Positions 1 to 64,000 of a stretch of 64,000 bases of DNA are shown here, one piece after another. Each line of letters opens with the position of its first letter. The first letter of the stretch is position 1. The translations under genes were made by a program, and so were the position numbers. This DNA is from Candidatus Peribacteria bacterium (lineage in GTDB: Bacteria; Patescibacteriota; Gracilibacteria; UBA1369; LOWO2-01-FULL-3): NCBI GenBank assembly GCA_943357285.1, contig CALRGJ010000002.1:62001-126000 (forward strand). The letters are read 5' to 3'. Below the pieces are notes generated by a model. The model saw only the letters and a program-made list of their open reading frames with translations, ran no database searches and was not told the DNA's origin.

Positions 1-2
1 CT

Positions 3-812
3 TTTTTTGGTGGTCAAAGTGGATCAAGCAGAAGTAGCAGAAAATCCGGTGGGGCTATGCGTGGAAATGATATTGAAGCGAGTATAAAAATTAGTTTTGA
101 AGATGCAGTTTTTGGTTGTGAAAAAGAATTGGAAATTAGTAAGCCTGACACTTGTGGACACTGCAAAGGCAATGGAGCAGAACCAGGAACTCCAATCGTT
201 ACATGTAAACAATGTCGTGGTAGCGGAGAAATTCGCACAGTAAGAAATACAATTTTGGGACAAATGAGTTCAGCGCATGTGTGTGATGAATGTAACGGTT
301 CAGGAAAAATGGCGGAGAAAAAATGTACTACTTGTCATGGATCCACTCGTGTAAGAGTAAAAGATCGCGTAAAAGTGAAGATTCCGGCAGGTGTGGATAA
401 TGGCTCTACAATAAGAGTAAGTGGCAAAGGCGAAGGCGGAGCAAGAGGTGGAGCAAGTGGCGATTTATATATAAATTTAGCAGTGGAAGCGAGCAAAAAA
501 TTTGTGAGAGATGGCACAGATATTCATAGTGAAGTGGAGGTGGCTTTGGTGCAGGCGGTGCTTGGAAGCGAAATAGACGTGGATACTTTAGATGGTATGC
601 AAACAATTAGAATTCCTGCGGGAACTCAAGATGGAAAAGTATTTAAATTAAGCGAAAAAGGAGTAGTGAGAGTGGGTGGAAGTGTGCGTGGAAATCATTT
701 AGTGAAGATTAAGATCAAGGTGCCGGAAAAATTATCAAAACGTGAAAAAGAATTATACATAGAACTCGCAAAAGAGAGTGGAATTGATGTAAAAAAAGGT
801 GGATGGTGGTAG
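3..812 (+). CDS. dnaJ: Chaperone DnaJ, 3' part (gene enters from the left edge)
   Basis: C-terminal 269 residues of the Hsp40 co-chaperone that delivers unfolded clients to DnaK and stimulates its ATPase. The frame is open from base 3, so the first in-frame Met (base 57) is internal and the J-domain lies outside the window. The fragment opens with the end of a Gly/Phe region (FFGG). It then carries four zinc-finger motifs, CGHCKGNG, CKQCRGSG, CDECNGSG and CTTCHGST; the last lacks the usual final Gly. The client-binding beta domains and dimerisation tail follow. A zinc-finger-containing DnaJ rather than CbpA is clear. A bare 107-nt gap separates it from the next gene. Confidence 0.95.
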   Translation, partial: FFGGQSGSSRSSRKSGGAMRGNDIEASIKISFEDAVFGCEKELEISKPDTCGHCKGNGAEPGTPIVTCKQCRGSGEIRTVRNTILGQMSSAHVCDECNGSGKMAEKKCTTCHGSTRVRVKDRVKVKIPAGVDNGSTIRVSGKGEGGARGGASGDLYINLAVEASKKFVRDGTDIHSEVEVALVQAVLGSEIDVDTLDGMQTIRIPAGTQDGKVFKLSEKGVVRVGGSVRGNHLVKIKIKVPEKLSKREKELYIELAKESGIDVKKGGWW

Positions 813-918
813 GAGTTGTTTTTATGCGCGAAGTTTGCAAAAAAGTCTGCTTAGTATTAGATTTGTAGAGACGCACCGCCTCCTCGGCGTGATAGCGTGA
901 TTCATTCCTAAAATTCTT

Positions 919-1497
919 ATGGACATTCATCTTTCGTGGGACCTGTTTATCATCGTATTCTTTGTAGTTATTTTGGCTTATAGCCTTATTATTGGTCGTG
1001 ATAATACTTTGAAAGTTATACTTGGAACTTATGTGGCAGCTCTTGCGGCTGATGCGGGTGGAAGTATTTTTGGAAAATATTTTAGTGGTTCAGAAATGTT
1101 TTTGAAACTTTTGAAATTCGCATCTTTGGGAACTGAAAGTGCGGCAGTAGCTTTTATGAAAGTATTATTTTTCGTGGTGATGGTTATTTTGATAGCGGTG
1201 AGAGGAGCGTTTTTTGTACAGACTACAAGCGATAGATCAGGACCAATTAGATTTATTATAAGTGTGATGTATGCGTTCATGAGCGCAGGACTTATTATAA
1301 GTGTCATTTTAGTGTTTGTGAGTGGCGTTTCCTTCATTGGTGGAGGTAATACTCAAACTACGGGCTCAGCCCTCTGGATGATGTATAGTCAGTCACAGAT
1401 GGTGAAGGCAATTGTGGCTAATAGTTACTTCTGGTTCTTCGTGCCGGCATTAGCATTCTTGGTACAAAGTATGTACAACAAGAAAGAAGGAACTTGA
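919..1497 (+). CDS. Hypothetical multi-pass membrane protein
   Basis: A 192-residue protein with four or five hydrophobic segments (about residues 8-28, 80-102, 110-138 and 166-184), so it should be an integral inner-membrane protein. I recognise no enzymatic motif. The N-terminal half, a membrane segment followed by an Ala/Gly-rich stretch, vaguely recalls CvpA-like proteins, but not enough for a name. There is no Shine-Dalgarno sequence before the ATG. It ends in a TGA stop just before tRNA-Lys; reading that codon as sense would run the protein into the tRNA, which argues for the standard code. Confidence 0.75.
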   Translation: MDIHLSWDLFIIVFFVVILAYSLIIGRDNTLKVILGTYVAALAADAGGSIFGKYFSGSEMFLKLLKFASLGTESAAVAFMKVLFFVVMVILIAVRGAFFVQTTSDRSGPIRFIISVMYAFMSAGLIISVILVFVSGVSFIGGGNTQTTGSALWMMYSQSQMVKAIVANSYFWFFVPALAFLVQSMYNKKEGT

Positions 1498-1512
1498 TAT
1501 GCCTTTAATTCG

Positions 1513-1542
1513 CCTTGCTTTTGAAAGGCTCTCTGAATAGAA
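1513..1542 (+). promoter_or_regulatory. Likely promoter of tRNA-Lys
   Basis: TTGCTT and TAGAAT boxes separated by 17 bp lie just upstream of the tRNA-Lys gene. Assigned by eye only. Confidence 0.45.
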
Positions 1543-1563
1543 TGTGGTGGCAATTTTGACCGT

Positions 1564-1639
1564 GGGTCGGTAGCTCAGTCGGTAGAGCAACAGCCTTTTA
1601 AGCTGATGGTCGCGGGTTCGATTCCCGCCCGACCCACCA
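1564..1639 (+). tRNA. tRNA-Lys (TTT anticodon)
   Basis: Complete cloverleaf of 76 nt with encoded CCA. The acceptor stem GGGTCGG pairs with CCGACCC. The D arm reads GCTC/GAGC, the anticodon loop is CTTTTAA (anticodon TTT) and the T arm is GCGGG-TTCGATT-CCCGC. The outermost anticodon-stem pair is an A-A mismatch, which is tolerable. A short hairpin followed by T residues lies about 20 nt downstream. Confidence 0.97.
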
Positions 1640-1657
1640 TTTTCGCACTTAGTTATT

Positions 1658-1675
1658 AAAGCTGAGGCTTTTTTG
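1658..1675 (+). terminator. Weak intrinsic terminator after tRNA-Lys
   Basis: AAAGC-TGAG-GCTTT hairpin (5 bp, 4-nt loop) running into a T tract. Short stem, so tentative. Confidence 0.45.
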
Positions 1676-1686
1676 GCGTCGAGAGA

Positions 1687-1737
1687 TTTTAGGAATTTTA
1701 GAATTAATTTAGAAAAATTTTAAGAAAATTTAAGGTT
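1687..1737 (+). repeat. Dispersed AT-rich 3'-end element, copy 1
   Basis: One of five copies in the window of an A/T-rich element whose shared core is close to AATTTAAGAAAATTTTAA. This copy follows the tRNA-Lys terminator; the other four start at or just after stop codons. It precedes the tRNA-like element. Confidence 0.7.
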
Positions 1738-1768
1738 TGTTTGATTTAATGATGATGCATTATCGCCT

Positions 1769-1842
1769 GGGGGTGTGAGCGTGGTCGCTCGAGCTAGAGT
1801 TAGCACCTAGCTTCCCGGGTTCGATTCCCGGCACCTCCACCA
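1769..1842 (+). tRNA. tRNA-like element with CCA end (degenerate tRNA or tmRNA-acceptor-like)
   Basis: A 74-nt element with a good acceptor stem (GGGGGTG with CACCTCC, one G-T pair), a perfect T arm (CCGGG-TTCGATT-CCCGG) and encoded CCA. The middle is abnormal. The D-arm equivalent is a tight hairpin (GAGC/GCTC), and the anticodon-arm equivalent is a hairpin with a 9-nt loop, or a 7-nt loop only if its closing pair is mismatched. The best alignment gives anticodon TAG, but a leucine tRNA should have a long variable arm and this has about four bases. It may be a decayed tRNA, a tRNA remodelled by integration, or a tmRNA-acceptor relic. The acceptor/T half is certain, the function is not. Confidence 0.5.
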
Positions 1843-1850
1843 TAATGCTA

Positions 1851-1883
1851 AAAAGAGCCTCCGCTATACGGGGACTCTTTTTT
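1851..1883 (+). terminator. Intrinsic terminator after the tRNA-like element
   Basis: AAAGAGCC and CCG pair with CGG and GGA-CTCTTT around a CTATA loop, followed by T residues. The hairpin starts nine bases after the CCA end, so the tRNA-like element was probably a transcribed RNA gene. Confidence 0.75.
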
Positions 1884-1896
1884 AAAGGATTTCCTA

Positions 1897-1960
1897 CACC
1901 TCCACCATGAGTCTAATCAGAAGATAAAGACTCGAAACTTAAACTAGAGTTAGCACCTGT
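1897..1960 (+). repeat. Scrambled partial duplicate of the tRNA-like element
   Basis: Two exact pieces of the tRNA-like element recur here in swapped order. CACCTCCACCAT (1832-1843) repeats at 1897-1908. CTAGAGTTAGCACCT (1794-1808) repeats at 1946-1960. This resembles the debris left by recombination at a tRNA 3' end. Confidence 0.65.
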
Positions 1961-1995
1961 AATAATTATAGCACCAACTAAAAACCAAAATCAAA

Positions 1996-2388
1996 TTAGC
2001 AACCTAGCGCCCCTTCGTTTGGATCAATTTTTGGAGTAGCATTTATGCGTGTTTGAGCTTCAGCTCTTGCAGCGATTGATTCACAAATCGCTAGAATTGC
2101 CTCTGGTGACAAAACTCCCTCCGGTATCCTAATCTGTACTCTTGCAAAATTTTCTGCTCCTAACGGATCAACAGTTACTTCACAGCCGTTAGCTTCAAGA
2201 GTAGCAAAGGCCTTTTTATAAGCTGGTGAATTTGTACTATCAGGAGTCATTGCGGTGTAATATGCACTACCACCTTCCATTCTGACATTTGGAAGGTTTA
2301 GAGGCTGCAGAGGATAGCTAGCATCTTTAAGAGGAGCTAATTCTGGTGCCTGTGTTTGATCTACTGGGGTTGATACTTCTGGTGACAT
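1996..2388 (-). CDS. Small protein with MSPE start and Gly-Cys end (companion 2 of the giant fusion)
   Basis: A 130-residue protein of no recognised family. The N-terminal 35 residues are Pro-rich and probably disordered. Residues 60-115 look like a small alpha/beta domain. It starts MSPE and ends GALGC, and the neighbouring 78-residue protein starts MSPE and ends GAAAGC. The shared termini suggest related substrates or precursor-like proteins, although the middles do not align. It is the last gene of the minus-strand unit that includes the 2,085-residue fusion, with 31 nt to the gene before it. No signal peptide or membrane segment is visible. Function unknown. Confidence 0.7.
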   Translation of the reverse strand: MSPEVSTPVDQTQAPELAPLKDASYPLQPLNLPNVRMEGGSAYYTAMTPDSTNSPAYKKAFATLEANGCEVTVDPLGAENFARVQIRIPEGVLSPEAILAICESIAARAEAQTRINATPKIDPNEGALGC

Positions 2389-2419
2389 ATTTTTAGAGTT
2401 AAAAAATTATAAGATTTAT

Positions 2420-2656
2420 TTAGCAACCGGCTGCGGCGCCGTCGATTTCGAAACCTGTTGATGCTTGTGAGACGTATTTTGGTCTGTCTGTGATTCTTGC
2501 AGCGGCAGCTGCAGCGCGTTCAACTTCTTGAGCTATTGGATCAGGACCTGCACGGCGGAGGGCTTCTTGGCCAGCAACTTCTGCACCTGTGCCTTCAGCT
2601 CCGGCGTGATCTTGACCTACTATTTCTGGTTCTTGTTGTTCAGTTTCTGGGGACAT
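2420..2656 (-). CDS. Small Ala/Glu-rich protein with MSPE start and Gly-Cys end (companion 1)
   Basis: A 78-residue acidic, Ala/Gly/Glu-rich protein, lacking hydrophobic segments and ending in a single cysteine (GAAAGC). It lies 19 nt downstream of the giant fusion gene and 31 nt upstream of the 130-residue protein with which it shares both ends. The composition (long low-complexity N-terminus, short C-terminal core with the only Cys) is reminiscent of peptide precursors or scaffold tags. That reading is inference; no leader-peptide family is recognised. The local DNA is more GC-rich than its neighbours. Confidence 0.65.
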   Translation of the reverse strand: MSPETEQQEPEIVGQDHAGAEGTGAEVAGQEALRRAGPDPIAQEVERAAAAAARITDRPKYVSQASTGFEIDGAAAGC

Positions 2657-2675
2657 GTATTTGGTGGTTTAAATA

Positions 2676-5600
2676 TTATATATGATAACTGTCTACAACT
2701 TGGTCTTTTTGTCCCTTAGTCTGTCTAGCAGCCATAATTGCCTCGGCAATTTTTTCTGCTTTTTTTACTTCTTTTGGTGGGATTTGTGCAATGTTTGTCT
2801 CGCTATAATTTAGGCGAGCAAGACCGTTCTTAATCAATACTTGGTAAATAAGCTCTTCTTTGGAATCCCAGGCTTGAATGTTTGCATACTCTGACAGCGT
2901 AGGCACAAATGATCTCAAATTGAATTTATTATATTCTTCGTTTTCACAAACATCAGCAATTGCTTCAGTAATTTCCGGTGTAATCAAACTAGGACTAAAT
3001 TCTTTCTTCTCTCCACTTGGATCATATTTATAGTGTGGAGTTTCGAGATTAATTCTTTGTTTTTTAGCATCAATTGGATAAATATTATCGCTACCATGAC
3101 GCTCCAAAAGAAATAAATTATGAGCCATTACATCATCTGGAATTGTAGAAGAGTTGAGAACTTCAGTACCATATTTTTCGCGTAGAGATCCATCAACACT
3201 GCGGATATGAGCCTGAAATCTCGCATTGATACGTTCGTCTTCTAAAATAAATTTCAAAAGATCTTGAGAAGCTTTTGCTGGTCCATCATTTTCCATATTA
3301 GCCACTTTGAGCTGAGTATAAAGAGTACCGGTAATAACTCCTGCTCTCTCCATAACTCCGGCAAAACGCTCCAATACTGGCCCCATATTTTCCGCACCAA
3401 CAAAAGGATTTCCTGCGTAAGTAGAAGCAATAGGAGAATAGATTTTAGAGAAGATGCCATCACGATCAAGGACTACTTCTTTCTCGGCCCCTTTATCATC
3501 TTTCATGGTAACGTAAAACTTATTCTGTCGGCAGTCGTAGCGAGTGGCAGTGATTTTTTTACCATCAACTTCTTTACCTTTAAATAATTTATCAACCATG
3601 GCTTTGGCCTTGTGTATGCCACCTTGTATATCATTAAATTTAATAAAAGCATTTTCAGCTTTTCCACTAGGGCCAGTGACAATATCCCAACCAATTAAGA
3701 GATCTAATTCCTTTCCAAATTCATTAAGAACTGCGTTTTTATCAGACAAATTAGTTTCCTCAATACTTGCGAAGAAATTTGGCTGATCACCACTAGTTCC
3801 CTTCTCGCCGCGATAACCCTTCACATACTCATTCATAATTAAGTTGAAAGTACTTTCGCTTTCGTGAACAGAAGATCCAGCCGGTACTTTGAAATTATTA
3901 ATATTAAAGAAACCGTTAACTCTTACAGGTTTTTGGAATTCTGTAGGATTGCAAAGATTGCCGATAGTAATACGTGGATTTTTCTTGTCGGATATATTCG
4001 TTTTGCTTCCGCCGTTGATACGGTCTCTTACACGTTTTTTCCAATCTTCCGGAATGTCCGTCATACGCATAAAGTCTCCCTGTTCAGTACCAAGCATATA
4101 CATTTGCTCATCATTTCCTTCAAACATCGAAAGCATATCTCCTGATAAAAATTCAATTCCTTCCACCTGAGAAGCTAGACCTTGATTAGTAATGATTTGC
4201 TCGATCATGGCAATAATAGTCTCGGATTTTCCAGTACCACTATCACCTGCCATCACCATAGTTTTTCTCAAACCATTTTTGAAAATAATTGAGAATGCTG
4301 AGCCATGCACAGGCATCATTTCTTTTTCACGTACTTTCTCATTTGCCACTGTAAGAACGGGCTTCTTCAAATAACCCATGTAATCGGTAATACTCTCGGC
4401 ATCTACCCAAGAAACCGGGATTGTTTCGCCCTTGTTATCTTGATCCATAAAGTAACCGATACGATAATCTTCACCCATTACTTTTGTTGGCAAACCAAGG
4501 AAACTTACTGCGTCCGGTTTGCAATTTGCCATTTCAGCAGGAGTAAGATCTGTCTGAGGGAAAAGGCGAAGCTCCTCCACCATGTAATGGCTATAAGAAC
4601 GATTCATCACGAGTAGAACTTTAGTTCCCCCGATTTGCACCATTTTCATAATGTACTCTTTTGGATTCATAACTTCGGCGAATTTTTCTAAACGCTCTTG
4701 GAAAAATCTTTTTTCTGGAGCATTTACACCATCACCATCACGACGCAAAATCGCGCGATCTACACCAGGTACACGTGCTGTTCCAGGAGTACTTAATACT
4801 GGAGAACGATCTGTAGCAGTGGAGTTTGCGATAAATTCTCCATTCCCAATAATTTTCTGATTCCATGCTGGCAAACTGCTATCTGCTTTCACTCCTCTCA
4901 CCGCCTTGTATCCGGCCTGAAAACTAGCTGGATAAGCGGTCTCAACTGGCAAATATTCTTCTACTGCTGGAGCAACAACACGAAAAGACTGTAGAAGTTT
5001 TTGCTGAGCACCTGGAGTAGTAACAAAGGCATCCAAGAAAGATTTGATATGATCTCCAAGCATTTTTTCAGCACCAAGAAGGGCTTTTTTGCTGGAATCA
5101 TTTTCTTCTGTAGAAGCAAGAATTTTAACAGTACGATCGCTGAACCAAATTTTAGCAATTTCTACAGCAATTTGTTCAAAAATTTCGCGTTCTCTATCTT
5201 TGAACATACGAGATTTTTCTTTCTCTGCAAATTGTCTAGCACCAAAGAAGGCTATAACATCAGTATCTTCGAGGTGCTGTAGTTCTGGAACTTTTGACTT
5301 AACTTTTAACAAATAGAAATTGAATACATCTTTGAATTGCCTGCTCTTGAGAAATTCCAGCAAAGTCTCACATTTAATTTCCGTGAGAGTAACGATGCTT
5401 GTCGCGGAATCCGGTTCTATACTAGTCATTTTATCGGCAACATTGGATGGTCTATCGAAAACTAATTGACCGCGTTTTTTAGCTTTGTACTCAAGCATTC
5501 TAGAAGTGAGAGCTTCCTTTTCTTTTATAGTACGAGCCATTTCTATCTCGCCTCCCGGGAAAAGATTTTTTAATGCACTCAATGAAGGATTTGAATCTTT

Positions 5601-8600
5601 GGATTCATTGAGACGAGTTCTTTCTGTCTTATATTTCTCCCAATATTCAATGAGAATTCTCAAGTCAGTTTCAACTGCAATTCCCAAAGTATTGTAATCA
5701 TCCATAGTCCCATCTAATTCAGATCCAAATGAAAAACGCACGTAACCTTTTTTTGTAGGAACAGCTGCAATATTTCTAGCCTTAGCAATGGCCTTCAAGA
5801 ATGGTTTAAGAGCAGGATCATTAGGACCGTCATCTAGTTTCACACAGACGTAGAAAGGACCTTCTGGTTTAATGCTAGAATCTTTCAAAAACGGGAAATC
5901 TTTAGCAACTCTATCTATGGCAGCAGAAACAACTTTACTACGTTCAGCGGAATCCCTCTGAGTTTGTTTGTCGAGACGGAAAGTAAATTTTATTTTGGAA
6001 ACTAAATCGCTGGTGAATTGGGCTATTTCCATATTGTCAGCGTCACGAATTGATAAACGGTCTAGCTCATTTCTAGCTTCAATAAGCGTGAAATATAAAG
6101 GTCCACAAAATTCTTTTGCCTCTGGGTCGGCAAACTCACTAGCAAAAACTCCTTCGATAATTGAGGCTGGATGTATAGAAGCACTCACAGAAATTGTCGG
6201 TGCTTTCACCTTGGCAGCAGCAAAAAATGCAGCAATAGATGGCTCAAGATCTTTACATACTCCCTTTGCTTTCAAACCAATATCATATTTTTCGGCATCC
6301 ATTCTCAAGGACATAGTATTTACGGAATCAGTATTTGTGCGCACAAATTCGGTAATGTTTTGGCCATTTACCTTTTCCTTATCGTTACTTAAAATTACAC
6401 CTGTTCTCTCACCTGCACCCATGGCCCACTTTGTGGTTGGCAAGGAGGAATAAATGGTTACTGGTCCAGGTAAATGAGTCTTATTTTTTTCGTAAAATTC
6501 CATCAAAGACATATCTGTCTCTACATCTTTCACTTCTTTGCTAACTTGTTTGTGATAAGCATCGTCTGAAAGAATGGTGAGTTTGTATTTCGCAGCAATT
6601 CTAAGCAATTTCAACTTAGTGTCGCGTTTCATTACACGAGAAGTAGGATTGTGTGGATCGTTGATAATGAGAATCGTAGAAGAGCAGAAAAGCTGAAAAA
6701 GTTCGGGGAAATCACGCAAATTACTTTGAATATATTCCAATTGACCTTCCAAAGACTCCGCATCTAACTCTCCATCTTTTCCAAGTGAAATTTTAAGATA
6801 ATTTGAAGCTGGAAAATCTTTTTCATCCAAAACATCATCAAAGGTCCAACCCACTTCGCTAAGCGCTAAATTCGGCTTTAAAGAGCCCTTTTCTATGTCA
6901 TTCAAAAGCTTTTCAGCTAGAGTGAGATCAGAAAAATTAGCCTGCACTTCAAGTGAGCTGATTACTTCCTCCATGCCATCAATTCCCTTTCCAAAAGTGC
7001 TCCTGACGAGACCTAAACTATCTCTAAATAATTGCCCTAATTTTTTTGGTCCATAATTTTCATCTCCAATTTTAATTGGATCTCTTTCCATCATTTTGGC
7101 TAAAGAACCAATTCCTAATTTGCTTAATTTTCTTGATATTCCAGCACGCAAAATTCCAGTAAAATTGCTAGCAGTAGCTCCTTCAAGTGCATCTTCAAGT
7201 TGTGCCAACTTTTCATTAGCGCCTGCTACTCCTCTAATGCCAGCAGCCCTGAGCATTTCCCTGAGCTTGGACACTGAATTGTTGCTGCTTAATTTATCGA
7301 CAGGACTAAGATCTTTAACGGCGCGGATAGAAGCAGCTGGACTTCTATTTTGCAATTGAGCTGTTTGAAGAGAAAAGGATTCAGACTCACTATGACTCAC
7401 TCCTTTTTGAGCTTCTAAAGCTTGAAGACGAGCACGACAAGCTTCCTTATCAAAGCCTGAAAGACGCTGTTCAAATTTACCAGAAAAGAATTTTCCAATA
7501 TGACCTATTTCTTTACGTCCTCCTCCTTGTGGCACAGAAACTATATTGTAGTCTTTTCCCTTTAGATCTTTGAAGAAATAATCCATGGCAAATTTCTCAT
7601 TCTTTGCAATTAGGCCATCTTGAATTTGCTTTAATTTTTCATCATCAGCGCTTTGAATTTCCTTAATAAATTCAATAAATGATTTGAATTTTTTTAGGCT
7701 AAGATAATCTTTTTGAGCAGTGAGCTTCCATTCTTGTAGACGAACTTCCTCCGCAGTAAATTTATGAGCCCCTCTTGCTTCATATTCGGCAATTTTTGTT
7801 TGAACCTTATTCTCTAGCACTGATAGTCCTTCATTAGAAAAATTCTCGATAATTGAACGCAAATTCATTTGTGTATTTGCAGGTGTGCCAGAATCTTTTA
7901 CGTGAATAACATCAAGAGTCTGAGTGATATCTGGAATCAAAGCATAAACAATTGTATTACTGGCATTTCTAGAATTTTGTGAATCTTGAACTAAAATCAA
8001 ACGTCCTAAAATTCCATGCCATTTATCTTCAAGTTTATCGCTAGTTAACATATGATGAGGAACCTGAGAAACCCTGACTACAAAGACAGTTTCTTTATCC
8101 CTTTTCATTTCTTCAATTAGCTCGTCATTTAGACAATCCATCTCCGGCATGACTTTTACAGGATGACTACCATCTACATGGCGACTAAAAAGTTCTTCTT
8201 TAATCAATCTAATAGCGGTTTTTGCGTTTCCGCTGACTACAGATTTTTTCAATCCTCTTAATCCTTCAAAATTATTAAAATCTACAGCTCTTTTTGCAAA
8301 GTCACGTTTTTCATCGGCAGTAGTATAATGAGTACTTTGGTTCACCATTCTATCTACGTTGTTTATAAATCCGTCGAAAATATATTTCACAGCATTTCCA
8401 CCACCGAGAAGATCACGGAATTGATAGATATTGCTGAGATTGCCTCCAAACATCATTTGTTCAATGGCCTCTATTCCTTTTGGAGTAATTGGAGGTGTAC
8501 CGATGGAGAATTTAAATCTGGTGAGAGCTTTGCAAAGCGCCTCAGTCATTACTACTTCAGTGCCATCTTCCATGGTAATTTTTTTACCGACGGATTTTTT

Positions 8601-8933
8601 AAGCTCTTTAGCAAAAAGATCTGCTTGATTTACTATCTGAAAAACGTCTGATTGAGTGGAAGGCGTGATCATCCGAAGGATATAACTGTAACCAAAAGAA
8701 TCCAAAGTTCTCTTACAATCTTCTACTCTTCGTGAGACTTCGTGAATTTGCCTTTCATCGAGTTCATTTAAATTACTTGGAAGATCTAATACACGAGAAA
8801 TAACATCAATAAGCGGAGTAATAATCACTTCTTCTTTCAATGATTCTCCAAACTTCTTTAATTTGGTAATCTCCTTTAATAAATCTACGTGTTGTGTAGC
8901 TTCTCCCGGTCTTGCTGAAGGTGAACCTGACAT
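2676..8933 (-). CDS. Giant aminotransferase / PEP-carboxykinase-like fusion protein (2,085 aa)
   Basis: One uninterrupted frame. Residues 145-190 (GTPPITPKG onward) resemble the N-terminal arm of a fold-type I aminotransferase. Residues 200-690 match nothing I know and may be an insertion or separate domain. Residues 700-1105 carry class I/II aminotransferase marks: NDPHNPTSRV (758-767), SDDAYHK (789-795), a PLP-lysine context SSLPTTKWAMGAG (K835) and the carboxylate-binding VRFSFG (R1066). Residues 1350-1880 resemble ATP-dependent PEP carboxykinase/HPr-kinase folds: HGSAF (1543), P-loop GDSGTGKSE (1563-1571), LSGD (1597) and GTEQGDFMRMTDI (1615). A plausible role is aspartate to oxaloacetate to PEP, but regulatory kinase activity is equally possible. 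No membrane segment. It follows an 81-residue gene by 15 nt and precedes the two MSPE...GC proteins. Confidence 0.8.
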   Translation of the reverse strand: MSGSPSARPGEATQHVDLLKEITKLKKFGESLKEEVIITPLIDVISRVLDLPSNLNELDERQIHEVSRRVEDCKRTLDSFGYSYILRMITPSTQSDVFQIVNQADLFAKELKKSVGKKITMEDGTEVVMTEALCKALTRFKFSIGTPPITPKGIEAIEQMMFGGNLSNIYQFRDLLGGGNAVKYIFDGFINNVDRMVNQSTHYTTADEKRDFAKRAVDFNNFEGLRGLKKSVVSGNAKTAIRLIKEELFSRHVDGSHPVKVMPEMDCLNDELIEEMKRDKETVFVVRVSQVPHHMLTSDKLEDKWHGILGRLILVQDSQNSRNASNTIVYALIPDITQTLDVIHVKDSGTPANTQMNLRSIIENFSNEGLSVLENKVQTKIAEYEARGAHKFTAEEVRLQEWKLTAQKDYLSLKKFKSFIEFIKEIQSADDEKLKQIQDGLIAKNEKFAMDYFFKDLKGKDYNIVSVPQGGGRKEIGHIGKFFSGKFEQRLSGFDKEACRARLQALEAQKGVSHSESESFSLQTAQLQNRSPAASIRAVKDLSPVDKLSSNNSVSKLREMLRAAGIRGVAGANEKLAQLEDALEGATASNFTGILRAGISRKLSKLGIGSLAKMMERDPIKIGDENYGPKKLGQLFRDSLGLVRSTFGKGIDGMEEVISSLEVQANFSDLTLAEKLLNDIEKGSLKPNLALSEVGWTFDDVLDEKDFPASNYLKISLGKDGELDAESLEGQLEYIQSNLRDFPELFQLFCSSTILIINDPHNPTSRVMKRDTKLKLLRIAAKYKLTILSDDAYHKQVSKEVKDVETDMSLMEFYEKNKTHLPGPVTIYSSLPTTKWAMGAGERTGVILSNDKEKVNGQNITEFVRTNTDSVNTMSLRMDAEKYDIGLKAKGVCKDLEPSIAAFFAAAKVKAPTISVSASIHPASIIEGVFASEFADPEAKEFCGPLYFTLIEARNELDRLSIRDADNMEIAQFTSDLVSKIKFTFRLDKQTQRDSAERSKVVSAAIDRVAKDFPFLKDSSIKPEGPFYVCVKLDDGPNDPALKPFLKAIAKARNIAAVPTKKGYVRFSFGSELDGTMDDYNTLGIAVETDLRILIEYWEKYKTERTRLNESKDSNPSLSALKNLFPGGEIEMARTIKEKEALTSRMLEYKAKKRGQLVFDRPSNVADKMTSIEPDSATSIVTLTEIKCETLLEFLKSRQFKDVFNFYLLKVKSKVPELQHLEDTDVIAFFGARQFAEKEKSRMFKDREREIFEQIAVEIAKIWFSDRTVKILASTEENDSSKKALLGAEKMLGDHIKSFLDAFVTTPGAQQKLLQSFRVVAPAVEEYLPVETAYPASFQAGYKAVRGVKADSSLPAWNQKIIGNGEFIANSTATDRSPVLSTPGTARVPGVDRAILRRDGDGVNAPEKRFFQERLEKFAEVMNPKEYIMKMVQIGGTKVLLVMNRSYSHYMVEELRLFPQTDLTPAEMANCKPDAVSFLGLPTKVMGEDYRIGYFMDQDNKGETIPVSWVDAESITDYMGYLKKPVLTVANEKVREKEMMPVHGSAFSIIFKNGLRKTMVMAGDSGTGKSETIIAMIEQIITNQGLASQVEGIEFLSGDMLSMFEGNDEQMYMLGTEQGDFMRMTDIPEDWKKRVRDRINGGSKTNISDKKNPRITIGNLCNPTEFQKPVRVNGFFNINNFKVPAGSSVHESESTFNLIMNEYVKGYRGEKGTSGDQPNFFASIEETNLSDKNAVLNEFGKELDLLIGWDIVTGPSGKAENAFIKFNDIQGGIHKAKAMVDKLFKGKEVDGKKITATRYDCRQNKFYVTMKDDKGAEKEVVLDRDGIFSKIYSPIASTYAGNPFVGAENMGPVLERFAGVMERAGVITGTLYTQLKVANMENDGPAKASQDLLKFILEDERINARFQAHIRSVDGSLREKYGTEVLNSSTIPDDVMAHNLFLLERHGSDNIYPIDAKKQRINLETPHYKYDPSGEKKEFSPSLITPEITEAIADVCENEEYNKFNLRSFVPTLSEYANIQAWDSKEELIYQVLIKNGLARLNYSETNIAQIPPKEVKKAEKIAEAIMAARQTKGQKDQVVDSYHI

Positions 8934-8948
8934 ATTATTTTTAAGTTA

Positions 8949-9194
8949 TTAATTGCTAAATGAGGTGGTGTAAAACATTTCTACTTTTGTTGTAAGGCTA
9001 GCCAATTCGACTTGCTCTTCTAAGTAATCCAAAAGTTCGTAATAAGATTCTTCTACAGTGGCGTTGCGTTCGAAAATCGAATAAATAGAGACTAAAAATC
9101 CTAATTTTTCGAGTTCGCTAAGATAGTCGAATTTTCCGATTCTTTCTTTTACTATTTCCTGGGTGTAAGCAAGTAGCTGATCTGATTTAGTCAT
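8949..9194 (-). CDS. Small helical hypothetical protein
   Basis: An 81-residue, probably all-helical protein rich in Glu, Leu and Tyr, with no recognised family, signal peptide or membrane segment. It is the first gene behind the promoter at 9221-9249 and ends 15 nt before the giant fusion gene, so the two should share a transcript. It could be a small partner or regulator of the fusion protein; this rests on position alone. Confidence 0.65.
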   Translation of the reverse strand: MTKSDQLLAYTQEIVKERIGKFDYLSELEKLGFLVSIYSIFERNATVEESYYELLDYLEEQVELASLTTKVEMFYTTSFSN

Positions 9195-9220
9195 TTCTTT
9201 TTAAATGTAAAAAGGACGGC

Positions 9221-9249
9221 ATAATAGGGCCTAGAGGAAAGTTTTACAA
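9221..9249 (-). promoter_or_regulatory. Promoter of the giant-fusion operon
   Basis: On the minus strand TTGTAA (9249-9244) and TATTAT (9226-9221) are 17 bp apart. The promoter lies between the asparaginase terminator and the 81-residue gene, so the fusion operon has its own start. Confidence 0.6.
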
Positions 9250-9278
9250 AAAGAATGGGTGGCGAAGTTTGGCGACAG

Positions 9279-9302
9279 CAAAAAGACGGCTAAGTGCAGC
9301 CG
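9279..9302 (-). terminator. Intrinsic terminator after asparaginase
   Basis: On the minus strand CGGCT-GCACTT-AGCCG is followed by TCTTTTT. It separates asparaginase from the downstream fusion operon. Confidence 0.75.
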
Positions 9303-9330
9303 CAAATCACTCGTCGTCGAAGTTCAGACT

Positions 9331-10326
9331 CTAGAGTTCTCCCTCTAGATTTGTTTCCATGACCTCGCGGATATCGGAAACTTTCTTAGTATTGGCCAAA
9401 GCCCACATCAATTTTGTAATGGTAGCTTCAGTGGTCATTCCTTTAGAAGAAATTGCGCCAGCCTTCATGGCCTGATATCCACCCTGATAAGCAGTAAGAT
9501 TGGTAACACCTTTTTCCATTTGATTAGCAATAATCACCGGCACGCCAGCTTTCACCGCTTTTTCAATTTTTGGAATAATGGAATTATCGAGAGTTGGGAC
9601 ATTTCCCGGACCGAAACCTTCGAGAATCATACCGTGTGCTCCGCGACGCAAAACGTTCTCAATAATATATGGATCAAAACCTGGAAAAATTCTCAACACG
9701 GAAATATTTGAATCAAAATTTGGTTTAAACTCTAGAGTTCTCTTGCGACGTCTTTTGCGCCATTCATTGAGCATAATCGGACGACCGAGTTCTCCGAGAT
9801 ATGGAAAATTTGGAGAATGAAAAACGGCGACAATAGACTCGTGATATTTCTTAGCGCGATTACCGCGAATAATACGATTTCCAATTACAATACACACTTC
9901 GGCAATGTCCTGACTGGCAGTAAGACAAGCGTAGATAAGATTATTTCTACCATCAGAACCAATTTCATTAAGCGGAATAAGTGAACCGGTAAAAACAATA
10001 GGTTTGCTGAGATTCTGCAAAGCAAAAGAAAGCGCAGATGCAGTGTAAGCCATAGTATCAGTACCATGAGCCACTACAAATCCGTCATATTGATCGTAAA
10101 GGTCGCGAATTGTTGTCGCGAGCTGAGTCCAAATTGCCGGAGACATATTGGAACTATCAATATTCACTACCATCTTAAAATCGAGCTGAACGTGCTTCTG
10201 AATCTCTGGAAAAATACGGATAATTTCGGAAACATTTCCGGCAGGTTGCATGGCCCCGGTCTTTGGGTTCTTCACCATACCGATGGTTCCTCCGCAAAAT
10301 AAAAGACAAATTTTTGGACGATTCAT
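9331..10326 (-). CDS. ansA: Type I L-asparaginase
   Basis: Hydrolyses L-asparagine to aspartate and ammonia in the cytoplasm. The 331 residues have the family length and no signal peptide. The first catalytic threonine sits in GGTIGM (residues 12-17), the second catalytic triad in HGTDTMAYTASALS (about 86-99), and the conserved lysine in GNRAKKYH (about 153-160). An archaeal GatD-type amidotransferase is unlikely because the GatD N-terminal extension is absent. Its start lies 2 nt after the stop of the 420-residue unknown gene, so those two are co-transcribed. A terminator follows it. Next to the aspartate-aminotransferase-like fusion it could supply aspartate. Confidence 0.9.
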   Translation of the reverse strand: MNRPKICLLFCGGTIGMVKNPKTGAMQPAGNVSEIIRIFPEIQKHVQLDFKMVVNIDSSNMSPAIWTQLATTIRDLYDQYDGFVVAHGTDTMAYTASALSFALQNLSKPIVFTGSLIPLNEIGSDGRNNLIYACLTASQDIAEVCIVIGNRIIRGNRAKKYHESIVAVFHSPNFPYLGELGRPIMLNEWRKRRRKRTLEFKPNFDSNISVLRIFPGFDPYIIENVLRRGAHGMILEGFGPGNVPTLDNSIIPKIEKAVKAGVPVIIANQMEKGVTNLTAYQGGYQAMKAGAISSKGMTTEATITKLMWALANTKKVSDIREVMETNLEGEL

Positions 10327-10328
10327 AT

Positions 10329-11591
10329 TTAGATTGATTTAGCTACTTTCTCAAGCTCACTTTCTAAGTATAAATAAGTTAATTCATTTTTGCTATTCAT
10401 TCTGCGCATTCTTTGAGTCTGGTCGGTATTGGCGATAAAACGGCGTGGATTTTTAACTTTGTTTCCGGATGATTGGCGCTCATTTAAAAACTTTGAAATT
10501 GGAATCCAACGACCTTTTTCATTTGTGACTTCGTCTTTATCATCGGTAGTTTCTGTGGATGCTAGAATGTCGGCAATTTTTGATCCAAAGGTTGTAATGG
10601 CAGCTTGAAGAGAAAGTGCGGGTTGAACACCGGCTTTACTACGATTTTTAGCTTCAATCTGAGTTTTTTTTAATTTGCGATAAAACATATAACGTGCCAC
10701 ACGATCAGCAGGAATAATTTCAGCTAACTCAGGTGCTGTAACATGAATAGACTCGCGAATTCCGCCGGCAACTTCTTCAAGTCTTGTTACCACTCCATTG
10801 ACTTCTAAATTTTCGTCTTCAAAAAGATGAGATAAGGCTCTTTCCACCTGATCGCTGGAAAACATTTCGTCTTCACGATTTGCAGTATTAAAAACCTTTA
10901 ATCTCTCCATTGATTCTAAACCTCCAAAAGTAGCTTCGAGTTCTTCCATTAGAGATTTCTGAGATACTCTAAAAATACTTTCCCAAGTATTCAATGAAGC
11001 CCATTGCTTTCCTGTTTTTGGATCGGTATAAATCCCATCCCTATCAGCTTTTCTCTCCTGTTTTACGACTGACAATTCTGCCAATTCATCAAATAAAAAG
11101 ATACTGCATTTATCACGACCGATACGATCGATTGCTTCTCTTGATTGTAATTGCCTACCAGCTCTACGACGAATCGCCACTTCACTGGTTTTAGCCGCTG
11201 CATCGGGATGAAGGTTTTCATAAAAAGCTCTGGTGGTACACCATTTTCTGCGTAATTCATCTGTAAAAAAACCATTTTCATCCACTGCGGCCGCTTCAGG
11301 TTTCTCAAGAACTCTTCCACGAGTTTTAAATCTGTGATCTAAAGCCGCCTCGCCATCAGCTACATGATAATGAACTCTAACATTATTGCGTGCATCGGGC
11401 GCCTGAATAGTTTTAGGAATTGTAGGCAAACCAGCCAAGGCCATTCCCAATTTTCTAGCCGAGACATCAAGATCTACGGCTAAAGGGTTCTTTGGTTGCC
11501 ACATTGTGCCATCCAAAGTTCTTTCACTATTTCCCGACATGCCATCTGTAGATTCTCTCATTTTTAGATTTAACGGAGAGTTATCTTGCAT
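10329..11591 (-). CDS. Hypothetical protein upstream of asparaginase
   Basis: A 420-residue charged, soluble protein of unknown family. Two Trp-centred stretches, GKQWASLNTWESIF near residue 205 and EKGRWIPISKFLN near 375, look alike and could be small winged-helix or HTH-like modules; this is weak. No signal peptide or membrane span is seen. The start is uncertain. The first ATG is at 11591, but a TTGACA-like box lies so close upstream that initiation at Met-11 (11561) or Met-18 is possible. It is divergent from the polysaccharide deacetylase gene with only about 30 nt between starts, and couples to asparaginase downstream. Confidence 0.7.
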   Translation of the reverse strand: MQDNSPLNLKMRESTDGMSGNSERTLDGTMWQPKNPLAVDLDVSARKLGMALAGLPTIPKTIQAPDARNNVRVHYHVADGEAALDHRFKTRGRVLEKPEAAAVDENGFFTDELRRKWCTTRAFYENLHPDAAAKTSEVAIRRRAGRQLQSREAIDRIGRDKCSIFLFDELAELSVVKQERKADRDGIYTDPKTGKQWASLNTWESIFRVSQKSLMEELEATFGGLESMERLKVFNTANREDEMFSSDQVERALSHLFEDENLEVNGVVTRLEEVAGGIRESIHVTAPELAEIIPADRVARYMFYRKLKKTQIEAKNRSKAGVQPALSLQAAITTFGSKIADILASTETTDDKDEVTNEKGRWIPISKFLNERQSSGNKVKNPRRFIANTDQTQRMRRMNSKNELTYLYLESELEKVAKSI

Positions 11592-11621
11592 TTTTTTATA
11601 GAAAATGTCAAGGTAGCGGCA

Positions 11622-12485
11622 ATGAAAAATTATATAAACAAATTTTATTTATTTTTTGCGCTGCTAATTGCAGTTGCCGGTGGAGCGTTTTTACATTTTC
11701 AATTCCCTATTACAGCGACCGGAAATGCAGGACTTACTTCGGTACTTAGCCAAGTAAAAGAGGTAGTGGATGAAAGCCTAAATCCTCCCGTTTTACCAGA
11801 CACAGAAACGCAAATTCCAATAGTGATGTATCACTACGTAAGAGTTGTTGATAAAAACAAAGATGCTCTAGGGTACAATCTTTCTATTGATCCGGAAAAT
11901 TTCGAAAAACAGATGCAATACTTGAAAGAGCAGGGATACACGACTATTCACATGGCGGACTTGCTTGATAAAAAAGTTCCTAAAAAAGCTATTGTTTTGA
12001 CCTTTGATGATGGATTGGAAGATTTTTATACAACGGCTTTACCAATTTTACAGAAATATGGATTCACGGCTTCAAATGGAATAATTACCGGTATGATTGG
12101 TGCTCGTGAACACATGACAGAAGAACAGATTCGCGAATGTGTGAAGGCTGGGATTGAGCTTACTTCTCATACTGTGAATCATTTTGATATGTCGAAACTT
12201 ACGAGAGCTGAATTAAAAACACAGCTTGTAGAAAGTAAGTCTTATTTGGAAAAAACTTTTGGTGTAACTGTGGTTGGATTGATTTATCCATCTGGCAGAT
12301 ACAATGAATTGGCAGTGCAAGCAGCGAGAGATGAGGGGTATGAAATCGCCGCTACTACTCAATATGGTGAAGCTTACTTGGACACACATAATATGCTTCT
12401 TTTACCTCGCGTGAGAATTGATAATCGCGATGGCTATAATGGATTTGTGAAAAAATTGGAGGCAATTGAAAGTGTGAAAAAATAA
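11622..12485 (+). CDS. Membrane-anchored polysaccharide deacetylase (NodB domain)
   Basis: A carbohydrate-esterase family 4 enzyme that removes acetyl groups from N-acetylated glycans, probably peptidoglycan or capsule, outside the membrane. I chose ATG 11622 over the earlier in-frame TTG at 11586. It gives a standard N-terminal signal anchor (KNYINKF then a hydrophobic run), and an AAGG lies about 8 nt before it. NodB motif 1 TFDDG, motif 2 SHTVNH with the two metal histidines, and motif 3 YPSGRYN are all present. Downstream come a dispersed 3' element and a hairpin. Neighbouring surface proteins suggest a cell-envelope role. Confidence 0.88.
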   Translation: MKNYINKFYLFFALLIAVAGGAFLHFQFPITATGNAGLTSVLSQVKEVVDESLNPPVLPDTETQIPIVMYHYVRVVDKNKDALGYNLSIDPENFEKQMQYLKEQGYTTIHMADLLDKKVPKKAIVLTFDDGLEDFYTTALPILQKYGFTASNGIITGMIGAREHMTEEQIRECVKAGIELTSHTVNHFDMSKLTRAELKTQLVESKSYLEKTFGVTVVGLIYPSGRYNELAVQAARDEGYEIAATTQYGEAYLDTHNMLLLPRVRIDNRDGYNGFVKKLEAIESVKK

Positions 12486-12536
12486 TTTAGGAATTTTAGA
12501 ATTTATTTAGGAAAAATTTAAGAAAATTTAATGTTT
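12486..12536 (+). repeat. Dispersed AT-rich 3'-end element, copy 2
   Basis: Starts directly at the deacetylase stop codon and leads into a GCCT/AGGC hairpin with a T tract (12537-12560). Same core as the other copies. Confidence 0.75.
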
Positions 12537-12560
12537 GCCTGTTATGGTAGGGAGGCTTTT
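12537..12560 (+). terminator. Terminator after polysaccharide deacetylase
   Basis: GCCT and AGGC arms separated by about 12 nt, then TTTTTT. Short stem but well placed. Confidence 0.6.
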
Positions 12561-12601
12561 TTGCGCAAGAAGCTTAATTTTATTCCTTAACACAAACAAA
12601 A

Positions 12602-14110
12602 ATGCAAAAGATAATAAAAAAATCTTTTTCGTTGCTGGTGATGATGACTTTGCTGACGCAGAGTGTCACGCTGGAAATTGGGAATGTCTTTGCGGCGAGT
12701 CCCGGCGATGTCGTGATCAACGAAGTAGCTTGGGCCGGCAGCACTGATAGTGCCAATGATGAATGGATTGAACTCTACAACAGCAGTAATCAAGCCGTGG
12801 ATCTTAATGGCTGGATTATCGAAGACGATGGTGCTCCAAATTATAACTTGGCCGGTAATATTGCTCCTCATGGATACTTTCTCATAGAGAAAAATGAGAA
12901 TGCTGTGAGCACAATAAGTGCCGATCAAATTGTCAGCATCTCTTTGGCAAATTCAGGTGATAGTTTGATACTAAAAGATTCTGCCGGAGTAGTTATTGAT
13001 AGTGTAAATGGTAGTGGTGGCGCCTGGTATGTAGGCGATGCTACAACCAAAGCAACAATGGAAAAAATTGATCCATCCATAAAAGTAGATGCAGCAAATA
13101 ATTGGGCTACGGCAAAAGTCGGTAATGGTGCCAATAGCAGTGCAGGATCAGCAATTATTGGCACACCACGTGCGGCAAATAGTAATTATGCCGGTAGCGG
13201 TCCGGAAATCCGTTTTGATTCTGCGGAAATAAAGGTAAATGGAGTAACAACTGTGAATGTCGGCGTGTATGCGGACAATGCTTTGGATCTATATGCTTAT
13301 GGTTTTGAAATAAATTATCCTACTAATTTGCTTTCCTTTCAGTCAGCTCAGGAAGCAGCATTTTTGAAAGCTGATGGTACAAATACCGCGTTTAATGCGG
13401 CTTTAAAAAATCACACAGAGGGAAGTTTGATTATTGGTGATGCAAGACTGCTGAATCCACCAAAAGGCGTGGACGGTAGCGGCAAACTTTTTGATCTTAC
13501 TTTTAAAGTGGTAGCAACAACCAATGCCAGTGGAAATGTGAGTTTTGGCGGTGGAAGTTTTATTTCAAATTCCGAAGGTGACTTGGCAGCTAAATTTTCT
13601 CCAACAGTAATAAAATATAATAATTCTGTGGAAACTGTCGGGCCTGTGACTAATTTGAATATTGCTCCCGGAGAAAAACGATACAGCTTGAAACTCGCTT
13701 GGGATGCTGATGCTAGTGGTGCGACTTCATACATTGTGAAAAGAAAAAAAGTGGATGGAAGTTTTGCGACGCTGGGCACGGTGACTAGTGGAAATTTCGT
13801 GGATGATGATTTAGTAAGTGGCGGTGGGAAATTTGTTCCTGGTGTGACTTATCAATACCAGGTGGTTGCGGTGAAAAATAATGTTCAAGGAAGTGTTGTA
13901 AATATTAGCGGTAAAGAAACTCGCGGACTAGCTGGCGACAATGATCGCAGTGACATAGTTAATGGAAAGGACCTTGAAAATCTGGCCAGATCTTTTGGCA
14001 GTGACCTCGCGGATGAACAATACAATCCTCTGATGGATACAAACTTTGACGGCATTATTGATGGAAAAGATTTGATTGATGTGGGTGTGAATTTTGGAAT
14101 GAGTTATTAG
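12602..14110 (+). CDS. Secreted lamin-tail / cohesin / FN3 / dockerin protein
   Basis: A 502-residue modular exported protein. The signal peptide is residues 1-32. A lamin-tail domain (about 33-192) has the typical INEVAWAG and DEWIELYN strands. A cohesin-type beta-sandwich (about 201-340) starts IRFDSAEIKV and contains YGFEINYP. An FN3 domain spans about 344-436. A type I dockerin lies at 444-502, with two calcium loops (DNDRSDIVNGKDL at 446 and DTNFDGIIDGKDL at 479). Cohesin and dockerin bind each other in cellulosomes, so this protein could chain with itself or attach to the cohesin-like membrane protein encoded next. The ACAAACAAAA leader before ATG has no Shine-Dalgarno sequence. Confidence 0.85.
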   Translation: MQKIIKKSFSLLVMMTLLTQSVTLEIGNVFAASPGDVVINEVAWAGSTDSANDEWIELYNSSNQAVDLNGWIIEDDGAPNYNLAGNIAPHGYFLIEKNENAVSTISADQIVSISLANSGDSLILKDSAGVVIDSVNGSGGAWYVGDATTKATMEKIDPSIKVDAANNWATAKVGNGANSSAGSAIIGTPRAANSNYAGSGPEIRFDSAEIKVNGVTTVNVGVYADNALDLYAYGFEINYPTNLLSFQSAQEAAFLKADGTNTAFNAALKNHTEGSLIIGDARLLNPPKGVDGSGKLFDLTFKVVATTNASGNVSFGGGSFISNSEGDLAAKFSPTVIKYNNSVETVGPVTNLNIAPGEKRYSLKLAWDADASGATSYIVKRKKVDGSFATLGTVTSGNFVDDDLVSGGGKFVPGVTYQYQVVAVKNNVQGSVVNISGKETRGLAGDNDRSDIVNGKDLENLARSFGSDLADEQYNPLMDTNFDGIIDGKDLIDVGVNFGMSY

Positions 14111-14121
14111 AAATTTTGATG

Positions 14122-14147
14122 AAGCCCCGTCTATGTGGCGGGGCTTT
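14122..14147 (+). terminator. Strong intrinsic terminator
   Basis: AAGCCCCG and CGGGGCTT arms with a short loop, placed 12 bp after the dockerin-protein stop. It probably attenuates rather than isolates the next gene, which starts 30 bp later. Confidence 0.85.
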
Positions 14148-14176
14148 GTCGGACAGAAAAAATTAATTAATTATTT

Positions 14177-14914
14177 ATGACTAAAAAAATATTATTTATT
14201 GGAGGAATAACTTTGGTACTTGCCGCAATGTCCCTGACGTATTTGAAAACCACTTTTGGAGCAATGATTGAGGGGTGGGATGAAGACATGAGCGTTGGAG
14301 TGGAAGAATCGGAGACAGTTTCTGATTCTAAAGGAATTATAGATATGCAGGCCGAGCCGCTTGACCATGACATTTTAAAAATTTCCGTGATGTCTATAGA
14401 CATGTCCACGCCGGTTTTGGGAATGGCTTTTCATTTGAATTATGATGGCAATAAAATTAAATTTCTTAAATACGAGCCGGGAGATTTTTTGGAACAAGGA
14501 GGCGATCCATTTTACCTAGTGCAAAATGAGGCGAAGAAAAATGAAATAATTTTTGGTGAGACTTTGAGGCGCGATGATAAATTTCCAACGGGTGGTGGAA
14601 AGATCGCAGATTTTTATTTTCAAATCGTAAAACGCGAACCTCTAAATTTCAATTTCAAACAAGGTGCAGTGTCGACACTAGACACAGTGCGACAAGATAT
14701 AGACAAGATAGTTTGGAATGATTTAAGTCTAGACAAAAATGGCAAAAAAATTACTGATGAAATTTTATTGGAGACATTAGATGATGGACAAAAAATCGAA
14801 GTAGACAGCACTAATTTGCCAGCAAATTTTGAAATAATTTTGGTAATGAGCGCAGTAATTATTGGACTAATAATTTGGATTTTAGTGGAAAGAAAAAGAA
14901 AAAAACTAATCTAA
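14177..14914 (+). CDS. Membrane-anchored cohesin-like protein
   Basis: A 245-residue protein with an N-terminal signal/anchor (residues 5-22), a cohesin-like beta-sandwich at about 65-185 (ILKISVMSID start, then LGMAFHLNYD and GGGKIADFYFQI) and a C-terminal membrane span (about 218-236) followed by a basic tail. The cohesin domain should face outside and is the natural docking partner for the dockerin of the preceding protein. It is only about 65 bp downstream, across a terminator. The cohesin call is by pattern of strands, so an alternative Ig-like fold is possible. Confidence 0.7.
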   Translation: MTKKILFIGGITLVLAAMSLTYLKTTFGAMIEGWDEDMSVGVEESETVSDSKGIIDMQAEPLDHDILKISVMSIDMSTPVLGMAFHLNYDGNKIKFLKYEPGDFLEQGGDPFYLVQNEAKKNEIIFGETLRRDDKFPTGGGKIADFYFQIVKREPLNFNFKQGAVSTLDTVRQDIDKIVWNDLSLDKNGKKITDEILLETLDDGQKIEVDSTNLPANFEIILVMSAVIIGLIIWILVERKRKKLI

Positions 14915-15024
14915 AAACGAATTAGATTCTGTTTCCACTGTCTGTCAATTTTAAATATAGTTTTCTCGTTTGTATTTATGTGTGGTTGTATTAAATTGTC
15001 CAGTAGACAAACATAAAAATTCCT

Positions 15025-15489
15025 ATGTCAAACAACCTCATTACAATACAAGAAGCTGCTGATCTCACACAAAAATCTATCCAGACAATTCGTCGTGCGA
15101 TCAAATCAAAGAAAATTAAATTCCGCAGAGATAAAACTCCACAAGGATTTAATTATTTGATAGACAAAGATTCAGTTTTTGAGTTCTACGGAATGCAAGC
15201 AAGCGCTACTCAGCCACAAGCTGCAGCTGCGTCCGCACCTGCTCAAGCTCCAGTTACTGAGCCTGTTGCTTTCCAAAATGAGGACACTATGAATGTAAAT
15301 ACTCACGACTTCAAAGCTTTTGTTCAGACAATGCAAACAATGATTTCTCAACATAGCGAAGAAAGACAAAGCTTCCTCCGCCTAGTAAATACTATGCAGG
15401 AAAAGATTTTCATTCTTGAAAATCAAATTAATCTTCTCAAGGCTCCACAAGTTAAAAAGTGGTATCAGCTTTGGAAGAGCAAAGTGTAA
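15025..15489 (+). CDS. Helix-turn-helix protein with C-terminal coiled coil
   Basis: A 154-residue protein. Residues 4-52 form a MerR/excisionase-type winged helix (LITIQEAADLTQKSIQTIRR). Residues 58-80 are an Ala/Pro/Gln linker and about 95-145 a coiled coil that could oligomerise it. It is probably a DNA-binding regulator or nucoid-type protein. MerR-like start but no metal-binding cysteines, so the metal-sensing branch is excluded. The next gene starts 12 nt after its stop, suggesting co-transcription. Confidence 0.75.
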   Translation: MSNNLITIQEAADLTQKSIQTIRRAIKSKKIKFRRDKTPQGFNYLIDKDSVFEFYGMQASATQPQAAAASAPAQAPVTEPVAFQNEDTMNVNTHDFKAFVQTMQTMISQHSEERQSFLRLVNTMQEKIFILENQINLLKAPQVKKWYQLWKSKV

Positions 15490-15500
15490 AAAAATTCAAA

Positions 15501-16139
15501 ATGGGTAAAAAGATTTCCTTTATGTGGGAATGCGTTAGAAAACTGATGCACCTTTCCGGTTTAATTGTTGTTATTCTCTATACAGGACTGCTAAATAACT
15601 TTTCTGATAGGGTGGCAATTATTGTTCTCACCGGTATTTTGTTGTTACTTTTAGAAATAGAAAGAATTCGCTTGGACCATCGCCCAAAATTGATGAAAGT
15701 AGTGAGTGGAATTTTCCGGCCTTGTGAAACTAATCATGTTTCCGGCGCAGCTTTTTTTATCATTTCTACAATCATTGCCTTTTCTGCTTTCGAATACTGG
15801 ATTGCTTTGATTGCGATGTTTATGACAGTATTCGGTGACATGTTTGCAGCGCTTTTTGGCAGAGCATTTGGCAAGAAAAAAATTTACCGACACAAAACTT
15901 GGATTGGATCTCTTTCAGCTTTGTTTGCAAACTTATTGGTTGGAATATTTTTCCTCCCTCAATTTGCCATTATATACATTCCAATGGCTATCGTTGCGAC
16001 CATAGTTGAATTACTCACACACAAACTGGACGATAACCTCACAGTTCCTCTTTTTGCCGGCTTCGTGGGTCAAATGATAGTGTACTATACTGATATCAGT
16101 CTTCCGCCAATAGATTTTACGTTTCTGGGGTTGTTTTAA
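15501..16139 (+). CDS. CTP-dependent polyprenol/phytol/diacylglycerol kinase-like membrane protein
   Basis: About 212 residues with six or seven membrane segments. The pattern VFGDMFAALFGRAFGKK followed by KTWIGSLSA matches the cytidylyltransferase-fold lipid kinases (dolichol kinase SEC59, phytol kinase VTE5, DgkA-like families), which phosphorylate lipid alcohols with CTP. The family fits; the substrate is unknown. The open frame begins at GTG 15459, overlapping the previous gene, but ATG 15501 is the better start because it avoids the overlap and gives the usual short basic N-terminus. The likely role is lipid salvage, which is common in organisms with little lipid synthesis. Confidence 0.75.
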   Translation: MGKKISFMWECVRKLMHLSGLIVVILYTGLLNNFSDRVAIIVLTGILLLLLEIERIRLDHRPKLMKVVSGIFRPCETNHVSGAAFFIISTIIAFSAFEYWIALIAMFMTVFGDMFAALFGRAFGKKKIYRHKTWIGSLSALFANLLVGIFFLPQFAIIYIPMAIVATIVELLTHKLDDNLTVPLFAGFVGQMIVYYTDISLPPIDFTFLGLF

Positions 16140-16156
16140 ATGGAGAAACTATTAGA

Positions 16157-16186
16157 ATTTAGTGGAAAATTTCCTAAACTCTTTTT
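16157..16186 (+). terminator. Possible terminator between lipid kinase and gdhA
   Basis: TTTAG(T)GGAAA pairs with TTTCCTAAA and is followed by CTCTTTTT. The loop is very tight, so tentative. Confidence 0.4.
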
Positions 16187-16189
16187 CAC

Positions 16190-17452
16190 ATGTCACTCTT
16201 TGAAAACACACTCAAGCAAATTGAAAAGGCTGCAAAAATCATGAGCCTAGATCCGGAAATTAAATCAGTAATGTCTGTACCACAACGAGAAATCGAAGTG
16301 AGTTTGCCAGTGAGAATGGATAATGGAAGTTTGAGAATTTTTACAGGTTTCAGAGTTCAACATAATAATGCGTGTGGTCCATACAAAGGAGGCTTCCGTT
16401 ATCACCAACAAGTAGACAAAGGAGAAGTAAAAGCTCTTTCAGCTTGGATGACTATTAAGTGTTCTGTAGTGGGAATTCCACTCGGAGGTGCTAAAGGTGG
16501 AGTAATCGTAGATCCAAAACTTTTATCAGAAGGAGAATTAGAGAGATTAACAAGAAAATATGTTCAATTAGTTGCTGCTAACGTAGGACCAACTATTGAT
16601 GTACCTGCTCCAGATGTAAATACTACTCCAAAAATGATGGACTGGTTTGCAGATGAGTACGCTAAGATTCAAGGAAAAGATTTAAACGGTGACGGTTTCG
16701 CATTGAAAGGTGTAGTAACAGGAAAAACTTTACCAAATGGTGGAAGCAAAGGAAGAGGCGAAGCTACTGCTCAAGGTGGTTGCTATGTTCTTCATGAATA
16801 TGCTCAATCAATCGGAATGGAACCTGCTAAGACTCGTGTAGTAATTCAAGGTTACGGCAATGCTGGTGGAATCGCAGCGAGATTATTAGCTGCTGATGGA
16901 TACAGCATCACTGGAACTTCTGATTCACAAGGAGGTGTGGTGAGCGACAAAGCTCTCGATCTTCCAGCTTTGACAGCTTGCAAAACTGAGAAAAAATCTG
17001 TGGTACATTTCGCCGCTGAAGGAGTAAAAGTAGTTACAAATGAAGAACTTCTAGAAGCTGATTGCGACATTCTCGTATTAGCTGCTTTGGAAAATCAGGT
17101 TACTGTAGATAATGCAGATAAGATTAAAGCGAAAATGATTCTTGAATTAGCAAACGGCCCTGTGACTCCTGAGGCTGATGAGATTTTGGCTAAGAAAGGA
17201 ATTATCGTAATTCCAGATATTTTGGCTAATGCCGGAGGTGTGACTGTGAGCTACTTTGAAATGTTACAAAATGCTGCAAATAAATATTGGGAAGAAGACG
17301 AGGTAAAAGCTAAATTGAAAGATATAATGGTGAAAGCTTGGCAAGAAGTAAAAGCTAATGCTGATAAGTTCACATGCCCACTAAGAGAGGCTGCATTTAT
17401 TACTGCTCTAGCTCGTATCGAAGCTAAGATCAAAGAGAAGAAATTGATTTAG
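16190..17452 (+). CDS. gdhA: Glutamate dehydrogenase
   Basis: Interconverts glutamate with 2-oxoglutarate and ammonia using NAD(P). The 420 residues are typical of the hexameric bacterial/archaeal type. GPYKGGFRYH and LGGAKGGV carry the substrate-binding lysines, PAPDVNT the catalytic aspartate region and GYGNAG the dinucleotide fold. It precedes PPDK by 46 nt in the same direction. In this setting it would most likely act catabolically, regenerating 2-oxoglutarate for aminotransferases; cofactor preference cannot be read reliably by eye. Confidence 0.95.
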   Translation: MSLFENTLKQIEKAAKIMSLDPEIKSVMSVPQREIEVSLPVRMDNGSLRIFTGFRVQHNNACGPYKGGFRYHQQVDKGEVKALSAWMTIKCSVVGIPLGGAKGGVIVDPKLLSEGELERLTRKYVQLVAANVGPTIDVPAPDVNTTPKMMDWFADEYAKIQGKDLNGDGFALKGVVTGKTLPNGGSKGRGEATAQGGCYVLHEYAQSIGMEPAKTRVVIQGYGNAGGIAARLLAADGYSITGTSDSQGGVVSDKALDLPALTACKTEKKSVVHFAAEGVKVVTNEELLEADCDILVLAALENQVTVDNADKIKAKMILELANGPVTPEADEILAKKGIIVIPDILANAGGVTVSYFEMLQNAANKYWEEDEVKAKLKDIMVKAWQEVKANADKFTCPLREAAFITALARIEAKIKEKKLI

Positions 17453-17498
17453 ATTAGAACATAGTCTATACTTTTAACAAGTTTTCTTACTAAACCAT

Positions 17499-20132
17499 AT
17501 GAATTCCAAAAAATATGTTTACGCCTTCGAGGATGGCGGTAAAGAGATGAAGGATTTGCTAGGTGGAAAAGGCGCAAATTTAGCGGAGATGACTAATATT
17601 GGTGTACCGGTTCCTCCTGGATTTACGATTACTACGGAAGTTTGTCATTTGTTTTTAGAACAAGGCGACTATCCAGATGGTTTTGCAGATCAACTTAGTG
17701 AAAATTTGGAAAGTTTAGAAAATAAAATGGGTAAGAAACTTGGCGATGCTAATAATCCCCTGCTTGTTTCAGTAAGAAGTGGTGCAGCTGTTTCTATGCC
17801 GGGAATGATGGATACAATTCTAAATCTTGGACTCAATGATGATACGGTTGTAGGAGTAATTGAAAAGACCGGTAATGAGAGATTTGCTTATGACTGTTAT
17901 CGTCGTTTTGTGCAGATGTTTGGAAATGTGGTAATGGAAGTGGAGCATGCACTTTTTGAGGAGGCGATCGACAAAGTTAAAGAAGAAAAAGGTGTTAAAA
18001 ATGATACAGAATTAGATGCAGAAAATTTGAAAGATTTGGTTGTGGAATTTAAGAAGATTGTGAAGAAGAGTACTGGAAAAGAATTCCCAGCAAATCCATT
18101 CGAACAATTAAAACTCGCAATTGAAGCGGTATTTAATTCTTGGATGAGTGATAGAGCAAAAGCTTACCGCACAATTAATGGTGTGGCTGGACTTCGTGGT
18201 ACTGCGGTAAATGTGCAGTCTATGGTGTTTGGAAATATGGGTGAATCATCTGGTACTGGAGTAGCTTTCACAAGAAATCCATCCAATGGAGGCAAAGAAT
18301 TTTATGGAGAATTTTTGATGAATGCTCAGGGTGAAGATGTGGTGGCCGGAATTCGTACACCGATGTCTTTGATCGAGCTCGAGACAGTGAATGCAGATGT
18401 GTACAATGAGCTCGTGGCTGTGAAAAATAAGCTCGAGAAACATTACAAAGATATGCAGGATATAGAGTTTACCATTGAAGAAGGTAAGCTCTTTTTATTA
18501 CAAACAAGAAATGGAAAACGTACAGGTCAGGCTTCAGTAAATATTGCTTGTGATCTTCATGATGAAGGAATTCTTACAAGAGATGAGGCGATCTTGAAAA
18601 TCGATGCTAAATCATTGAATCAACTTCTTCATCCCCAATTGAAAAAGAGTGCTTCAAAGAATGTAATTGCGAAAGGTTTGCCAGCTAGCCCAGGTGCGGC
18701 TTGCGGTAAAATCGTTTTCACTTCAGAAGATGCGGTGGAATTCGGACATAATAGACACGAAGATGTGATTTTGGTAAGAAAAGAAACTAGTCCGGAAGAT
18801 ATTACCGGTATGCATAATGCGAAAGGAATTCTTACTTCTCGTGGAGGTATGACCAGTCATGCGGCTGTAGTATGCCGTGGAATGGGTAAATGCTGTGTAG
18901 CTGGATGTACAGATATCGTGGTGAATGTGAGCGCGAAAAAATTGATTATTGGAGATATGGTTTTGAGTGAAGGAGATATAATTACTCTTGATGGAACAAC
19001 AGGTGAAGTAATGCTCGGCGAAATGGAAATGCAGGAACCGGAATTGATTGGAAATTTCAAACGTGTGATGGAATGGGCTGACTCAGTGAGAACTTTGAAA
19101 ATTCGTACAAATGCGGATACTCCTCTAGATGCTAAAGTGGCGCTAGATTTTGGTGCTGAAGGAATTGGACTTTGCCGCACAGAACACATGTTCTTTGAGG
19201 AAGATAGGATTCACTTGGTAAGACAAATGATTCTTGCGAAAGATGCTGAGGAACGCGCTAAGCCACTAGAAAAATTAAAGAAAATTCAGAAAAAAGATTT
19301 TGAAGAAATATTCAAAGCGATGGATGGATATCCTGTTTTGGTGAGATTGCTTGATCCACCTTTGCATGAATTCTTGCCAGATAAAGAAAATAAAATTAAG
19401 GAATTAGCAGACGATTTTAAACTTACTGTGGAAGAAGTGAAAAGCCAAATTGCTAGTATGCATGAGATTAATCCTATGCTTGGACACAGAGGTTGTCGTC
19501 TTGGAATTACTCATCCAGAAATTTATAAGATGCAGGTTCAGGCGATTATCGAGGCTGGAATTGCAATGACTAAGGATGGCGTGAAAGTAGAAGTGGAAAT
19601 TGAAATTCCTTTGATTGGAACAAATAGAGAATTCGCTTACATGAAAAAATTGGTAGTGGAGACTATTAAGGAATATGGCGAGGCTGGTTCTAAAGGAATG
19701 CCGGATTTAGGTTTTATTTACAAGATTGGAACGATGATTGAAGTGCCACGTGCAGCAATTACTGCTCACGAATTAGCTCCTGAAGCGGATTTCTTCTCTT
19801 TTGGAACAAACGATCTTACTCAAATGACTTTCGGATATTCTCGTGATGATGCGGGAAGTTTCTTGCCAAAATATATGGACCTTGGAATTCTAGAAAATGA
19901 TCCTACAGCAACTATTGATCAGAATGGCGTAGGAAAATTGATGGAAATTTGTGTGGAGCTCGGACGTGGCGTGAAACCAGATTTAGATATTGGTATTTGC
20001 GGCGAACACGGCGGCGACCCAGCGTCTGTAGAATTCTGTCATAAAATCGGCCTCAACTATGTGAGTTGCAGCCCATATCGCGTACCAATTGCGAGACTCG
20101 CAGCGGCACAGGCGGTGCTGAGGAAAAAATAA
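17499..20132 (+). CDS. ppdK: Pyruvate, phosphate dikinase
   Basis: Interconverts PEP + AMP + PPi with pyruvate + ATP + Pi. The 877 residues have the full family architecture. The N-terminal ATP-grasp domain includes GGKGANLAEM and SVRSGAAVSMPGMMDT. The phosphohistidine domain has GGMTSHAAVV. The C-terminal PEP-binding barrel has GLCRTEHMFF, GTNDLTQMTFG and GICGEHGGDP. In fermentative bacteria it usually runs toward ATP and pyruvate in place of pyruvate kinase. Directly downstream of gdhA, it links amino-acid carbon to energy. It converges on the minus-strand gene ending at 20156. Confidence 0.97.
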   Translation: MNSKKYVYAFEDGGKEMKDLLGGKGANLAEMTNIGVPVPPGFTITTEVCHLFLEQGDYPDGFADQLSENLESLENKMGKKLGDANNPLLVSVRSGAAVSMPGMMDTILNLGLNDDTVVGVIEKTGNERFAYDCYRRFVQMFGNVVMEVEHALFEEAIDKVKEEKGVKNDTELDAENLKDLVVEFKKIVKKSTGKEFPANPFEQLKLAIEAVFNSWMSDRAKAYRTINGVAGLRGTAVNVQSMVFGNMGESSGTGVAFTRNPSNGGKEFYGEFLMNAQGEDVVAGIRTPMSLIELETVNADVYNELVAVKNKLEKHYKDMQDIEFTIEEGKLFLLQTRNGKRTGQASVNIACDLHDEGILTRDEAILKIDAKSLNQLLHPQLKKSASKNVIAKGLPASPGAACGKIVFTSEDAVEFGHNRHEDVILVRKETSPEDITGMHNAKGILTSRGGMTSHAAVVCRGMGKCCVAGCTDIVVNVSAKKLIIGDMVLSEGDIITLDGTTGEVMLGEMEMQEPELIGNFKRVMEWADSVRTLKIRTNADTPLDAKVALDFGAEGIGLCRTEHMFFEEDRIHLVRQMILAKDAEERAKPLEKLKKIQKKDFEEIFKAMDGYPVLVRLLDPPLHEFLPDKENKIKELADDFKLTVEEVKSQIASMHEINPMLGHRGCRLGITHPEIYKMQVQAIIEAGIAMTKDGVKVEVEIEIPLIGTNREFAYMKKLVVETIKEYGEAGSKGMPDLGFIYKIGTMIEVPRAAITAHELAPEADFFSFGTNDLTQMTFGYSRDDAGSFLPKYMDLGILENDPTATIDQNGVGKLMEICVELGRGVKPDLDIGICGEHGGDPASVEFCHKIGLNYVSCSPYRVPIARLAAAQAVLRKK

Positions 20133-20155
20133 AAAGACCGCCAACATACTATGGC

Positions 20156-21340
20156 TTACGAACTAGGGCGAAGCTTCATACCTGGCCAGTAAAGCATGTT
20201 ATAATACTCGTTGTATAATATACTGGCGGCTTTGTCTTTCCCATACATAAGACCTTCATCTATAAATTTTTCGTATTTATTCATCATTTTTTCTGTGATA
20301 CCACGTTTTTCAAGAATTTCATTAAGATAATCTGGGTCTGAGTCATCATTCTTTAAGACTATTTCTCCCGATTCTATTTTGTTTGTAAATTCATCATTAG
20401 CTGCCCAAATACCTTGCCTAACTTCATCTATTTCTTGTAGCAAGGGGCATTTCTTAATAATATTATCAAGCTGGCTGTAAATTTCGGCCATTTCTCCATC
20501 TGTTGGCGGTCTAGTTGAACCAAGAGGATTAGATTCCGTTGATTCTTCTATAATTAACTTTTTGTGGAACTCTCCCAATGCGTCGGCTTCAGTTTTAAAA
20601 TCTTCTTTAATAATTTCTTCAACTTTTCTATTTGGCTTGAGTTCTAAATCATCATTGTATAAATCAAGGTCAAAATTTTGTGTATCTTTAAAGTTTGAGA
20701 GTTGGAATCCTGATTCAGTTGCGACAATAGTATATGGATCTTTAAACTTATAACCTCTTATTAGAAGATGCAAAATCTGTTGAATTAGAGCATTATTATG
20801 TATTTTTTCATCTTTAAAATCTGGTTTATAATCTTTAATAACTGGGAATATATAGCCATTGAAATATTCTCTTCCATTCTTAGCTGCAATGGCCGCAGAT
20901 TCGTGAAAATCTAATTTACTATTGTAGTTTACAAATAAGAATCGCTCTTCTGTAACTTTCTTATTTTTATTGAGAAGTATAACCATATCATCAGTGACAT
21001 AAACTGAATATGGGCTTCCCAATTCGTAGCCTTTCTTTAAAAACGGTAAAATTTCTTTTTCTACCAAGTCACTGCGCCTAATGAAATCATAGGATATATT
21101 TCCAAATTTTCTTCCTAAATCATAGACTAATTTTCTAAGATCATTTTCAGTTTTCTCAATGGTTTCACTTTCCTTTTCAACTTCGTTAATTATTTCCTCT
21201 GTTTTAACAGTGAGTAAATCTTTTGCCACTTCACCTGAATAATCATCCAATTTGCTTTTTGTTTTTTCTGCATTTTGCTTTGGAAAATCATTGCGATTAT
21301 TTTCTAAACCTTTGAATATTAGATATTTTTCTTTAAACAT
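20156..21340 (-). CDS. Hypothetical charged protein with an internal repeat
   Basis: A 394-residue soluble protein of unknown family. Residues 30-85 are Lys/Glu-rich and probably coiled coil. Two later segments look duplicated: ILPFLKKGYELGSPYSVYVT near residue 97 and ILHLLIRGYKFKDPYTIVAT near 197 share spacing and residues (GY, PY, then T followed by Asp/Glu). Each is followed by acidic, Asn-rich sequence. The leader before ATG is A-rich (AAAAAACAAAA). Nine nt downstream of it lies the 5' side of no other gene; upstream sits nadK in the same direction, 9 nt away, so the two are likely co-transcribed. Confidence 0.7.
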   Translation of the reverse strand: MFKEKYLIFKGLENNRNDFPKQNAEKTKSKLDDYSGEVAKDLLTVKTEEIINEVEKESETIEKTENDLRKLVYDLGRKFGNISYDFIRRSDLVEKEILPFLKKGYELGSPYSVYVTDDMVILLNKNKKVTEERFLFVNYNSKLDFHESAAIAAKNGREYFNGYIFPVIKDYKPDFKDEKIHNNALIQQILHLLIRGYKFKDPYTIVATESGFQLSNFKDTQNFDLDLYNDDLELKPNRKVEEIIKEDFKTEADALGEFHKKLIIEESTESNPLGSTRPPTDGEMAEIYSQLDNIIKKCPLLQEIDEVRQGIWAANDEFTNKIESGEIVLKNDDSDPDYLNEILEKRGITEKMMNKYEKFIDEGLMYGKDKAASILYNEYYNMLYWPGMKLRPSS

Positions 21341-21349
21341 TTTTGTTTT

Positions 21350-22240
21350 TTAGACATCACCCCAGTTCAGCTTTTGTCTGAGCATTTTGTAGTAGCGGTT
21401 TTTGGTGCGGATGATGTAGAGGTAACGTTTGCTGCGGCGGACTTTTACTTGGTCTCCAAACTTTAGCATGCAAGGATCCTGACCATCGATTGTGAGACCG
21501 ATAGTGGAAAGATCTTCGTTGCGACGTTGAGTATCAATAGTGATGGTAATCTGTCTCGTACCAGGCACCACGATAGACCTCATAGAAAGCGAGCTAGGGC
21601 AGATCGGAGTAATAATGAGACCTTCTATACCCGGATGAACAATAGGCCCTCCAGCAGAAAGAGAATGCGCCGTAGAACCCGTTGGTGTGGCAACAATGAC
21701 TCCGTCCGCTTTAAACTTCACGACACGGCGTCCATTGATTTCCAAATCGATAGTAATCAAACGAGCAAAAGAACCCTGATTAATTACCGCATCATTGAGG
21801 GCGAGATAAGTGCAGACTTTTTTATTTTTTCTATAAAGAGTAGCACGAAGAAGTGAACGTTTATCAATTGCGTATTTATCTTCGAAAACGAGATCGAGAG
21901 TTTCAAAAAGTTTATCCGGATTGGTCTCGGTAAGAAAACCAAGATTTCCGAGATTCACAGGGAAAAGTAGAACTTTATGTTTAGAAATTGAACGAGCGGT
22001 TTTTAGAATAGTTCCATCTCCACCGAGAGTAATTGCCATATCTACAGTTCTGAGAATTTCTTCTTTCTTGTAGCCTTTTTCCTTCGGAAAAATTTTGTGG
22101 CAATTATTATCGTAAAAAATCTCAACTTTCTGAGTCTTGAGATATTTAGTCAGCTGTTTCAAAAGTGCGAGATTCTTTGGAACTTCCAAAAGATTACGCT
22201 TTGTGATTATACCGACTTTGGTGATTGGTTTGTGGGTCAT
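21350..22240 (-). CDS. nadK: NAD kinase
   Basis: Phosphorylates NAD to NADP in the cytoplasm. The GGDGT motif appears in LGGDGTILKTARS, with GNLGFLTE and the conserved TPTGSTAHSLSAGG loop. The reading frame extends upstream to a TTG at 22291, but I chose ATG 22240. A promoter (TTGCTG, 17 bp, TATAAT at 22268-22263) lies inside the longer frame and would start transcription only about 20 nt before this ATG. About 296 residues is the normal size. The gene is divergent from the kinase-like unknown gene at 22354. Confidence 0.93.
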   Translation of the reverse strand: MTHKPITKVGIITKRNLLEVPKNLALLKQLTKYLKTQKVEIFYDNNCHKIFPKEKGYKKEEILRTVDMAITLGGDGTILKTARSISKHKVLLFPVNLGNLGFLTETNPDKLFETLDLVFEDKYAIDKRSLLRATLYRKNKKVCTYLALNDAVINQGSFARLITIDLEINGRRVVKFKADGVIVATPTGSTAHSLSAGGPIVHPGIEGLIITPICPSSLSMRSIVVPGTRQITITIDTQRRNEDLSTIGLTIDGQDPCMLKFGDQVKVRRSKRYLYIIRTKNRYYKMLRQKLNWGDV

Positions 22241-22262
22241 CTCTGAAGTTAATACTGTATTG

Positions 22263-22334
22263 ATTATACCATATACTGGAGGTAGCAGCAATCTGTCGCC
22301 ATGTGTTTGCCAAAACTAGCGCTTGGCGTATAAT
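22263..22334. promoter_or_regulatory. Divergent promoters for nadK (minus) and the 22354 gene (plus)
   Basis: Minus strand: TTGCTG (22291-22286), 17 bp, TATAAT (22268-22263). Plus strand: TTGCCA (22307-22312), 16 bp, TATAAT (22329-22334). Both fix the start codons used here. Confidence 0.75.
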
Positions 22335-22353
22335 TCATGCCTTAACCAATTTT

Positions 22354-23133
22354 ATGTTTGAAGGATTAGATTCAATGTTTAGACAACAAGAGGTAGTCGT
22401 TCAGCCTGATTTCAAGAAGGGAATGCAGCATTTTGCTTCTCCTGTTGTCAGTATAAATGGAGAAACTCCTCTTACAGCGCACTATGCAAAATGGGTCAGG
22501 GATATAATGGGAAAATGGGATAGTGACTCCCCCGTATCTGCAAAAAGAGACCTAGTCGTCTTGAATCAATTTATGGATGGAGTAGCAAGAGTAGCGGAAA
22601 CGGAAATTCTAGATGATGCTTCGGTAAAAGTGAGCGACAGCGAAACATCTTTTCACCCGTCCTATGTAATGATTCAGGAAGCCGTAGAGGGTTCTGAGGT
22701 TTCGGAAGATGATTTGCATAGAGTTCCTAAAATTCGTGAAGCAATTCGTGATGTGGTGATGACTTCATGGCAAATGTATCAGCGCCAAGGAGTGGCTGTG
22801 GATCTTGTGGGTTTTGATTCTATGAAAGATATAGCGAGATTACCGGTTGATGAAAACGCTCATCTAAGACTTCATAATTTCAGAAAGGATAAAGAGGGTA
22901 ATCCGGTGCTTATAGATACTCGTCTACTTGAGCCGCGCAGAGTGATACTCCCAGCAAGATCAGTCACGGATTTTCTAATTCAGTTCCAACACTTTGGTCT
23001 ACAAAGTCTTTTGAATAAACATCTTGGTCCAGAAGATAAGTTTAGACTTGATGGTGGAAATATAATTGTCAGAGAAATCGCAAGAAAATGTTTTGATTTT
23101 ACTCAACGTTTTCAGGCAGCATCAAAGATTTAA
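22354..23133 (+). CDS. Hypothetical protein, possibly a degenerate kinase fold
   Basis: About 259 residues. The frame opens at GTG 22303, but the plus-strand promoter lies at 22307-22334, so ATG 22354 (or 22375) is the likely start. A stretch near the middle, HLRLHNFRKDKEGNPVLIDT, has the spacing of the catalytic-loop to metal-binding segment of aminoglycoside-phosphotransferase-like kinases (HGDLHPGNI...VLIDF). The usual catalytic Asp is replaced, so it may be a pseudokinase or an unrelated fold. Its 3' end overlaps the convergent phosphatase gene by 35 bp. Confidence 0.6.
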   Translation: MFEGLDSMFRQQEVVVQPDFKKGMQHFASPVVSINGETPLTAHYAKWVRDIMGKWDSDSPVSAKRDLVVLNQFMDGVARVAETEILDDASVKVSDSETSFHPSYVMIQEAVEGSEVSEDDLHRVPKIREAIRDVVMTSWQMYQRQGVAVDLVGFDSMKDIARLPVDENAHLRLHNFRKDKEGNPVLIDTRLLEPRRVILPARSVTDFLIQFQHFGLQSLLNKHLGPEDKFRLDGGNIIVREIARKCFDFTQRFQAASKI

Positions 23134-23743
23134 TTTTCTCTATATCTACTTTTTGAATGTACTCGGGAATGTTCTCCCATACGACGTGGAAGCCATATCC
23201 ACCACCTTTCATTTCTGCTAGCGCTTCGGCTTTCGTCCAGCCCTGAACGACAATTCTATACATCGCAATTACCACGCCAGTACGATCTGAGCCGTGTTTG
23301 CAGTGCACATAAATCGGGTAATTATTTTTGTCGGTGAGAATGTCGAGAGCTGTGACAATATCCTCATCATCAATATCCCAAGGATTCATGCGAATGTGGA
23401 GAAATTTAAAATTTGTTTTGGATTCTCTAACGACGTAGCGATCAGTATGAAAATATTCGAGATCGAGTAGAGTTTTTACGCCGATATTTTGAAGATCTTT
23501 GAGATCATTGGCAGTTGGTCTATCTCCTCTATAAATAGAGTCAGATACTTTATAAAAATTACCTATTTTACTTTCTGGTAGGGGTTGAGCCCAAGATGGA
23601 GGACGTTTCTCCGGAGAAACAGGAGTGTAAGTTTCATAGCCTGGAGCTAGATAAAAAATAGCAGCTGCTAGCAGTAGAATTGGCAAATAGACATGGAGAA
23701 ATTTACGAGATTTCAGGATTATGTAAAAAGTTTCCTTTTTCAT
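23099..23743 (-). CDS. Membrane-anchored tyrosine/dual-specificity phosphatase
   Basis: A 214-residue protein with an N-terminal membrane segment (about 17-34) and a phosphatase domain with the P-loop signature HCKHGSDRTG (Cys and Arg of the CX5R motif, near residue 147). An upstream Asp in MNPWDIDDED could be the general acid. The class hydrolyses phospho-Tyr/Ser or phosphoinositide-like substrates; which applies here cannot be told. The domain follows the anchor, so it may face the outside. It overlaps the upstream glycosyltransferase by 4 bp (ATGA), so the two are translationally coupled. Confidence 0.85.
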   Translation of the reverse strand: MKKETFYIILKSRKFLHVYLPILLLAAAIFYLAPGYETYTPVSPEKRPPSWAQPLPESKIGNFYKVSDSIYRGDRPTANDLKDLQNIGVKTLLDLEYFHTDRYVVRESKTNFKFLHIRMNPWDIDDEDIVTALDILTDKNNYPIYVHCKHGSDRTGVVIAMYRIVVQGWTKAEALAEMKGGGYGFHVVWENIPEYIQKVDIEKIKSLMLPENVE

Positions 23744-24843
23744 TTTCCAATTTTATTAAAAATTTTGAGGAGTTTTTTTGCAGACTCTTCCCAAGAAAAT
23801 TTTCTAGATTGTTTAAATCCTCTTTCGCGCAGTTCTTCCTCTAGCTCCGGATCTTTAATGATTTTCAACATGGCATCGGCGATTTGCATATGACTTTCGG
23901 GATTCACAAGTAATGCGGCATTTCCCACAACTTCAGGAATGGAAGAAGTGTGCGTGGCAATTACCGGACAACCACATTGCATGGCTTCCAGCGGCGGTAT
24001 TCCAAACCCTTCATATAGAGATGGAAACACCAAAGCCTTTGCGAGACTAAATAAATTTACGAGACTTTTATTGGAAAGATATCCGAGAAGATGCACTTTT
24101 TTTGTGAGATAATTTTCTTTAATTGCTTCGTGAATTTTCTCAAAATCCCAACCTTCTTTACCGACTATAATTAAGTGATAATCAGGATACCTATCACTCA
24201 CCTCTTTGAAAGACCTGATTAAATGCAAATAATTTTTGCGTGGTTCCAGAGTGCCGACAGCGAGAAAAAACTTTTCAGGAAGATTTGTTTTAACAATAAA
24301 ATCTTGGATTTTTTCTTTGGAAATTGGTTTAAATTCATCACTGGCTCCACAATAAACCACGTCAATTTTATTCGGTTCATAATGAAATCTTTGTAAAATA
24401 TCAGTGCAAGTATTCTCGGAAACAGCGCAGACATGAGCCGCGCGACGCAAGGCGCGACGGAGAAGAAGTTTCTCAATAATGGTCGCTTTTTTATTGTGAG
24501 TGTTCGGATAAATGAAGGCCACGAGATCATGAACAGTCAAAACAGTTTTTATAGTAGCGGGTAAAATGCTTGGAATAATGTAGCTGGATGGCGCGAAAAA
24601 AATATCGACGTTTTCTTTTTTTACATCGCGGGAAACTTGGTAATGCCAAAGCATTCCTTTGCTGGAAAAAAGTTTCAGGCGAGCGTTTTTAAATTCACCA
24701 AAGCCAGGAATTCCATCTCGAGCGTAGAGAATATATTCGTTTTTCGTATCTAGTTTCAGGAGACTTTGTACGAGATGAAAAGTGTACCAGCCTTTTCCAG
24801 CCTTCTCTCCACCGGCGCAACGAATATCAATAGCGATTTTCAT
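23740..24843 (-). CDS. Glycosyltransferase family 4 (GT-B fold)
   Basis: A 367-residue retaining glycosyltransferase that moves a sugar from a nucleotide donor to a glycan or lipid. The N-terminal Rossmann half starts MKIAIDIRCAGG. The C-terminal half has VGTLEPRKN and the donor-binding E-X7-E motif in SLYEGFGIPPLEAMQCG, followed by GCPVIATHTSSIPEV. It is coupled to the downstream phosphatase by a 4-bp overlap. The likely role is surface polysaccharide assembly; the acceptor is unknown. Divergent from the membrane protein at 24935. Confidence 0.92.
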   Translation of the reverse strand: MKIAIDIRCAGGEKAGKGWYTFHLVQSLLKLDTKNEYILYARDGIPGFGEFKNARLKLFSSKGMLWHYQVSRDVKKENVDIFFAPSSYIIPSILPATIKTVLTVHDLVAFIYPNTHNKKATIIEKLLLRRALRRAAHVCAVSENTCTDILQRFHYEPNKIDVVYCGASDEFKPISKEKIQDFIVKTNLPEKFFLAVGTLEPRKNYLHLIRSFKEVSDRYPDYHLIIVGKEGWDFEKIHEAIKENYLTKKVHLLGYLSNKSLVNLFSLAKALVFPSLYEGFGIPPLEAMQCGCPVIATHTSSIPEVVGNAALLVNPESHMQIADAMLKIIKDPELEEELRERGFKQSRKFSWEESAKKLLKIFNKIGK

Positions 24844-24934
24844 ATGGCCAGTATAGGTGATATTTGGATATTTGAAAAACTTTACATTCCTTTGTTTTGA
24901 GTTATGCTTAAAATTGAAATTAACAAATTTTCAT

Positions 24935-25600
24935 ATGCCAGACTCATTCAAGATAAGATTCATGAAATTGCCGCTCGTGAGAAAGGCAATTATGATAGGT
25001 GGTTTATTTACAGCAATTAGCGTTTTTATGCCTTGGTATAGCGACGTTGATAAATTTAATATTGGTGAAAGTTTTCTAGGAATTTCCGGACCACTTTATT
25101 TGGCAGGATTTTTTGTATTTGTTTCCGGGGCTGTCTCTATAGCTTTGATTGCAATGCAGATGATGGAAAAAAGAATGCCACGATTACCAATGAAGGAACC
25201 ACAGATGCATATTGCGGGAAGTGTCCTCTCTCTATTCATGCTTGGACTCACAGCTTCTGCTTATTTTCACCCAAAATTCGGTGTAAATTTAACAGATAAG
25301 AGCCTAGGTTTTGGAATGATTTTAGCTTTTATTGGCGCTGGGGTGGTAATGCTTGGAGGAATACTTGCGGTGAGAGCAAAAGAAGTAAGCTTTGATGTGG
25401 AAGGAAGTATCGCTCCTTTGATTGATATGGACAGAGAAAAGGCTAGCTTAAATATGCAGGACGTAACTGTGGGTGAAGCAATGAATAGACATGGACAAGT
25501 GAACGATAGACGAAATCAATATCAGGGAACTTACAGTGGCCGCTCCAATGGTTGGGGGCCAGTGCAAGAATCCATCAACGAGTTGAATAAACACGAGTAG
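24935..25600 (+). CDS. Hypothetical four-span membrane protein
   Basis: About 221 residues with four hydrophobic segments (after a basic N-terminus, about residues 20-36, 52-74, 95-115 and 127-147 from this start) and a soluble, Asn/Gly-rich C-terminal tail of about 65 residues. The frame opens earlier, at 24857. A TTTACA-16 bp-TATGCT promoter ends only about 30 bp before ATG 24935, which makes MPDSFKIRF the probable N-terminus. No family is recognised. A single transcription unit is likely because a new promoter follows. Confidence 0.65.
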   Translation: MPDSFKIRFMKLPLVRKAIMIGGLFTAISVFMPWYSDVDKFNIGESFLGISGPLYLAGFFVFVSGAVSIALIAMQMMEKRMPRLPMKEPQMHIAGSVLSLFMLGLTASAYFHPKFGVNLTDKSLGFGMILAFIGAGVVMLGGILAVRAKEVSFDVEGSIAPLIDMDREKASLNMQDVTVGEAMNRHGQVNDRRNQYQGTYSGRSNGWGPVQESINELNKHE

Positions 25601-25605
25601 CAAGG

Positions 25606-25634
25606 TTGCATTTGCGGCTTATTTGTGCTATAAT
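25606..25634 (+). promoter_or_regulatory. Promoter of the GNAT gene
   Basis: TTGCAT (25606-25611), 17-bp spacer, TATAAT (25629-25634). Transcription should start about 15 nt before the ATG; no Shine-Dalgarno sequence is present. Confidence 0.8.
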
Positions 25635-25655
25635 AATAGCTATTAATTAGTAGCT

Positions 25656-26282
25656 ATGTCTTTAAATGATTTGGAAATTATAGGCGGTGAAGAAGTTCGA
25701 AAAAATCTAAATCCAGGTGATTTGGAGAACTTAGTAAATGTTTGGATGAACGAAACTTCTCCCCAAGTTGAGGCAAATGCTTTAGAAACTCATGAGGCTA
25801 TTCAAGAAGCTTTAGATAGAAAAGGAAAGTCAGATTCATTAATCGATCATTTAAGAGAATCTATTGATAAAGGAGATATGATTATTGCGAGAGTTGATGG
25901 AAAAATTGCTGGAATGGTGAGAGTTTATGACACTGGAAGAAAAACAAAGGTTAAAGATGTAGAATATCCATTTTTTGAAATTGGTAAAGCTTTGGTTCTT
26001 CCTGAATTTAGAAACCAAGGCATTTATAAAAAATTGCGGGCTCAATCTATTCACCATTTACGAGAAAAAGCTGGAGATGTTTTGATTTTAACTGGTACTA
26101 AATCAGATTATGTAAAAAAAATCGCTCGTGATGACGGCTGGGAGGAAATTGGTTTTGATAATTATCTGAGAATTTATGGTGCTAATGAAGAATCAATTGA
26201 GGCTAAGCATGAAGAAAGAATAAAAAAAGGCTGGACTGCATTCCTGCATATTCCAGCCGCTTTAAAGCAAAAGTTAGAGTAA
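25656..26282 (+). CDS. GNAT-family N-acetyltransferase
   Basis: A 208-residue acetyl-CoA-dependent acetyltransferase. The core strands MIIARVDGKIAGMVRVYD are followed by a family-specific insertion and motif A, VLPEFRNQGIYKKLR, which carries the pyrophosphate-binding Q/R-x-x-G-x-[GA]-like turn (the usual last Gly/Ala is Tyr here). A conserved pattern near KSDYVKKIARDDGWEEIGF completes the fold. The substrate cannot be predicted. The stop codon abuts that of the convergent helicase gene with no gap. Confidence 0.8.
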   Translation: MSLNDLEIIGGEEVRKNLNPGDLENLVNVWMNETSPQVEANALETHEAIQEALDRKGKSDSLIDHLRESIDKGDMIIARVDGKIAGMVRVYDTGRKTKVKDVEYPFFEIGKALVLPEFRNQGIYKKLRAQSIHHLREKAGDVLILTGTKSDYVKKIARDDGWEEIGFDNYLRIYGANEESIEAKHEERIKKGWTAFLHIPAALKQKLE

Positions 26283-27614
26283 TTATCTTCTGTGTCCTCC
26301 GGAATGATGTCCGCCACCACTGTGACCGCCACCTGAGCGATGACCTCCGCCGTGACTGCTGCCATATCCACCTGGACGTCCGCCACCTCTTGGTGAGCTT
26401 GGTCTTGATGGATGGTGTCCGCCACTGCTTCCACTGCCGCGGTTTCCACCGAAACGACGAGTGCTTGATACAGCGCCTGCAACAAATTTATCACCAGGAA
26501 CTTCCGGATGTTCTGAAAGCTTAATTTCAGCTTTAATAATTCTTTCAATATCTTTCACGTCACGACCTTGATCAGAAGTTGCGAAAGAAATCGCATGACC
26601 TTCTTTACCGGCACGACCTGTTCTACCAATACGGTGAATATAATTATCTGAATCGTCTGGAAGATCGTAATTAATCACGAGCTCAATTCCATTCACGTCG
26701 ATACCACGAGCAGCAATATCAGTTGCTACAAGTACGCGATACTTACCGGTCTTGAAACCTGCAAGCGCCTCTTTACGTTGACCGAGAGAACGATTTGAGT
26801 GGATTTCTGCAGCTGGACAACCGTCATCATTTAAAACAGCTTTAACCACATGAGCACCTCTCTTTGTACGTGTAAAAATAATAATTGATCCTTTGTATTC
26901 TTGAACAATCTTCACGAGTAAACGTGGTTTATCGCCTTTTCTAACGATAAATATTTCTTGAGTAACTCTCTCTGCAGCAGTACCCTCAGGGGCCACCTCT
27001 ACACGTAATGGGAGTTTCATTTCCATAGTCGCAATCTTCACTATTTCTGCAGGCATAGTCGCTGAGAAAAGCATAGTATGCCTATCCTTTGGAATTGTTT
27101 TCAAAATCTGCTTAATTTGTGGAGCGAAACCCATATCAAGCATACGATCCGCTTCATCTAAAATCAGCGTACAAACCTTATCAAGGCGAATAGATCTACG
27201 TTCCATATGATCAAGAAGACGACCTGGAGTAGCAATAAGAATACGTGGAGATTTGCGAAGAGCAGCAATCTGGTGATGCATAGATTCTCCACCAATAAAT
27301 ACAGCCATACCAATACCCAAAGCTTGGGCAAAAGGAAGTAAGCTGTCGTGAACCTGCAATGCTAATTCACGAGTAGGAAGTAAGATCAAAGCTCCACCCT
27401 TAATCTGGGCGAGACGTTGAATCATTGGAATACCAAAGGCAAGAGTTTTTCCTGTTCCTGTCTGAGCAATACCAATTATATCTTTACCTTCAATGGCAAT
27501 AGGAATTGATTTCTGCTGGATCGGCGTTGGTGTCGTAAATCCGAGTTTTTCGATTTTTTCTAGCAAAGCAGGAGCTATGCCGAGGCCGTTAAAGCCGTTT
27601 GTTGTATTTGTCAT
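26283..27614 (-). CDS. DEAD-box RNA helicase with a Gly/His/Arg-rich tail
   Basis: A 443-residue ATP-dependent RNA helicase of the RhlE/CsdA type, for RNA remodelling or ribosome assembly. It has a Q motif near residue 22, AQTGTGKT, PTRELALQ, TPGRLLDH, DEAD, SAT, ARGIDV and HRIGRTGRAG. The last 60 residues are low-complexity Gly, Ser, His and Arg (RGG-like), typical of RNA-binding tails; the His richness is notable. An acidic/basic linker joins it to the core at about 375. Tail-to-tail with the acetyltransferase gene. Confidence 0.95.
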   Translation of the reverse strand: MTNTTNGFNGLGIAPALLEKIEKLGFTTPTPIQQKSIPIAIEGKDIIGIAQTGTGKTLAFGIPMIQRLAQIKGGALILLPTRELALQVHDSLLPFAQALGIGMAVFIGGESMHHQIAALRKSPRILIATPGRLLDHMERRSIRLDKVCTLILDEADRMLDMGFAPQIKQILKTIPKDRHTMLFSATMPAEIVKIATMEMKLPLRVEVAPEGTAAERVTQEIFIVRKGDKPRLLVKIVQEYKGSIIIFTRTKRGAHVVKAVLNDDGCPAAEIHSNRSLGQRKEALAGFKTGKYRVLVATDIAARGIDVNGIELVINYDLPDDSDNYIHRIGRTGRAGKEGHAISFATSDQGRDVKDIERIIKAEIKLSEHPEVPGDKFVAGAVSSTRRFGGNRGSGSSGGHHPSRPSSPRGGGRPGGYGSSHGGGHRSGGGHSGGGHHSGGHRR

Positions 27615-27656
27615 ACGAGCATCCTACAGGGTTTGACTTTTAAAAGCAAATATGTT

Positions 27657-28766
27657 TTAGGAATACATAAACAGATAGCAGCGTATGTTGCCATTGAAGA
27701 GTTTGCGATTTTTATCTGCCGGTCGTCCGAAAAGATAGGGAAAATTCTCGTTGGAAGTGATTAGAAAGAGAGAGCAATTATTGCTTTGCTGGAATTTTTC
27801 ACCGAATTGGCGATACATTTTTTCGACGGAAGATCTTTCGTCGAGACGTTCACCATACGGTGGATTGGAGATAAAAGTGGAATTTTCAAATTTTGAGAAA
27901 TCGAGACTGCGGAAATCAGAAGTTTGGAATTTTATTTCGCCACAACCGGCATTTTTGGCATTTGATTCAGCAATTTTCGTAGTTTCCGGATCAAGCTCTG
28001 AACAATTTATATTTAATTTTACATCTGTACGAATGGATTTTTTTGCCTCCTGATAACATTCTTCAATCAATGCCTTATCAATCCAAGGCCAGCTGTGAAA
28101 AGTAAATTCTCGCTTAAGTCCGGGAGCAATATTTTTCGCAATCAAAGCGGCTTCTATTCCAATTGTTCCACTACCGCAAAAAGTATCGTAAAGTGGGCGA
28201 TCAGGAGTCCAATCAGAAAGCTTTACGAGGGCAGCAGCGAGAGTTTCTTTCATTGGAGCTTGATTGGCTTTCGTGCGATAACCACGTTTATGGAGACTAT
28301 CACCGGAAGAATCGATGGCGAGTAAAAATTGGTCTTTGTTCGCTTTAACTATTATTTGATATGTTGCGCCGGAATTTTCAGGAAGAATCTCAGTTTTATA
28401 TTGTTTCTGGAGTCTGGTAACGATGGCTTTTTTCACAATACTTTGAATGGCCGGCTCGGAATGAAGGGCAGATTTTACACTGGTAGCATCTACCGGAAAG
28501 ACATCGTTTTTAGTGATGGCATTTTCCCATTCAAAATCTGTAGTTTGATCAAAGAGTTCATCAAAAGTTTCGGCATGAAATTCACCTACTTTGATAAGAA
28601 TTCTATCCGCACAACGTAACCAAAGATTGGCTTTCACAAGAGCTGATTCGTCACCTTCAAAAGTCACGCGACCGTCTTCGGTTTTGATTACCCAAAGTCC
28701 CAATTTTTTTATTTCGTCATAGACAATTTTTTCCAGTCCGAAGGCGCAAGTAGCGATGAGTTCCAT
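27657..28766 (-). CDS. THUMP-domain 23S rRNA guanine-N2 methyltransferase (RlmL N-terminal type)
   Basis: A 369-residue protein with an N-terminal ferredoxin-like/THUMP RNA-binding region (about 1-155) and a class I SAM methyltransferase domain: motif I DTFCGSGTIGIEAAL (about 199-213) and the N2-guanine motif NPPYGERL (about 304-311). It matches the RlmL half of E. coli RlmKL and the YcbY/YpsC family. Its start lies 1 nt after the stop of the Nudix gene, so it is the second gene of that transcript. Confidence 0.9.
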   Translation of the reverse strand: MELIATCAFGLEKIVYDEIKKLGLWVIKTEDGRVTFEGDESALVKANLWLRCADRILIKVGEFHAETFDELFDQTTDFEWENAITKNDVFPVDATSVKSALHSEPAIQSIVKKAIVTRLQKQYKTEILPENSGATYQIIVKANKDQFLLAIDSSGDSLHKRGYRTKANQAPMKETLAAALVKLSDWTPDRPLYDTFCGSGTIGIEAALIAKNIAPGLKREFTFHSWPWIDKALIEECYQEAKKSIRTDVKLNINCSELDPETTKIAESNAKNAGCGEIKFQTSDFRSLDFSKFENSTFISNPPYGERLDERSSVEKMYRQFGEKFQQSNNCSLFLITSNENFPYLFGRPADKNRKLFNGNIRCYLFMYS

Positions 28767-28767
28767 G

Positions 28768-29199
28768 TTAGATTTGGTAGAATAATTTGATGCAGGTATC
28801 CATGTCTTTTACGAGTGGCAACTTGAGAGCATCTTTTGGTGTGATCCAAATAAATTTTTTGTGCTCTCTTTTGTCTATTACTATTTCCGGCTGCTTTGAA
28901 AATTTTGCTGAAAATGTGTGATAGAGAAAATCATAATCCTCGTAACGTACAAAGAGTGTATCATGAAATTTCAATTCTGATGATGGAATGGAGACGCCGG
29001 TTTCTTCCTTTATTTCTCTATTCATAGCGATAAATAAATCTTCGTTGATTTCACGCTTACCGGCTGGAGCTCCCCATTTATCACCCTGAGGACTATCATT
29101 GTCTCGATGTAATAATAAAATATTTCCATCGCATTCACAAAAACAACTCACGACTTCAAAGCGGGGATTAAAATTTTCCGGTTTTTCTGAATAAATCAT
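28768..29199 (-). CDS. Nudix hydrolase
   Basis: A 143-residue protein with a complete Nudix box, GKREINEDLFIAMNREIKEE followed by TGV (G-x5-E-x7-RE-x2-EE-x-G), about residues 48-70. The family cleaves nucleoside-diphosphate-linked compounds, and short members often act as 8-oxo-dGTPase or related house-cleaning enzymes; the precise substrate is unknown. First gene of a two-gene minus-strand unit with the rRNA methyltransferase. Its 5' end faces the promoter of the large RNA. Confidence 0.88.
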   Translation of the reverse strand: MIYSEKPENFNPRFEVVSCFCECDGNILLLHRDNDSPQGDKWGAPAGKREINEDLFIAMNREIKEETGVSIPSSELKFHDTLFVRYEDYDFLYHTFSAKFSKQPEIVIDKREHKKFIWITPKDALKLPLVKDMDTCIKLFYQI

Positions 29200-29256
29200 A
29201 TTGGGATTATATAGCAGTATATGGGTTTGCAGATTACATTTTCCTACATTTCACCC

Positions 29257-29285
29257 TTGCTTTTTCGCTAAAAATATTGTATAAT
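29257..29285 (+). promoter_or_regulatory. Strong promoter of the large non-coding RNA
   Basis: TTGCTT (29257-29262), exact 17-bp spacer, perfect TATAAT (29280-29285). Predicted start near 29292. No coding frame follows for about 590 nt. Confidence 0.85.
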
Positions 29286-29291
29286 AATATC

Positions 29292-29890
29292 GTAAATTGA
29301 TCTTTGAAATAAAACAAAAATAAAAAAATACTTTTAGGAAGAGTTGAGTAACTAAATCTCAATTCAGGAGCTTGGTTCATCTGCTCTTCCTAAAACTTTC
29401 CTTCTCATGATGAGTGAGTAAGTTTTGTAGGAAAACCTGATATTAAAGACATTTATGTCTGCGCTTGATACTTCGCAAGAAGTTAGGGATGCTTATCAGG
29501 GATACTTCCCTTTTATGATCATTTTCGAGAAAGCCTCGAAGGATGTTTATAAAAAGAACTGGATTTGATCCGGTTGATGTTTTCTTGGGTGCTAACGATC
29601 TTTATTGCCGCAAGGTTGTAAAGAATGAAGCTCTCAGTGGTTGAGCAAGAATACTAGCAATGGTGTTCAAGCAAAGACCATACGACGTTAATACTATGAA
29701 AGGAAGTCTTTCATCACATTTTCGCCAGTGAAACATTCGCTGTTTATGGGTCGCCGCAAGGTCGCCACGTAAAGCAATTCAGCAGCACATTTATGTGTGA
29801 AGTTTCTTTAAATATCTTACACAACAGGGGGACGTTTTAGGCAAGATGCTATTAAAAGGATCACTATTAAAATAGGTGGTCCTTTTATTT
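29292..29890 (+). ncRNA. Large structured non-coding RNA, class not recognised
   Basis: About 590 nt between a consensus promoter and an intrinsic terminator, with no open frame of 60 codons in any frame. A perfect 12-bp helix (TTTTAGGAAGAG at 29332-29343 with CTCTTCCTAAAA at 29384-29395) encloses at least one hairpin (TTGAG/CTCAA). Further hairpins: AGACA/TGTCT (29447-29460), ACTTC-GCAA-GAAGT (about 29470-29483), GGGA/TCCC, TTCGAG/CTCGAA, AACTGGAT/ATCCGGTT with one G-T pair, GCTC/GAGC, ATGAAAG/CTTTCAT and CAGTGAA/TTCGCTG with one G-T pair. Three GCAA (GNRA) tetraloops (near 29475, 29610 and 29757) suggest tertiary docking. I do not find RNase P, tmRNA, 6S or intron signatures. Details are in the findings. 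Confidence 0.75.
29854..29890 (+). terminator. Intrinsic terminator of the large RNA
   Basis: AAAAGGATCAC pairs with GTGGTCCTTTT, extended by TAT/ATA across one bulge, followed by ATTTT. It also faces the stop of the minus-strand gene at 29885. Confidence 0.88.
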
Positions 29891-30205
29891 TGTGCGCCTA
29901 ATTATTTTAACATTCTTTAATCCGAAGAATAGTAATCCAACAATTAATATTTTCAATAAATAGCTACTGTTTAAATCGAGTAAATCTCTAGTCATTGGAG
30001 TTATTTTTCCAATAAGAAGATGGGCTAAAATTCCAATTGGCAAAGTGAGATAAATCCAATTTATTTTTGGTATATCTAATCTTATTTTTTTAAATATTTT
30101 CGAAAGAAATGGAGAGAGTAAATATATTCCTAAAAATGAAGCTACGAGATCAAAGATAGCATATTCACCAAGTTTAAATTGTCTAAGAAATTCGATTGTA
30201 GTCAT
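29885..30205 (-). CDS. Small hypothetical membrane protein
   Basis: A 106-residue protein with about three hydrophobic segments (residues 16-32, 49-67 and 82-97) and a basic C-terminus. I recognise no family. It is convergent with the large RNA, whose terminator hairpin overlaps its stop codon, and it has a 105-nt intergenic region upstream shared with the lipoprotein gene at 30311. A role linked to the RNA is possible only by position. Confidence 0.6.
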   Translation of the reverse strand: MTTIEFLRQFKLGEYAIFDLVASFLGIYLLSPFLSKIFKKIRLDIPKINWIYLTLPIGILAHLLIGKITPMTRDLLDLNSSYLLKILIVGLLFFGLKNVKIIRRTK

Positions 30206-30310
30206 GCATTTTCGTTAAATGATGAACTTATTATGGACAAAAATCGTCAAGATATACAGGTTAATTTCGTAAGAGTATTATGTTTTGGAAATATTTTTAA
30301 TTAAATTTTT

Positions 30311-30733
30311 ATGAAATTTCCATTGGTTGCGATGTTGGCAGTTGTGGTTGCTTTTAGCACAGGATGTGATTCAACAGATGATATAAAAGTGCAAGAAGAC
30401 GATTTGTCTCCTGAAAAAGTGGAAATACCTGAGATTAAGCCAGAAGAAAAGAAGGAACCTGTGGCTGTGCCAGAGGCTAAACCTGAGATTAAACCGGTTG
30501 AAAAAGCGCCAGTAAAAGCTCCTGTGAAGGCCCCTGTCAAACCTATTGAACCTGTAATTCAAGACAATCCAGCAGCAGACTTAGATAATATAAATTTTGG
30601 AGATGATACCGCCACAGAAGATAAAAGCAGCACTCCAAAAGAAGGCGATAAATTTAACGATGGCGAAAATACTTATTACTACGTAGATGGCGTATGGACT
30701 CACGAAGATTTTGTGAATCCTTATAGCAAATAG
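30311..30733 (+). CDS. Lipoprotein with a Pro/Glu/Lys-rich stalk
   Basis: A 140-residue lipoprotein with a signal sequence and lipobox FSTGC (Cys-19), so it should be lipid-anchored on the outer face of the membrane. Residues 25-85 are an extended Pro/Glu/Lys/Val repeat region including tandem APVK units. The last 45 residues are acidic and end in a compact YYYVDGVWTHEDF motif that may be the functional tip. No enzyme motif. It ends 8 bp from the convergent carbonic-anhydrase-like gene. Confidence 0.8.
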   Translation: MKFPLVAMLAVVVAFSTGCDSTDDIKVQEDDLSPEKVEIPEIKPEEKKEPVAVPEAKPEIKPVEKAPVKAPVKAPVKPIEPVIQDNPAADLDNINFGDDTATEDKSSTPKEGDKFNDGENTYYYVDGVWTHEDFVNPYSK

Positions 30734-30740
30734 AGCATTC

Positions 30741-31283
30741 TTAATTCTCTTTTATCAGATAAAGATGATTATCTTCCACGCGATACATGAGTGGAGCAAC
30801 CAAAACTTTTGGATATCTTAGGCGAAGTCTTTTTACTTCACTTAAAATAAAATCGGATTCATTTCCAATCTCGTACATTGGCGCAAAATGTTCGAAATGT
30901 TCTTCAGCTTCTTCTTCAGACCAGCCGGCATTTTTCACTAAACCTTCAATAAATTGTTTTTTATAAGAAATCAAATTCACCATGCGGCACTGAGTATGTC
31001 CTATCAAGGCAATAGAATGAACTCCTCCTACTGAAAGTGCAAAAGAAACTTTAAACTCACTGTGCCTCAAATTTGCTCCACCGGTACGAATGATAAAAGC
31101 AAAATTGTCTGGCATGTGGAGATGCTTACGATTGTCCATGCACATACCTACGAGGAGCTGGGCATTAGTGTAAGTCTCGAAAGGACGTTCGAGATTATGG
31201 TATTCGAGCAAAAGTCCGATTGGTGTGTCTCTATATTCCAATGGAATATCTTCCTTGGACGAGATAGTCAGTAAATTGCTCAT
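30741..31283 (-). CDS. Beta-carbonic-anhydrase-like protein
   Basis: A 180-residue protein with both zinc motifs of the beta class: CMDNR (about residue 48; Cys ligand plus the Asp-Arg dyad) and GHTQCRM (about residue 95; His and Cys ligands). RTGGANL between them matches the family. The second motif differs from the usual GHTDCGM/GHTGCGG: Gln and Arg flank the cysteine, so activity or substrate may differ. Reaction if active: CO2 hydration. Its start lies 12 nt downstream of a lipoprotein gene in the same direction. Confidence 0.75.
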   Translation of the reverse strand: MSNLLTISSKEDIPLEYRDTPIGLLLEYHNLERPFETYTNAQLLVGMCMDNRKHLHMPDNFAFIIRTGGANLRHSEFKVSFALSVGGVHSIALIGHTQCRMVNLISYKKQFIEGLVKNAGWSEEEAEEHFEHFAPMYEIGNESDFILSEVKRLRLRYPKVLVAPLMYRVEDNHLYLIKEN

Positions 31284-31295
31284 GGCAGGCTATTA

Positions 31296-31778
31296 TTATG
31301 GTCTGTATAAAGGTGATGTTATCACTTTATATAGGTCTCCAACTTTTTTCACGTTATATTCAAATTTTGTTTGTGGAGGAGTTGGGTCATTTTCTACTCC
31401 GTTAAATGGACCGTACTTCATAATGCTGCCATCTTTTTCTTTAAACTGAACGGTAAAAGTGTAGTCATCTTCTGAATTTTTAGTAGTGCTTAAAACCTCT
31501 AGTTTCAGACAAGTTTGAGTGGCATTACAAAATGCTTCGAGAACTTTTGCTTTGTCTTTCTTTTCTTCATCAGCACTATACGTATTAAGAGTTTCCCAAT
31601 CCAATTCATCTGCACTAAAAAGAGTTACAGCCTTTTCAAATTGATTTTCGTTGAGATGGTCAAAAAAAGTTATGAGTGTAGTTTCTGCGGTAACCGACTG
31701 AATTGGTTGAGTAGATGAGCAACCGTAAATTAAGAACATTATGCTTGATAGAGCTACAGCTAAAAATTGTTTTTTCAT
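31296..31778 (-). CDS. Lipoprotein of unknown function
   Basis: About 160 residues. MKKQFLAVALSSIMFLIYGC is a clear lipoprotein signal with lipobox IYGC. I chose the Met at 31778 instead of the first in-frame Met at 31793 because it places the two lysines at the N-terminus. The mature part (about 140 residues) resembles NTF2/DUF4878-like fold proteins that begin with a helical segment (TLITFFDHLNENQFEKAVTLF) followed by strands; this is suggestive only. It is upstream of the carbonic-anhydrase-like gene in the same direction. Confidence 0.75.
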   Translation of the reverse strand: MKKQFLAVALSSIMFLIYGCSSTQPIQSVTAETTLITFFDHLNENQFEKAVTLFSADELDWETLNTYSADEEKKDKAKVLEAFCNATQTCLKLEVLSTTKNSEDDYTFTVQFKEKDGSIMKYGPFNGVENDPTPPQTKFEYNVKKVGDLYKVITSPLYRP

Positions 31779-31813
31779 AGGAAATGTTTCCAACGGAATT
31801 GGGTTACTTTGTA

Positions 31814-32350
31814 TTAAATTGAGTCTGTTGATCTGATATTAGCACATAATCTTCTCAAAAGTACCGGAAGATCTCTTCTTCTGGTGCCGTGATATTCCTT
31901 TAAAAATTTACTTACCAAAGCATCTATTCTAATGCTCTGAATATGTTCTTTATGAGAATATTTCTCCAGAATATTCATAAGGCTCCATACATTTAATTGA
32001 AAATGATCATCTGCTTCCGCTCTCATTCTCAGATTTTTGTCCTCAATCTGATTTGTTAGATGATTAGTGCGTGGACGCTCTCCCATATTCATCGCTCCAC
32101 ATGGTTCATCCTGAAGCTCCACAGGTAAATATGGGATGTATTCCTCAAGAGCTCGACATTTCTCTTCAATCTTTCCACTAAGCTCGGCTGGAGTTTCAAT
32201 TTCTTGAAGTATAATTTTTTTAGCGTCCCTTAATCTGTCACCGATGGCTTTAATTGCAGGGTCTATGATATTTTCACGTAATCTTTCAAAAAAACTTGGA
32301 GTTTGATCTGGTGCTCCATTCGGCGCTCTGTCTGGCATTTTGTCTGACAT
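31814..32350 (-). CDS. Hypothetical soluble protein
   Basis: A 178-residue protein with a short Pro/Asp-rich N-terminus and then amphipathic helices. No signal peptide, membrane span or known motif is seen. It belongs to the same-direction run of small genes at 30.7-35.2 kb, 36 nt from the lipoprotein start used here. Confidence 0.6.
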   Translation of the reverse strand: MSDKMPDRAPNGAPDQTPSFFERLRENIIDPAIKAIGDRLRDAKKIILQEIETPAELSGKIEEKCRALEEYIPYLPVELQDEPCGAMNMGERPRTNHLTNQIEDKNLRMRAEADDHFQLNVWSLMNILEKYSHKEHIQSIRIDALVSKFLKEYHGTRRRDLPVLLRRLCANIRSTDSI

Positions 32351-32417
32351 TGGTAAAGCTTAAAAAATAGGGCTAACTATACCAAATTAGTCAACATATG
32401 TCACTAGCTTATTCTTC

Positions 32418-32732
32418 TTACTCATATTCTACTTCAAAAGTCTTGGTATCAATTTCATTAGGAGAATAATCGGTTATGAAAAAAGGAATTATACGAAGTT
32501 CCTTTTTTGTATAATTGAATGATTGATCTTTCTTGTCATCATAACTAAGTATATTCCAGTCTATGAGCTCATAACCAGGACCATAATAAAATTTGGTTCC
32601 ACCATCCTTAAATTCAGTTGTTTTTAGAATAAATATTGGGCTCTTATCATTGAAAAATCTATATGTATCAATTATTCCAGCAACTAAAATTAACACCAAT
32701 ATTGAAAGTGTAATGATGATTATTTTTTTCAT
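32418..32732 (-). CDS. Small hypothetical protein with N-terminal membrane anchor
   Basis: A 104-residue protein. Residues 3-22 form a hydrophobic anchor and the rest is a small soluble domain with Tyr/Asp-rich strands (FYYGPGYELIDW). It is probably tethered on the outer side of the membrane. No family recognised. Part of the minus-strand run of small, unrelated genes. Confidence 0.6.
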   Translation of the reverse strand: MKKIIIITLSILVLILVAGIIDTYRFFNDKSPIFILKTTEFKDGGTKFYYGPGYELIDWNILSYDDKKDQSFNYTKKELRIIPFFITDYSPNEIDTKTFEVEYE

Positions 32733-32839
32733 AGTTTTTTAATTAAAGACAATGTCCGCACGTATGCGATGTGATGTCGGCGTTATAATATGCTGAAGGC
32801 TCACCACCGCGCAAGTTTGGCAAAGAGAGCCAAAACTCC

Positions 32840-33886
32840 TTATCCAAGTACTTCCGTGATTTTCCCATGTATCGTTTGTACTTGTTTGCTTGCTGGTTCC
32901 GAAATTTCGATTGAATATCTTACATACGAAAGTTTATCCCAACCTTCTTCTTTGTACGCAGTAGCCATAGATTCATACTCGTTGTATGTATCTGAATTAG
33001 GTGCACCTTTTGCAGTCATCATACTTAAATCCATCGGATTATCTTGTTCTTTCTTACCGTTGTATCCTCTCCATAATTTTGCACCTTCAACTAATTCAAT
33101 TTTGTAAGTAAATTGTTTTCCCTCGGCTTGGAGTTGTTTAAGCCGATCTTCTAATTCGTAATTTCCAGAGTTGCCAATGCGTGAATAAGCTACGCCCACA
33201 ACGGCATCTCCAGGTGAACCGTGGTCGAGTGCCGCTTGGATGAAGGCCATAGTTTTTTCTAGGCCGTCGCTTCCACCATCGCGACAAACTTCTAAATCAC
33301 GTTTTGGTGTTGTCAGTGCGAATGGAGCATTGCCAAAATAAATTGTTTCCCCCGGCTTTTCAGCTTGTTCCGGCAAATTTCTAAAACCCTCGCGAAGGAC
33401 ATCTGATTGATTATATTGAATATTTGAATCGTTCATTGCCGAATTTGCTTTTGCAAGAGCGATGGCCCTTGGGTTTACGTCCACAGAATGAATTGGCGCT
33501 CCTAATCCTAGTGACTTTGAATTTCTAAGCTTGATTCCACCGTGGCCTGCTCCGGCAAAACATTCAACGGCAGCAGCAAATTTTCGCTCAGGAAAAAAGC
33601 GATCTATTGCATAGATCATGTCGTTTGATTCTCCGTGGAAAGGATAAACGGGTTCTTCTCCTTGCTTTGCCACATCGCGTAAAAAATGCATTTCCGGAAG
33701 ATTCCCTATCTCTGCAAAATCTGGTGCATAGTCTAACCTGTCGTCTAATTCATCTTGGAAACTTGCTGAGTGAGTAACAACTGGTCTTATTAATTCCCCT
33801 GATTCGTCAATGAAGCCTAGTGTCTTGAGCTCTTCTCGATGTGCTTCTAGTTTTTCTTCTAATGATTTTGGCTGAAATTTATCCAC
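32840..33886 (-). CDS. SAM-dependent methyltransferase-like protein
   Basis: A 348-residue protein. The core has a motif I equivalent, AAAVECFAGAGHGGIKLRNS, an acidic strand end (HSVDVNPRAIALAKAN), a DVLREGF strand and GNAPFAL, which sits where N/D-P-P-F/Y sits in N-methyltransferases; Ala replaces the first Pro. It could therefore modify a base or an amide N, or be a divergent member. The N-terminal 110 residues and the C-terminal 90 are extra. No partner gene points to a substrate, and there is no restriction gene nearby. Confidence 0.7.
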   Translation of the reverse strand: MDKFQPKSLEEKLEAHREELKTLGFIDESGELIRPVVTHSASFQDELDDRLDYAPDFAEIGNLPEMHFLRDVAKQGEEPVYPFHGESNDMIYAIDRFFPERKFAAAVECFAGAGHGGIKLRNSKSLGLGAPIHSVDVNPRAIALAKANSAMNDSNIQYNQSDVLREGFRNLPEQAEKPGETIYFGNAPFALTTPKRDLEVCRDGGSDGLEKTMAFIQAALDHGSPGDAVVGVAYSRIGNSGNYELEDRLKQLQAEGKQFTYKIELVEGAKLWRGYNGKKEQDNPMDLSMMTAKGAPNSDTYNEYESMATAYKEEGWDKLSYVRYSIEISEPASKQVQTIHGKITEVLG

Positions 33887-34016
33887 GATTATAATTTAGT
33901 TACAACGTCTAAGTATAACAATAAAACCGCATCCTGTAAACCTCTGAAGGAAAAGTTATTGGACTGAAAAGCAGAGGGTTTTGCCCGCAAAAGGAAAAGA
34001 ATATGGAGTACAATCT

Positions 34017-34055
34017 ATGAATAACTGAAGTTTGGTGAGTGAACTAGTTATTCAT
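34017..34055. repeat. Perfect 10-bp inverted repeat
   Basis: ATGAATAACT (34017-34026) and AGTTATTCAT (34046-34055) are separated by 19 bp, just after the stop of the C39-like peptidase gene. It could be a weak terminator, processing site or recombination site; no T tract follows. Confidence 0.55.
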
Positions 34056-34078
34056 TGTTAGCTGATGTATTCATAATT

Positions 34079-34732
34079 TTACTCCATGCTGGCAACAATC
34101 GCATACCAATTATATAAACCGTACATTCCACCTCCGCGCCAAAAATTTAATAATTCTTCTGAAGTAAAATTTCTGTTCCCTGGCAAACTGCCATTATCAT
34201 CTGCTGTGTATCCTTCTTCTGCCTTTTCAAAAAGGCTGTCGTAGGCATAAAATTCATTCTCGGCACTGTTGAATCCAAAAATAGTTATGTAATGCTCATA
34301 GTTATCTCGTTCTCCTAAAACTATAACTGGCTTTCCTTGAGATAACCTCTCTCGAAGGAACAAGATTTTCTCTTTATCCGAGAGGGCTTTGATATTTGGA
34401 ATTTCGACTACAATGCCATTTTCTTTAAGCTGTTTTTCCATGCCCCAAGGAAGTGTATATTTGTTAGGAAGTCTCCATTCAATATTTTTGGCGAATTCTG
34501 CGGAATTGATTTTCTCTTTTGTTAAAGCCCTTGCGACAGCTGCTACATTAAACGGTCCACAGTCATTGATAGTTTGCCTATAATTAAATTCTGGAGTGTA
34601 CTCAATAACCGAGGAAACAGAAATTTTACTTTCATCAATTGCTGGAGCTTTGTTATTCATCCAGAAGTATATTCCTGCCACTAAAATTATTAGTACTCCG
34701 AGAATTATTAAATTTTTGGATTTTAGTTTCAT
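34079..34732 (-). CDS. Membrane-tethered C39-like cysteine peptidase
   Basis: A 217-residue protein with an N-terminal anchor (residues 8-25) and a papain-like C39-type domain. The catalytic Cys is in INDCGPFNVAAVARAL (near 57-72) with an upstream Gln in NYRQ for the oxyanion hole, and the His is in YEHYITIFGF, followed by an Asp in YAYDS. Bacteriocin-processing C39 domains are normally fused to ABC transporters; this one stands alone and probably faces outside. Likely an extracytoplasmic protease or transglutaminase-like enzyme. Confidence 0.78.
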   Translation of the reverse strand: MKLKSKNLIILGVLIILVAGIYFWMNNKAPAIDESKISVSSVIEYTPEFNYRQTINDCGPFNVAAVARALTKEKINSAEFAKNIEWRLPNKYTLPWGMEKQLKENGIVVEIPNIKALSDKEKILFLRERLSQGKPVIVLGERDNYEHYITIFGFNSAENEFYAYDSLFEKAEEGYTADDNGSLPGNRNFTSEELLNFWRGGGMYGLYNWYAIVASME

Positions 34733-34771
34733 AAATTATGCATATTTCAGCTAACGTTTACGTGTTGGCGA

Positions 34772-35182
34772 TTAAGGCAGATTTTTTACAGTTTTCAAAA
34801 TTGTAAGTAATTCTTCTTTGGTAGTTTCATCACCATTTCTACAATAAAGAGCTGCAGGTATTGCACTAGGTTCCATTTTGGGATCTTTAGAATATGCAAT
34901 CATTTGAAATGGAAAATCTTTTTCTTCGGCGTCTGGATGTCCTACGGAAGGAGTAAATCCTCCAATAATAATTTTCCCATCCGGTCCTGATATTACGAGC
35001 ATATTATCAATTTCTTGTGCTTTGTAGGTTTTAGGGAATTCAACAGATAAAAGTTTTGATGAATATTGGTTCAAATTAGTATTCGTCTTTAAAGAAGTTT
35101 GATTTACTCCTTCGTTATTGTTGGCACATCCACTTAGTGCAAGGATACAGACTGCGAGCATTACAAGAAAAATGTTTTTCAT
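34772..35182 (-). CDS. Small lipoprotein
   Basis: A 136-residue lipoprotein with signal sequence and lipobox LSGC (Cys-19). The mature domain has alternating strands (LLSVEFPKTYKAQEIDNMLV) seen in PsbP/lipoprotein-type envelopes. No active-site motif is evident. It is the first gene of the minus-strand run; upstream lies the broken recombinase region. Confidence 0.75.
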   Translation of the reverse strand: MKNIFLVMLAVCILALSGCANNNEGVNQTSLKTNTNLNQYSSKLLSVEFPKTYKAQEIDNMLVISGPDGKIIIGGFTPSVGHPDAEEKDFPFQMIAYSKDPKMEPSAIPAALYCRNGDETTKEELLTILKTVKNLP

Positions 35183-35328
35183 ATTGTTTTATTAAATGAT
35201 TAAAAATTTGCCTTTTCGGACAACTCCTTCTTATGCGAACTTTCTAGGAGAAAGATAACATTTTGGGGATAAAATGACTATTTGAAAGTTTGCAGAAAAT
35301 TTTCCATATGACAATGACTCATACGAGT

Positions 35329-35494
35329 ATGTCGAAAAATGCCACTTTCCATTCTCTTCGCTATTCATTTGCTAGAAAATGGTGTAAATCTCCGCATCAT
35401 TCAGAAACTCCTTGGCCACAAAAATATCAGAACAACTCAAATTTACACTAAAGTTTCTTCTTCTCTAATGACAACTGTAAAAAGTCCGCTATAA
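35329..35494 (+). pseudogene. Remnant of a tyrosine recombinase (Xer/integrase C-terminus)
   Basis: Frame 1 reads [13 protein letters not shown], the catalytic H-x-x-R box, and then frameshifts. From the shifted frame [20 protein letters not shown] and then IRTTQIYT follow, giving the LGH motif and the catalytic Tyr. The two frames meet at a repeated CATTTGCTA-like sequence, as if about ten bases were lost between short repeats. No N-terminal part remains. It differs from the intact xer gene at 44.8-45.7 kb, so it is a relic of another element. Confidence 0.8.
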
Positions 35495-35495
35495 T
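35467..35495 (+). promoter_or_regulatory. Promoter for a leaderless zinc-ribbon gene
   Basis: A perfect TATAAT (35490-35495) ends 6 bp before the ATG at 35502, preceded by an ATGACA-like -35 near 35468. Transcription should start at or next to the start codon. Confidence 0.65.
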
Positions 35496-35501
35496 GGCGC
35501 C

Positions 35502-35864
35502 ATGAACGATATGAACCCAGTACAAAATCCAGCGACAGAGACACCATCGACTGAGGCTATGGCAGCTCCTTCTCACACGCCCGCTCCAATTGCTGCAGTT
35601 CCCCCAAAACCTGTAGATGATAATCCTATAGTTTTTTATTGTAAGGATTGTGGTGAGATTGTGGACGTGCGTCGTGTTGGTGGAAAATATGTGTATACTT
35701 GCAAGAAATGTGGCACGAAGAATGTGGCTTTTGGTACAAAAAAAAGTATTTATGGATTCTTTAAACTTGAAGATAAAGAAAAAGCTAAACTTCGTGAGGC
35801 TAAGCGTGAAGAAAAACGTCGATTACAGATGGGAGATAAAAGTATCAAGCCTCGAGCGTCTTAA
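35502..35864 (+). CDS. Zinc-ribbon protein
   Basis: A 120-residue protein. The N-terminal 40 residues are Pro/Ala-rich and disordered. A zinc ribbon lies at about 47-76 (CKDCGE, then CKKCGT). The C-terminal 40 residues are a highly charged helix (LEDKEKAKLREAKREEKRR). It is probably a nucleic-acid or ribosome-associated protein. The message looks leaderless. It is followed by a dispersed 3' element and a terminator, so it forms its own transcription unit ahead of recA. Confidence 0.75.
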   Translation: MNDMNPVQNPATETPSTEAMAAPSHTPAPIAAVPPKPVDDNPIVFYCKDCGEIVDVRRVGGKYVYTCKKCGTKNVAFGTKKSIYGFFKLEDKEKAKLREAKREEKRRLQMGDKSIKPRAS

Positions 35865-35910
35865 ATTTTAGAATTAATTTAGAAAAAATTTAAGAAAATT
35901 TTAACTTTGT
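35864..35910 (+). repeat. Dispersed AT-rich 3'-end element, copy 3
   Basis: Begins at the stop codon of the zinc-ribbon gene and leads into the hairpin at 35921-35941. Contains the exact core AATTTAAGAAAATTTTAA. Confidence 0.8.
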
Positions 35911-35920
35911 GTGCTATTAC

Positions 35921-35941
35921 ATCTGATGTTCTCAGATTTTT
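35921..35941 (+). terminator. Terminator between zinc-ribbon gene and recA
   Basis: ATCTGA and TCAGAT arms with a short loop, then TTTT. Confidence 0.65.
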
Positions 35942-35951
35942 CAAAATACTA

Positions 35952-35980
35952 TTGACGGTGAGTACACACTCACCTACACT
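35952..35980 (+). promoter_or_regulatory. recA promoter with an 18-bp palindromic operator
   Basis: TTGACG (35952-35957) and TACACT (35975-35980) are 17 bp apart. The spacer is almost entirely a palindrome, GGTGAGTACACACTCACC (35957-35974), with perfect 7-bp arms. A repressor bound here would block RNA polymerase. The arms match neither the E. coli LexA box (CTGT-N8-ACAG) nor the Bacillus type (GAAC-N4-GTTC), so this may be a clade-specific SOS operator. No lexA gene is in the window. Confidence 0.75.
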
Positions 35981-36009
35981 GAGGACAAATAATCCCTAAC
36001 AAAAACAAC

Positions 36010-37080
36010 ATGGATGCAAAAAGTGAAAAAGCAAAAGCTATTGAGTTAGCAATTGCTCAAATCGAAAAGAACTTTGGAAAAGGTTCTATTATGAAAATGG
36101 GCGAGATTGGAAAATCACCAATTGAGACAATTTCAACAGGTTCTATTTCTTTGGATGTTGCTCTAGGTGGAGGTATTCCACGTGGCAGAATCATCGAAAT
36201 TTTCGGACCAGAAAGTTCAGGTAAAACAACTTTGAGCTTACATATTCTTGCTGAGGCTCAAAAGAAAGGTGGCACGGTTGGATTCATAGATGCGGAGCAC
36301 GCGCTTGATCCTGAGTACGCTAAAAGAATTGGTGTAAATATTGATGAATTAGTTCTTTCACAACCAGATAGCGGTGAGCAAGCACTAGATATCGTAGAAA
36401 CATTAGTAAGAAGCAATGCTCTTGATGTAGTAGTAGTTGATTCAGTTGCGGCGCTTGTGCCAAAAGCTGAAATCGATGGAGACATGGGAGATTCTCATAT
36501 GGGACTTCAAGCTCGTCTAATGAGTCAGGCTTTACGTAAACTTACAGCGGTTGTTTCAAAATCAAAGACTACAGTTATCTTCCTCAATCAATTACGTATG
36601 AAGATTGGTGTGATGTTTGGAAATCCTGAAACTACAACAGGTGGTCAGGCTCTAAAATTCTATGCCTCAATTCGTATGGATATTCGTGCAGCAGGAAAAA
36701 TTGAAGATCCAGCAAGTGTAGAAAAAGAACTAATTGGTAATCATGTAAAAGTGAAAATCGTGAAGAATAAAATGGCTCCTCCATTCAAAATTGCGGAATT
36801 CGATATTATGTACAATAGAGGAATTTCTTTTGAGGGAGACTTGCTAGATTTAGCTACTAAATACAATGTTGCTCGTAAGTCTGGAGCTTTCTACACATAC
36901 AAAGAAACTAAGCTCGGACAAGGTCGCGAGAATGCAAAGAACTTCTTAATGGAAAATGAGAAAGCCTGCAAAGCAATCGAGAAAGATGTAAAGACATTGC
37001 TCTATGGTGATCCAAAGGATGTTGAAAAATTAATCGGAAAACTATCTGCGGAGGGTGAGGAATTACCTGAAGAAGTATAA
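36010..37080 (+). CDS. recA: Recombinase RecA
   Basis: The 356-residue strand-exchange protein for homologous recombination and the SOS response. The Walker A is GPESSGKTT, and MAW-like [22 protein letters not shown] and the L2-region [22 protein letters not shown] are intact. There is no intein. Translation starts after an A-rich leader (AACAAAAACAAC) without a Shine-Dalgarno sequence. recX follows after two bases, so the two are one operon, controlled from the promoter with the palindromic operator. Confidence 0.98.
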
Positions 37081-37082
37081 AA

Positions 37083-37637
37083 ATGATCAACTACGAAAAA
37101 CTAATTCAGTATGCTCTGAGAATCATTGCAAAGAAGCGCTACACCAGTTTTGAAATGGAGAAAAAGTTAAAACTTTTCGCCGCAAAACAGGATAAAATAG
37201 CTCAAAGGAATGAGGAAGAAGATTTAGAGGAAGGTATTGAGCGATTGAGCAAAATATCTAATGAAAAATCATTATTCAGTGCTGATATTGAAAAAGTTTT
37301 GGAGAGGTTGAGAGAACTAAGATATTTGAATGACTCTGGCTATGCTGAAGATTATATTGCCGACAAAATAAGATTTAGGCCGCGAGGCAAATTTCTTCTC
37401 GCCCGAGAATTAAAACTAAAAGGATTAGATTCAGACCTAATCAAAAACGCCCTAGAAAAGCAAAATATAGATGAGTCTGGAATAGCGGCCCAAGCCCTGG
37501 AGAGGAAAATGAGACAATGGCAAAACTTGCCGTTGCAGAAGCAGAGAGAGCGAGCTTATCGCTTTCTCGCTTCGAAGGGTTTTGAGCCGGATGCTATTTA
37601 CAAAGCGGTAAACTGCTGTTATAGTAAGCTCACTTAA
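37083..37637 (+). CDS. recX: RecA regulator RecX
   Basis: A 184-residue protein built of repeated three-helix units. The conserved RYLNDSGYAEDYIADKIRFR and the RGKFLLARELKLKGLDSDLI repeat are typical. It binds RecA filaments and limits their growth. An acidic, Glu-rich insert lies near residues 35-55. It starts two bases after the recA stop, the classic recA-recX arrangement. Confidence 0.9.
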   Translation: MINYEKLIQYALRIIAKKRYTSFEMEKKLKLFAAKQDKIAQRNEEEDLEEGIERLSKISNEKSLFSADIEKVLERLRELRYLNDSGYAEDYIADKIRFRPRGKFLLARELKLKGLDSDLIKNALEKQNIDESGIAAQALERKMRQWQNLPLQKQRERAYRFLASKGFEPDAIYKAVNCCYSKLT

Positions 37638-37693
37638 GTAGGATCATTCATTTGATGCTGCTTTTTCTTTTTTATCCGTTTAACCTTAATTTT

Positions 37694-38947
37694 ATGCAAT
37701 CACAATTTTTTGCTGCTATTAATCAGCTCTGTGATGAGAAGAATATTTCTCGCGACAAAGTACTTGAAACTGTAAAAGCTGCTCTTCGTGCCGCTTATCG
37801 TAAAGACTATGGCCACAAAGAAGAAAACGTGGACGTGGCTATTGATGAGAACTCTGGTCTAGCGACTGTTTATATCATCAAGAAAGTTGTAAAAAGAGTA
37901 GAAGACGAAGGAATGGAAATTTCCGAGAAAGATGCTCATAAATATGACAAGAAAGCTAAAATCGACGATGAAGTAAAAATCGACGTTACTCCAATGAACT
38001 ACGGTCGTATTGCTGCTCAGGCTGCAAAACAAGTTATCATCCAGAGAATTCAAGAAGCAGAAAGAGACGTAATGTATGACATGTTCAAAGACCGTGAAAA
38101 CGAGCTCGTAAATGCTCTAGTTCATCGTGTAGATGGTAGTAATGTTTACATCAATCTTGATGATAAAATCACTACTATTCTTCCTCACGATCAACAAATT
38201 CGTGGTGAAAAATATTACTCCGGTCAAAGAATTAAACTTTATTTGGATAAAGTAATTAAAACTACAAAAGGTCCTGAACTTCTAATTTCTCGTGCAAATC
38301 CAAATCTAGTAAAGAAACTTTTGGAACTTGAAATCCCTGAAATTAAATCTGGCTTAGTAGTAGTAAAATCTATTGCTCGTGATCCTGGTGTACGTTGCAA
38401 AGTGGCAGTGTCATCAAATGATGAAAAAATTGATCCAATCGGTTCATGCGTAGGTCAGAAAGGTGTACGTGTACAAAACATAATGGAAGAGCTTAATGGT
38501 GAAAGAATAGACATTATTCAGTGGTCTGAAAATATGGAAGATTACATCAAGACAGCTTTGGCTCCTGCTAAGACTGCTGTGATCAAGCTTGATGACAGAG
38601 GAAGACGCGCTAAGGTGTATGTAAATCCAGATCAAAGACCTCTAGCAATTGGTAAACAAGGTCAAAATGTTCGTCTTGCTTCCATCCTTACAGGTTGGGA
38701 AATCGACATTATGGATATCAGCGAATTTGCTGGTGCTCCAGGCACACCAAAAGTTGAAGTGAAAGCTGATGTAAAGGATGTAACTGGACTCGGACTAGAT
38801 GAGGCCGTAGTAGAGAAATTGAAAACTGCAAACTTAACAGAAGTAGCTCAGCTTAAAGGACTATCTGCTAAAGACTTGATGGAAGTCGAAGGAATTGATC
38901 CAGAAAGTGCTGTTCTTATCGCTGAAGCGGTGAAGAAGGTAAAATAA
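37694..38947 (+). CDS. nusA: Transcription termination/antitermination factor NusA
   Basis: About 417 residues: N-terminal RNA-polymerase-binding domain, S1 domain (DGSNVYINLDDKITTILP), two KH domains (GSCVGQKGVRVQNIMEEL; LAIGKQGQNVRLASILTGW) and a C-terminal helix-hairpin-helix repeat (LKGLSAKDLMEVEGIDPESA). I chose ATG 37694 (MQSQFFAAINQ) over 37652 because the family starts here. It follows recX by 56 nt. A strong terminator follows. Confidence 0.95.
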   Translation: MQSQFFAAINQLCDEKNISRDKVLETVKAALRAAYRKDYGHKEENVDVAIDENSGLATVYIIKKVVKRVEDEGMEISEKDAHKYDKKAKIDDEVKIDVTPMNYGRIAAQAAKQVIIQRIQEAERDVMYDMFKDRENELVNALVHRVDGSNVYINLDDKITTILPHDQQIRGEKYYSGQRIKLYLDKVIKTTKGPELLISRANPNLVKKLLELEIPEIKSGLVVVKSIARDPGVRCKVAVSSNDEKIDPIGSCVGQKGVRVQNIMEELNGERIDIIQWSENMEDYIKTALAPAKTAVIKLDDRGRRAKVYVNPDQRPLAIGKQGQNVRLASILTGWEIDIMDISEFAGAPGTPKVEVKADVKDVTGLGLDEAVVEKLKTANLTEVAQLKGLSAKDLMEVEGIDPESAVLIAEAVKKVK

Positions 38948-38982
38948 GGCAATCCAGAAGAAGTTTCAAAGATATAAAACTG

Positions 38983-39008
38983 AAAACCCGTCGCAAAGGC
39001 GGGTTTTT
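38983..39008 (+). terminator. Terminator after nusA
   Basis: AAAACCCG and CGGGTTTT arms around a 10-nt loop. Confidence 0.88.
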
Positions 39009-39093
39009 CTTTGGCTACCCCTTTCCCCTTCTATTCTGGGTCATTTTCTGCTATAATAATTAGATATTTTCGAACCCTAAGTGAACCCAAATT

Positions 39094-40887
39094 ATGCCAG
39101 ATGATAAGGCAATACAGGCAGCTCAAGAGATGGAGAAGAAGTTGGCTACTGAGAAAGCTCAGAGTACAGCTGTTCAAACAGATCCAAAAGCTGAAACTGC
39201 TGAAGAGAAAAAAGCTTCATCTGATTTAAAAGAAGGTGAGGATAAATCGGCAGCTGCGATGGGAAACATGTCCAATATCAACCGTGAATTCCAAGAAAAA
39301 TCAGTCCTAAAACAAGCTGAATCTCTAAATTTGCCATATGTAAATATTGGAAAGACTCCACTAAATCCGGATTTCCTAAAACTTATAGATGTAGAGACAG
39401 CGAGAAAAGCTCGAATTATTCCATTTTTCCGTACTGGAAAAAAAGTTCGTGTGGCTGTACAAGATACTAACAATTCCGATACCCAAGCTTCAATCAAAGC
39501 GCTTCAAGATAAAGGCTATGAAGTGAATATAAATCTTGCGTCCTCTTCAGGCATTGACGATGCTTTAAATATTTACACGCAAACTCAGAAGTATAAAAAA
39601 TTAGAAATTGTTGAAACGGTAGAACAAAAATCTATCAAAACATACGAGAAAGAAATTGCCGGACTCAAAGAATTAACAACAAAATTAGATACAGTTACAG
39701 CAGAAGAAGGATTAAATCTTCTCGATGTAGGTGCCATTAAAACCGGTGCTTCCGATGTCCACTATGAGCCAAGCGAAAAGTCTGTGACTGTGAGATTCCG
39801 TATTGATGGTGTGCTCCACAAAGTATTCGAAATTAAACCAGATACTTACCGCAGAATTGCCAATCAGCTCAAATATTCAAGTCATATGCAGCTTAATGTG
39901 ACGACCGTCCCTCAAGATGGACGTTATGATTTTAAGTTTAATGAACAAAGAATTGCTGTTCGTGTATCTTCTATTCCTACTCCATATACTGAATCCTTCG
40001 TATGCAGATACCTTCCTAGTGAAGAGATTGCCTTGAGTTTTGAGGACCTTGGTTTCCAGAGTCTAGCTCTCGCAAAACTACAAAAGGTTTGCAGTATTTC
40101 TCATGGAATGGTGCTGGTTACTGGGCCTACCGGTTCAGGTAAAACAACAACTCTTTATTCCATTCTTGGAAAAATGAATACTCCGGAAGCAAAAATTATT
40201 ACTCTGGAAGATCCGGTGGAATACAATTTACACGGAATTACTCAAAGTCAGATTGATGAAAAAAGAGATTATGATTTCGCCAAAGGTTTACGTGCAATTT
40301 TAAGACAAGATCCGGATATCGTGATGCTCGGAGAAATCCGTGACCTGGAGACTGCTCAGACAGCCTCACAGGCGGCTTTGACCGGTCACGTGGTACTTTC
40401 CACTTTGCATACCAATAGCGCGATTGAGACCATCCCACGCCTTGTAAACATGGGATTACCTCCATTCATGATTGGCCCTTCTTTGAATACAATTATCGCC
40501 CAAAGGTTGGTAAGAAAAGTTTGTCCAAAATGTACCACAATGGAGCCAATCTCAGATTCAGCTAAAAAAGAATTTGAGGCTATCATGACAACTTTGAAAA
40601 ATGTAAATTCCGGAGATGTCGTAGTTGTTCCAGAAAAAGTTCCTACCGCACATGGTTGTGACGAATGTAGTCAGACTGGTTATAAAGGTCGTCTCGTAAT
40701 TTGTGAAGTTCTTACAATTAACAACGCTTTAAAGGACTTGATTCTCAATAAATCCAGCCTAGTAGATATGATAGGTGTAGCGAGAAAAGAAGGAATGATT
40801 ACAATGAAAGAAGATGGCTTTATAAAGGTTGCTCAAGGCCTTACAACTCTGGAAGAAGTCTATCGTGTGACTAACGTTTTAGACTAG
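39094..40887 (+). CDS. Type IV pilus / type II secretion ATPase (PilB/GspE family)
   Basis: A 597-residue hexameric ATPase that powers pilus extension or pseudopilus assembly. N-terminal 60 residues are charged; a MshEN-like domain spans about 70-170. The core has Walker A GPTGSGKTT (344-352), Walker B/Asp box region DPDIVMLGEIRD, the His box TLHTN, and a zinc site formed by CPKC and CDEC near 475 and 525. PilB rather than the retraction ATPase PilT, because of the N-terminal domain and zinc site. Its TATAAT lies at 39052-39057. It overlaps the convergent MFS gene by 17 bp. Confidence 0.93.
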   Translation: MPDDKAIQAAQEMEKKLATEKAQSTAVQTDPKAETAEEKKASSDLKEGEDKSAAAMGNMSNINREFQEKSVLKQAESLNLPYVNIGKTPLNPDFLKLIDVETARKARIIPFFRTGKKVRVAVQDTNNSDTQASIKALQDKGYEVNINLASSSGIDDALNIYTQTQKYKKLEIVETVEQKSIKTYEKEIAGLKELTTKLDTVTAEEGLNLLDVGAIKTGASDVHYEPSEKSVTVRFRIDGVLHKVFEIKPDTYRRIANQLKYSSHMQLNVTTVPQDGRYDFKFNEQRIAVRVSSIPTPYTESFVCRYLPSEEIALSFEDLGFQSLALAKLQKVCSISHGMVLVTGPTGSGKTTTLYSILGKMNTPEAKIITLEDPVEYNLHGITQSQIDEKRDYDFAKGLRAILRQDPDIVMLGEIRDLETAQTASQAALTGHVVLSTLHTNSAIETIPRLVNMGLPPFMIGPSLNTIIAQRLVRKVCPKCTTMEPISDSAKKEFEAIMTTLKNVNSGDVVVVPEKVPTAHGCDECSQTGYKGRLVICEVLTINNALKDLILNKSSLVDMIGVARKEGMITMKEDGFIKVAQGLTTLEEVYRVTNVLD

Positions 40888-42058
40888 TCCAAGAATAATA
40901 AGCGGCAGTGAACATCAAAACTCCAAAAATTATAAAGACAAACTTGAAAGGAAGGAAAATAAAAGTAACTACTCCAATTAAAGGTGTCATGAAATTTGAA
41001 ATTGGATCATAAGTGCAATAAACACCGTAAAATTTTTCTTCTTCATTTACTGATGTATTTTCAAGAAAATATTGTTCTTTTAATGGTTCAATAAGACCGG
41101 CGCCAGCTCCTGTAATTGCAAGTAGTCCGAAGTTTAATAAAGGCCAAGGACTAAGGAATACAATGGACAATAAAATTCCAATGACACAGAAACCAAAAAC
41201 AATCACCTTTCTTGGAGTATATACTTTACCAAAATCTCCGGTTCTAACTTCAAATACAATCGCAGGCAGCATCGCTAAAGCGAGAATAAGACCGGTCATG
41301 CTTGGAAGATATCCGGAATTAGCTACGTACAGTGGAATATAGAGATATTTGAAAGAGATCCAAAGCATATAGATCACTGAAATTATATAGATTTTTCGAC
41401 GTTCAGGATTTACGAAAAAGTCTTTTACGTTTTTGAATAAATCCGTTTTCTCCACTTTCTTTGAATTAATAATGGCCGGATGTTTATCAATGATGTGCTT
41501 CTTATGGAAATAAACTAAGGCAAAAATGGCAATCAAACTTTCTCCAGCAAAAACAGTTTCGTAGTTTAATTGACTGGCGAGGAATCCACCTGCCAATAAT
41601 CCAATTAAAGCTCCAATATTTTGGAATCTAAAACGTTGACTCTCTTCCTTTCCAAGATTATTTGCAGTAGCAAAATCTCGAATAAAAAGTGCAAGTACTA
41701 TCTGTAAAAGTAGTTCCAAAAAAATCTTTGTCGCCATCAAAATCGCGATTGAGAAAAAAGAGGTAACAAGTATAAGAGCAAGTGTCGCGAAGGATAGGAT
41801 AGCTAAACTGGCTTTCATTACAGTAGTCCTCTCTATTTTTCTAAAAATAAAACCGCTAGATAATCCTCCAATCAAAGTAATGATTGCAAGAAAGGAAAAG
41901 AAGAAGCTTACATTTGAATCTGAATGCAGAACTGTTTTCAAAAAGTTTGGCAAAACAGGAGAAGTAAGACAGGCAGCAATCGCTACCGTCATTGCCATCT
42001 GGGCAAAAAACTTTCCTACAGGGTGTTGATCATGAGTACGAACAGCTCGAAAAAACAT
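40871..42058 (-). CDS. MFS transporter
   Basis: A 395-residue polytopic protein with about 12 membrane segments. Between the halves and near the second loop are typical MFS basic turns (GGLSSGFIFRKIERTTVMK). There is no obvious substrate motif; multidrug or metabolite export are both possible. The last 17 bp overlap the pilB-like gene tail to tail. It lies 24 nt after dprA on the same strand. Confidence 0.85.
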   Translation of the reverse strand: MFFRAVRTHDQHPVGKFFAQMAMTVAIAACLTSPVLPNFLKTVLHSDSNVSFFFSFLAIITLIGGLSSGFIFRKIERTTVMKASLAILSFATLALILVTSFFSIAILMATKIFLELLLQIVLALFIRDFATANNLGKEESQRFRFQNIGALIGLLAGGFLASQLNYETVFAGESLIAIFALVYFHKKHIIDKHPAIINSKKVEKTDLFKNVKDFFVNPERRKIYIISVIYMLWISFKYLYIPLYVANSGYLPSMTGLILALAMLPAIVFEVRTGDFGKVYTPRKVIVFGFCVIGILLSIVFLSPWPLLNFGLLAITGAGAGLIEPLKEQYFLENTSVNEEEKFYGVYCTYDPISNFMTPLIGVVTFIFLPFKFVFIIFGVLMFTAAYYSWTSLKR

Positions 42059-42082
42059 ATTGGTCGGGTTATTGTGCCTATA

Positions 42083-43012
42083 TTAGCAGTTTCGATAATA
42101 TTTTCCACTCTTTGTGCTTATTAGCTGCTGCATTTCCAACATTGTTATTGATTGCAATAATTCCCTGATCGGCAAATTGGATTTTTGCTCAAGTGTCTGT
42201 ATATCTATGCCTTTATGCTTAGGCAATAGCGAAAGTACTTTTGATTCGGAAGGAGAAAGATCGTAAGGAATTGGTGGTATTTTTTTTGGTGGAATGGGAC
42301 GAGGTGGAATCAACCCCGATCGTCTCTCTTTTATGAGTGGATTTCCTTTAAATAAATGTGGTTGTTCTCGGAGAATTTCGATTATTTCCTTACCGGAAGC
42401 GATGGGATAAGCCTCTCCTTTTTGTAATAACCTGAGTGGACCAATGCTGTTTTCTCTATCAATGTCGCCTGGTGTTACAAACACTTCTCTTCCTTGTTCT
42501 AGAGCTGATTTGGTAGTAATTAGTGCACCGGATTTTTCTGGAGCTTCTATGAGAATAGTGGCTAGAGAAAGCCCACTGACAATTCTATTTCTCTGAGGGA
42601 AATTTGTGCGTTTTGGCTCAGTCATTTCCGGATATTCGGAAAGAATAAGTCCGGAATTTTGAATTTCTTCGGCGAGATCTAGGTTTTGAGGCGGATAAAT
42701 ATTATCAATACCGCTGCCAAGAACGGCGATGGTGGGGATTCCACATTCTAAGGCCGTGCGATGAGCAATACTGTCTATTCCCAGGGCTAATCCAGAGACA
42801 ATGCAGATGTCGAGCACACTCAATTCTCTGATTATTTTTGCCGTCATTTCTTCACCATATTCGGAATAATTGCGAGTACCAACAACACTGATGCATGGCT
42901 TGTGGATAAGCGAAATATCTCCCTTGTAATAAAGCTTCTCCGGAGGTTTATGAATTTCCTTGAGTAGAGTGGAATAATTGCTGAGATATAGAGTTTCTGT
43001 TTTTTTAGACAT
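42083..43012 (-). CDS. dprA: DNA-processing protein DprA
   Basis: About 309 residues. Binds incoming single-stranded DNA and loads RecA during natural transformation. The Rossmann-like core has GTRNYSEYGE, SGLALGIDSIAHRTAL, VLGSGIDNIYPPQN, SEYP and FPQRNRIVSGLS. A Pro-rich linker (RPIPPKKIPPIP) leads to the C-terminal winged-helix domain. I used Met 43012 (MSKKTETLYL); the longer frame to 43045 would run into the hairpin after purM. Confidence 0.93.
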   Translation of the reverse strand: MSKKTETLYLSNYSTLLKEIHKPPEKLYYKGDISLIHKPCISVVGTRNYSEYGEEMTAKIIRELSVLDICIVSGLALGIDSIAHRTALECGIPTIAVLGSGIDNIYPPQNLDLAEEIQNSGLILSEYPEMTEPKRTNFPQRNRIVSGLSLATILIEAPEKSGALITTKSALEQGREVFVTPGDIDRENSIGPLRLLQKGEAYPIASGKEIIEILREQPHLFKGNPLIKERRSGLIPPRPIPPKKIPPIPYDLSPSESKVLSLLPKHKGIDIQTLEQKSNLPIRELLQSITMLEMQQLISTKSGKYYRNC

Positions 43013-43013
43013 G

Positions 43014-43040
43014 AAAAAATTGGTTATTTTATTAACCAAT
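43014..43040 (-). terminator. Terminator after purM
   Basis: On the minus strand TTGGTTA and TAACCAA arms with a short loop, then TTTTTT, immediately before the dprA start used here. Confidence 0.7.
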
Positions 43041-43047
43041 ACCAAAC

Positions 43048-43088
43048 AAAGTTAAAATTTTCTTAAATTATTTCTAAATTAATTTAGA
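43048..43088 (-). repeat. Dispersed AT-rich 3'-end element, copy 4
   Basis: Minus-strand copy beginning at the purM stop codon and leading into the TTGGTTA/TAACCAA hairpin. Same core as the other copies. Confidence 0.78.
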
Positions 43089-44112
43089 AACTAACTTCGC
43101 CGCCTTCCACCACTTCTCCCATTACTTGGCATTCAATGCCGTGCTTTTGGCAGATCTCTGTGATTTTTTCAACGTCGTTGCTAATGAGGACCATACCAAT
43201 TCCCATATTCCAAGTCTGGTAAGCTTCATCACGACTAACGTTGCCGATTTCCATAAGTTTAGTCATGAAATCAGGTGGCTGAATAAGATTTGTGAGTTTA
43301 GCTCCGAGGCCGCTTCTCTTTAATGCACGAGGAAGATTTCCAGGAAGACCTCCGCCTGTAATATGAGCTACACCTTTGAGTTCCACTTTTGGTTTCTCTT
43401 TGAAACGACCGTGCATTTCGAGCACAGCGCTGCAGAAAATATCAGATGGAGTAAGAGTTACTTCACCCCAAGTTCTTTTATCGTCGAATTTTTCGAAGCC
43501 CCATTTTTCGCCGAATTTTGTTTTCAAAATGTGACGAACAAGAGTGAGTCCATTAGATCTAAATCCTTTTGATTTCAAACCAATAATCTTATCACCTACT
43601 TTCACATTTGCTCCAGTAATCATGTGATCTTTCTCCACAATTCCCACACAAGTCGCATTCCAAATATAACCATTTACACGATCTCCCAATTCAGCAATTT
43701 CTCCTCCAGGAATTACTACTTTATGAGCTAAAGCAGCTTTCTGAAGACCACCCATAAGAGCAGCAATTTTTTTGTCATCTACTTTATCGACATCAAATGT
43801 ATTAGAAACAGTAATCGGTTCAGCGCCTACGCAAATCGCATCATCCACAACCATACAAACTAGATCAATTCCCATAGTGTCGTACTTTCCCATCATTTCA
43901 GCAATAGCCATTTTAGTACCAACTCCATCGTCATTTTGTACTAAATAGTAATCTCCCATATCGAGAGTTCCCGTGAATCCACCATCATCTAAAACAGGTT
44001 CGCCAATCATACCTTTTCGTCCAGGGAAAGTTCCTTTTGCGGCATTGTAAGCAATTTCAGAACACTTATCTCCGAGATCAATATTGACCCCTGCTTCTTC
44101 GTATGTAGCCAT
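43084..44112 (-). CDS. purM: Phosphoribosylformylglycinamidine cyclo-ligase
   Basis: A 342-residue AIR synthetase, the ATP-dependent ring-closure step of purine synthesis. It has QNDDGVGTKMAIA (ATP/metal site), DDAICVGAEP, PGGEIAEL, GLKSKGFRSNGLTL and HITGGGLPGNLPRAL. No other purine gene is in the window, so it may serve a partial or salvage-type pathway, as is common in reduced genomes. It starts 7 nt after the ftsE stop. Confidence 0.93.
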   Translation of the reverse strand: MATYEEAGVNIDLGDKCSEIAYNAAKGTFPGRKGMIGEPVLDDGGFTGTLDMGDYYLVQNDDGVGTKMAIAEMMGKYDTMGIDLVCMVVDDAICVGAEPITVSNTFDVDKVDDKKIAALMGGLQKAALAHKVVIPGGEIAELGDRVNGYIWNATCVGIVEKDHMITGANVKVGDKIIGLKSKGFRSNGLTLVRHILKTKFGEKWGFEKFDDKRTWGEVTLTPSDIFCSAVLEMHGRFKEKPKVELKGVAHITGGGLPGNLPRALKRSGLGAKLTNLIQPPDFMTKLMEIGNVSRDEAYQTWNMGIGMVLISNDVEKITEICQKHGIECQVMGEVVEGGEVSF

Positions 44113-44118
44113 GGTAAA

Positions 44119-44793
44119 TTATTTAGTTGTTGGTCTCTTTTTATCGCTGATTAGCTTTCCCTTGTCAAGCGTGATGACACGACCGCCAAGGATATTAACC
44201 ACTTCTTTATTATGTGTAGAAAGAATTATAGTAGTACCGCTTTTATTTATTTTGAGGAATAATTTTGCAAGCGCAGCAGTATTTTCAGGATCGAGATTTC
44301 CAGTAGGTTCATCAGCAAAAAGTAGTTCTGGGGCATGAACTAGGGCGCGAGCAATAGCCACACGTTGCTTCTCTCCACCAGATAACTGACGAGGAAAACT
44401 ATTTCTTCTCTCTTCCAATCCGGTAATTTTCAAAACTTCAGTAGTTCGCTGATTGATAAAAGCTTTATCATGACCGGATACTTCTAGCGCAAAAGCCACG
44501 TTCTCAAAAACAGTTTTCTTTGGAAGTAATTTATAATCTTGAAACACAATTCCTATGCGACGACGGTAAGCCTGCACTTGAGAGGTTGAAAGTTTATTAA
44601 TTTCGTAATTATCAATTTTAATTGAGCCGGAATCTACTTTTTCAGCGCCAACTAGAGCATGAATAAGAGTAGTCTTACCTGCTCCGGATCCACCTACAAT
44701 TACTACCAATTCTCCACCATCTACTTTGAAAGAAATATCTTCCAGTATAGTCTGTTTGCCGTGTTTTTTTGTGAGGTTTTGAACGAGGATCAT
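44119..44793 (-). CDS. ftsE: Cell-division ABC ATPase FtsE
   Basis: A 225-residue ABC ATPase that with the membrane protein FtsX controls septal peptidoglycan hydrolases. It has Walker A GGSGAGKTT, the Q-loop VFQDYKLLPKKTVFENVAF, signature LSGGEKQR, Walker B LLFADEPTGNLD and the H-loop STHN. YKLLPKKTV is characteristic of FtsE. I chose the Met at 44793 (MILVQNLTKKHG) over 44844, which would overlap xer. No ftsX follows; purM is next, which is unusual. Confidence 0.88.
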   Translation of the reverse strand: MILVQNLTKKHGKQTILEDISFKVDGGELVVIVGGSGAGKTTLIHALVGAEKVDSGSIKIDNYEINKLSTSQVQAYRRRIGIVFQDYKLLPKKTVFENVAFALEVSGHDKAFINQRTTEVLKITGLEERRNSFPRQLSGGEKQRVAIARALVHAPELLFADEPTGNLDPENTAALAKLFLKINKSGTTIILSTHNKEVVNILGGRVITLDKGKLISDKKRPTTK

Positions 44794-44815
44794 GGTTGGA
44801 TTATAGCATATAATA

Positions 44816-45721
44816 TTAGCGATGAAACTTTTCGTGAATTTCACGAAGTTTTTTATCTGTAACGTGAGTGTAGATCTGGGTAGTAGTAATGGAACTATGC
44901 CCTAGCATTTCTTGCACAGAACGAATGTCAGCGCCATTAATCAGTAATTCCGTAGCATAGCTATGACGCAAAGTATGAGGTGTCACCTTCTTAATGATGC
45001 CCGCTTTAAGTGAATATTTACGAACCATGCTTTCTATACTCACTGTTGTAAGGCGACGCTTTTCCTCATCTAAAATATCTCCCTTTAAACTATTAATAAA
45101 AAGTGGCTTGAGATGATCGTCGCGCTGCTTTAATGAATCTGAAATAAAATCCGCCGCTCTCTCGGAAAGGAAGACAATACGTGGTTTGCGACCCTTTCCA
45201 CGAACCATAAATTCGCGTCTTTTGAGATCTACTTGGTCGCGATTTAAATTGGATAATTCACTTACACGAAGACCGGTAGAATATAAAGTCTCAAGTATTG
45301 CTCTATCGCGAGCGGCATTTTTGCGAGTTTGATCTACCGCTTGAAATAGACGAGTAAGCTCTTCGCGAGATAAAACTTCCACAGTACGTGCCGGAATCTT
45401 TCCTAGTTCAATTTTTTCCGGAGCAATAGTCTTCACATCATTCTTCGTGAGATATTTTAGAAAGGCGCGCAAAGCAATGACGTGGTAATTTTGAGTTTTC
45501 ACGCTAAGTCCTTCTCCTTTATCATCGAGAAATCTATTTAAATAGATACGATAATTTTGAATTTTCTGAAGAGTGAGATTTTTTGGCTCCATCGGTTCAC
45601 TCAAAAAATCTTCAAACCTTTTCAAGTAATGACGATAGTTCTCCAAGGTCTTTGGTGATCTGTTCTGGACTACTTCGCAGTATTCCAAGAATTGTTTAAT
45701 GTAATCAGAAATTTTCAACAT
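44816..45721 (-). CDS. xerD: Tyrosine recombinase XerC/XerD
   Basis: A 301-residue site-specific recombinase that resolves chromosome dimers at dif. The N-terminal SAM-like domain spans 1-90. The catalytic domain has Arg in YSTGLRVSELSNL, the H-x-x-R box HTLRHSYAT, the second His in MLGHSSI and the nucleophile Tyr in TTQIYTHV. Complete, in contrast to the remnant at 35.3 kb. XerC and XerD cannot be separated by eye; small genomes often use one enzyme. First gene of the xer-ftsE-purM run. Confidence 0.9.
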   Translation of the reverse strand: MLKISDYIKQFLEYCEVVQNRSPKTLENYRHYLKRFEDFLSEPMEPKNLTLQKIQNYRIYLNRFLDDKGEGLSVKTQNYHVIALRAFLKYLTKNDVKTIAPEKIELGKIPARTVEVLSREELTRLFQAVDQTRKNAARDRAILETLYSTGLRVSELSNLNRDQVDLKRREFMVRGKGRKPRIVFLSERAADFISDSLKQRDDHLKPLFINSLKGDILDEEKRRLTTVSIESMVRKYSLKAGIIKKVTPHTLRHSYATELLINGADIRSVQEMLGHSSITTTQIYTHVTDKKLREIHEKFHR

Positions 45722-45778
45722 GGGAATGAGTTATTCCATGTCCAAATTTAACACAAATCCGGTAATTTCTATAATTCT

Positions 45779-46186
45779 TTATGCAGCCATTTCTTTAGGA
45801 GTCTCCTTTGCAAAAGATTGACCGGCAGATTTTACGCTGGTAATCAATTTTGAAAAATAATTAGAAATAACCGCAAGCTTCTTCTCATCGCAACCAGCTT
45901 TTTCAGCACGAGCATTGATGTCAGATTGTTTTTCTCTGCAAGCCAAAGCAAATTTAATTACTTCCGCATCGTTAGGCTGAAGCTTAGCTTTAATAATAGT
46001 ATTAGCCATTTCCAATAAACTTTTAGATCCTTCAGTTTCTGGTTTTTCACGCAAAACCGGCATTATATATTCTTTCATCATGCCATTTACCAACTGGGCT
46101 GTCTCGGAAAGATTACTTTCGTTTTGTTCGACAACTGAGGTTTGTTTGATTTCAAGATTTCCACCTGGCTGTGTTTGTGCGCTCAT
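45779..46186 (-). CDS. Hypothetical helical protein
   Basis: A 135-residue protein with a Gln/Ser/Thr-rich N-terminus (about 35 residues) and a helical remainder. No known motif, signal peptide or membrane span. Its start follows an AAAACAAAAATT leader, the A-rich pattern seen before many starts here. It is divergent from dgt and 57 nt upstream of xer on the same strand. Confidence 0.6.
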   Translation of the reverse strand: MSAQTQPGGNLEIKQTSVVEQNESNLSETAQLVNGMMKEYIMPVLREKPETEGSKSLLEMANTIIKAKLQPNDAEVIKFALACREKQSDINARAEKAGCDEKKLAVISNYFSKLITSVKSAGQSFAKETPKEMAA

Positions 46187-46246
46187 AATTTTTGTTTTAT
46201 TTATCTTGATAGTATATCATAATAGTCTAAGAATTTCAATGATTAT

Positions 46247-47365
46247 ATGAGCCAACTAACACAAAAAGAGGCAAGAAACCTAGCCAGCTACGCTATTAAA
46301 AGTGGAGAAAGCTCTGGTCGCAGGCATAAAGAGACTGTTGATGATGATCGTTTATGTTTTCAAAGAGACAAAGATAGGATAATACATTCCAAGGCTTTTA
46401 GGCGTCTAGATGAGAAAACTCAGGTATTTGTAGCAGGTAGTGGTGATCATTATAGGACCAGACTGACTCATACTTTGGAAGTAGCTCAGGTGGCTAGAGA
46501 TATAGCTAGAAGGTTGGAATTGAATGAAGATTTGTGCGAGGCGATTGCCCTAGCTCATGATCTGGGACATCCACCTTTTGGACATGCCGGAGAAGCAGCA
46601 ATTAATGATGTAATGAATAGTTTAGGAGGTCATTTTGAACACAACGAACAGAGTCGTAGAGTAGTGGAAGTATTGGAGAGATCTTATCCCGGTTTCGATG
46701 GTTTGAATCTGACAATTGAGGTTTTGGAAGGATTAATGAAGCACCAAACTGCTTGGGATCAGGCTGGGAAGATTTTCGAATTCTCCGCTCACTTAGAGGC
46801 TCAAGTAGTGAATGTGGCAGATGAGATTGCATACACTAATCATGATATGGATGATGGACTACGTTCAGGATTAATTTCAATAAAGCAGTTGAGAAAATTC
46901 CAATTGTGGCAACTGGGGGAAAAAGAGGTTTTCAAAAAATATGGCCACGGGCTCGAGGAAGAAATTTTAATTTCACGAGTAATTAGTTCAATTATTTCAA
47001 TGATGATTGAAGATTTCTGTACACAAGCACTCAAAAACATTAAGACTTATAAGATAAAAACCGTGGCAGATGTAAAAAAACATCAAGGATCAATTGCCGA
47101 GTTTAGCGAAAGTATGAAGATCATTATAAAGGAGTTGCGTCAATTTCTTTTCGAGAATTTTTATTTGAATCCAAAGATCGAAGTCTTTACATTGAAGGGC
47201 AAAGGAATGATTAAAAAGCTATTTGAATATTATTATAAGAATCCAAAGCATTTTCCAAAGAGTTCAAAATCAAGCAAAGAAGAGCGTATAGTAGAGATAA
47301 AGGATTATATAGCTGGAATGACAGATAGATTCTTAATTCAGGAGTTTAAAAAAATTCAAAAATGA
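46247..47365 (+). CDS. dgt: Deoxyguanosinetriphosphate triphosphohydrolase-like protein
   Basis: A 372-residue HD-domain phosphohydrolase that removes triphosphate from dNTPs. Metal ligands are in RTRLTHTLEVAQVARD (His), AHDLGHPPFGHAGE (HD pair) and further in NVADEIAYTNHDMDDG (Asp). The start motif FQRDKDRIIHSKAFRRLDEKTQV is typical. The stop overlaps nrdR by 4 bp (ATGA), so both dNTP-control genes are co-translated. Confidence 0.92.
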   Translation: MSQLTQKEARNLASYAIKSGESSGRRHKETVDDDRLCFQRDKDRIIHSKAFRRLDEKTQVFVAGSGDHYRTRLTHTLEVAQVARDIARRLELNEDLCEAIALAHDLGHPPFGHAGEAAINDVMNSLGGHFEHNEQSRRVVEVLERSYPGFDGLNLTIEVLEGLMKHQTAWDQAGKIFEFSAHLEAQVVNVADEIAYTNHDMDDGLRSGLISIKQLRKFQLWQLGEKEVFKKYGHGLEEEILISRVISSIISMMIEDFCTQALKNIKTYKIKTVADVKKHQGSIAEFSESMKIIIKELRQFLFENFYLNPKIEVFTLKGKGMIKKLFEYYYKNPKHFPKSSKSSKEERIVEIKDYIAGMTDRFLIQEFKKIQK

Positions 47366-47814
47366 TTTGTCCAAAATGTAATTATCTCGATACTAGAGTA
47401 CTTGATTCCAGAGAAACAGATGGTCATAAAAGCGTAAGAAGAAGACGCGAATGCGAGAAATGCCAAAATCGTTTTACTACTTTTGAAAGAGTTGAGACAA
47501 GTAATTTCATTGTAGTTAAAAAAGATGGAACACGTGAAAGTTATGATAGAGAGAAGGTGGAAAGAGGAATTTGGAAAGCTTGTGAAAAACGTAAAGTTAC
47601 ACAGGATCAAGTGACAAAAATGATAAACCAAATGGAAGAAAAATGGGCCTCAATGGGCAAGGAAATTTCCAGTAGAGATGTGGGTGAAGGAATTATGGAT
47701 GCTTTAAGAGAACTAGACGATGTGGCATATATAAGGTTCGCATCTGTATATAGACAATTCAAGGACATAGAGAGCTTCAAGAAAGAATTACAAAAACTTT
47801 CAAAGGAGGAATAA
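47362..47814 (+). CDS. nrdR: Ribonucleotide-reductase repressor NrdR
   Basis: A 150-residue regulator with an N-terminal zinc ribbon (CPKC at 3-6, CEKC at 31-34) joined to an ATP-cone that senses dATP/ATP (VVKKDGTRESYDREKVERGI). It represses ribonucleotide reductase genes by binding NrdR boxes. The start overlaps the dgt stop by 4 bp, pairing dNTP synthesis control with dNTP degradation. No nrd gene is in the window. Confidence 0.96.
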   Translation: MICPKCNYLDTRVLDSRETDGHKSVRRRRECEKCQNRFTTFERVETSNFIVVKKDGTRESYDREKVERGIWKACEKRKVTQDQVTKMINQMEEKWASMGKEISSRDVGEGIMDALRELDDVAYIRFASVYRQFKDIESFKKELQKLSKEE

Positions 47815-47840
47815 TCTTGTCGAAAATGTATTTTTGTTAG

Positions 47841-47869
47841 TTGATTTGTCCGCCTTTTTGTTGTATAAT
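47841..47869 (+). promoter_or_regulatory. Promoter of the L,D-transpeptidase gene
   Basis: TTGATT (47841-47846), exact 17-bp spacer, TATAAT (47864-47869), then an A-rich leader ending CAAAAT before ATG. Confidence 0.8.
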
Positions 47870-47896
47870 ATGGGTAATTAAAAATAAAAACAAAAT

Positions 47897-49033
47897 ATGA
47901 TTTCAAAAAGAATTTCTACAATTCTGCTAGCGGTTGTAACAGCTAACATCCTTATTGGTGGCAATGTTTTTGCTGCTGACAAAGTAATGAGAGCAGCTTC
48001 GACTGATGTCTCCGGCTCTGAAAGTTTTGATGAGCTAAATGTAGTAGTTGATGGAGAGAAAACAACTCCTAAAAGCACTAAAACTGCTAAGAAAACTACA
48101 AAAACAGTAAAAGTCGCAGAGGCTAAGGTTGAATCCAAGGAAAATTGTGAATTCAACTATCCAGATATTGAAACAAATACTGCTAAAGTTGTTTCAGTAA
48201 GAAGACAATTAAAGGTAGAGCCTGGTGAAAGATTTAGAGTAAAAGTTTTTATGCAAAATACAGGAAATGGTCCATGGTTCTCAGGTCAAAGCACTTGTCA
48301 TGGTCCAAAAATGTATTTAGGAACAGATAAGGAACGTGATCATGATAGTATTTTCTATCAAAAAGATGCGGTTGGATGGGAATCAGCAAATAGAATTCTT
48401 ATGGATCAGATGAGAGTAGATCCAGGGCAGATCGCTTCATTCACTTTCTGGGCTAAAGCTGGAAAGAGTGCTGATGTTTATAAAGAATATTTTTCTCCAG
48501 TATTAAAAGATATTCAATGGATTGATAACACTCCAATTACGCTTGATGTAATTATCGGTGAAACAGGAGATAGCGCCGGAGATGTTAGAAATAAAATTTC
48601 ATTCTCCAGAAAAAGCGGTTCCGTGACAGATCTAGATCTTAACGGCCCAAAAACTTTGAAAGTAAATCTTTCAGAACAGAAAGTTTATGCTTACCTAGGA
48701 GATACCGATGTACGTGAATTCAGAGTAAGTACAGGTAAACCTTCTACTCCTACCCCTCCAGGAAAATACGATATCTTAATTAAACAAGATGTAAGAATTG
48801 GTGCTCAGGCTCCTCACTACATCATGCCAAGATTTATGATGTTCCAATCTTCAGGATATGGATTCCATGCTCTACCAAGTCTTGCAAGAAATGGTGGTGA
48901 TCAATTCTGGACTGAAGCAAGAAACCATATTGGTATTCCTGTAAGTCATGGATGCGTAAGACTTTTGCCTGAAGATGCTGACTGGTTGTTCGACTTTACA
49001 GATATAGGAACAAAAGTTGAAATTACTTACTAA
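47897..49033 (+). CDS. Secreted L,D-transpeptidase (YkuD domain)
   Basis: A 378-residue exported enzyme that makes 3-3 cross-links in peptidoglycan or attaches proteins to it. Signal peptide is residues 1-26 (NVFAADK cleavage region). A Lys/Thr-rich linker spans 45-80. A middle beta-sandwich (about 85-230) has paired cysteines (NCEFNY; STCHGPK). The YkuD domain is at about 245-378 with the catalytic motif HIGIPVSHGCVRLLPEDA (nucleophile Cys) and the upstream His in GFHAL. Monocistronic, with its own promoter. Confidence 0.93.
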   Translation: MISKRISTILLAVVTANILIGGNVFAADKVMRAASTDVSGSESFDELNVVVDGEKTTPKSTKTAKKTTKTVKVAEAKVESKENCEFNYPDIETNTAKVVSVRRQLKVEPGERFRVKVFMQNTGNGPWFSGQSTCHGPKMYLGTDKERDHDSIFYQKDAVGWESANRILMDQMRVDPGQIASFTFWAKAGKSADVYKEYFSPVLKDIQWIDNTPITLDVIIGETGDSAGDVRNKISFSRKSGSVTDLDLNGPKTLKVNLSEQKVYAYLGDTDVREFRVSTGKPSTPTPPGKYDILIKQDVRIGAQAPHYIMPRFMMFQSSGYGFHALPSLARNGGDQFWTEARNHIGIPVSHGCVRLLPEDADWLFDFTDIGTKVEITY

Positions 49034-49042
49034 ATAAAGGCT

Positions 49043-49070
49043 TTGTTAGTGGTCGGTTTTTGGATATAAT
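49043..49070 (+). promoter_or_regulatory. Promoter of pcrA/uvrD
   Basis: TTGTTA (49043-49048), 16-bp spacer, TATAAT (49065-49070). It lies inside the longest reading frame and supports ATG 49093 as the start. Confidence 0.7.
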
Positions 49071-49092
49071 TCAGGTCCTTAGATTCGGACCT

Positions 49093-51291
49093 ATGAATAA
49101 AATTTTAGAAAATTTAAACGACAAACAATTAGAAGCGGTAACTCATTTTACGGGCCCGCTTCTTGTTATTGCGGGTGCTGGAAGCGGAAAAACCAGAGCA
49201 CTAACACATAGAATTGCCTATCTAATTCAAGAAAAAGCAATCAGCCCGTGGAATATTTTGGCGGTAACCTTTACCAATAAGGCGGCAAAAGAAATGAAAA
49301 AAAGAATCGCTAATCTTATTATGGGTGATGCCGCAAAGCACCATGAGCAAACTTATGAGGATAGAGCTTTGCCGACAGTTGGCACTTTCCATTCAGTCTG
49401 TATTAGAATTTTGAGAAAACATATTCACCTACTTGGCTACGAAAATGTCTTTGTGATTTATGATGATGCGGACCAACAAATTGTAGTTAAAAGAATTATC
49501 GAACAAATGGGCTTGGATGTAAAAAAAGTTACGCCGAGGGCTGTTTTGAGTCACATTTCAAATGCAAAAAACCAGCTACTTGGTCCTAGTAATTACATGC
49601 AATATGCAAATGATTATTTTTCAGAAAAGGTAGCTCAAATTTTCCCGAAATATCAGCGTATACTTCAACAAAACAATGCTTTGGATTTTGATGATATTAT
49701 CATGAAAACAGTGGAATTATTTCAGCAATTTCCGGAAGTTCTAGATTCATATCAAGAAAAATTTAAATTCATTTCTGTAGATGAGTATCAGGATACAAAT
49801 AAAGCTCAATATATCCTGATAAAGCTGTTGGCTGAAAAATATCAGAATGTTTCTGTAATCGGTGACGCGGATCAAAGTATTTACAGTTGGCGCGGAGCTA
49901 CTATTCAAAACATCTTAGATTTTGAAAAAGATTATAAAGATACAAAAGTTGTTTTGCTTGAACAGAATTATCGCTCCACTCAAATCATTTTGGATGCCTC
50001 AAATACGATGATTCAAAAAAATGAGAAGAGAAAAGAAAAAAGATTATGGACTGACAGAGAAGGAGGACAAAAAATTAAACATTGGTTAGCGGATAATGAA
50101 CGCCATGAGGGAGAACTTGTTGCCCATGAAATCGAGAAACTTTTGATAGGTAGTGAAGCCCCAAAATATAATGACTTTGTGGTTTTATATCGCACAAATG
50201 CTCAATCACGTATTTTTGAAGAAGTATTCTTGAGACATGGAATTCCATACAGAATTATTGGAGGTATTCGCTTTTATCAACGCAAGGAAATCAAAGATAT
50301 TTTGGCTTATTTAAGGGTTATTCAGAATCCAAATGACTCAGTGAGCCTGCTAAGAATTGTAAATGTACCTGCTCGTAAAATTGGTGCTAAAACTTTAGAA
50401 GCGGTTCATGAATTCGCAATGAGAAATGATATTTCTTTATTCAAAGCGATGATGTTGGCAAATGATATTCCAGAGCTTTCAGGTAGTAAATCTGAGGAGT
50501 TTTTAAAGTTTGTAGAAATAATTAAAGAACTACAAAGCTTAAATACGGAATTCCAAGCTTCGGGAATGATTAAGCAAGTTTTGGATAAAACAGGTTATAA
50601 AAAATTTGTTGATGACAATACGGTGGAAGGTGAAGCCAGATTGGAGAATATTGCGGAATTAGTTTCTGTTGCCTCTAAATATGACAAACTGGAGCCAGCC
50701 AGCTCTCTAAGTGTTTTCTTGGAGGAAGTGAGCTTGATTGCAGATACAGATTCCATGAAAGACGAAGATAATGCCGTTACTTTGATGACCGTTCATTCGG
50801 CTAAAGGACTCGAATTCCCATATGTTTTTATTGCCGGACTTGAAGAAGGAATTTTCCCACACAATCGCAGTTTGTTGGACAGACAAGAATTGGAAGAAGA
50901 ACGTCGCTTAATGTATGTAGCAATGACGAGGGCAATGGATAGTTTGTATTTACTGCATGCACGAGAACGTACGCTTTATGGTGAATCAAGAACAAATGCT
51001 CCTTCTCAATTTTTACAGGATATTGATGAAACTTTAGTCGAGGCAAATTTTGGAGGACATGGAGCTAAAAACCGTCTTTCAGTTCAGGATATTAACAACA
51101 TTCCTATTCCAGTGGAACTTGATCAGGGAGTAGATGTTCCATTTGGCGTTGGAGATAAAGTGAGTCATAATGTTTTTGGTAGAGGAATAGTTATTAATAT
51201 TACAGGAGGAGTCGCAACTATTGCCTTTGAAGATTCAAAAGTCGGTGTAAAAAAATTAGCTCTTAGTGTCGCACCTTTAAGAAAGGTTTAA
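49093..51291 (+). CDS. pcrA: ATP-dependent DNA helicase PcrA/UvrD
   Basis: A superfamily 1A 3'-5' helicase for repair and replication-conflict resolution, about 732 residues. It has GAGSGKTRALTHRI, DEYQDTNKAQY, GDADQSIYSWRGA, LEQNYRST, TVHSAKGLEF and RRLMYVAMTRA. The C-terminus (VGDKVSHNVFGRGIVINITG) is the Tudor-like RNA-polymerase-binding domain typical of PcrA. I start at ATG 49093 since the frame's first codon (TTG 49060) lies within the promoter. Confidence 0.95.
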   Translation: MNKILENLNDKQLEAVTHFTGPLLVIAGAGSGKTRALTHRIAYLIQEKAISPWNILAVTFTNKAAKEMKKRIANLIMGDAAKHHEQTYEDRALPTVGTFHSVCIRILRKHIHLLGYENVFVIYDDADQQIVVKRIIEQMGLDVKKVTPRAVLSHISNAKNQLLGPSNYMQYANDYFSEKVAQIFPKYQRILQQNNALDFDDIIMKTVELFQQFPEVLDSYQEKFKFISVDEYQDTNKAQYILIKLLAEKYQNVSVIGDADQSIYSWRGATIQNILDFEKDYKDTKVVLLEQNYRSTQIILDASNTMIQKNEKRKEKRLWTDREGGQKIKHWLADNERHEGELVAHEIEKLLIGSEAPKYNDFVVLYRTNAQSRIFEEVFLRHGIPYRIIGGIRFYQRKEIKDILAYLRVIQNPNDSVSLLRIVNVPARKIGAKTLEAVHEFAMRNDISLFKAMMLANDIPELSGSKSEEFLKFVEIIKELQSLNTEFQASGMIKQVLDKTGYKKFVDDNTVEGEARLENIAELVSVASKYDKLEPASSLSVFLEEVSLIADTDSMKDEDNAVTLMTVHSAKGLEFPYVFIAGLEEGIFPHNRSLLDRQELEEERRLMYVAMTRAMDSLYLLHARERTLYGESRTNAPSQFLQDIDETLVEANFGGHGAKNRLSVQDINNIPIPVELDQGVDVPFGVGDKVSHNVFGRGIVINITGGVATIAFEDSKVGVKKLALSVAPLRKV

Positions 51292-51317
51292 ATATAAAAA
51301 ATCCTAAATAAACCAAA

Positions 51318-52547
51318 ATGTACAATGAGATAGGCCCACAAAGGTCATATAAATTTTATCTATATATCGTAGTTGCCGTATTAAGTTTTGCTATGGGCTG
51401 GGAAGCTAGCAAATTGGGATTTCTCAATACAAAAGTAGTAAAGATTGATAATGGCTCAGCAGAGCAGGTCGCGCAAGGAAAGGGTGTAGACATGGGCCTT
51501 TTCTGGAAGATTTGGGCAGAAATGGAGACTAAATATGTGGATGAGAATGTGGTGAAGAACGAGAACATGGTATATGGCGCGATCAAGGGCATGGTAGACG
51601 CATTGGAGGACCCTTATACGGTGTTTATGACCCCTGAGGAGAGCGTACAGTTCACGGACAGCCTTGAAGGTACCCTTGAGGGAATAGGTGCCGAATTAAC
51701 CGTAAAAGAAAAGAAGCTAACCGTGGTTTCTCCTTTAAGAAAAAGCCCGGCTGAAAAAGCTGGACTACTTTCCGGAGATGTCATTTACAAGATTGATGGC
51801 AAAGATGCCGGAGATATGAGTTTGGTGGATGCAATAACTAAAATTCGTGGAAAAAAAGGTACTACGGTTACACTAACTATCATCCGCAGCAAATTGGAAA
51901 AACCTTTTGATGTGACAATAGTGAGAGCAAGTATTGATATTGAGAGTGTTACTCAAGAAAAGTTAAAAAATGGAATTGTTTATTTGAGTGTTAATCAATT
52001 TAATGACAAAACCAATGAGGAATTTTCTAAATATATTTCTGAATTAATTATAGACGAACCTAAAGGGCTGATTATAGATTTGAGATATAACGGTGGAGGA
52101 TATTTGGATATTGCAGTTCAGCTTTTATCTTACTTATTACCAAAAGACACTCCTGCGGTGATCATCAAAGAGCGTGGAAAGGATGATGCAACTTTGAAGA
52201 CAAACGGCAATCCTAAGCTGTTGAATGTGCCTTTGGTGGTGATTGTAAACGAGGGTAGTGCTTCGGCTTCAGAAATCATGGCTGGCGCAATACAGGATCA
52301 AAAACGTGGTGTAATTCTTGGGACTAAAACCTTTGGAAAAGGTAGCGTACAAGAAGTAGAAAAATTCTCAGACGGATCCAGTCTAAGAATTACAATTGCC
52401 AAATGGTTTACACCTCTTGGCAGAACCATAAACCATACTGGACTTACTCCTGATATTTTTGTGGATATCAAGGATGAGGATATTAAAAACACTTACGACA
52501 GACAGAAAGAAGAGGCAATTAAGTATTTGGAGAACTTGAAGAAATAG
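51318..52547 (+). CDS. ctpA: Carboxy-terminal processing protease (S41 family)
   Basis: A 409-residue periplasm-side serine protease that trims or degrades exported proteins. N-terminal anchor at about residues 13-30, a PDZ domain at about 95-180 (LEGIGAELTVKEKKLTVVSP) and an S41 catalytic domain with nucleophile Ser in VNEGSASASEIMAGA and the catalytic Lys in GTKTFGKGSVQ. It follows pcrA by 26 nt in the same direction and may be co-transcribed. Confidence 0.93.
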   Translation: MYNEIGPQRSYKFYLYIVVAVLSFAMGWEASKLGFLNTKVVKIDNGSAEQVAQGKGVDMGLFWKIWAEMETKYVDENVVKNENMVYGAIKGMVDALEDPYTVFMTPEESVQFTDSLEGTLEGIGAELTVKEKKLTVVSPLRKSPAEKAGLLSGDVIYKIDGKDAGDMSLVDAITKIRGKKGTTVTLTIIRSKLEKPFDVTIVRASIDIESVTQEKLKNGIVYLSVNQFNDKTNEEFSKYISELIIDEPKGLIIDLRYNGGGYLDIAVQLLSYLLPKDTPAVIIKERGKDDATLKTNGNPKLLNVPLVVIVNEGSASASEIMAGAIQDQKRGVILGTKTFGKGSVQEVEKFSDGSSLRITIAKWFTPLGRTINHTGLTPDIFVDIKDEDIKNTYDRQKEEAIKYLENLKK

Positions 52548-52557
52548 AGAATAAGGA

Positions 52558-52586
52558 TTGTCTTTTTTTGGCTTCACCTATACATT
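52558..52586 (+). promoter_or_regulatory. Promoter giving a leaderless methyltransferase message
   Basis: TTGTCT (52558-52563), 17-bp spacer, TACATT (52581-52586). The ATG at 52593 falls at the expected transcription start. Confidence 0.65.
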
Positions 52587-52592
52587 ATTCGC

Positions 52593-53456
52593 ATGTTAAT
52601 AGCTAAAGACTGGAAAGATTTCGAATTACTAGATATCAGCAGCGGAGATAAACTCGAACGCTGGGGTAATTTTGTGTTACAAAGACCGGACCCTCAAGTG
52701 ATCTGGCCAGAGAAAGGAAATGCCAAACTTTGGGAGAAAGCGGATGCAATTTATCACCGTAGTGAAGCTGGTGGTGGTAAATGGGAATTCAAAAAACAAT
52801 TACCGGAGAGATGGACAGTTTCCTATAAAAATTTGAAGTTTTACGTAAAAACGATGGGATTCAAGCATACTGGACTTTTCCCTGAGCAAGCGGTGAATTG
52901 GGATTTCATGATGGATAAAATTAAGGCGGCAAAACGACCTATCAATGTGTTAAATCTTTTTGCTTATACTGGAGCAGCATCTGTAGCCTGCGCTTCTGCA
53001 GGAGCATCTGTATGCCACGTGGATGCGGCAAAAGAAATAGTAAGACGCGCAAAAGAAAACTTAGAATTATCAGGACTAGCAGATAAGCCCGTGCGTTTTA
53101 TTACTGATGATGTAATCAAATTTGTGAAACGCGAAATTCGTCGCGGCAGAAAATATGATGGAATCGTAATGGATCCCCCATCTTTTGGTCGCGGACCTAA
53201 TGGAGAATTATGGAAATTGGAAAATCAGCTTTATGGGCTAATAGAATTATGTGCGCAAGTTCTCTCAGACAAACCAATCTTCTTTTTGATAAATTCTTAC
53301 ACCACTGGTTTTGCACCTGGAATTTTGGAAAATCTAATCAAATTAAAGGTAAGCAGCAAGTATGGTGGAAAAGTAACTTCTGATGCACTTGGCATACCTG
53401 TTACATCTTCAAATTTAGTTCTACCTTGTGGCATAGTGGCAAGATGGGAATCCTAG
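52593..53456 (+). CDS. Class I SAM-dependent RNA methyltransferase (RlmI-like)
   Basis: A 287-residue protein. VLNLFAYTGAASVACASAGA is motif I, HVDAAKEIVRRAKEN motif II and YDGIVMDPPSFGRG motif IV (DPPSF, as in rRNA cytosine/guanine methyltransferases of the RlmI/RlmK group). The N-terminal 100 residues replace the PUA domain with a shorter beta-rich region. Likely 23S rRNA methylation; the target base is unknown. The end overlaps the convergent membrane-protein gene by 4 bp. Confidence 0.85.
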   Translation: MLIAKDWKDFELLDISSGDKLERWGNFVLQRPDPQVIWPEKGNAKLWEKADAIYHRSEAGGGKWEFKKQLPERWTVSYKNLKFYVKTMGFKHTGLFPEQAVNWDFMMDKIKAAKRPINVLNLFAYTGAASVACASAGASVCHVDAAKEIVRRAKENLELSGLADKPVRFITDDVIKFVKREIRRGRKYDGIVMDPPSFGRGPNGELWKLENQLYGLIELCAQVLSDKPIFFLINSYTTGFAPGILENLIKLKVSSKYGGKVTSDALGIPVTSSNLVLPCGIVARWES

Positions 53457-53995
53457 AGCTTTTTATGACGGCGTAAATTTTTCACGAGGTAATATCCGGA
53501 GAAAATTGCGAAGAATAAATTGAGCCAGAAAAACATCCAGCTCATTTCGAGGTAGCTGAATAGAGCAATAAGGGCGCTTCCTAATGTGAGGGCTATATCT
53601 CTTCTTATTGTTCCATTATCAAAAGCATATCCCATTCCAATAGCTACAAGCCCGAGAATAAAACACACAGTATTATATCCTTCAAATAAAGTAAGAGACC
53701 AAATAATTAATCCAAGTCCGCTCACAGAAATCACCGCAGTATCAATCCTATCATCTACGTGCAACATCATCATCAAGCTAGCAATTACAATAAGAGTCTC
53801 CAAGAAAACAAAAAATATTGCTCCTCCATTTTGATAACCAAGAATTGAATATAGAAGCATTACCAATCCACCAATAGCAAAGAGCCAATTCTTTACTGAT
53901 TTTGCAGGATGTTTAGGATCACCAATATTTGTCCAAGCAGCACCTACAACTAAAATCAAAGAACCAATAAGTCCGGTATAAAAAATGATATCCAT
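53453..53995 (-). CDS. Hypothetical membrane protein
   Basis: A 180-residue protein with six or so membrane segments and little soluble sequence. I recognise no family; the spacing of short loops and aromatic residues is reminiscent of PnuC- or DoxX-size integral proteins but not diagnostic. Convergent with the methyltransferase gene (4-bp overlap) and 16 nt after the small gene upstream on the same strand. Confidence 0.7.
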   Translation of the reverse strand: MDIIFYTGLIGSLILVVGAAWTNIGDPKHPAKSVKNWLFAIGGLVMLLYSILGYQNGGAIFFVFLETLIVIASLMMMLHVDDRIDTAVISVSGLGLIIWSLTLFEGYNTVCFILGLVAIGMGYAFDNGTIRRDIALTLGSALIALFSYLEMSWMFFWLNLFFAIFSGYYLVKNLRRHKKL

Positions 53996-54011
53996 GGAAA
54001 TATATTAGAGA

Positions 54012-54335
54012 TTATGGGCGATCCTTCCTTCGAGCTCTTGTCGTTAGCAAGCTAACTTTAAGTGAAATTAATTCAGAAGGTGAAAATTTAATTTCCTTAT
54101 CTTCAAGACGTTCTACCAAATGATTAAATCTCTCATTGTCATTGAGTGCTCCCCAAGTTACCGGATCACTTTCATACATATTAAAATATTCCTCTCTTGC
54201 TTTTTCAATACGTGCAGCTAAATCAGTTTCAGCTAATTCAGTACCACCTTCTCCTTTGTATGGAGCGCTTGTTCTTAACCCTAGCTCATAGTCATAGGGG
54301 TTGGCAATTCTACCTTTTGGTTCTTCCTCTTTCAT
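54012..54335 (-). CDS. Small charged hypothetical protein
   Basis: A 107-residue protein with a disordered, Gly/Glu-rich first 35 residues and helical, Arg/Glu-rich remainder. No known motif. The leader reads AAAAAAACAAA before ATG, matching the A-rich start context used by other genes here. Probably co-transcribed with the membrane protein 16 nt downstream. Confidence 0.6.
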   Translation of the reverse strand: MKEEEPKGRIANPYDYELGLRTSAPYKGEGGTELAETDLAARIEKAREEYFNMYESDPVTWGALNDNERFNHLVERLEDKEIKFSPSELISLKVSLLTTRARRKDRP

Positions 54336-54494
54336 TTTGTTTTTTTATTTGTATATTCCATGCATTTTAATCAGAACATTATAACATAATTTTATTTTTC
54401 TCTCAATCCCTTTTCCCTCACTAAACAAGTGGGAATATTTACATTTGGACCCTATAGAGTACATTGAAAATTGTTACTTTTTTAATCTAAAAAT

Positions 54495-55697
54495 ATGAGC
54501 ACGGTTTTAATCATCGGTGCGGGTGGAGTAGGTGGAGTTGTTGCACATAAATGTGCACAAAATATGGATGTATTCACCAAGATCGTAATGGCAAGTCGTA
54601 CTCTTTCTAAAGTACAAAAAATTGCAGAGGAAATTGGCGGAAATAAAGTAGAACCAATGCAAGTTGATGCTGATAATGTGCCTGAATTGGTAGCTTTGAT
54701 TAAAAAAGTTCAACCTTCATTAGTGATAAATGTGGCTTTACCATACCAAGATTTGCATATCATGGATGCTTGTTTGGAGGCAGGAGTTAATTATATGGAT
54801 ACAGCAAATTATGAACCACCAGATGTGGCAAAATTTGAATATAAATGGCAGTGGGCTTACCAAGATAGATTTAAAGAGAAAGGTTTGATGGCTTTGCTTG
54901 GCTCAGGTTTTGACCCAGGTGTGACAAATGTTTTCTGTGCTTATGCTCAGAAATATCTTTTCGATGAAATTGAAACTGTGGATATTCTCGATGCAAATGG
55001 TGGTGATCATGGTCATCCTTTCGCAACAAATTTCAATCCAGAAATTAATATTCGTGAAGTAACTGCTAAAGGTCGTTACTTTGAAAATGGAGAATGGAAA
55101 GAAACAGAACCTCTTTCAGTTCACCAGACTTTTAATTTCGAAGGTATTGGCGATAAAGAAATGTATGTGATGTATCACGAAGAAATGGAATCACTTTCTA
55201 AAAATATTAAAGGTGTGAAGAGAATGAGATTTTTCATGACTTTTGGTCAACAATATCTTACTCATTTGAAAGTTCTTGAGAATGTAGGAATGACAAGAAT
55301 CGATCCCGTAATGTACGAAGGTCATCCAGTAATTCCACTTCAGTTTTTGAAGGCGGTATTGCCAGATCCAGCTTCTCTAGGCCCTACAACTAAAGGAAAA
55401 ACAAATATTGGTTGTATTTTCAAAGGTAAAAAAGATGGCGTAGAAAAACGCATTTATATTTACAATATCTGCGACCACGAAGAATGCTACAAAGAGGTAA
55501 AGAGCCAAGCAATTTCTTATACAACAGGGGTGCCAGCAATGATTGGTGCCAAAATGATTCTTACAGGTGCATGGAAAGGTACTGGAGTATTTAATATGGA
55601 AGAATTCGATGCTAAGCCATTTATGGATGAATTGAATTTACGTGGATTACCTTGGGTGGTAAAAGAGCTAAAACCAGATGAGTGCGTAGTTGCCTAA
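54495..55697 (+). CDS. Carboxy(nor)spermidine synthase (saccharopine-dehydrogenase family)
   Basis: A 400-residue reductase that condenses aspartate semialdehyde with putrescine (or diaminopropane) to carboxyspermidine (carboxynorspermidine) using NADPH. N-terminal Rossmann GAGGVGGVVAHK, then VINVALPYQDLHIMDACLEAGVNYMDTANYE, GSGFDPGVTNVF and a C-terminal substrate domain, as in the CANSDH/Lys1-like family. The identity is strongly supported by the next gene, a carboxyspermidine decarboxylase, 12 nt downstream. Confidence 0.9.
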   Translation: MSTVLIIGAGGVGGVVAHKCAQNMDVFTKIVMASRTLSKVQKIAEEIGGNKVEPMQVDADNVPELVALIKKVQPSLVINVALPYQDLHIMDACLEAGVNYMDTANYEPPDVAKFEYKWQWAYQDRFKEKGLMALLGSGFDPGVTNVFCAYAQKYLFDEIETVDILDANGGDHGHPFATNFNPEINIREVTAKGRYFENGEWKETEPLSVHQTFNFEGIGDKEMYVMYHEEMESLSKNIKGVKRMRFFMTFGQQYLTHLKVLENVGMTRIDPVMYEGHPVIPLQFLKAVLPDPASLGPTTKGKTNIGCIFKGKKDGVEKRIYIYNICDHEECYKEVKSQAISYTTGVPAMIGAKMILTGAWKGTGVFNMEEFDAKPFMDELNLRGLPWVVKELKPDECVVA

Positions 55698-55709
55698 TAA
55701 TTTCAGCAA

Positions 55710-56948
55710 ATGAAAAAAAGACCTGCCTCAACTTTGGATCCAAAGAAGATTAAATCTGCTGCTTTTGTTATTGAAGAAGATCTCTTAAGACATAATTTAG
55801 AGAGACTCAAATACATAAAAGATCAAACTGGCTGCAAGATGTTTCAGGCATTAAAAACTTGGGCTACTTGGCCACTTTTCAGCATTACGAAGAAGTATTT
55901 GGATGGCACAGAGGTGAGCTCCCTGAATGAAGCAAAACTTGGGTATGAAAAGTTTAATCGTTCAGTCCATATGTTCGCTCCGGCTTACAAAGAAGAGGAG
56001 TTCAATGAAATATTAAAGTACTGCTCTACAATTATTTTCAATTCTTTCTCTCAATGGAAAAAATTTAAGCCAGCGGTTAGCAAATTTGTAAAAAAAACCG
56101 GTCTTAAACGTGAATGCGGACTGCGAATAAACCCTGAATATACTGGCAAAGATGAACATAGTGGTTTGTGGAGTCCTTGTGCACCTGGTTCAAGATTAGG
56201 AGTTAGAATTAGTGAATTCAAAGAAGCTCTAAAAGCTGATCCTAAAGCCCTTGATGGCATTAGTGGTTTTCATTTCCATATTTTTTTTGACAAAACATTC
56301 GAAGATTTGAAAGAAGGTCTAAAGGCGGTTGAAGATAAATTTGGTGAATATTTTGCTGGAAGAAAATGGATTAATTTTGGTGGTGGACAAAAAATGACCG
56401 ATGATGATTACGATGTAGAAGGTTTAATAAAATTAGTGAAAAATTTTCAACAAAAATATAATGTTACCGTGCATATGGAACCTGGTGCGGTAATAGTGAA
56501 ATGCGCTGGTGTCTTAGTCTCAAGCGTTTTGGATGTGGTGGAGAGAGATGATGTTCCTTATAAAATTGCTATTCTGGATATGTCTTTTAATGCACATACG
56601 CCGGATTTTCTTCTCAGTACAGACTTAGATATGCCTGTAACTGGGGCTGTAATTATCAGAGACGAGTCTATCATCAAAAAGAACTCAAATACCTATCAAT
56701 TAGCCGGTGGAACATGTGTGACAGGCGATAAACTTCTTGGACAGTACCATTTATTCAAAAATCCTTTAAAGGCTGGGGATAAAGTGTTGATGGAGGATGG
56801 CATACAGTACAATCTCGTGCAGTGTACGATGTTTAATGGCGTGCAGCATCCAGATATTGTCCTCTGGAAAAAGAACTCCAAAGGAAAATACGGACCAAAA
56901 CTGATCCGTACTTTCAATTATCAAGATTTTAAAAAGAGAATGGGCTAA
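55710..56948 (+). CDS. nspC: Carboxy(nor)spermidine decarboxylase
   Basis: A 412-residue fold-type III PLP decarboxylase producing spermidine or norspermidine. PLP lysine in MFQALKTWATW, substrate/PLP loop GISGFHFHIFFD, glycine loop INFGGGQKMT, VHMEPGAVIV and the C-terminal DMSFNAHTPD and GGTCVTGDKL (Cys and Asp from the partner subunit). Co-transcribed with the synthase upstream. The AdoMet-decarboxylase route to spermidine is not represented in the window. Confidence 0.92.
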   Translation: MKKRPASTLDPKKIKSAAFVIEEDLLRHNLERLKYIKDQTGCKMFQALKTWATWPLFSITKKYLDGTEVSSLNEAKLGYEKFNRSVHMFAPAYKEEEFNEILKYCSTIIFNSFSQWKKFKPAVSKFVKKTGLKRECGLRINPEYTGKDEHSGLWSPCAPGSRLGVRISEFKEALKADPKALDGISGFHFHIFFDKTFEDLKEGLKAVEDKFGEYFAGRKWINFGGGQKMTDDDYDVEGLIKLVKNFQQKYNVTVHMEPGAVIVKCAGVLVSSVLDVVERDDVPYKIAILDMSFNAHTPDFLLSTDLDMPVTGAVIIRDESIIKKNSNTYQLAGGTCVTGDKLLGQYHLFKNPLKAGDKVLMEDGIQYNLVQCTMFNGVQHPDIVLWKKNSKGKYGPKLIRTFNYQDFKKRMG

Positions 56949-57688
56949 TTGCCTACAAATTTCAAAGTGGCGAGATCAATGTATCCTGTTTTATTGGCTG
57001 TAGGATATTTATTGTCGTAACAATCTATTTTGTTTGGAATATTGCTTATATAAGAAGTTAAAAGATCTATATCATTATCCTTGTTTCCAAGAAGTCTACC
57101 TTGCTGGAAAGAGCATGATAATAATTTTTTCTCTTCTGGGCTGGCTTTGCTATCAAGTAGGGTTAATGTCTTTGGATTTTTCGAACTAGCTAATTCCATC
57201 CTTGTATCACAATCGAAATTGCCATTACAAACTTGTGTAACATAGGCGAAATCTTTTGTTTTTGGTTGGAATACAAATAATGAGAACAAAGATCCTGGAG
57301 CATCAGCATATCTATACCAAATGGCAGAATCATTTCCCTTTAAACTGATAGGGTCTTGGTCTAAATAAAGGCTTGAACCAGCCATTAGTGTTTTTTCTTC
57401 GAATGGCGCTATTGTAGAAATCGTCTTCATTGCAGAATCATGTTTCTGGTTTGGTTCATTCCAAATATATTCATTAAATAGAATAAAATTCTGGTCTTTA
57501 AATTCATAAGCGCGATAATCTGTTTTTTTGCCACAAAGATTTAAGACTTGGCCAAATTTAGCATCTTCAACAGAAGGAGGATTTTCCTTACTACAAATTC
57601 CTTCTACTTTTGTTGCAATTGGCTTATTACAGGCAACAATCGCAATACTTGTTAATAAAAACAAACTAATGAGAGCGGATTTTTTCAT
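56945..57688 (-). CDS. Lipoprotein of unknown function
   Basis: About 247 residues. The signal MKKSALISLFLLTSIAIVAC has a lipobox AIVAC; I prefer the Met at 57688 to the one two residues upstream. The mature part contains several cysteines (CSKENPP, NLCGKKTDYR, CNGNFDCDTR, SCSF, DCYDNKY) that could form disulphides. No enzymatic motif. It overlaps the end of nspC by 4 bp on the opposite strand. Confidence 0.75.
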   Translation of the reverse strand: MKKSALISLFLLTSIAIVACNKPIATKVEGICSKENPPSVEDAKFGQVLNLCGKKTDYRAYEFKDQNFILFNEYIWNEPNQKHDSAMKTISTIAPFEEKTLMAGSSLYLDQDPISLKGNDSAIWYRYADAPGSLFSLFVFQPKTKDFAYVTQVCNGNFDCDTRMELASSKNPKTLTLLDSKASPEEKKLLSCSFQQGRLLGNKDNDIDLLTSYISNIPNKIDCYDNKYPTANKTGYIDLATLKFVGN

Positions 57689-57749
57689 AATCATAAATTA
57701 TATATTACAACTACAATAACACCGGAATCCTAAAAGGTTGCGGTTTAAA

Positions 57750-57842
57750 TGGCGGAGAGGGAGAGATTCGAACTCTCGCTAGAGGTTGCCCCCTACTACA
57801 GGATTAGCAATCCCGCCCCTTCAGCCTCTTGGGTACCTCTCC
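57750..57842 (-). tRNA. tRNA-Ser (GCT anticodon)
   Basis: A 93-nt class II tRNA with encoded CCA. Acceptor GGAGAGG pairs with CCTCTCC, the anticodon loop is TTGCTAA (anticodon GCT), the long variable arm is present and the T arm ends GAGAG-TTCGAAT-CTCTC. A GC-rich repeat element lies 20 bp upstream. Confidence 0.97.
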
Positions 57843-57844
57843 TT

Positions 57845-57975
57845 GATTTATAAGCTCCGGCTTCACTCGGACTGGCAAAGCCAGCCTCGTTTCGCCTTCG
57901 CGCTCGCGCCGTGCGCTCGCAGTGAGTAAATCGTACTCGCAACTTGCTTAACGCGGCACTTCCTCCTCATATGGC
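57845..57975 (-). repeat. GC-rich repeat element, copy A
   Basis: A GC-rich patch in an AT-rich genome. On the minus strand it shares blocks with the patch upstream of argS: AGGAGG(n)GTGCCGCGT, GAGTACG, an AAGGC-GAA/AAGGC-TAA block and TGCCA..C.GAGTG. An in-frame 35-codon ORF (57970-57863) runs through it and ends AKAKRGWLCQSE; the other copy encodes AAKAKALCQAE. Whether either is translated is unknown. Confidence 0.55.
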
Positions 57976-58055
57976 TTGGCTGTTGCCATACTTGTCAAAA
58001 GCGTAGACACTATAGGAAAAACCCATCTTAAAGTCTAGGGAATTTCATATTAAAG

Positions 58056-58083
58056 AAAAACGGACCAATATAGATCCGTTTTC
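58056..58083. terminator. Bidirectional-type terminator hairpin
   Basis: AAAACGGA and TCCGTTTT arms with a 10-nt loop; A and T tracts on both sides. It would terminate the minus-strand lipoprotein gene ending at 58111. Confidence 0.8.
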
Positions 58084-58110
58084 TCAATAAACAAGTTTTT
58101 TCTCTATTTA

Positions 58111-58530
58111 TTATTTAAGTCTCAATTCTGAAAGAGTAAGATCAGCTTTTTTTGTACCATCTGTAAAATCAACACTGTATTTATCTCCATTTACAGCAGA
58201 AATTTTACCATCATAGAATGCAACTCCAGACCATTTTGCAAATACAGGAGTACCTACCTTTACTTCTTCTTTCTTTGCTTCCTTGTTTGCTAATACTTTC
58301 TCTGCTACAACGCAAGATGCAGGAGTACCATCATTCCACTTAACTGAAAAACCTTTATCACAAGTTGCTTCAGCTATTCCTTCATACCAAGAACTTCCTG
58401 ACCAAAGAGCAACTACCTTATCTCCAGGCTGAATTCCAACAGGAGCAGGAGTTGATTTGCAGCCAGTAACAACAAATAACATACCAACTACAAGACCCAA
58501 GATAGCTTTTTTTGACATACTTTTTTTCAT
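58111..58530 (-). CDS. Lipoprotein with two tandem Tudor/SH3-like repeats
   Basis: A 139-residue lipoprotein, lipobox VVTGC (Cys-24). The mature part is two copies of a 40-residue unit: GDKVVALWSGSSWYEGIAEA with VKWNDGT, and GTPVFAKWSGVAFYDGKISA with VDFTDGT. The VxAxWSG..(F/W)Y(D/E)G pattern is that of Tudor/Agenet-like barrels, which is unusual for an exported lipoprotein. Between them are acidic and basic residues. Probably a ligand-binding surface protein. Confidence 0.8.
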   Translation of the reverse strand: MKKSMSKKAILGLVVGMLFVVTGCKSTPAPVGIQPGDKVVALWSGSSWYEGIAEATCDKGFSVKWNDGTPASCVVAEKVLANKEAKKEEVKVGTPVFAKWSGVAFYDGKISAVNGDKYSVDFTDGTKKADLTLSELRLK

Positions 58531-58586
58531 TTTAAAAATTAAAAAATTATGGATTTATATTATTCTAAATATTTTTTTTGTAAACT

Positions 58587-59153
58587 TTATTGAATTGCTT
58601 TACTTAGTTCTGCCAGTCCAATCTTATGCTGAGCGGAACATGGGATCATTTCGTGATCACCAATTGCTGTTTTTATTTTTTGAAGCTGTTTAGTTCTTTC
58701 TGAGTTTTTAAGCTTATCAACTTTATTGGCAACAACAATCACATCCTTATCATATTCTTCCAAAGTTTTGAGCATTTCCAAATCGTTTACAGTAGGACCA
58801 ACATTGGCATCAATAATTAGCACAATTTTCTTCTGTTTATAGTTTGACTCCCATAAATACCATCTGATAAGAGCCTGAAGATTTTCCTGTCCCTCTTTGG
58901 ACATTTTAGCAAAACCATATCCCGGTAAATCCACCAAATAAAAAGATTTATTGATCAAAAAAAGATTAAGCTGCTGAGTACGACCAGGGGTAGAACTGGT
59001 ACGAGCCAAACCTTTCTTATTCGTCAAAGCATTAATAACGCTGGATTTACCAACGTTTGAGCGTCCAATAAAAGCAATCTGTGGCTTTCCATTAGATAAA
59101 AGCTCGTCGGCTTGGACTATTCCTTTAATAAATTCAGCAGATCTAATATTCAT
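58587..59153 (-). CDS. engB: Ribosome-biogenesis GTPase EngB (YihA)
   Basis: A 188-residue GTPase needed for 50S assembly. G1 GRSNVGKSS, G2 TSSTPGRTQ, G3 DLPGYGFA, G4 ANKVDKL and G5 CSAQ are all present. Translation-related neighbours (tRNA-Ser and argS) lie just upstream on the same strand. Confidence 0.96.
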   Translation of the reverse strand: MNIRSAEFIKGIVQADELLSNGKPQIAFIGRSNVGKSSVINALTNKKGLARTSSTPGRTQQLNLFLINKSFYLVDLPGYGFAKMSKEGQENLQALIRWYLWESNYKQKKIVLIIDANVGPTVNDLEMLKTLEEYDKDVIVVANKVDKLKNSERTKQLQKIKTAIGDHEMIPCSAQHKIGLAELSKAIQ

Positions 59154-59211
59154 ATATGTGCATTGTACACGAAAAATACAGGTTATACGAGTGATATATC
59201 CTGTAAAACAC

Positions 59212-59301
59212 TGGCGGAGAGAGAGGGATTCGAACCCCCGAGAGCCTTTCGACCCTAATAGTTTTCAAGACTATCGCCTTCAACCACTCGGCCATCTCTC
59301 C
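59212..59301 (-). tRNA. tRNA-Ser (TGA anticodon)
   Basis: A 90-nt class II tRNA with encoded CCA. Acceptor GGAGAGA pairs with TCTCTCC, the anticodon loop is CTTGAAA (anticodon TGA), with a long variable arm and T loop TTCGAAT. It sits between argS and engB on the same strand. Confidence 0.97.
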
Positions 59302-59326
59302 CGATGAAAATTGCCCGCCCAATATA

Positions 59327-61921
59327 TTACATCTCTTCAACAACTTCAACCCCAAGTAGCATTAGACCACTTTTTAAGATTGCAGAGGCGGCCCTAACTA
59401 TATCTAATCTATATTTCCTTTCTGCTAAATCTGCCACTTTTATTACCGGTACACTATTGTAAAAAGTATTAAATTTCTGAGCCAATTCATATAAATAATT
59501 GCTCAAAATGTTAGGTCTGTACTCTTTTGCAGCCATATTTAGATATTCTCCATACTTAGGGAAAAGGGCTATCAAGGCTCTAATTTTCTCATCACTTTTG
59601 GCTTTATCTTCACGTAAATCACCGATATCCACTTCTTGAATAGCAGAAGCTTTTCTCATAATACTGCACGCTCTGGCATAAGAATATTGCAAATATGGTG
59701 CACTATTCCCATCTAGAGAAAGCATTTTATCCCAATCAAAAACGATATTAGTTGCGCGATTTTGAGATAAAACATTGTATTTTACTGCACCAATACCTAT
59801 CACCTTTGCCACCTGTTTTCTATCTTTTAAGTCCGGACTCTTTTCAGCAATAATTTTTTCAGCTCTCTCTACAGCTTCCTTCAAAACTTCATCCAATAAA
59901 ATAATATTGCCCTTTCTAGTACTCATTTTACTGTCCTTAAACTGCATTCTACCGAAAGGAACGTGTTCAGCCTCGCCGTTATACCATCCGAGCTTCGTAG
60001 CCCCGGCAAGAAGCTGTTTAAAGTGCAAACTCTGAGCGCTATCCACCACATATAAAATCTTGGCCGGCTTCCAATTATCAATACGATACTTTAAAGCGGC
60101 AAAATCACGAGTGATATAGAGAGTCGCTCCATCTTTCTTTTGAATTGGAACAGTGGGAATATCGCTATCTTCATAATGGATAACAAGAGCTCCCTCCTCT
60201 CCTTTCACAAAAACTTTTTTCTTTTTACCATCTTTTAAAATGGCGTCCATTTTATCTTCATAGAAACTTTCTCCCTGAATATAATCAAAATGAATTCCTC
60301 CTAATAAATCATAGGTCTTCTGGATTTCCTGTAAACTTTCTTTCACAAACCACTCCCATAATTTTCTATTTTCCTTATCTCCATCCTCGAAATTTTTAAA
60401 TTCTTTACGTCCTTCGTCTTCCAATTTCGGATCTTGTTCAGCTTCATTGTGAAACCTGACGTAAAGCTTCAATAACTCATCAATAGGATTTTTTTCAATA
60501 GCTTCTTTATTTCCCCACTTCTTATATGCACAGATCAATTTACCGAATTGAGTTCCCCAGTCTCCAATATAATTAATACCAACGGTATTGAAACCTAGAT
60601 TTTTGAAAATATTATAAGTACTTTGACCAATAATAGTTGAAAGCAAATGGTGAATTCCCAAAGGCTTAGCAATATTTGGCTGGCTGTACTCAACTATTAC
60701 AGTTCTATCTTTACCAATTTCACTCTGACCGTAAGTCTCTGGATTCGCTAAAACGTTCTGTATATTCTCAACATAAAAAGACTTCTTGATGAAAAAATTA
60801 ATGAATCCAGGTCCGGCAATTTCCACTCTATCCACCAGATCATTTTCAGGGATATTCCGCACAAGATTATCAGCTACTTCTCTTGGTGAAGAATTTAAAA
60901 CTTTACCTAATTGAAGAGCGATGCTAGAAGCATAATCTCCATGAGCTTCATCTTTTGGATATTCTATTTTTACTTCTGAAATATCAGCATTTGGAAAAGT
61001 ATTTTTTACAGCTTCCAATAAAATTCCAGATACTCTACTCTTTAGAAGTCCTTTGTCATTTAAATCTAGAGCCAACTCAGGAATTAAAGATTTAATCACT
61101 TTCTTTTTAGGCTCTTCCTCATTCTCCGGAGGGTTTAGTGGAACATGCTCTTTTTCCATGAAATGAACCTTCTCTTGTAAAGGAATTTTAGAATCATCGG
61201 CATGCTTTCTTCCTACAATTCCAAGATCAAGAGAAGAATTCTCCTCATTCAAAATGTGCGTTTCAGTTTGTCCTCCAATATATTTAATGATAGTGCTTTC
61301 AATCTCTTTTAAAATCATGCCAAATTGATCCATATGCATTTTGCTCAGATCTTCAATGAGTAAGACGGCATTTACTGTCTTTGCAGTGAATTTTGTTCTC
61401 TCACACTCTCTATAATTCCAATACTTGCAGGTAATTCCACCGTTATCCATATATGCAGCCTCTCCTTCTTGAGCTTGATCTACTTCTATAGAACCAATAG
61501 GTCTAAAAGGTTCGCCTCCTTTAGTAAAGGTTAGATTCAAATCTCCACAAAGCCAGTCGAGATCCTCTCCACCAATTGGCAAAACATATTTAAGAGAAAA
61601 ATAATTATAAATATCTACCAGTAGACTAATGTGAGGTATTTCTTTACCGCTCTTAATTCTCTTTAATAATGCGGCAATGGAAGGTGGATACTTTTTTGGA
61701 TTGATACCAAATTTACCGTAAGCCTGGCTCCAAGGCTGAATCATTGGATGGTCGTAAACTTCCTTATCAGCGAATTCTTTAGCTCTTTGAGCGCATACAC
61801 CTCTAAGTAGACTCTCTACCGCAGAGACTCTTTTGGAATTATTCATTCCCTTGATTAAAATAGCACCTATTTTAAGGTCGTTATTTTGTTCAAAAATTTT
61901 CTGGTCAATGATTAGCTTCAT
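59327..61921 (-). CDS. argS: Arginyl-tRNA synthetase fused to an N-terminal B3/4 editing-type domain
   Basis: An 864-residue protein, about 300 longer than usual ArgRS. Residues 1-220 form a B3/4 domain (related to the editing module of PheRS-beta; motifs such as YGKFGINPKKYPPSIAALLKR and GGEPFRPIGS). A charged linker (about 245-285) joins it to a complete ArgRS: N-terminal Add-1 domain (about 290-380), HIGH-equivalent GIHH (422-425), KMSTRKG (665-671) and the DALR anticodon-binding end (ARACSIMR...FNTFYNSVPV). Stand-alone B3/4 proteins edit mischarged tRNAs, so the fusion may proofread tRNA(Arg) in cis. Confidence 0.93.
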   Translation of the reverse strand: MKLIIDQKIFEQNNDLKIGAILIKGMNNSKRVSAVESLLRGVCAQRAKEFADKEVYDHPMIQPWSQAYGKFGINPKKYPPSIAALLKRIKSGKEIPHISLLVDIYNYFSLKYVLPIGGEDLDWLCGDLNLTFTKGGEPFRPIGSIEVDQAQEGEAAYMDNGGITCKYWNYRECERTKFTAKTVNAVLLIEDLSKMHMDQFGMILKEIESTIIKYIGGQTETHILNEENSSLDLGIVGRKHADDSKIPLQEKVHFMEKEHVPLNPPENEEEPKKKVIKSLIPELALDLNDKGLLKSRVSGILLEAVKNTFPNADISEVKIEYPKDEAHGDYASSIALQLGKVLNSSPREVADNLVRNIPENDLVDRVEIAGPGFINFFIKKSFYVENIQNVLANPETYGQSEIGKDRTVIVEYSQPNIAKPLGIHHLLSTIIGQSTYNIFKNLGFNTVGINYIGDWGTQFGKLICAYKKWGNKEAIEKNPIDELLKLYVRFHNEAEQDPKLEDEGRKEFKNFEDGDKENRKLWEWFVKESLQEIQKTYDLLGGIHFDYIQGESFYEDKMDAILKDGKKKKVFVKGEEGALVIHYEDSDIPTVPIQKKDGATLYITRDFAALKYRIDNWKPAKILYVVDSAQSLHFKQLLAGATKLGWYNGEAEHVPFGRMQFKDSKMSTRKGNIILLDEVLKEAVERAEKIIAEKSPDLKDRKQVAKVIGIGAVKYNVLSQNRATNIVFDWDKMLSLDGNSAPYLQYSYARACSIMRKASAIQEVDIGDLREDKAKSDEKIRALIALFPKYGEYLNMAAKEYRPNILSNYLYELAQKFNTFYNSVPVIKVADLAERKYRLDIVRAASAILKSGLMLLGVEVVEEM

Positions 61922-61984
61922 GTTTCAGAGCTTTATTCGGGCCTATTCTACTCAAAAACAGGAAGAAAGCAAAATGGTCATTGC

Positions 61985-62065
61985 TTAAGCCTTAGCCTTG
62001 GCCTCGCACTCAGCTTGGCACAGAGCCTTAGCCTTGGCCGCGTACTCCACGCGGCACCCCTCCTT
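61985..62065 (-). repeat. GC-rich repeat element, copy B, with a 21-codon ORF
   Basis: GC-rich patch 64 nt upstream of argS and related to copy A near tRNA-Ser. It contains a 36-bp imperfect tandem duplication (61989-62024 and 62025-62060; first 15 bases identical). On the minus strand AAGGAGG is followed by a GTG 8 nt later (62050) and a 21-codon ORF ending at 61985, AKAKALCQAECEAKAKA at its end. A strong Shine-Dalgarno match is unusual in this window. Confidence 0.55.
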
Positions 62066-62076
62066 AGATGGGGGTA

Positions 62077-62105
62077 TTGATTTATTTGGGAAAATTTGCT
62101 ATAAT
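62077..62105 (+). promoter_or_regulatory. Promoter of the LPXTG surface protein
   Basis: TTGATT (62077-62082), 17-bp spacer, perfect TATAAT (62100-62105), then an A-rich leader ending AAAACAAAT before ATG. Confidence 0.85.
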
Positions 62106-62150
62106 GACTAGATAAAAATTCATATAAACAAAAAAATAACAAAAACAAAT

Positions 62151-63629
62151 ATGAAAAAGATAGCTTCATTACTCCTGATAACAACACTGTTATCACTGTC
62201 TACATTCACAGCCTTTGCGGCTGACAAAGCTAATCCAAGCGATGTAGTAAATGTAAAAGTTACAGCCTTGGACGGTGGCGTAAAAGTAGTTTGGGATAAG
62301 GCCACTGACGATGTCGGTGTGACTGGTTACCAAGTACATTACGGTACTAGTTCAGTAACAAAACAAGGACAAGACTACGATAAACTTGTAGATGCTAAAA
62401 ATGTCCAAGAATATACAGTTACAGGACTAACAAATGGAACTAAGTATTACTTCTCTGTGACAGCTTACGATGCTGCCGGTAATGAAAGTCAGGCTTGGTC
62501 TAAAGAAGTATCCGCTACTCCGGTTAAAACTGGTGGTAGTGCTGCAACTAGTGATACTACTGCTCCAAAGGTGGCTTCTGCTGAAGCAATTAATAACCAA
62601 GAGGTACAAGTTGTATTCTCCGAGGCTATTGTGTTGCCTAAGACTAGTCCACAAGATGCATTTGATATTGAAGATCAAGATAAATTTGAACCTTTATTGG
62701 TTACTGGTGCTAAAATGGTTGGCCAAGATGAATCTGGTACAACTGTAATATTGAGCACTTCTAAACAAAAAGCGAATACTCAGTATAAATTGACTGTAGG
62801 TATTGATGTGAAAGACAAAGCTGGAAACCCTATAGTAAGTGGTACTTCAGACACTGGTCTTTTCAAAGGTAGCGCTACAGACAAGCCTGCTGAAATTGCT
62901 GAAGACAAGGAAGCTCCTACAGTAGTAAAAGTAGAAAGCGTAGATAATACACATTTTATCGTAAATTTTGATAAAGGTATCGTTTTAAGCATTGATCCTT
63001 CAGAAAATTTCACAATTGCTGTTGATGGCAATGAAACTAAAAAGCTTGATGTTCTTGGAGTAAAACTTGGTACAAATAGCGCAGGGGTAGAAGATGCTTC
63101 TGCCGTAATTACTACAAGTCCTCAAGAAGTTGTTAAGTACAACGTAAAGGTTGTGGATATCAAAGATGCTGCCGGTAATAAGATAGCTGCAGATAAAAGC
63201 ACTGGTTCATTCCAGGGCATGGCCGTAGCTAGCGGAGAAGGTGTTGATATTATTCCTCCTAAAGATGTTGCAAATTTCATTTCCGATAAGGTATTGAAAG
63301 GTAAGCAATATATCGTAACCCTTAATTGGACAATTCCTGAAGAAAACAAGGACACAAAAGAACAATTGATCTACAAGAGCACAGATAAAGGTGCTAAATA
63401 TGCTAAAGAAGCAAGTCTTACACCAGATAAGACTAGCTATAAAATTGAAAAAATGGATCCTGGTGAATATTGGTTCAAAATTACTGAAAAAGACGAAGCA
63501 GGTAACGAGAGCCAAGGTGTTATTACAAAAATTGTATTACCAAAGACTGGTCCTGAAATGATTGGACTTGTAGCTTTCTCACTATTTGCAGGTAAGATGA
63601 TTACTCGCAAAAAGAAAAGTAAAGTTTAG
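62151..63629 (+). CDS. LPXTG-anchored surface protein with FN3 and Ig-like domains
   Basis: A 492-residue exported protein. Signal peptide 1-24 (AFAADK). FN3 domain at about 28-124, two SbsA-type Ig-like domains at about 135-240 and 255-355 (each starting APxVxxxE and ending FKG/FQG), a second FN3-like domain at 370-462, then the sortase signal LPKTG (463-467), a hydrophobic stretch and KKKSK tail. Thr-Gly would be cut by sortase and the protein joined to cell-wall or another surface polymer. No sortase gene is in the window. Own promoter and terminator. Confidence 0.88.
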   Translation: MKKIASLLLITTLLSLSTFTAFAADKANPSDVVNVKVTALDGGVKVVWDKATDDVGVTGYQVHYGTSSVTKQGQDYDKLVDAKNVQEYTVTGLTNGTKYYFSVTAYDAAGNESQAWSKEVSATPVKTGGSAATSDTTAPKVASAEAINNQEVQVVFSEAIVLPKTSPQDAFDIEDQDKFEPLLVTGAKMVGQDESGTTVILSTSKQKANTQYKLTVGIDVKDKAGNPIVSGTSDTGLFKGSATDKPAEIAEDKEAPTVVKVESVDNTHFIVNFDKGIVLSIDPSENFTIAVDGNETKKLDVLGVKLGTNSAGVEDASAVITTSPQEVVKYNVKVVDIKDAAGNKIAADKSTGSFQGMAVASGEGVDIIPPKDVANFISDKVLKGKQYIVTLNWTIPEENKDTKEQLIYKSTDKGAKYAKEASLTPDKTSYKIEKMDPGEYWFKITEKDEAGNESQGVITKIVLPKTGPEMIGLVAFSLFAGKMITRKKKSKV

Positions 63630-63667
63630 AAAAAATTTAGATTTAATTTAAGAAAATTTTAACTTCA
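63628..63667 (+). repeat. Dispersed AT-rich 3'-end element, copy 5
   Basis: Begins at the LPXTG gene stop and leads into the 8-bp terminator hairpin. Contains AATTTAAGAAAATTTTAA. Confidence 0.8.
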
Positions 63668-63671
63668 AAAG

Positions 63672-63698
63672 GTAGCATAGAAATATGCTACTTTTTTT
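63672..63698 (+). terminator. Terminator after the LPXTG gene
   Basis: GTAGCATA-GAAA-TATGCTAC (8 bp, GNRA loop) followed by a T tract. Confidence 0.9.
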
Positions 63699-64000
63699 GA
63701 ATAAAACTTGGAGGAATTATGGACTGTGCCTACTGCTTGGATATGGGGCTATGGCAATGCTTCTTTGGCAACTGCCAGACAATAAATTACATATGTATTT
63801 TCTTGATATTGGACAAGGTGACAGTACGCTGATAAAAACACCCAATAATCATCAGATATTGATAGACGGAGGACCAAAAAATTATGTTCTCCAAGAGCTA
63901 GACAAGGTAATGCCATTCTTTGATAAAACAATAGATTTAGTGGTTATAACTCATCCCCATGCCGACCATATAGATGGTCTGGTGGAGGTTTTAAAGCGTT
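63697..64000 (+). CDS. ComEC/Rec2-like metallo-beta-lactamase-fold protein (5' part, runs off the right edge)
   Basis: Open to the window end. TTG 63697 (MNKTWRNYGLCLLLGYG) gives a basic start and membrane segment; ATG 63685 in the same frame lies inside the terminator hairpin, and ATG 63751 is a third option. After the anchor come FLDIGQGDS, LIDGGP and THPHADHIDG, the metal-binding motifs of the ComEC C-terminal domain family. It may be a stand-alone exported DNase or phosphodiesterase used in DNA uptake; the rest of the gene is needed to decide. Confidence 0.75.
   Translation, partial: MNKTWRNYGLCLLLGYGAMAMLLWQLPDNKLHMYFLDIGQGDSTLIKTPNNHQILIDGGPKNYVLQELDKVMPFFDKTIDLVVITHPHADHIDGLVEVLKR

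Follow-up and report, generated by a model that had tools for sequence, protein, structure and literature searches.

A candidate new class of large structured RNA with competing strands in one order of Patescibacteria

The window, by which we mean the whole 64,000-nucleotide stretch of Candidatus Peribacteria DNA analysed here, holds at positions 29257-29890 (+) the gene for a large structured noncoding RNA that is almost certainly real and the representative of a new class. This conclusion follows from the lack of any Rfam match, the finding of RNase P RNA and tmRNA at other places in the genome, the presence of a promoter and terminator at 12 loci, and a conserved, covarying structure. The initial annotation had offered a choice between a very divergent known RNA and a new large class, and the second is favoured by the lack of an Rfam match together with extensive covariation. 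The novelty meant here is that of the RNA family itself. To our knowledge, very few bacterial RNA classes of such size and complexity have been recognised, and this one would bring in an example from a lineage in which RNA biology has received little study; Patescibacteria have genomes near 1.2 Mb, yet the RNA gene is kept in some genera.

Gene boundaries and consensus structure

The RNA is about 590 nt long in the window and roughly 570-660 nt across copies, its gene lying between an upstream NUDIX-type gene on the minus strand (named by eye) and a downstream minus-strand ORF of 106 aa that faces it. The promoter and strong intrinsic terminator that had been read from the sequence both hold up, as does the statement that no long ORF lies between them. 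The -10 box TATAAT (29280-29285) is a perfect match at a spacing of 17 nt; the -35 box TTGCTT (29257-29262) matches the consensus at just 3 of 6 bases, while most homologs have TTGACA or something close to it with the spacing unchanged, and across the 12 copies the spacer measures 16-17 nt with 9-12 of the 12 consensus bases matched. The longest ORF within the approximately 560 nt between promoter and terminator spans at most 48 aa. The RNA strand in the window folds with a minimum free energy of -177.9 kcal/mol, where shuffled versions average -138.1 (z -5.5). The features of the gene are listed below, the percentages being the share of alignment cells that are paired.

29257-29285 (+): sigma-70-type promoter (-35 TTGCTT, 17-nt spacer, -10 TATAAT), read from the sequence; in the equivalent place in 12/12 copies
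29299-29309 (+): boxA-like element GATCTTTGAAA, a few bases past the predicted start; pattern in 11/12 copies
29332-29343 (+): strand S1 (TTTTAGGAAGAG), the 5' side of helix P1, opposite S2; 12 bp, perfect in the window
29344-29383 (+): hairpin P1, outer stem and a loop that varies in length; consensus pairs 29333-29354 / 29373-29394
29384-29402 (+): strand S2 (CTCTTCCTAAAACTTTCCT), common to two mutually exclusive helices; pairs with S1 or S3 in 12/12
29404-29418 (+): hairpin P3; 4 pairs, 3 changed on both sides
29422-29432 (+): 5' strand of P4, long-range closing helix with 29815-29825; 11 pairs, 9 changed on both sides, 87.9%
29436-29500 (+): domain closed by P5 (29436-29442 / 29494-29500); P5 95.2%, 5 of 7 pairs changed on both sides
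29447-29460 and 29470-29483 (+): hairpins inside the P5 domain, the second with a GCAA cap
29501-29508 (+): 5' strand of P8, long-range with 29799-29806; 86.9%
29509-29556 (+): long hairpin P9 with conserved tip; 19 pairs, 90.4%, 7 changed on both sides
29557-29584 (+): segment predicted to fold in two ways, locally as a hairpin (29557-29575) or by forming P10/P11 with 29775-29782 and 29730-29742
29586-29636 (+): stem-loop P12/P13, GCAA cap at 29610-29613; 90-92%
29637-29681 (+): P14/P15 stem with GNRA loop 29657-29660; 95-96%, loop GNRA in 12/12
29683-29727 (+): hairpin P16/P17 with conserved AAGU-type loop; 16 pairs, 13 changed on both sides
29730-29742 (+): 3' strand of P11, from the 170-pair consensus
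29745-29771 (+): hairpin P18 with GUCGC-type internal motif; 11 pairs, 6 changed on both sides
29775-29825 (+): 3' strands of P10, P8 and P4 and a variable insertion point, from the alignment and consensus structure
29828-29841 (+): strand S3, pairing with S2 at 29389-29402; the pairing can run on to about 29849
29854-29888 (+): intrinsic terminator, hairpin and T-rich tail, from sequence and fold; equivalent in 12/12 copies

The full-length alignment of the 12 sequences (A6) yields a consensus of 170 pairs in 19 helices, in which 89.4% of cells are paired, against 41-48% when the strands are slid and 76% in shuffles. As to whether the conservation is of the codon or the covariation type, covariation is extensive, with 98 of the 170 pairs changed on both sides and 0/500 shuffles as high, though the 170-pair structure was derived from a near-identical alignment and refolding shuffled alignments is the fairer test. 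The alifold energy of the 12-sequence alignment is -215, against -53 +/- 5 in column shuffles (z -34). Within the region of the refined covariance model R2, 91.3% of pair cells are standard; sliding lowers this to 38-50%, and on none of the measures does a shuffle come as high. A tree-aware, all-against-all covariation analysis, which has low power with 12 sequences, gave no column pair at E<=0.05, while 8/171 reached that threshold when the structure pairs alone were tested.

The architecture comprises the 5' hairpin P1 followed by a multi-branched body closed by the long-range helices P4, P8, P10 and P11 and carrying the hairpins P3, P6, P7, P9, P12/13, P14/15, P16/17 and P18. For the segment at 29557-29584, the two predicted foldings are P11 (13 pairs, 9 changed on both sides) and P10 (8 pairs, 4 changed on both sides) on the one hand and the alternative local hairpin, paired in 78% of cells, on the other. 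The insertion point within 29775-29825 is short in the window and longer in most other copies. The sequences UUUGA (29564-29568) and UCAAG (29667-29671) are complementary and near-invariant, some copies having C-G in place of U-G, and possibly form a loop contact (pseudoknot).

Three GCAA tetraloops had been claimed as hairpin caps; the caps are present, but the window holds four (29475-29478, 29610-29613, 29657-29660 and 29756-29759). The accompanying suggestion that such GNRA loops dock into receptors can apply to 29657-29660, which is the only candidate for conserved docking because it alone is GNRA in 12/12 copies (GCAA, GUGA or GUAA) and which may make a tertiary contact, whereas at the other three some copies have UUCG, AAAA, GCAC or different caps instead (UUCG or AAAA at 29610-29613).

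Strand competition, the boxA-like element and proposed working

The perfect 12-bp helix of the initial annotation (29332-29343 with 29384-29395) proved exact and conserved but not fixed, its 3' strand having an equally conserved second partner near the 3' end. The S1:S2 helix of 12 bp is paired in 93.8% of cells across the 12 copies, with 4 pairs changed on both sides, and the S2:S3 helix, of 14 positions, in 89.3%, with 6 pairs changed on both sides; slid controls reach at most 61% in either case. The two helices overlap on CCUAAAA and are mutually exclusive. An unbiased scan of all columns ranked S2:S3 as the top stem with the most covariation, the copy L028 having a perfect S2:S3 helix of 18 bp, and within clade g3 both S1 and S3 carry changes that match those in S2. 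The triple changes in S1, S2 and S3 come mainly from one clade of four sequences and thus represent few independent events. Predicted duplex energies are alike, at -12 to -21 kcal/mol for S1:S2 and -13 to -27 kcal/mol for S2:S3. Displacement of S1 at transcript completion would be a natural reading, given that S3 is transcribed last ahead of the terminator. The conserved three-strand competition is directly testable. Part of S1 (29338-29348, GGAAGAGUUGAG) also resembles the 5' end of the 16S rRNA of the same lineage (CGAAGAGUUUGAU), a likeness that is probably due to chance.

A boxA-like element, G[ACU][CU]C[ACU]UU[AG]A[AU]A, lies a few bases past the predicted start in 11/12 copies; the pattern was fitted to the copies themselves, and L028 fits it only loosely. 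On both strands of the 64-kb window this fitted pattern occurs a single time, at the RNA gene. In boxA antitermination, the boxA follows shortly after the promoter and is bound by NusB/S10. Leaders of rRNA operons in the same lineages contain GCCCTTTAACA, GTTCTTTAACA or GAACTTTAACA, and in four carrier genomes they have GCCCUUUAACA, GUUCUUUAACA or GAACUUUAACA. The element of the RNA gene resembles the rRNA-operon boxA in its place just after the promoter and, within the same lineages, closely in sequence, but the rRNA leaders have UUUAACA where the RNA gene has UUGAAA or UUAAAA, and the transcript here is not rRNA. The similarity suggests that boxA-type antitermination may act on the RNA gene.

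The reading that we prefer, to which we give about an even chance, is that the RNA folds by strand exchange into a trans-acting scaffold resembling OLE, ROOL and GOLLD. A boxA-type antitermination signal would help RNA polymerase to finish the long untranslated transcript, during whose synthesis the S1:S2 hairpin would form first and hold S2 until S3 emerges. Emerging last, S3 would displace S1, freeing the 5' strand, and S2:S3 would close the molecule into a compact body around the P4/P8/P10/P11 axis. The finished RNA would then act in trans as a stable scaffold, in a complex made either of RNA and protein or of RNA alone, along the lines of OLE, ROOL or GOLLD. The occurrence of promoter and terminator in 12/12 copies and the differing gene contexts between families were counted in favour of a stand-alone RNA, and action in trans fits because no neighbour family is consistently shared across bacterial families. 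The fuller picture of an RNA machine of one ultra-small-bacteria lineage, in which rRNA-like antitermination is combined with displacement of the first-made by the last-made strand and the product builds an RNA-based particle or scaffold, is put forward only tentatively, as less likely than not.

An unlikely alternative is that the switch exposes S1 (AGGAAG...) or S3 for pairing with mRNAs or the ribosome, the RNA being a trans-acting regulator. Because S2 can take only one of S1 and S3 as its partner at a time, one of them is always free, and AGGAAG is invariant in S1; this invariance is, however, explained by pairing with S2, and the conserved structure of the other ~450 nt goes far beyond the needs of a base-pairing sRNA.

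Distribution and gene neighbourhoods

Clear copies with 97%, 83%, 72%, 67% and 66% identity turned up among 60 relatives searched by BLAST, and a further search added one more. A covariance model built on about 29504-29682 (R1) brought the total to 12 loci, 11 of them outside the window, in 11/89 genomes of one Patescibacteria order, a group of uncultured, ultra-small bacteria; the carriers are named Candidatus Peregrinibacteria, Candidatus Gracilibacteria and Patescibacteria. A third model (R3), built on a different part at about 29383-29500, finds exactly the 12 loci of R2. True loci score 122-190 bits with R2, and the best other match in 22 genomes searched more thoroughly scores 17.5 bits. 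R2 was also applied to 353 genomes belonging to the class and to 380 from the phylum, scoring the best few candidates per genome, and gave no new locus outside the order; the RNA class appears so far to be restricted to this order. Phage and plasmid records contained no copy. Three patterns were also searched in IMG/VR: the first gave no match, the second 31 matches with none above background by R2, and the third, a loose one, 39 unscored matches.

Gene order around the RNA is kept within the genera g1 and g3. Across bacterial families no neighbour gene family recurs consistently, except that AbiE-like toxin-antitoxin and Fic-like genes, named by eye, are found a few kb or less from the RNA in three genomes, in the following regions.

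L106 3425-6518: AbiE/Fic-like neighbour region
L111 760-2146: AbiE/Fic-like neighbour region
L109 5517-6590: AbiE/Fic-like neighbour region

In two g3 genomes, a tRNA gene on the opposite strand follows shortly downstream of the RNA (L024 896-967; L026 1161-1232), which recalls the tRNA neighbourhood of ROOL and GOLLD. Genome G082 holds two diverged copies, L027 and L029, that are sisters in the RNA tree (97/96), the bin's contamination of 5% being a possible source. In that tree genus g1 groups with family f15 (98/98), and a single clade for family f1 is rejected (AU p 0.005), results that make transfer, or old paralogy with losses, likely. An empty site in G001, sought through a flanking protein, gave no match.

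These observations bear on the rather unlikely view that the RNA belongs to a mobile or defence element that has passed from lineage to lineage, comparable to retron RNA, omega RNA or a large RNA carried by phage. The patchy distribution (11/89 genomes), the rejection of one f1 clade, the two copies in G082, the nearby AbiE-like and Fic-like genes and the tRNA adjoining two loci all agree with it, although old paralogs with losses would explain the tree too and gene order is kept within g1 and g3. Retron and omega RNAs are marked by an adjacent reverse transcriptase or TnpB/IscB gene; in protein clustering of the neighbours no such cluster recurs beside the RNA across families, nor, the AbiE/Fic-like genes aside, does any other. 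The phage and plasmid records and two of the IMG/VR patterns likewise speak against a mobile element, the unscored matches of the third pattern standing apart.

Known RNA families and comparison with other large RNAs

At Rfam gathering scores the whole window yields only tRNAs, and the RNA region is without a match. A cmscan of 4227 Rfam families at E<=10 gave only chance scores for 29257-29890, far below gathering, with no match to OLE, GOLLD, intron or ribozyme families, and the other copies have no credible match either. This agrees with the earlier impression by eye that the region lacks the marks of RNase P RNA, tmRNA and introns. RNase P RNA usually has one gene per genome, and the copy of this genome lies on contig C19 (132.8 bits), away from the RNA gene; on this and on the lack of a model match in the region, that identity was rejected. 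The hallmarks of tmRNA are a tRNA-like domain and a tag ORF; ARAGORN detects no tmRNA in the window, Rfam none in the region, and the genome's own tmRNA lies on contig C5 (107.9 bits), away from the RNA gene, and this identity was likewise rejected. ROOL was rejected because its model RF03087 has no match at E<=10 in the window or in six carrier genomes, the six-genome search being without a positive control. Searches of the open-access literature found no description of such an RNA in Patescibacteria, Gracilibacteria or Peregrinibacteria, though closed papers or preprints could still contain one.

That the RNA is a ribozyme, as its large, compact form and the near-invariant CAAGA and CAAG in the P14/P15 region might indicate, is improbable, given that no Rfam ribozyme family matched and no substrate is in sight. 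OLE, ROOL and GOLLD have recently been solved as unexpected RNA assemblies, still without clear function. ROOL (Rfam RF03087) is a stand-alone RNA of ~580 nt with a very elaborate secondary structure and unknown function, often near tRNA genes (PMC12286853); the new RNA is alike in size, stand-alone gene and elaborate structure, but it lacks an Rfam match, is absent from the searched phage records, has a tRNA beside two loci only and belongs to a different lineage. OLE, of ~600 nt, is highly structured, with evidence for alternative secondary structures (PMC12286853, PMC12054373), and the new RNA shares its size, high structure and alternative predicted pairings; it differs in having no Rfam match and in its occurrence in Patescibacteria, the hosts of OLE being mostly Bacillota (PMC12054373). 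GOLLD is likewise a large ornate RNA without known function, but is larger, many examples exceeding 800 nt, and is encoded in phages and prophages (PMC12286853), whereas the new RNA matches no Rfam family. It is very improbable that the RNA is a known type in highly divergent form, whether RNase P RNA, tmRNA, ROOL, GOLLD, OLE or an intron: its size and complexity are like those of ROOL (574 model positions) and OLE (~600 nt, PMC12054373), but neither the window nor the other copies match Rfam credibly, RNase P RNA and tmRNA reside elsewhere, and the ROOL model is blank in six genomes, with the lack of a positive control already mentioned. A coding or cis-regulatory region (leader, attenuator or small-protein gene) can hardly be meant, since the short + strand ORFs of 37 and 33 aa that overlap the RNA are set against a terminator of its own, a next downstream gene on the opposite strand, and copies that differ by indels of any length and conserve base pairs.

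The weak BLAST matches L007-L010 and L012 were rejected as copies, what they share being limited to an A-rich stretch like (A)AAACAAAAATAA that precedes or sits in coding genes. At the RNA gene this stretch lies directly after the promoter, at 29310-29331 of the window, and it is also found in the 5' leaders of relatives' protein genes, just before the ATG (L008, L009, L010, L012 near 1501); it looks like a lineage-wide leader element.
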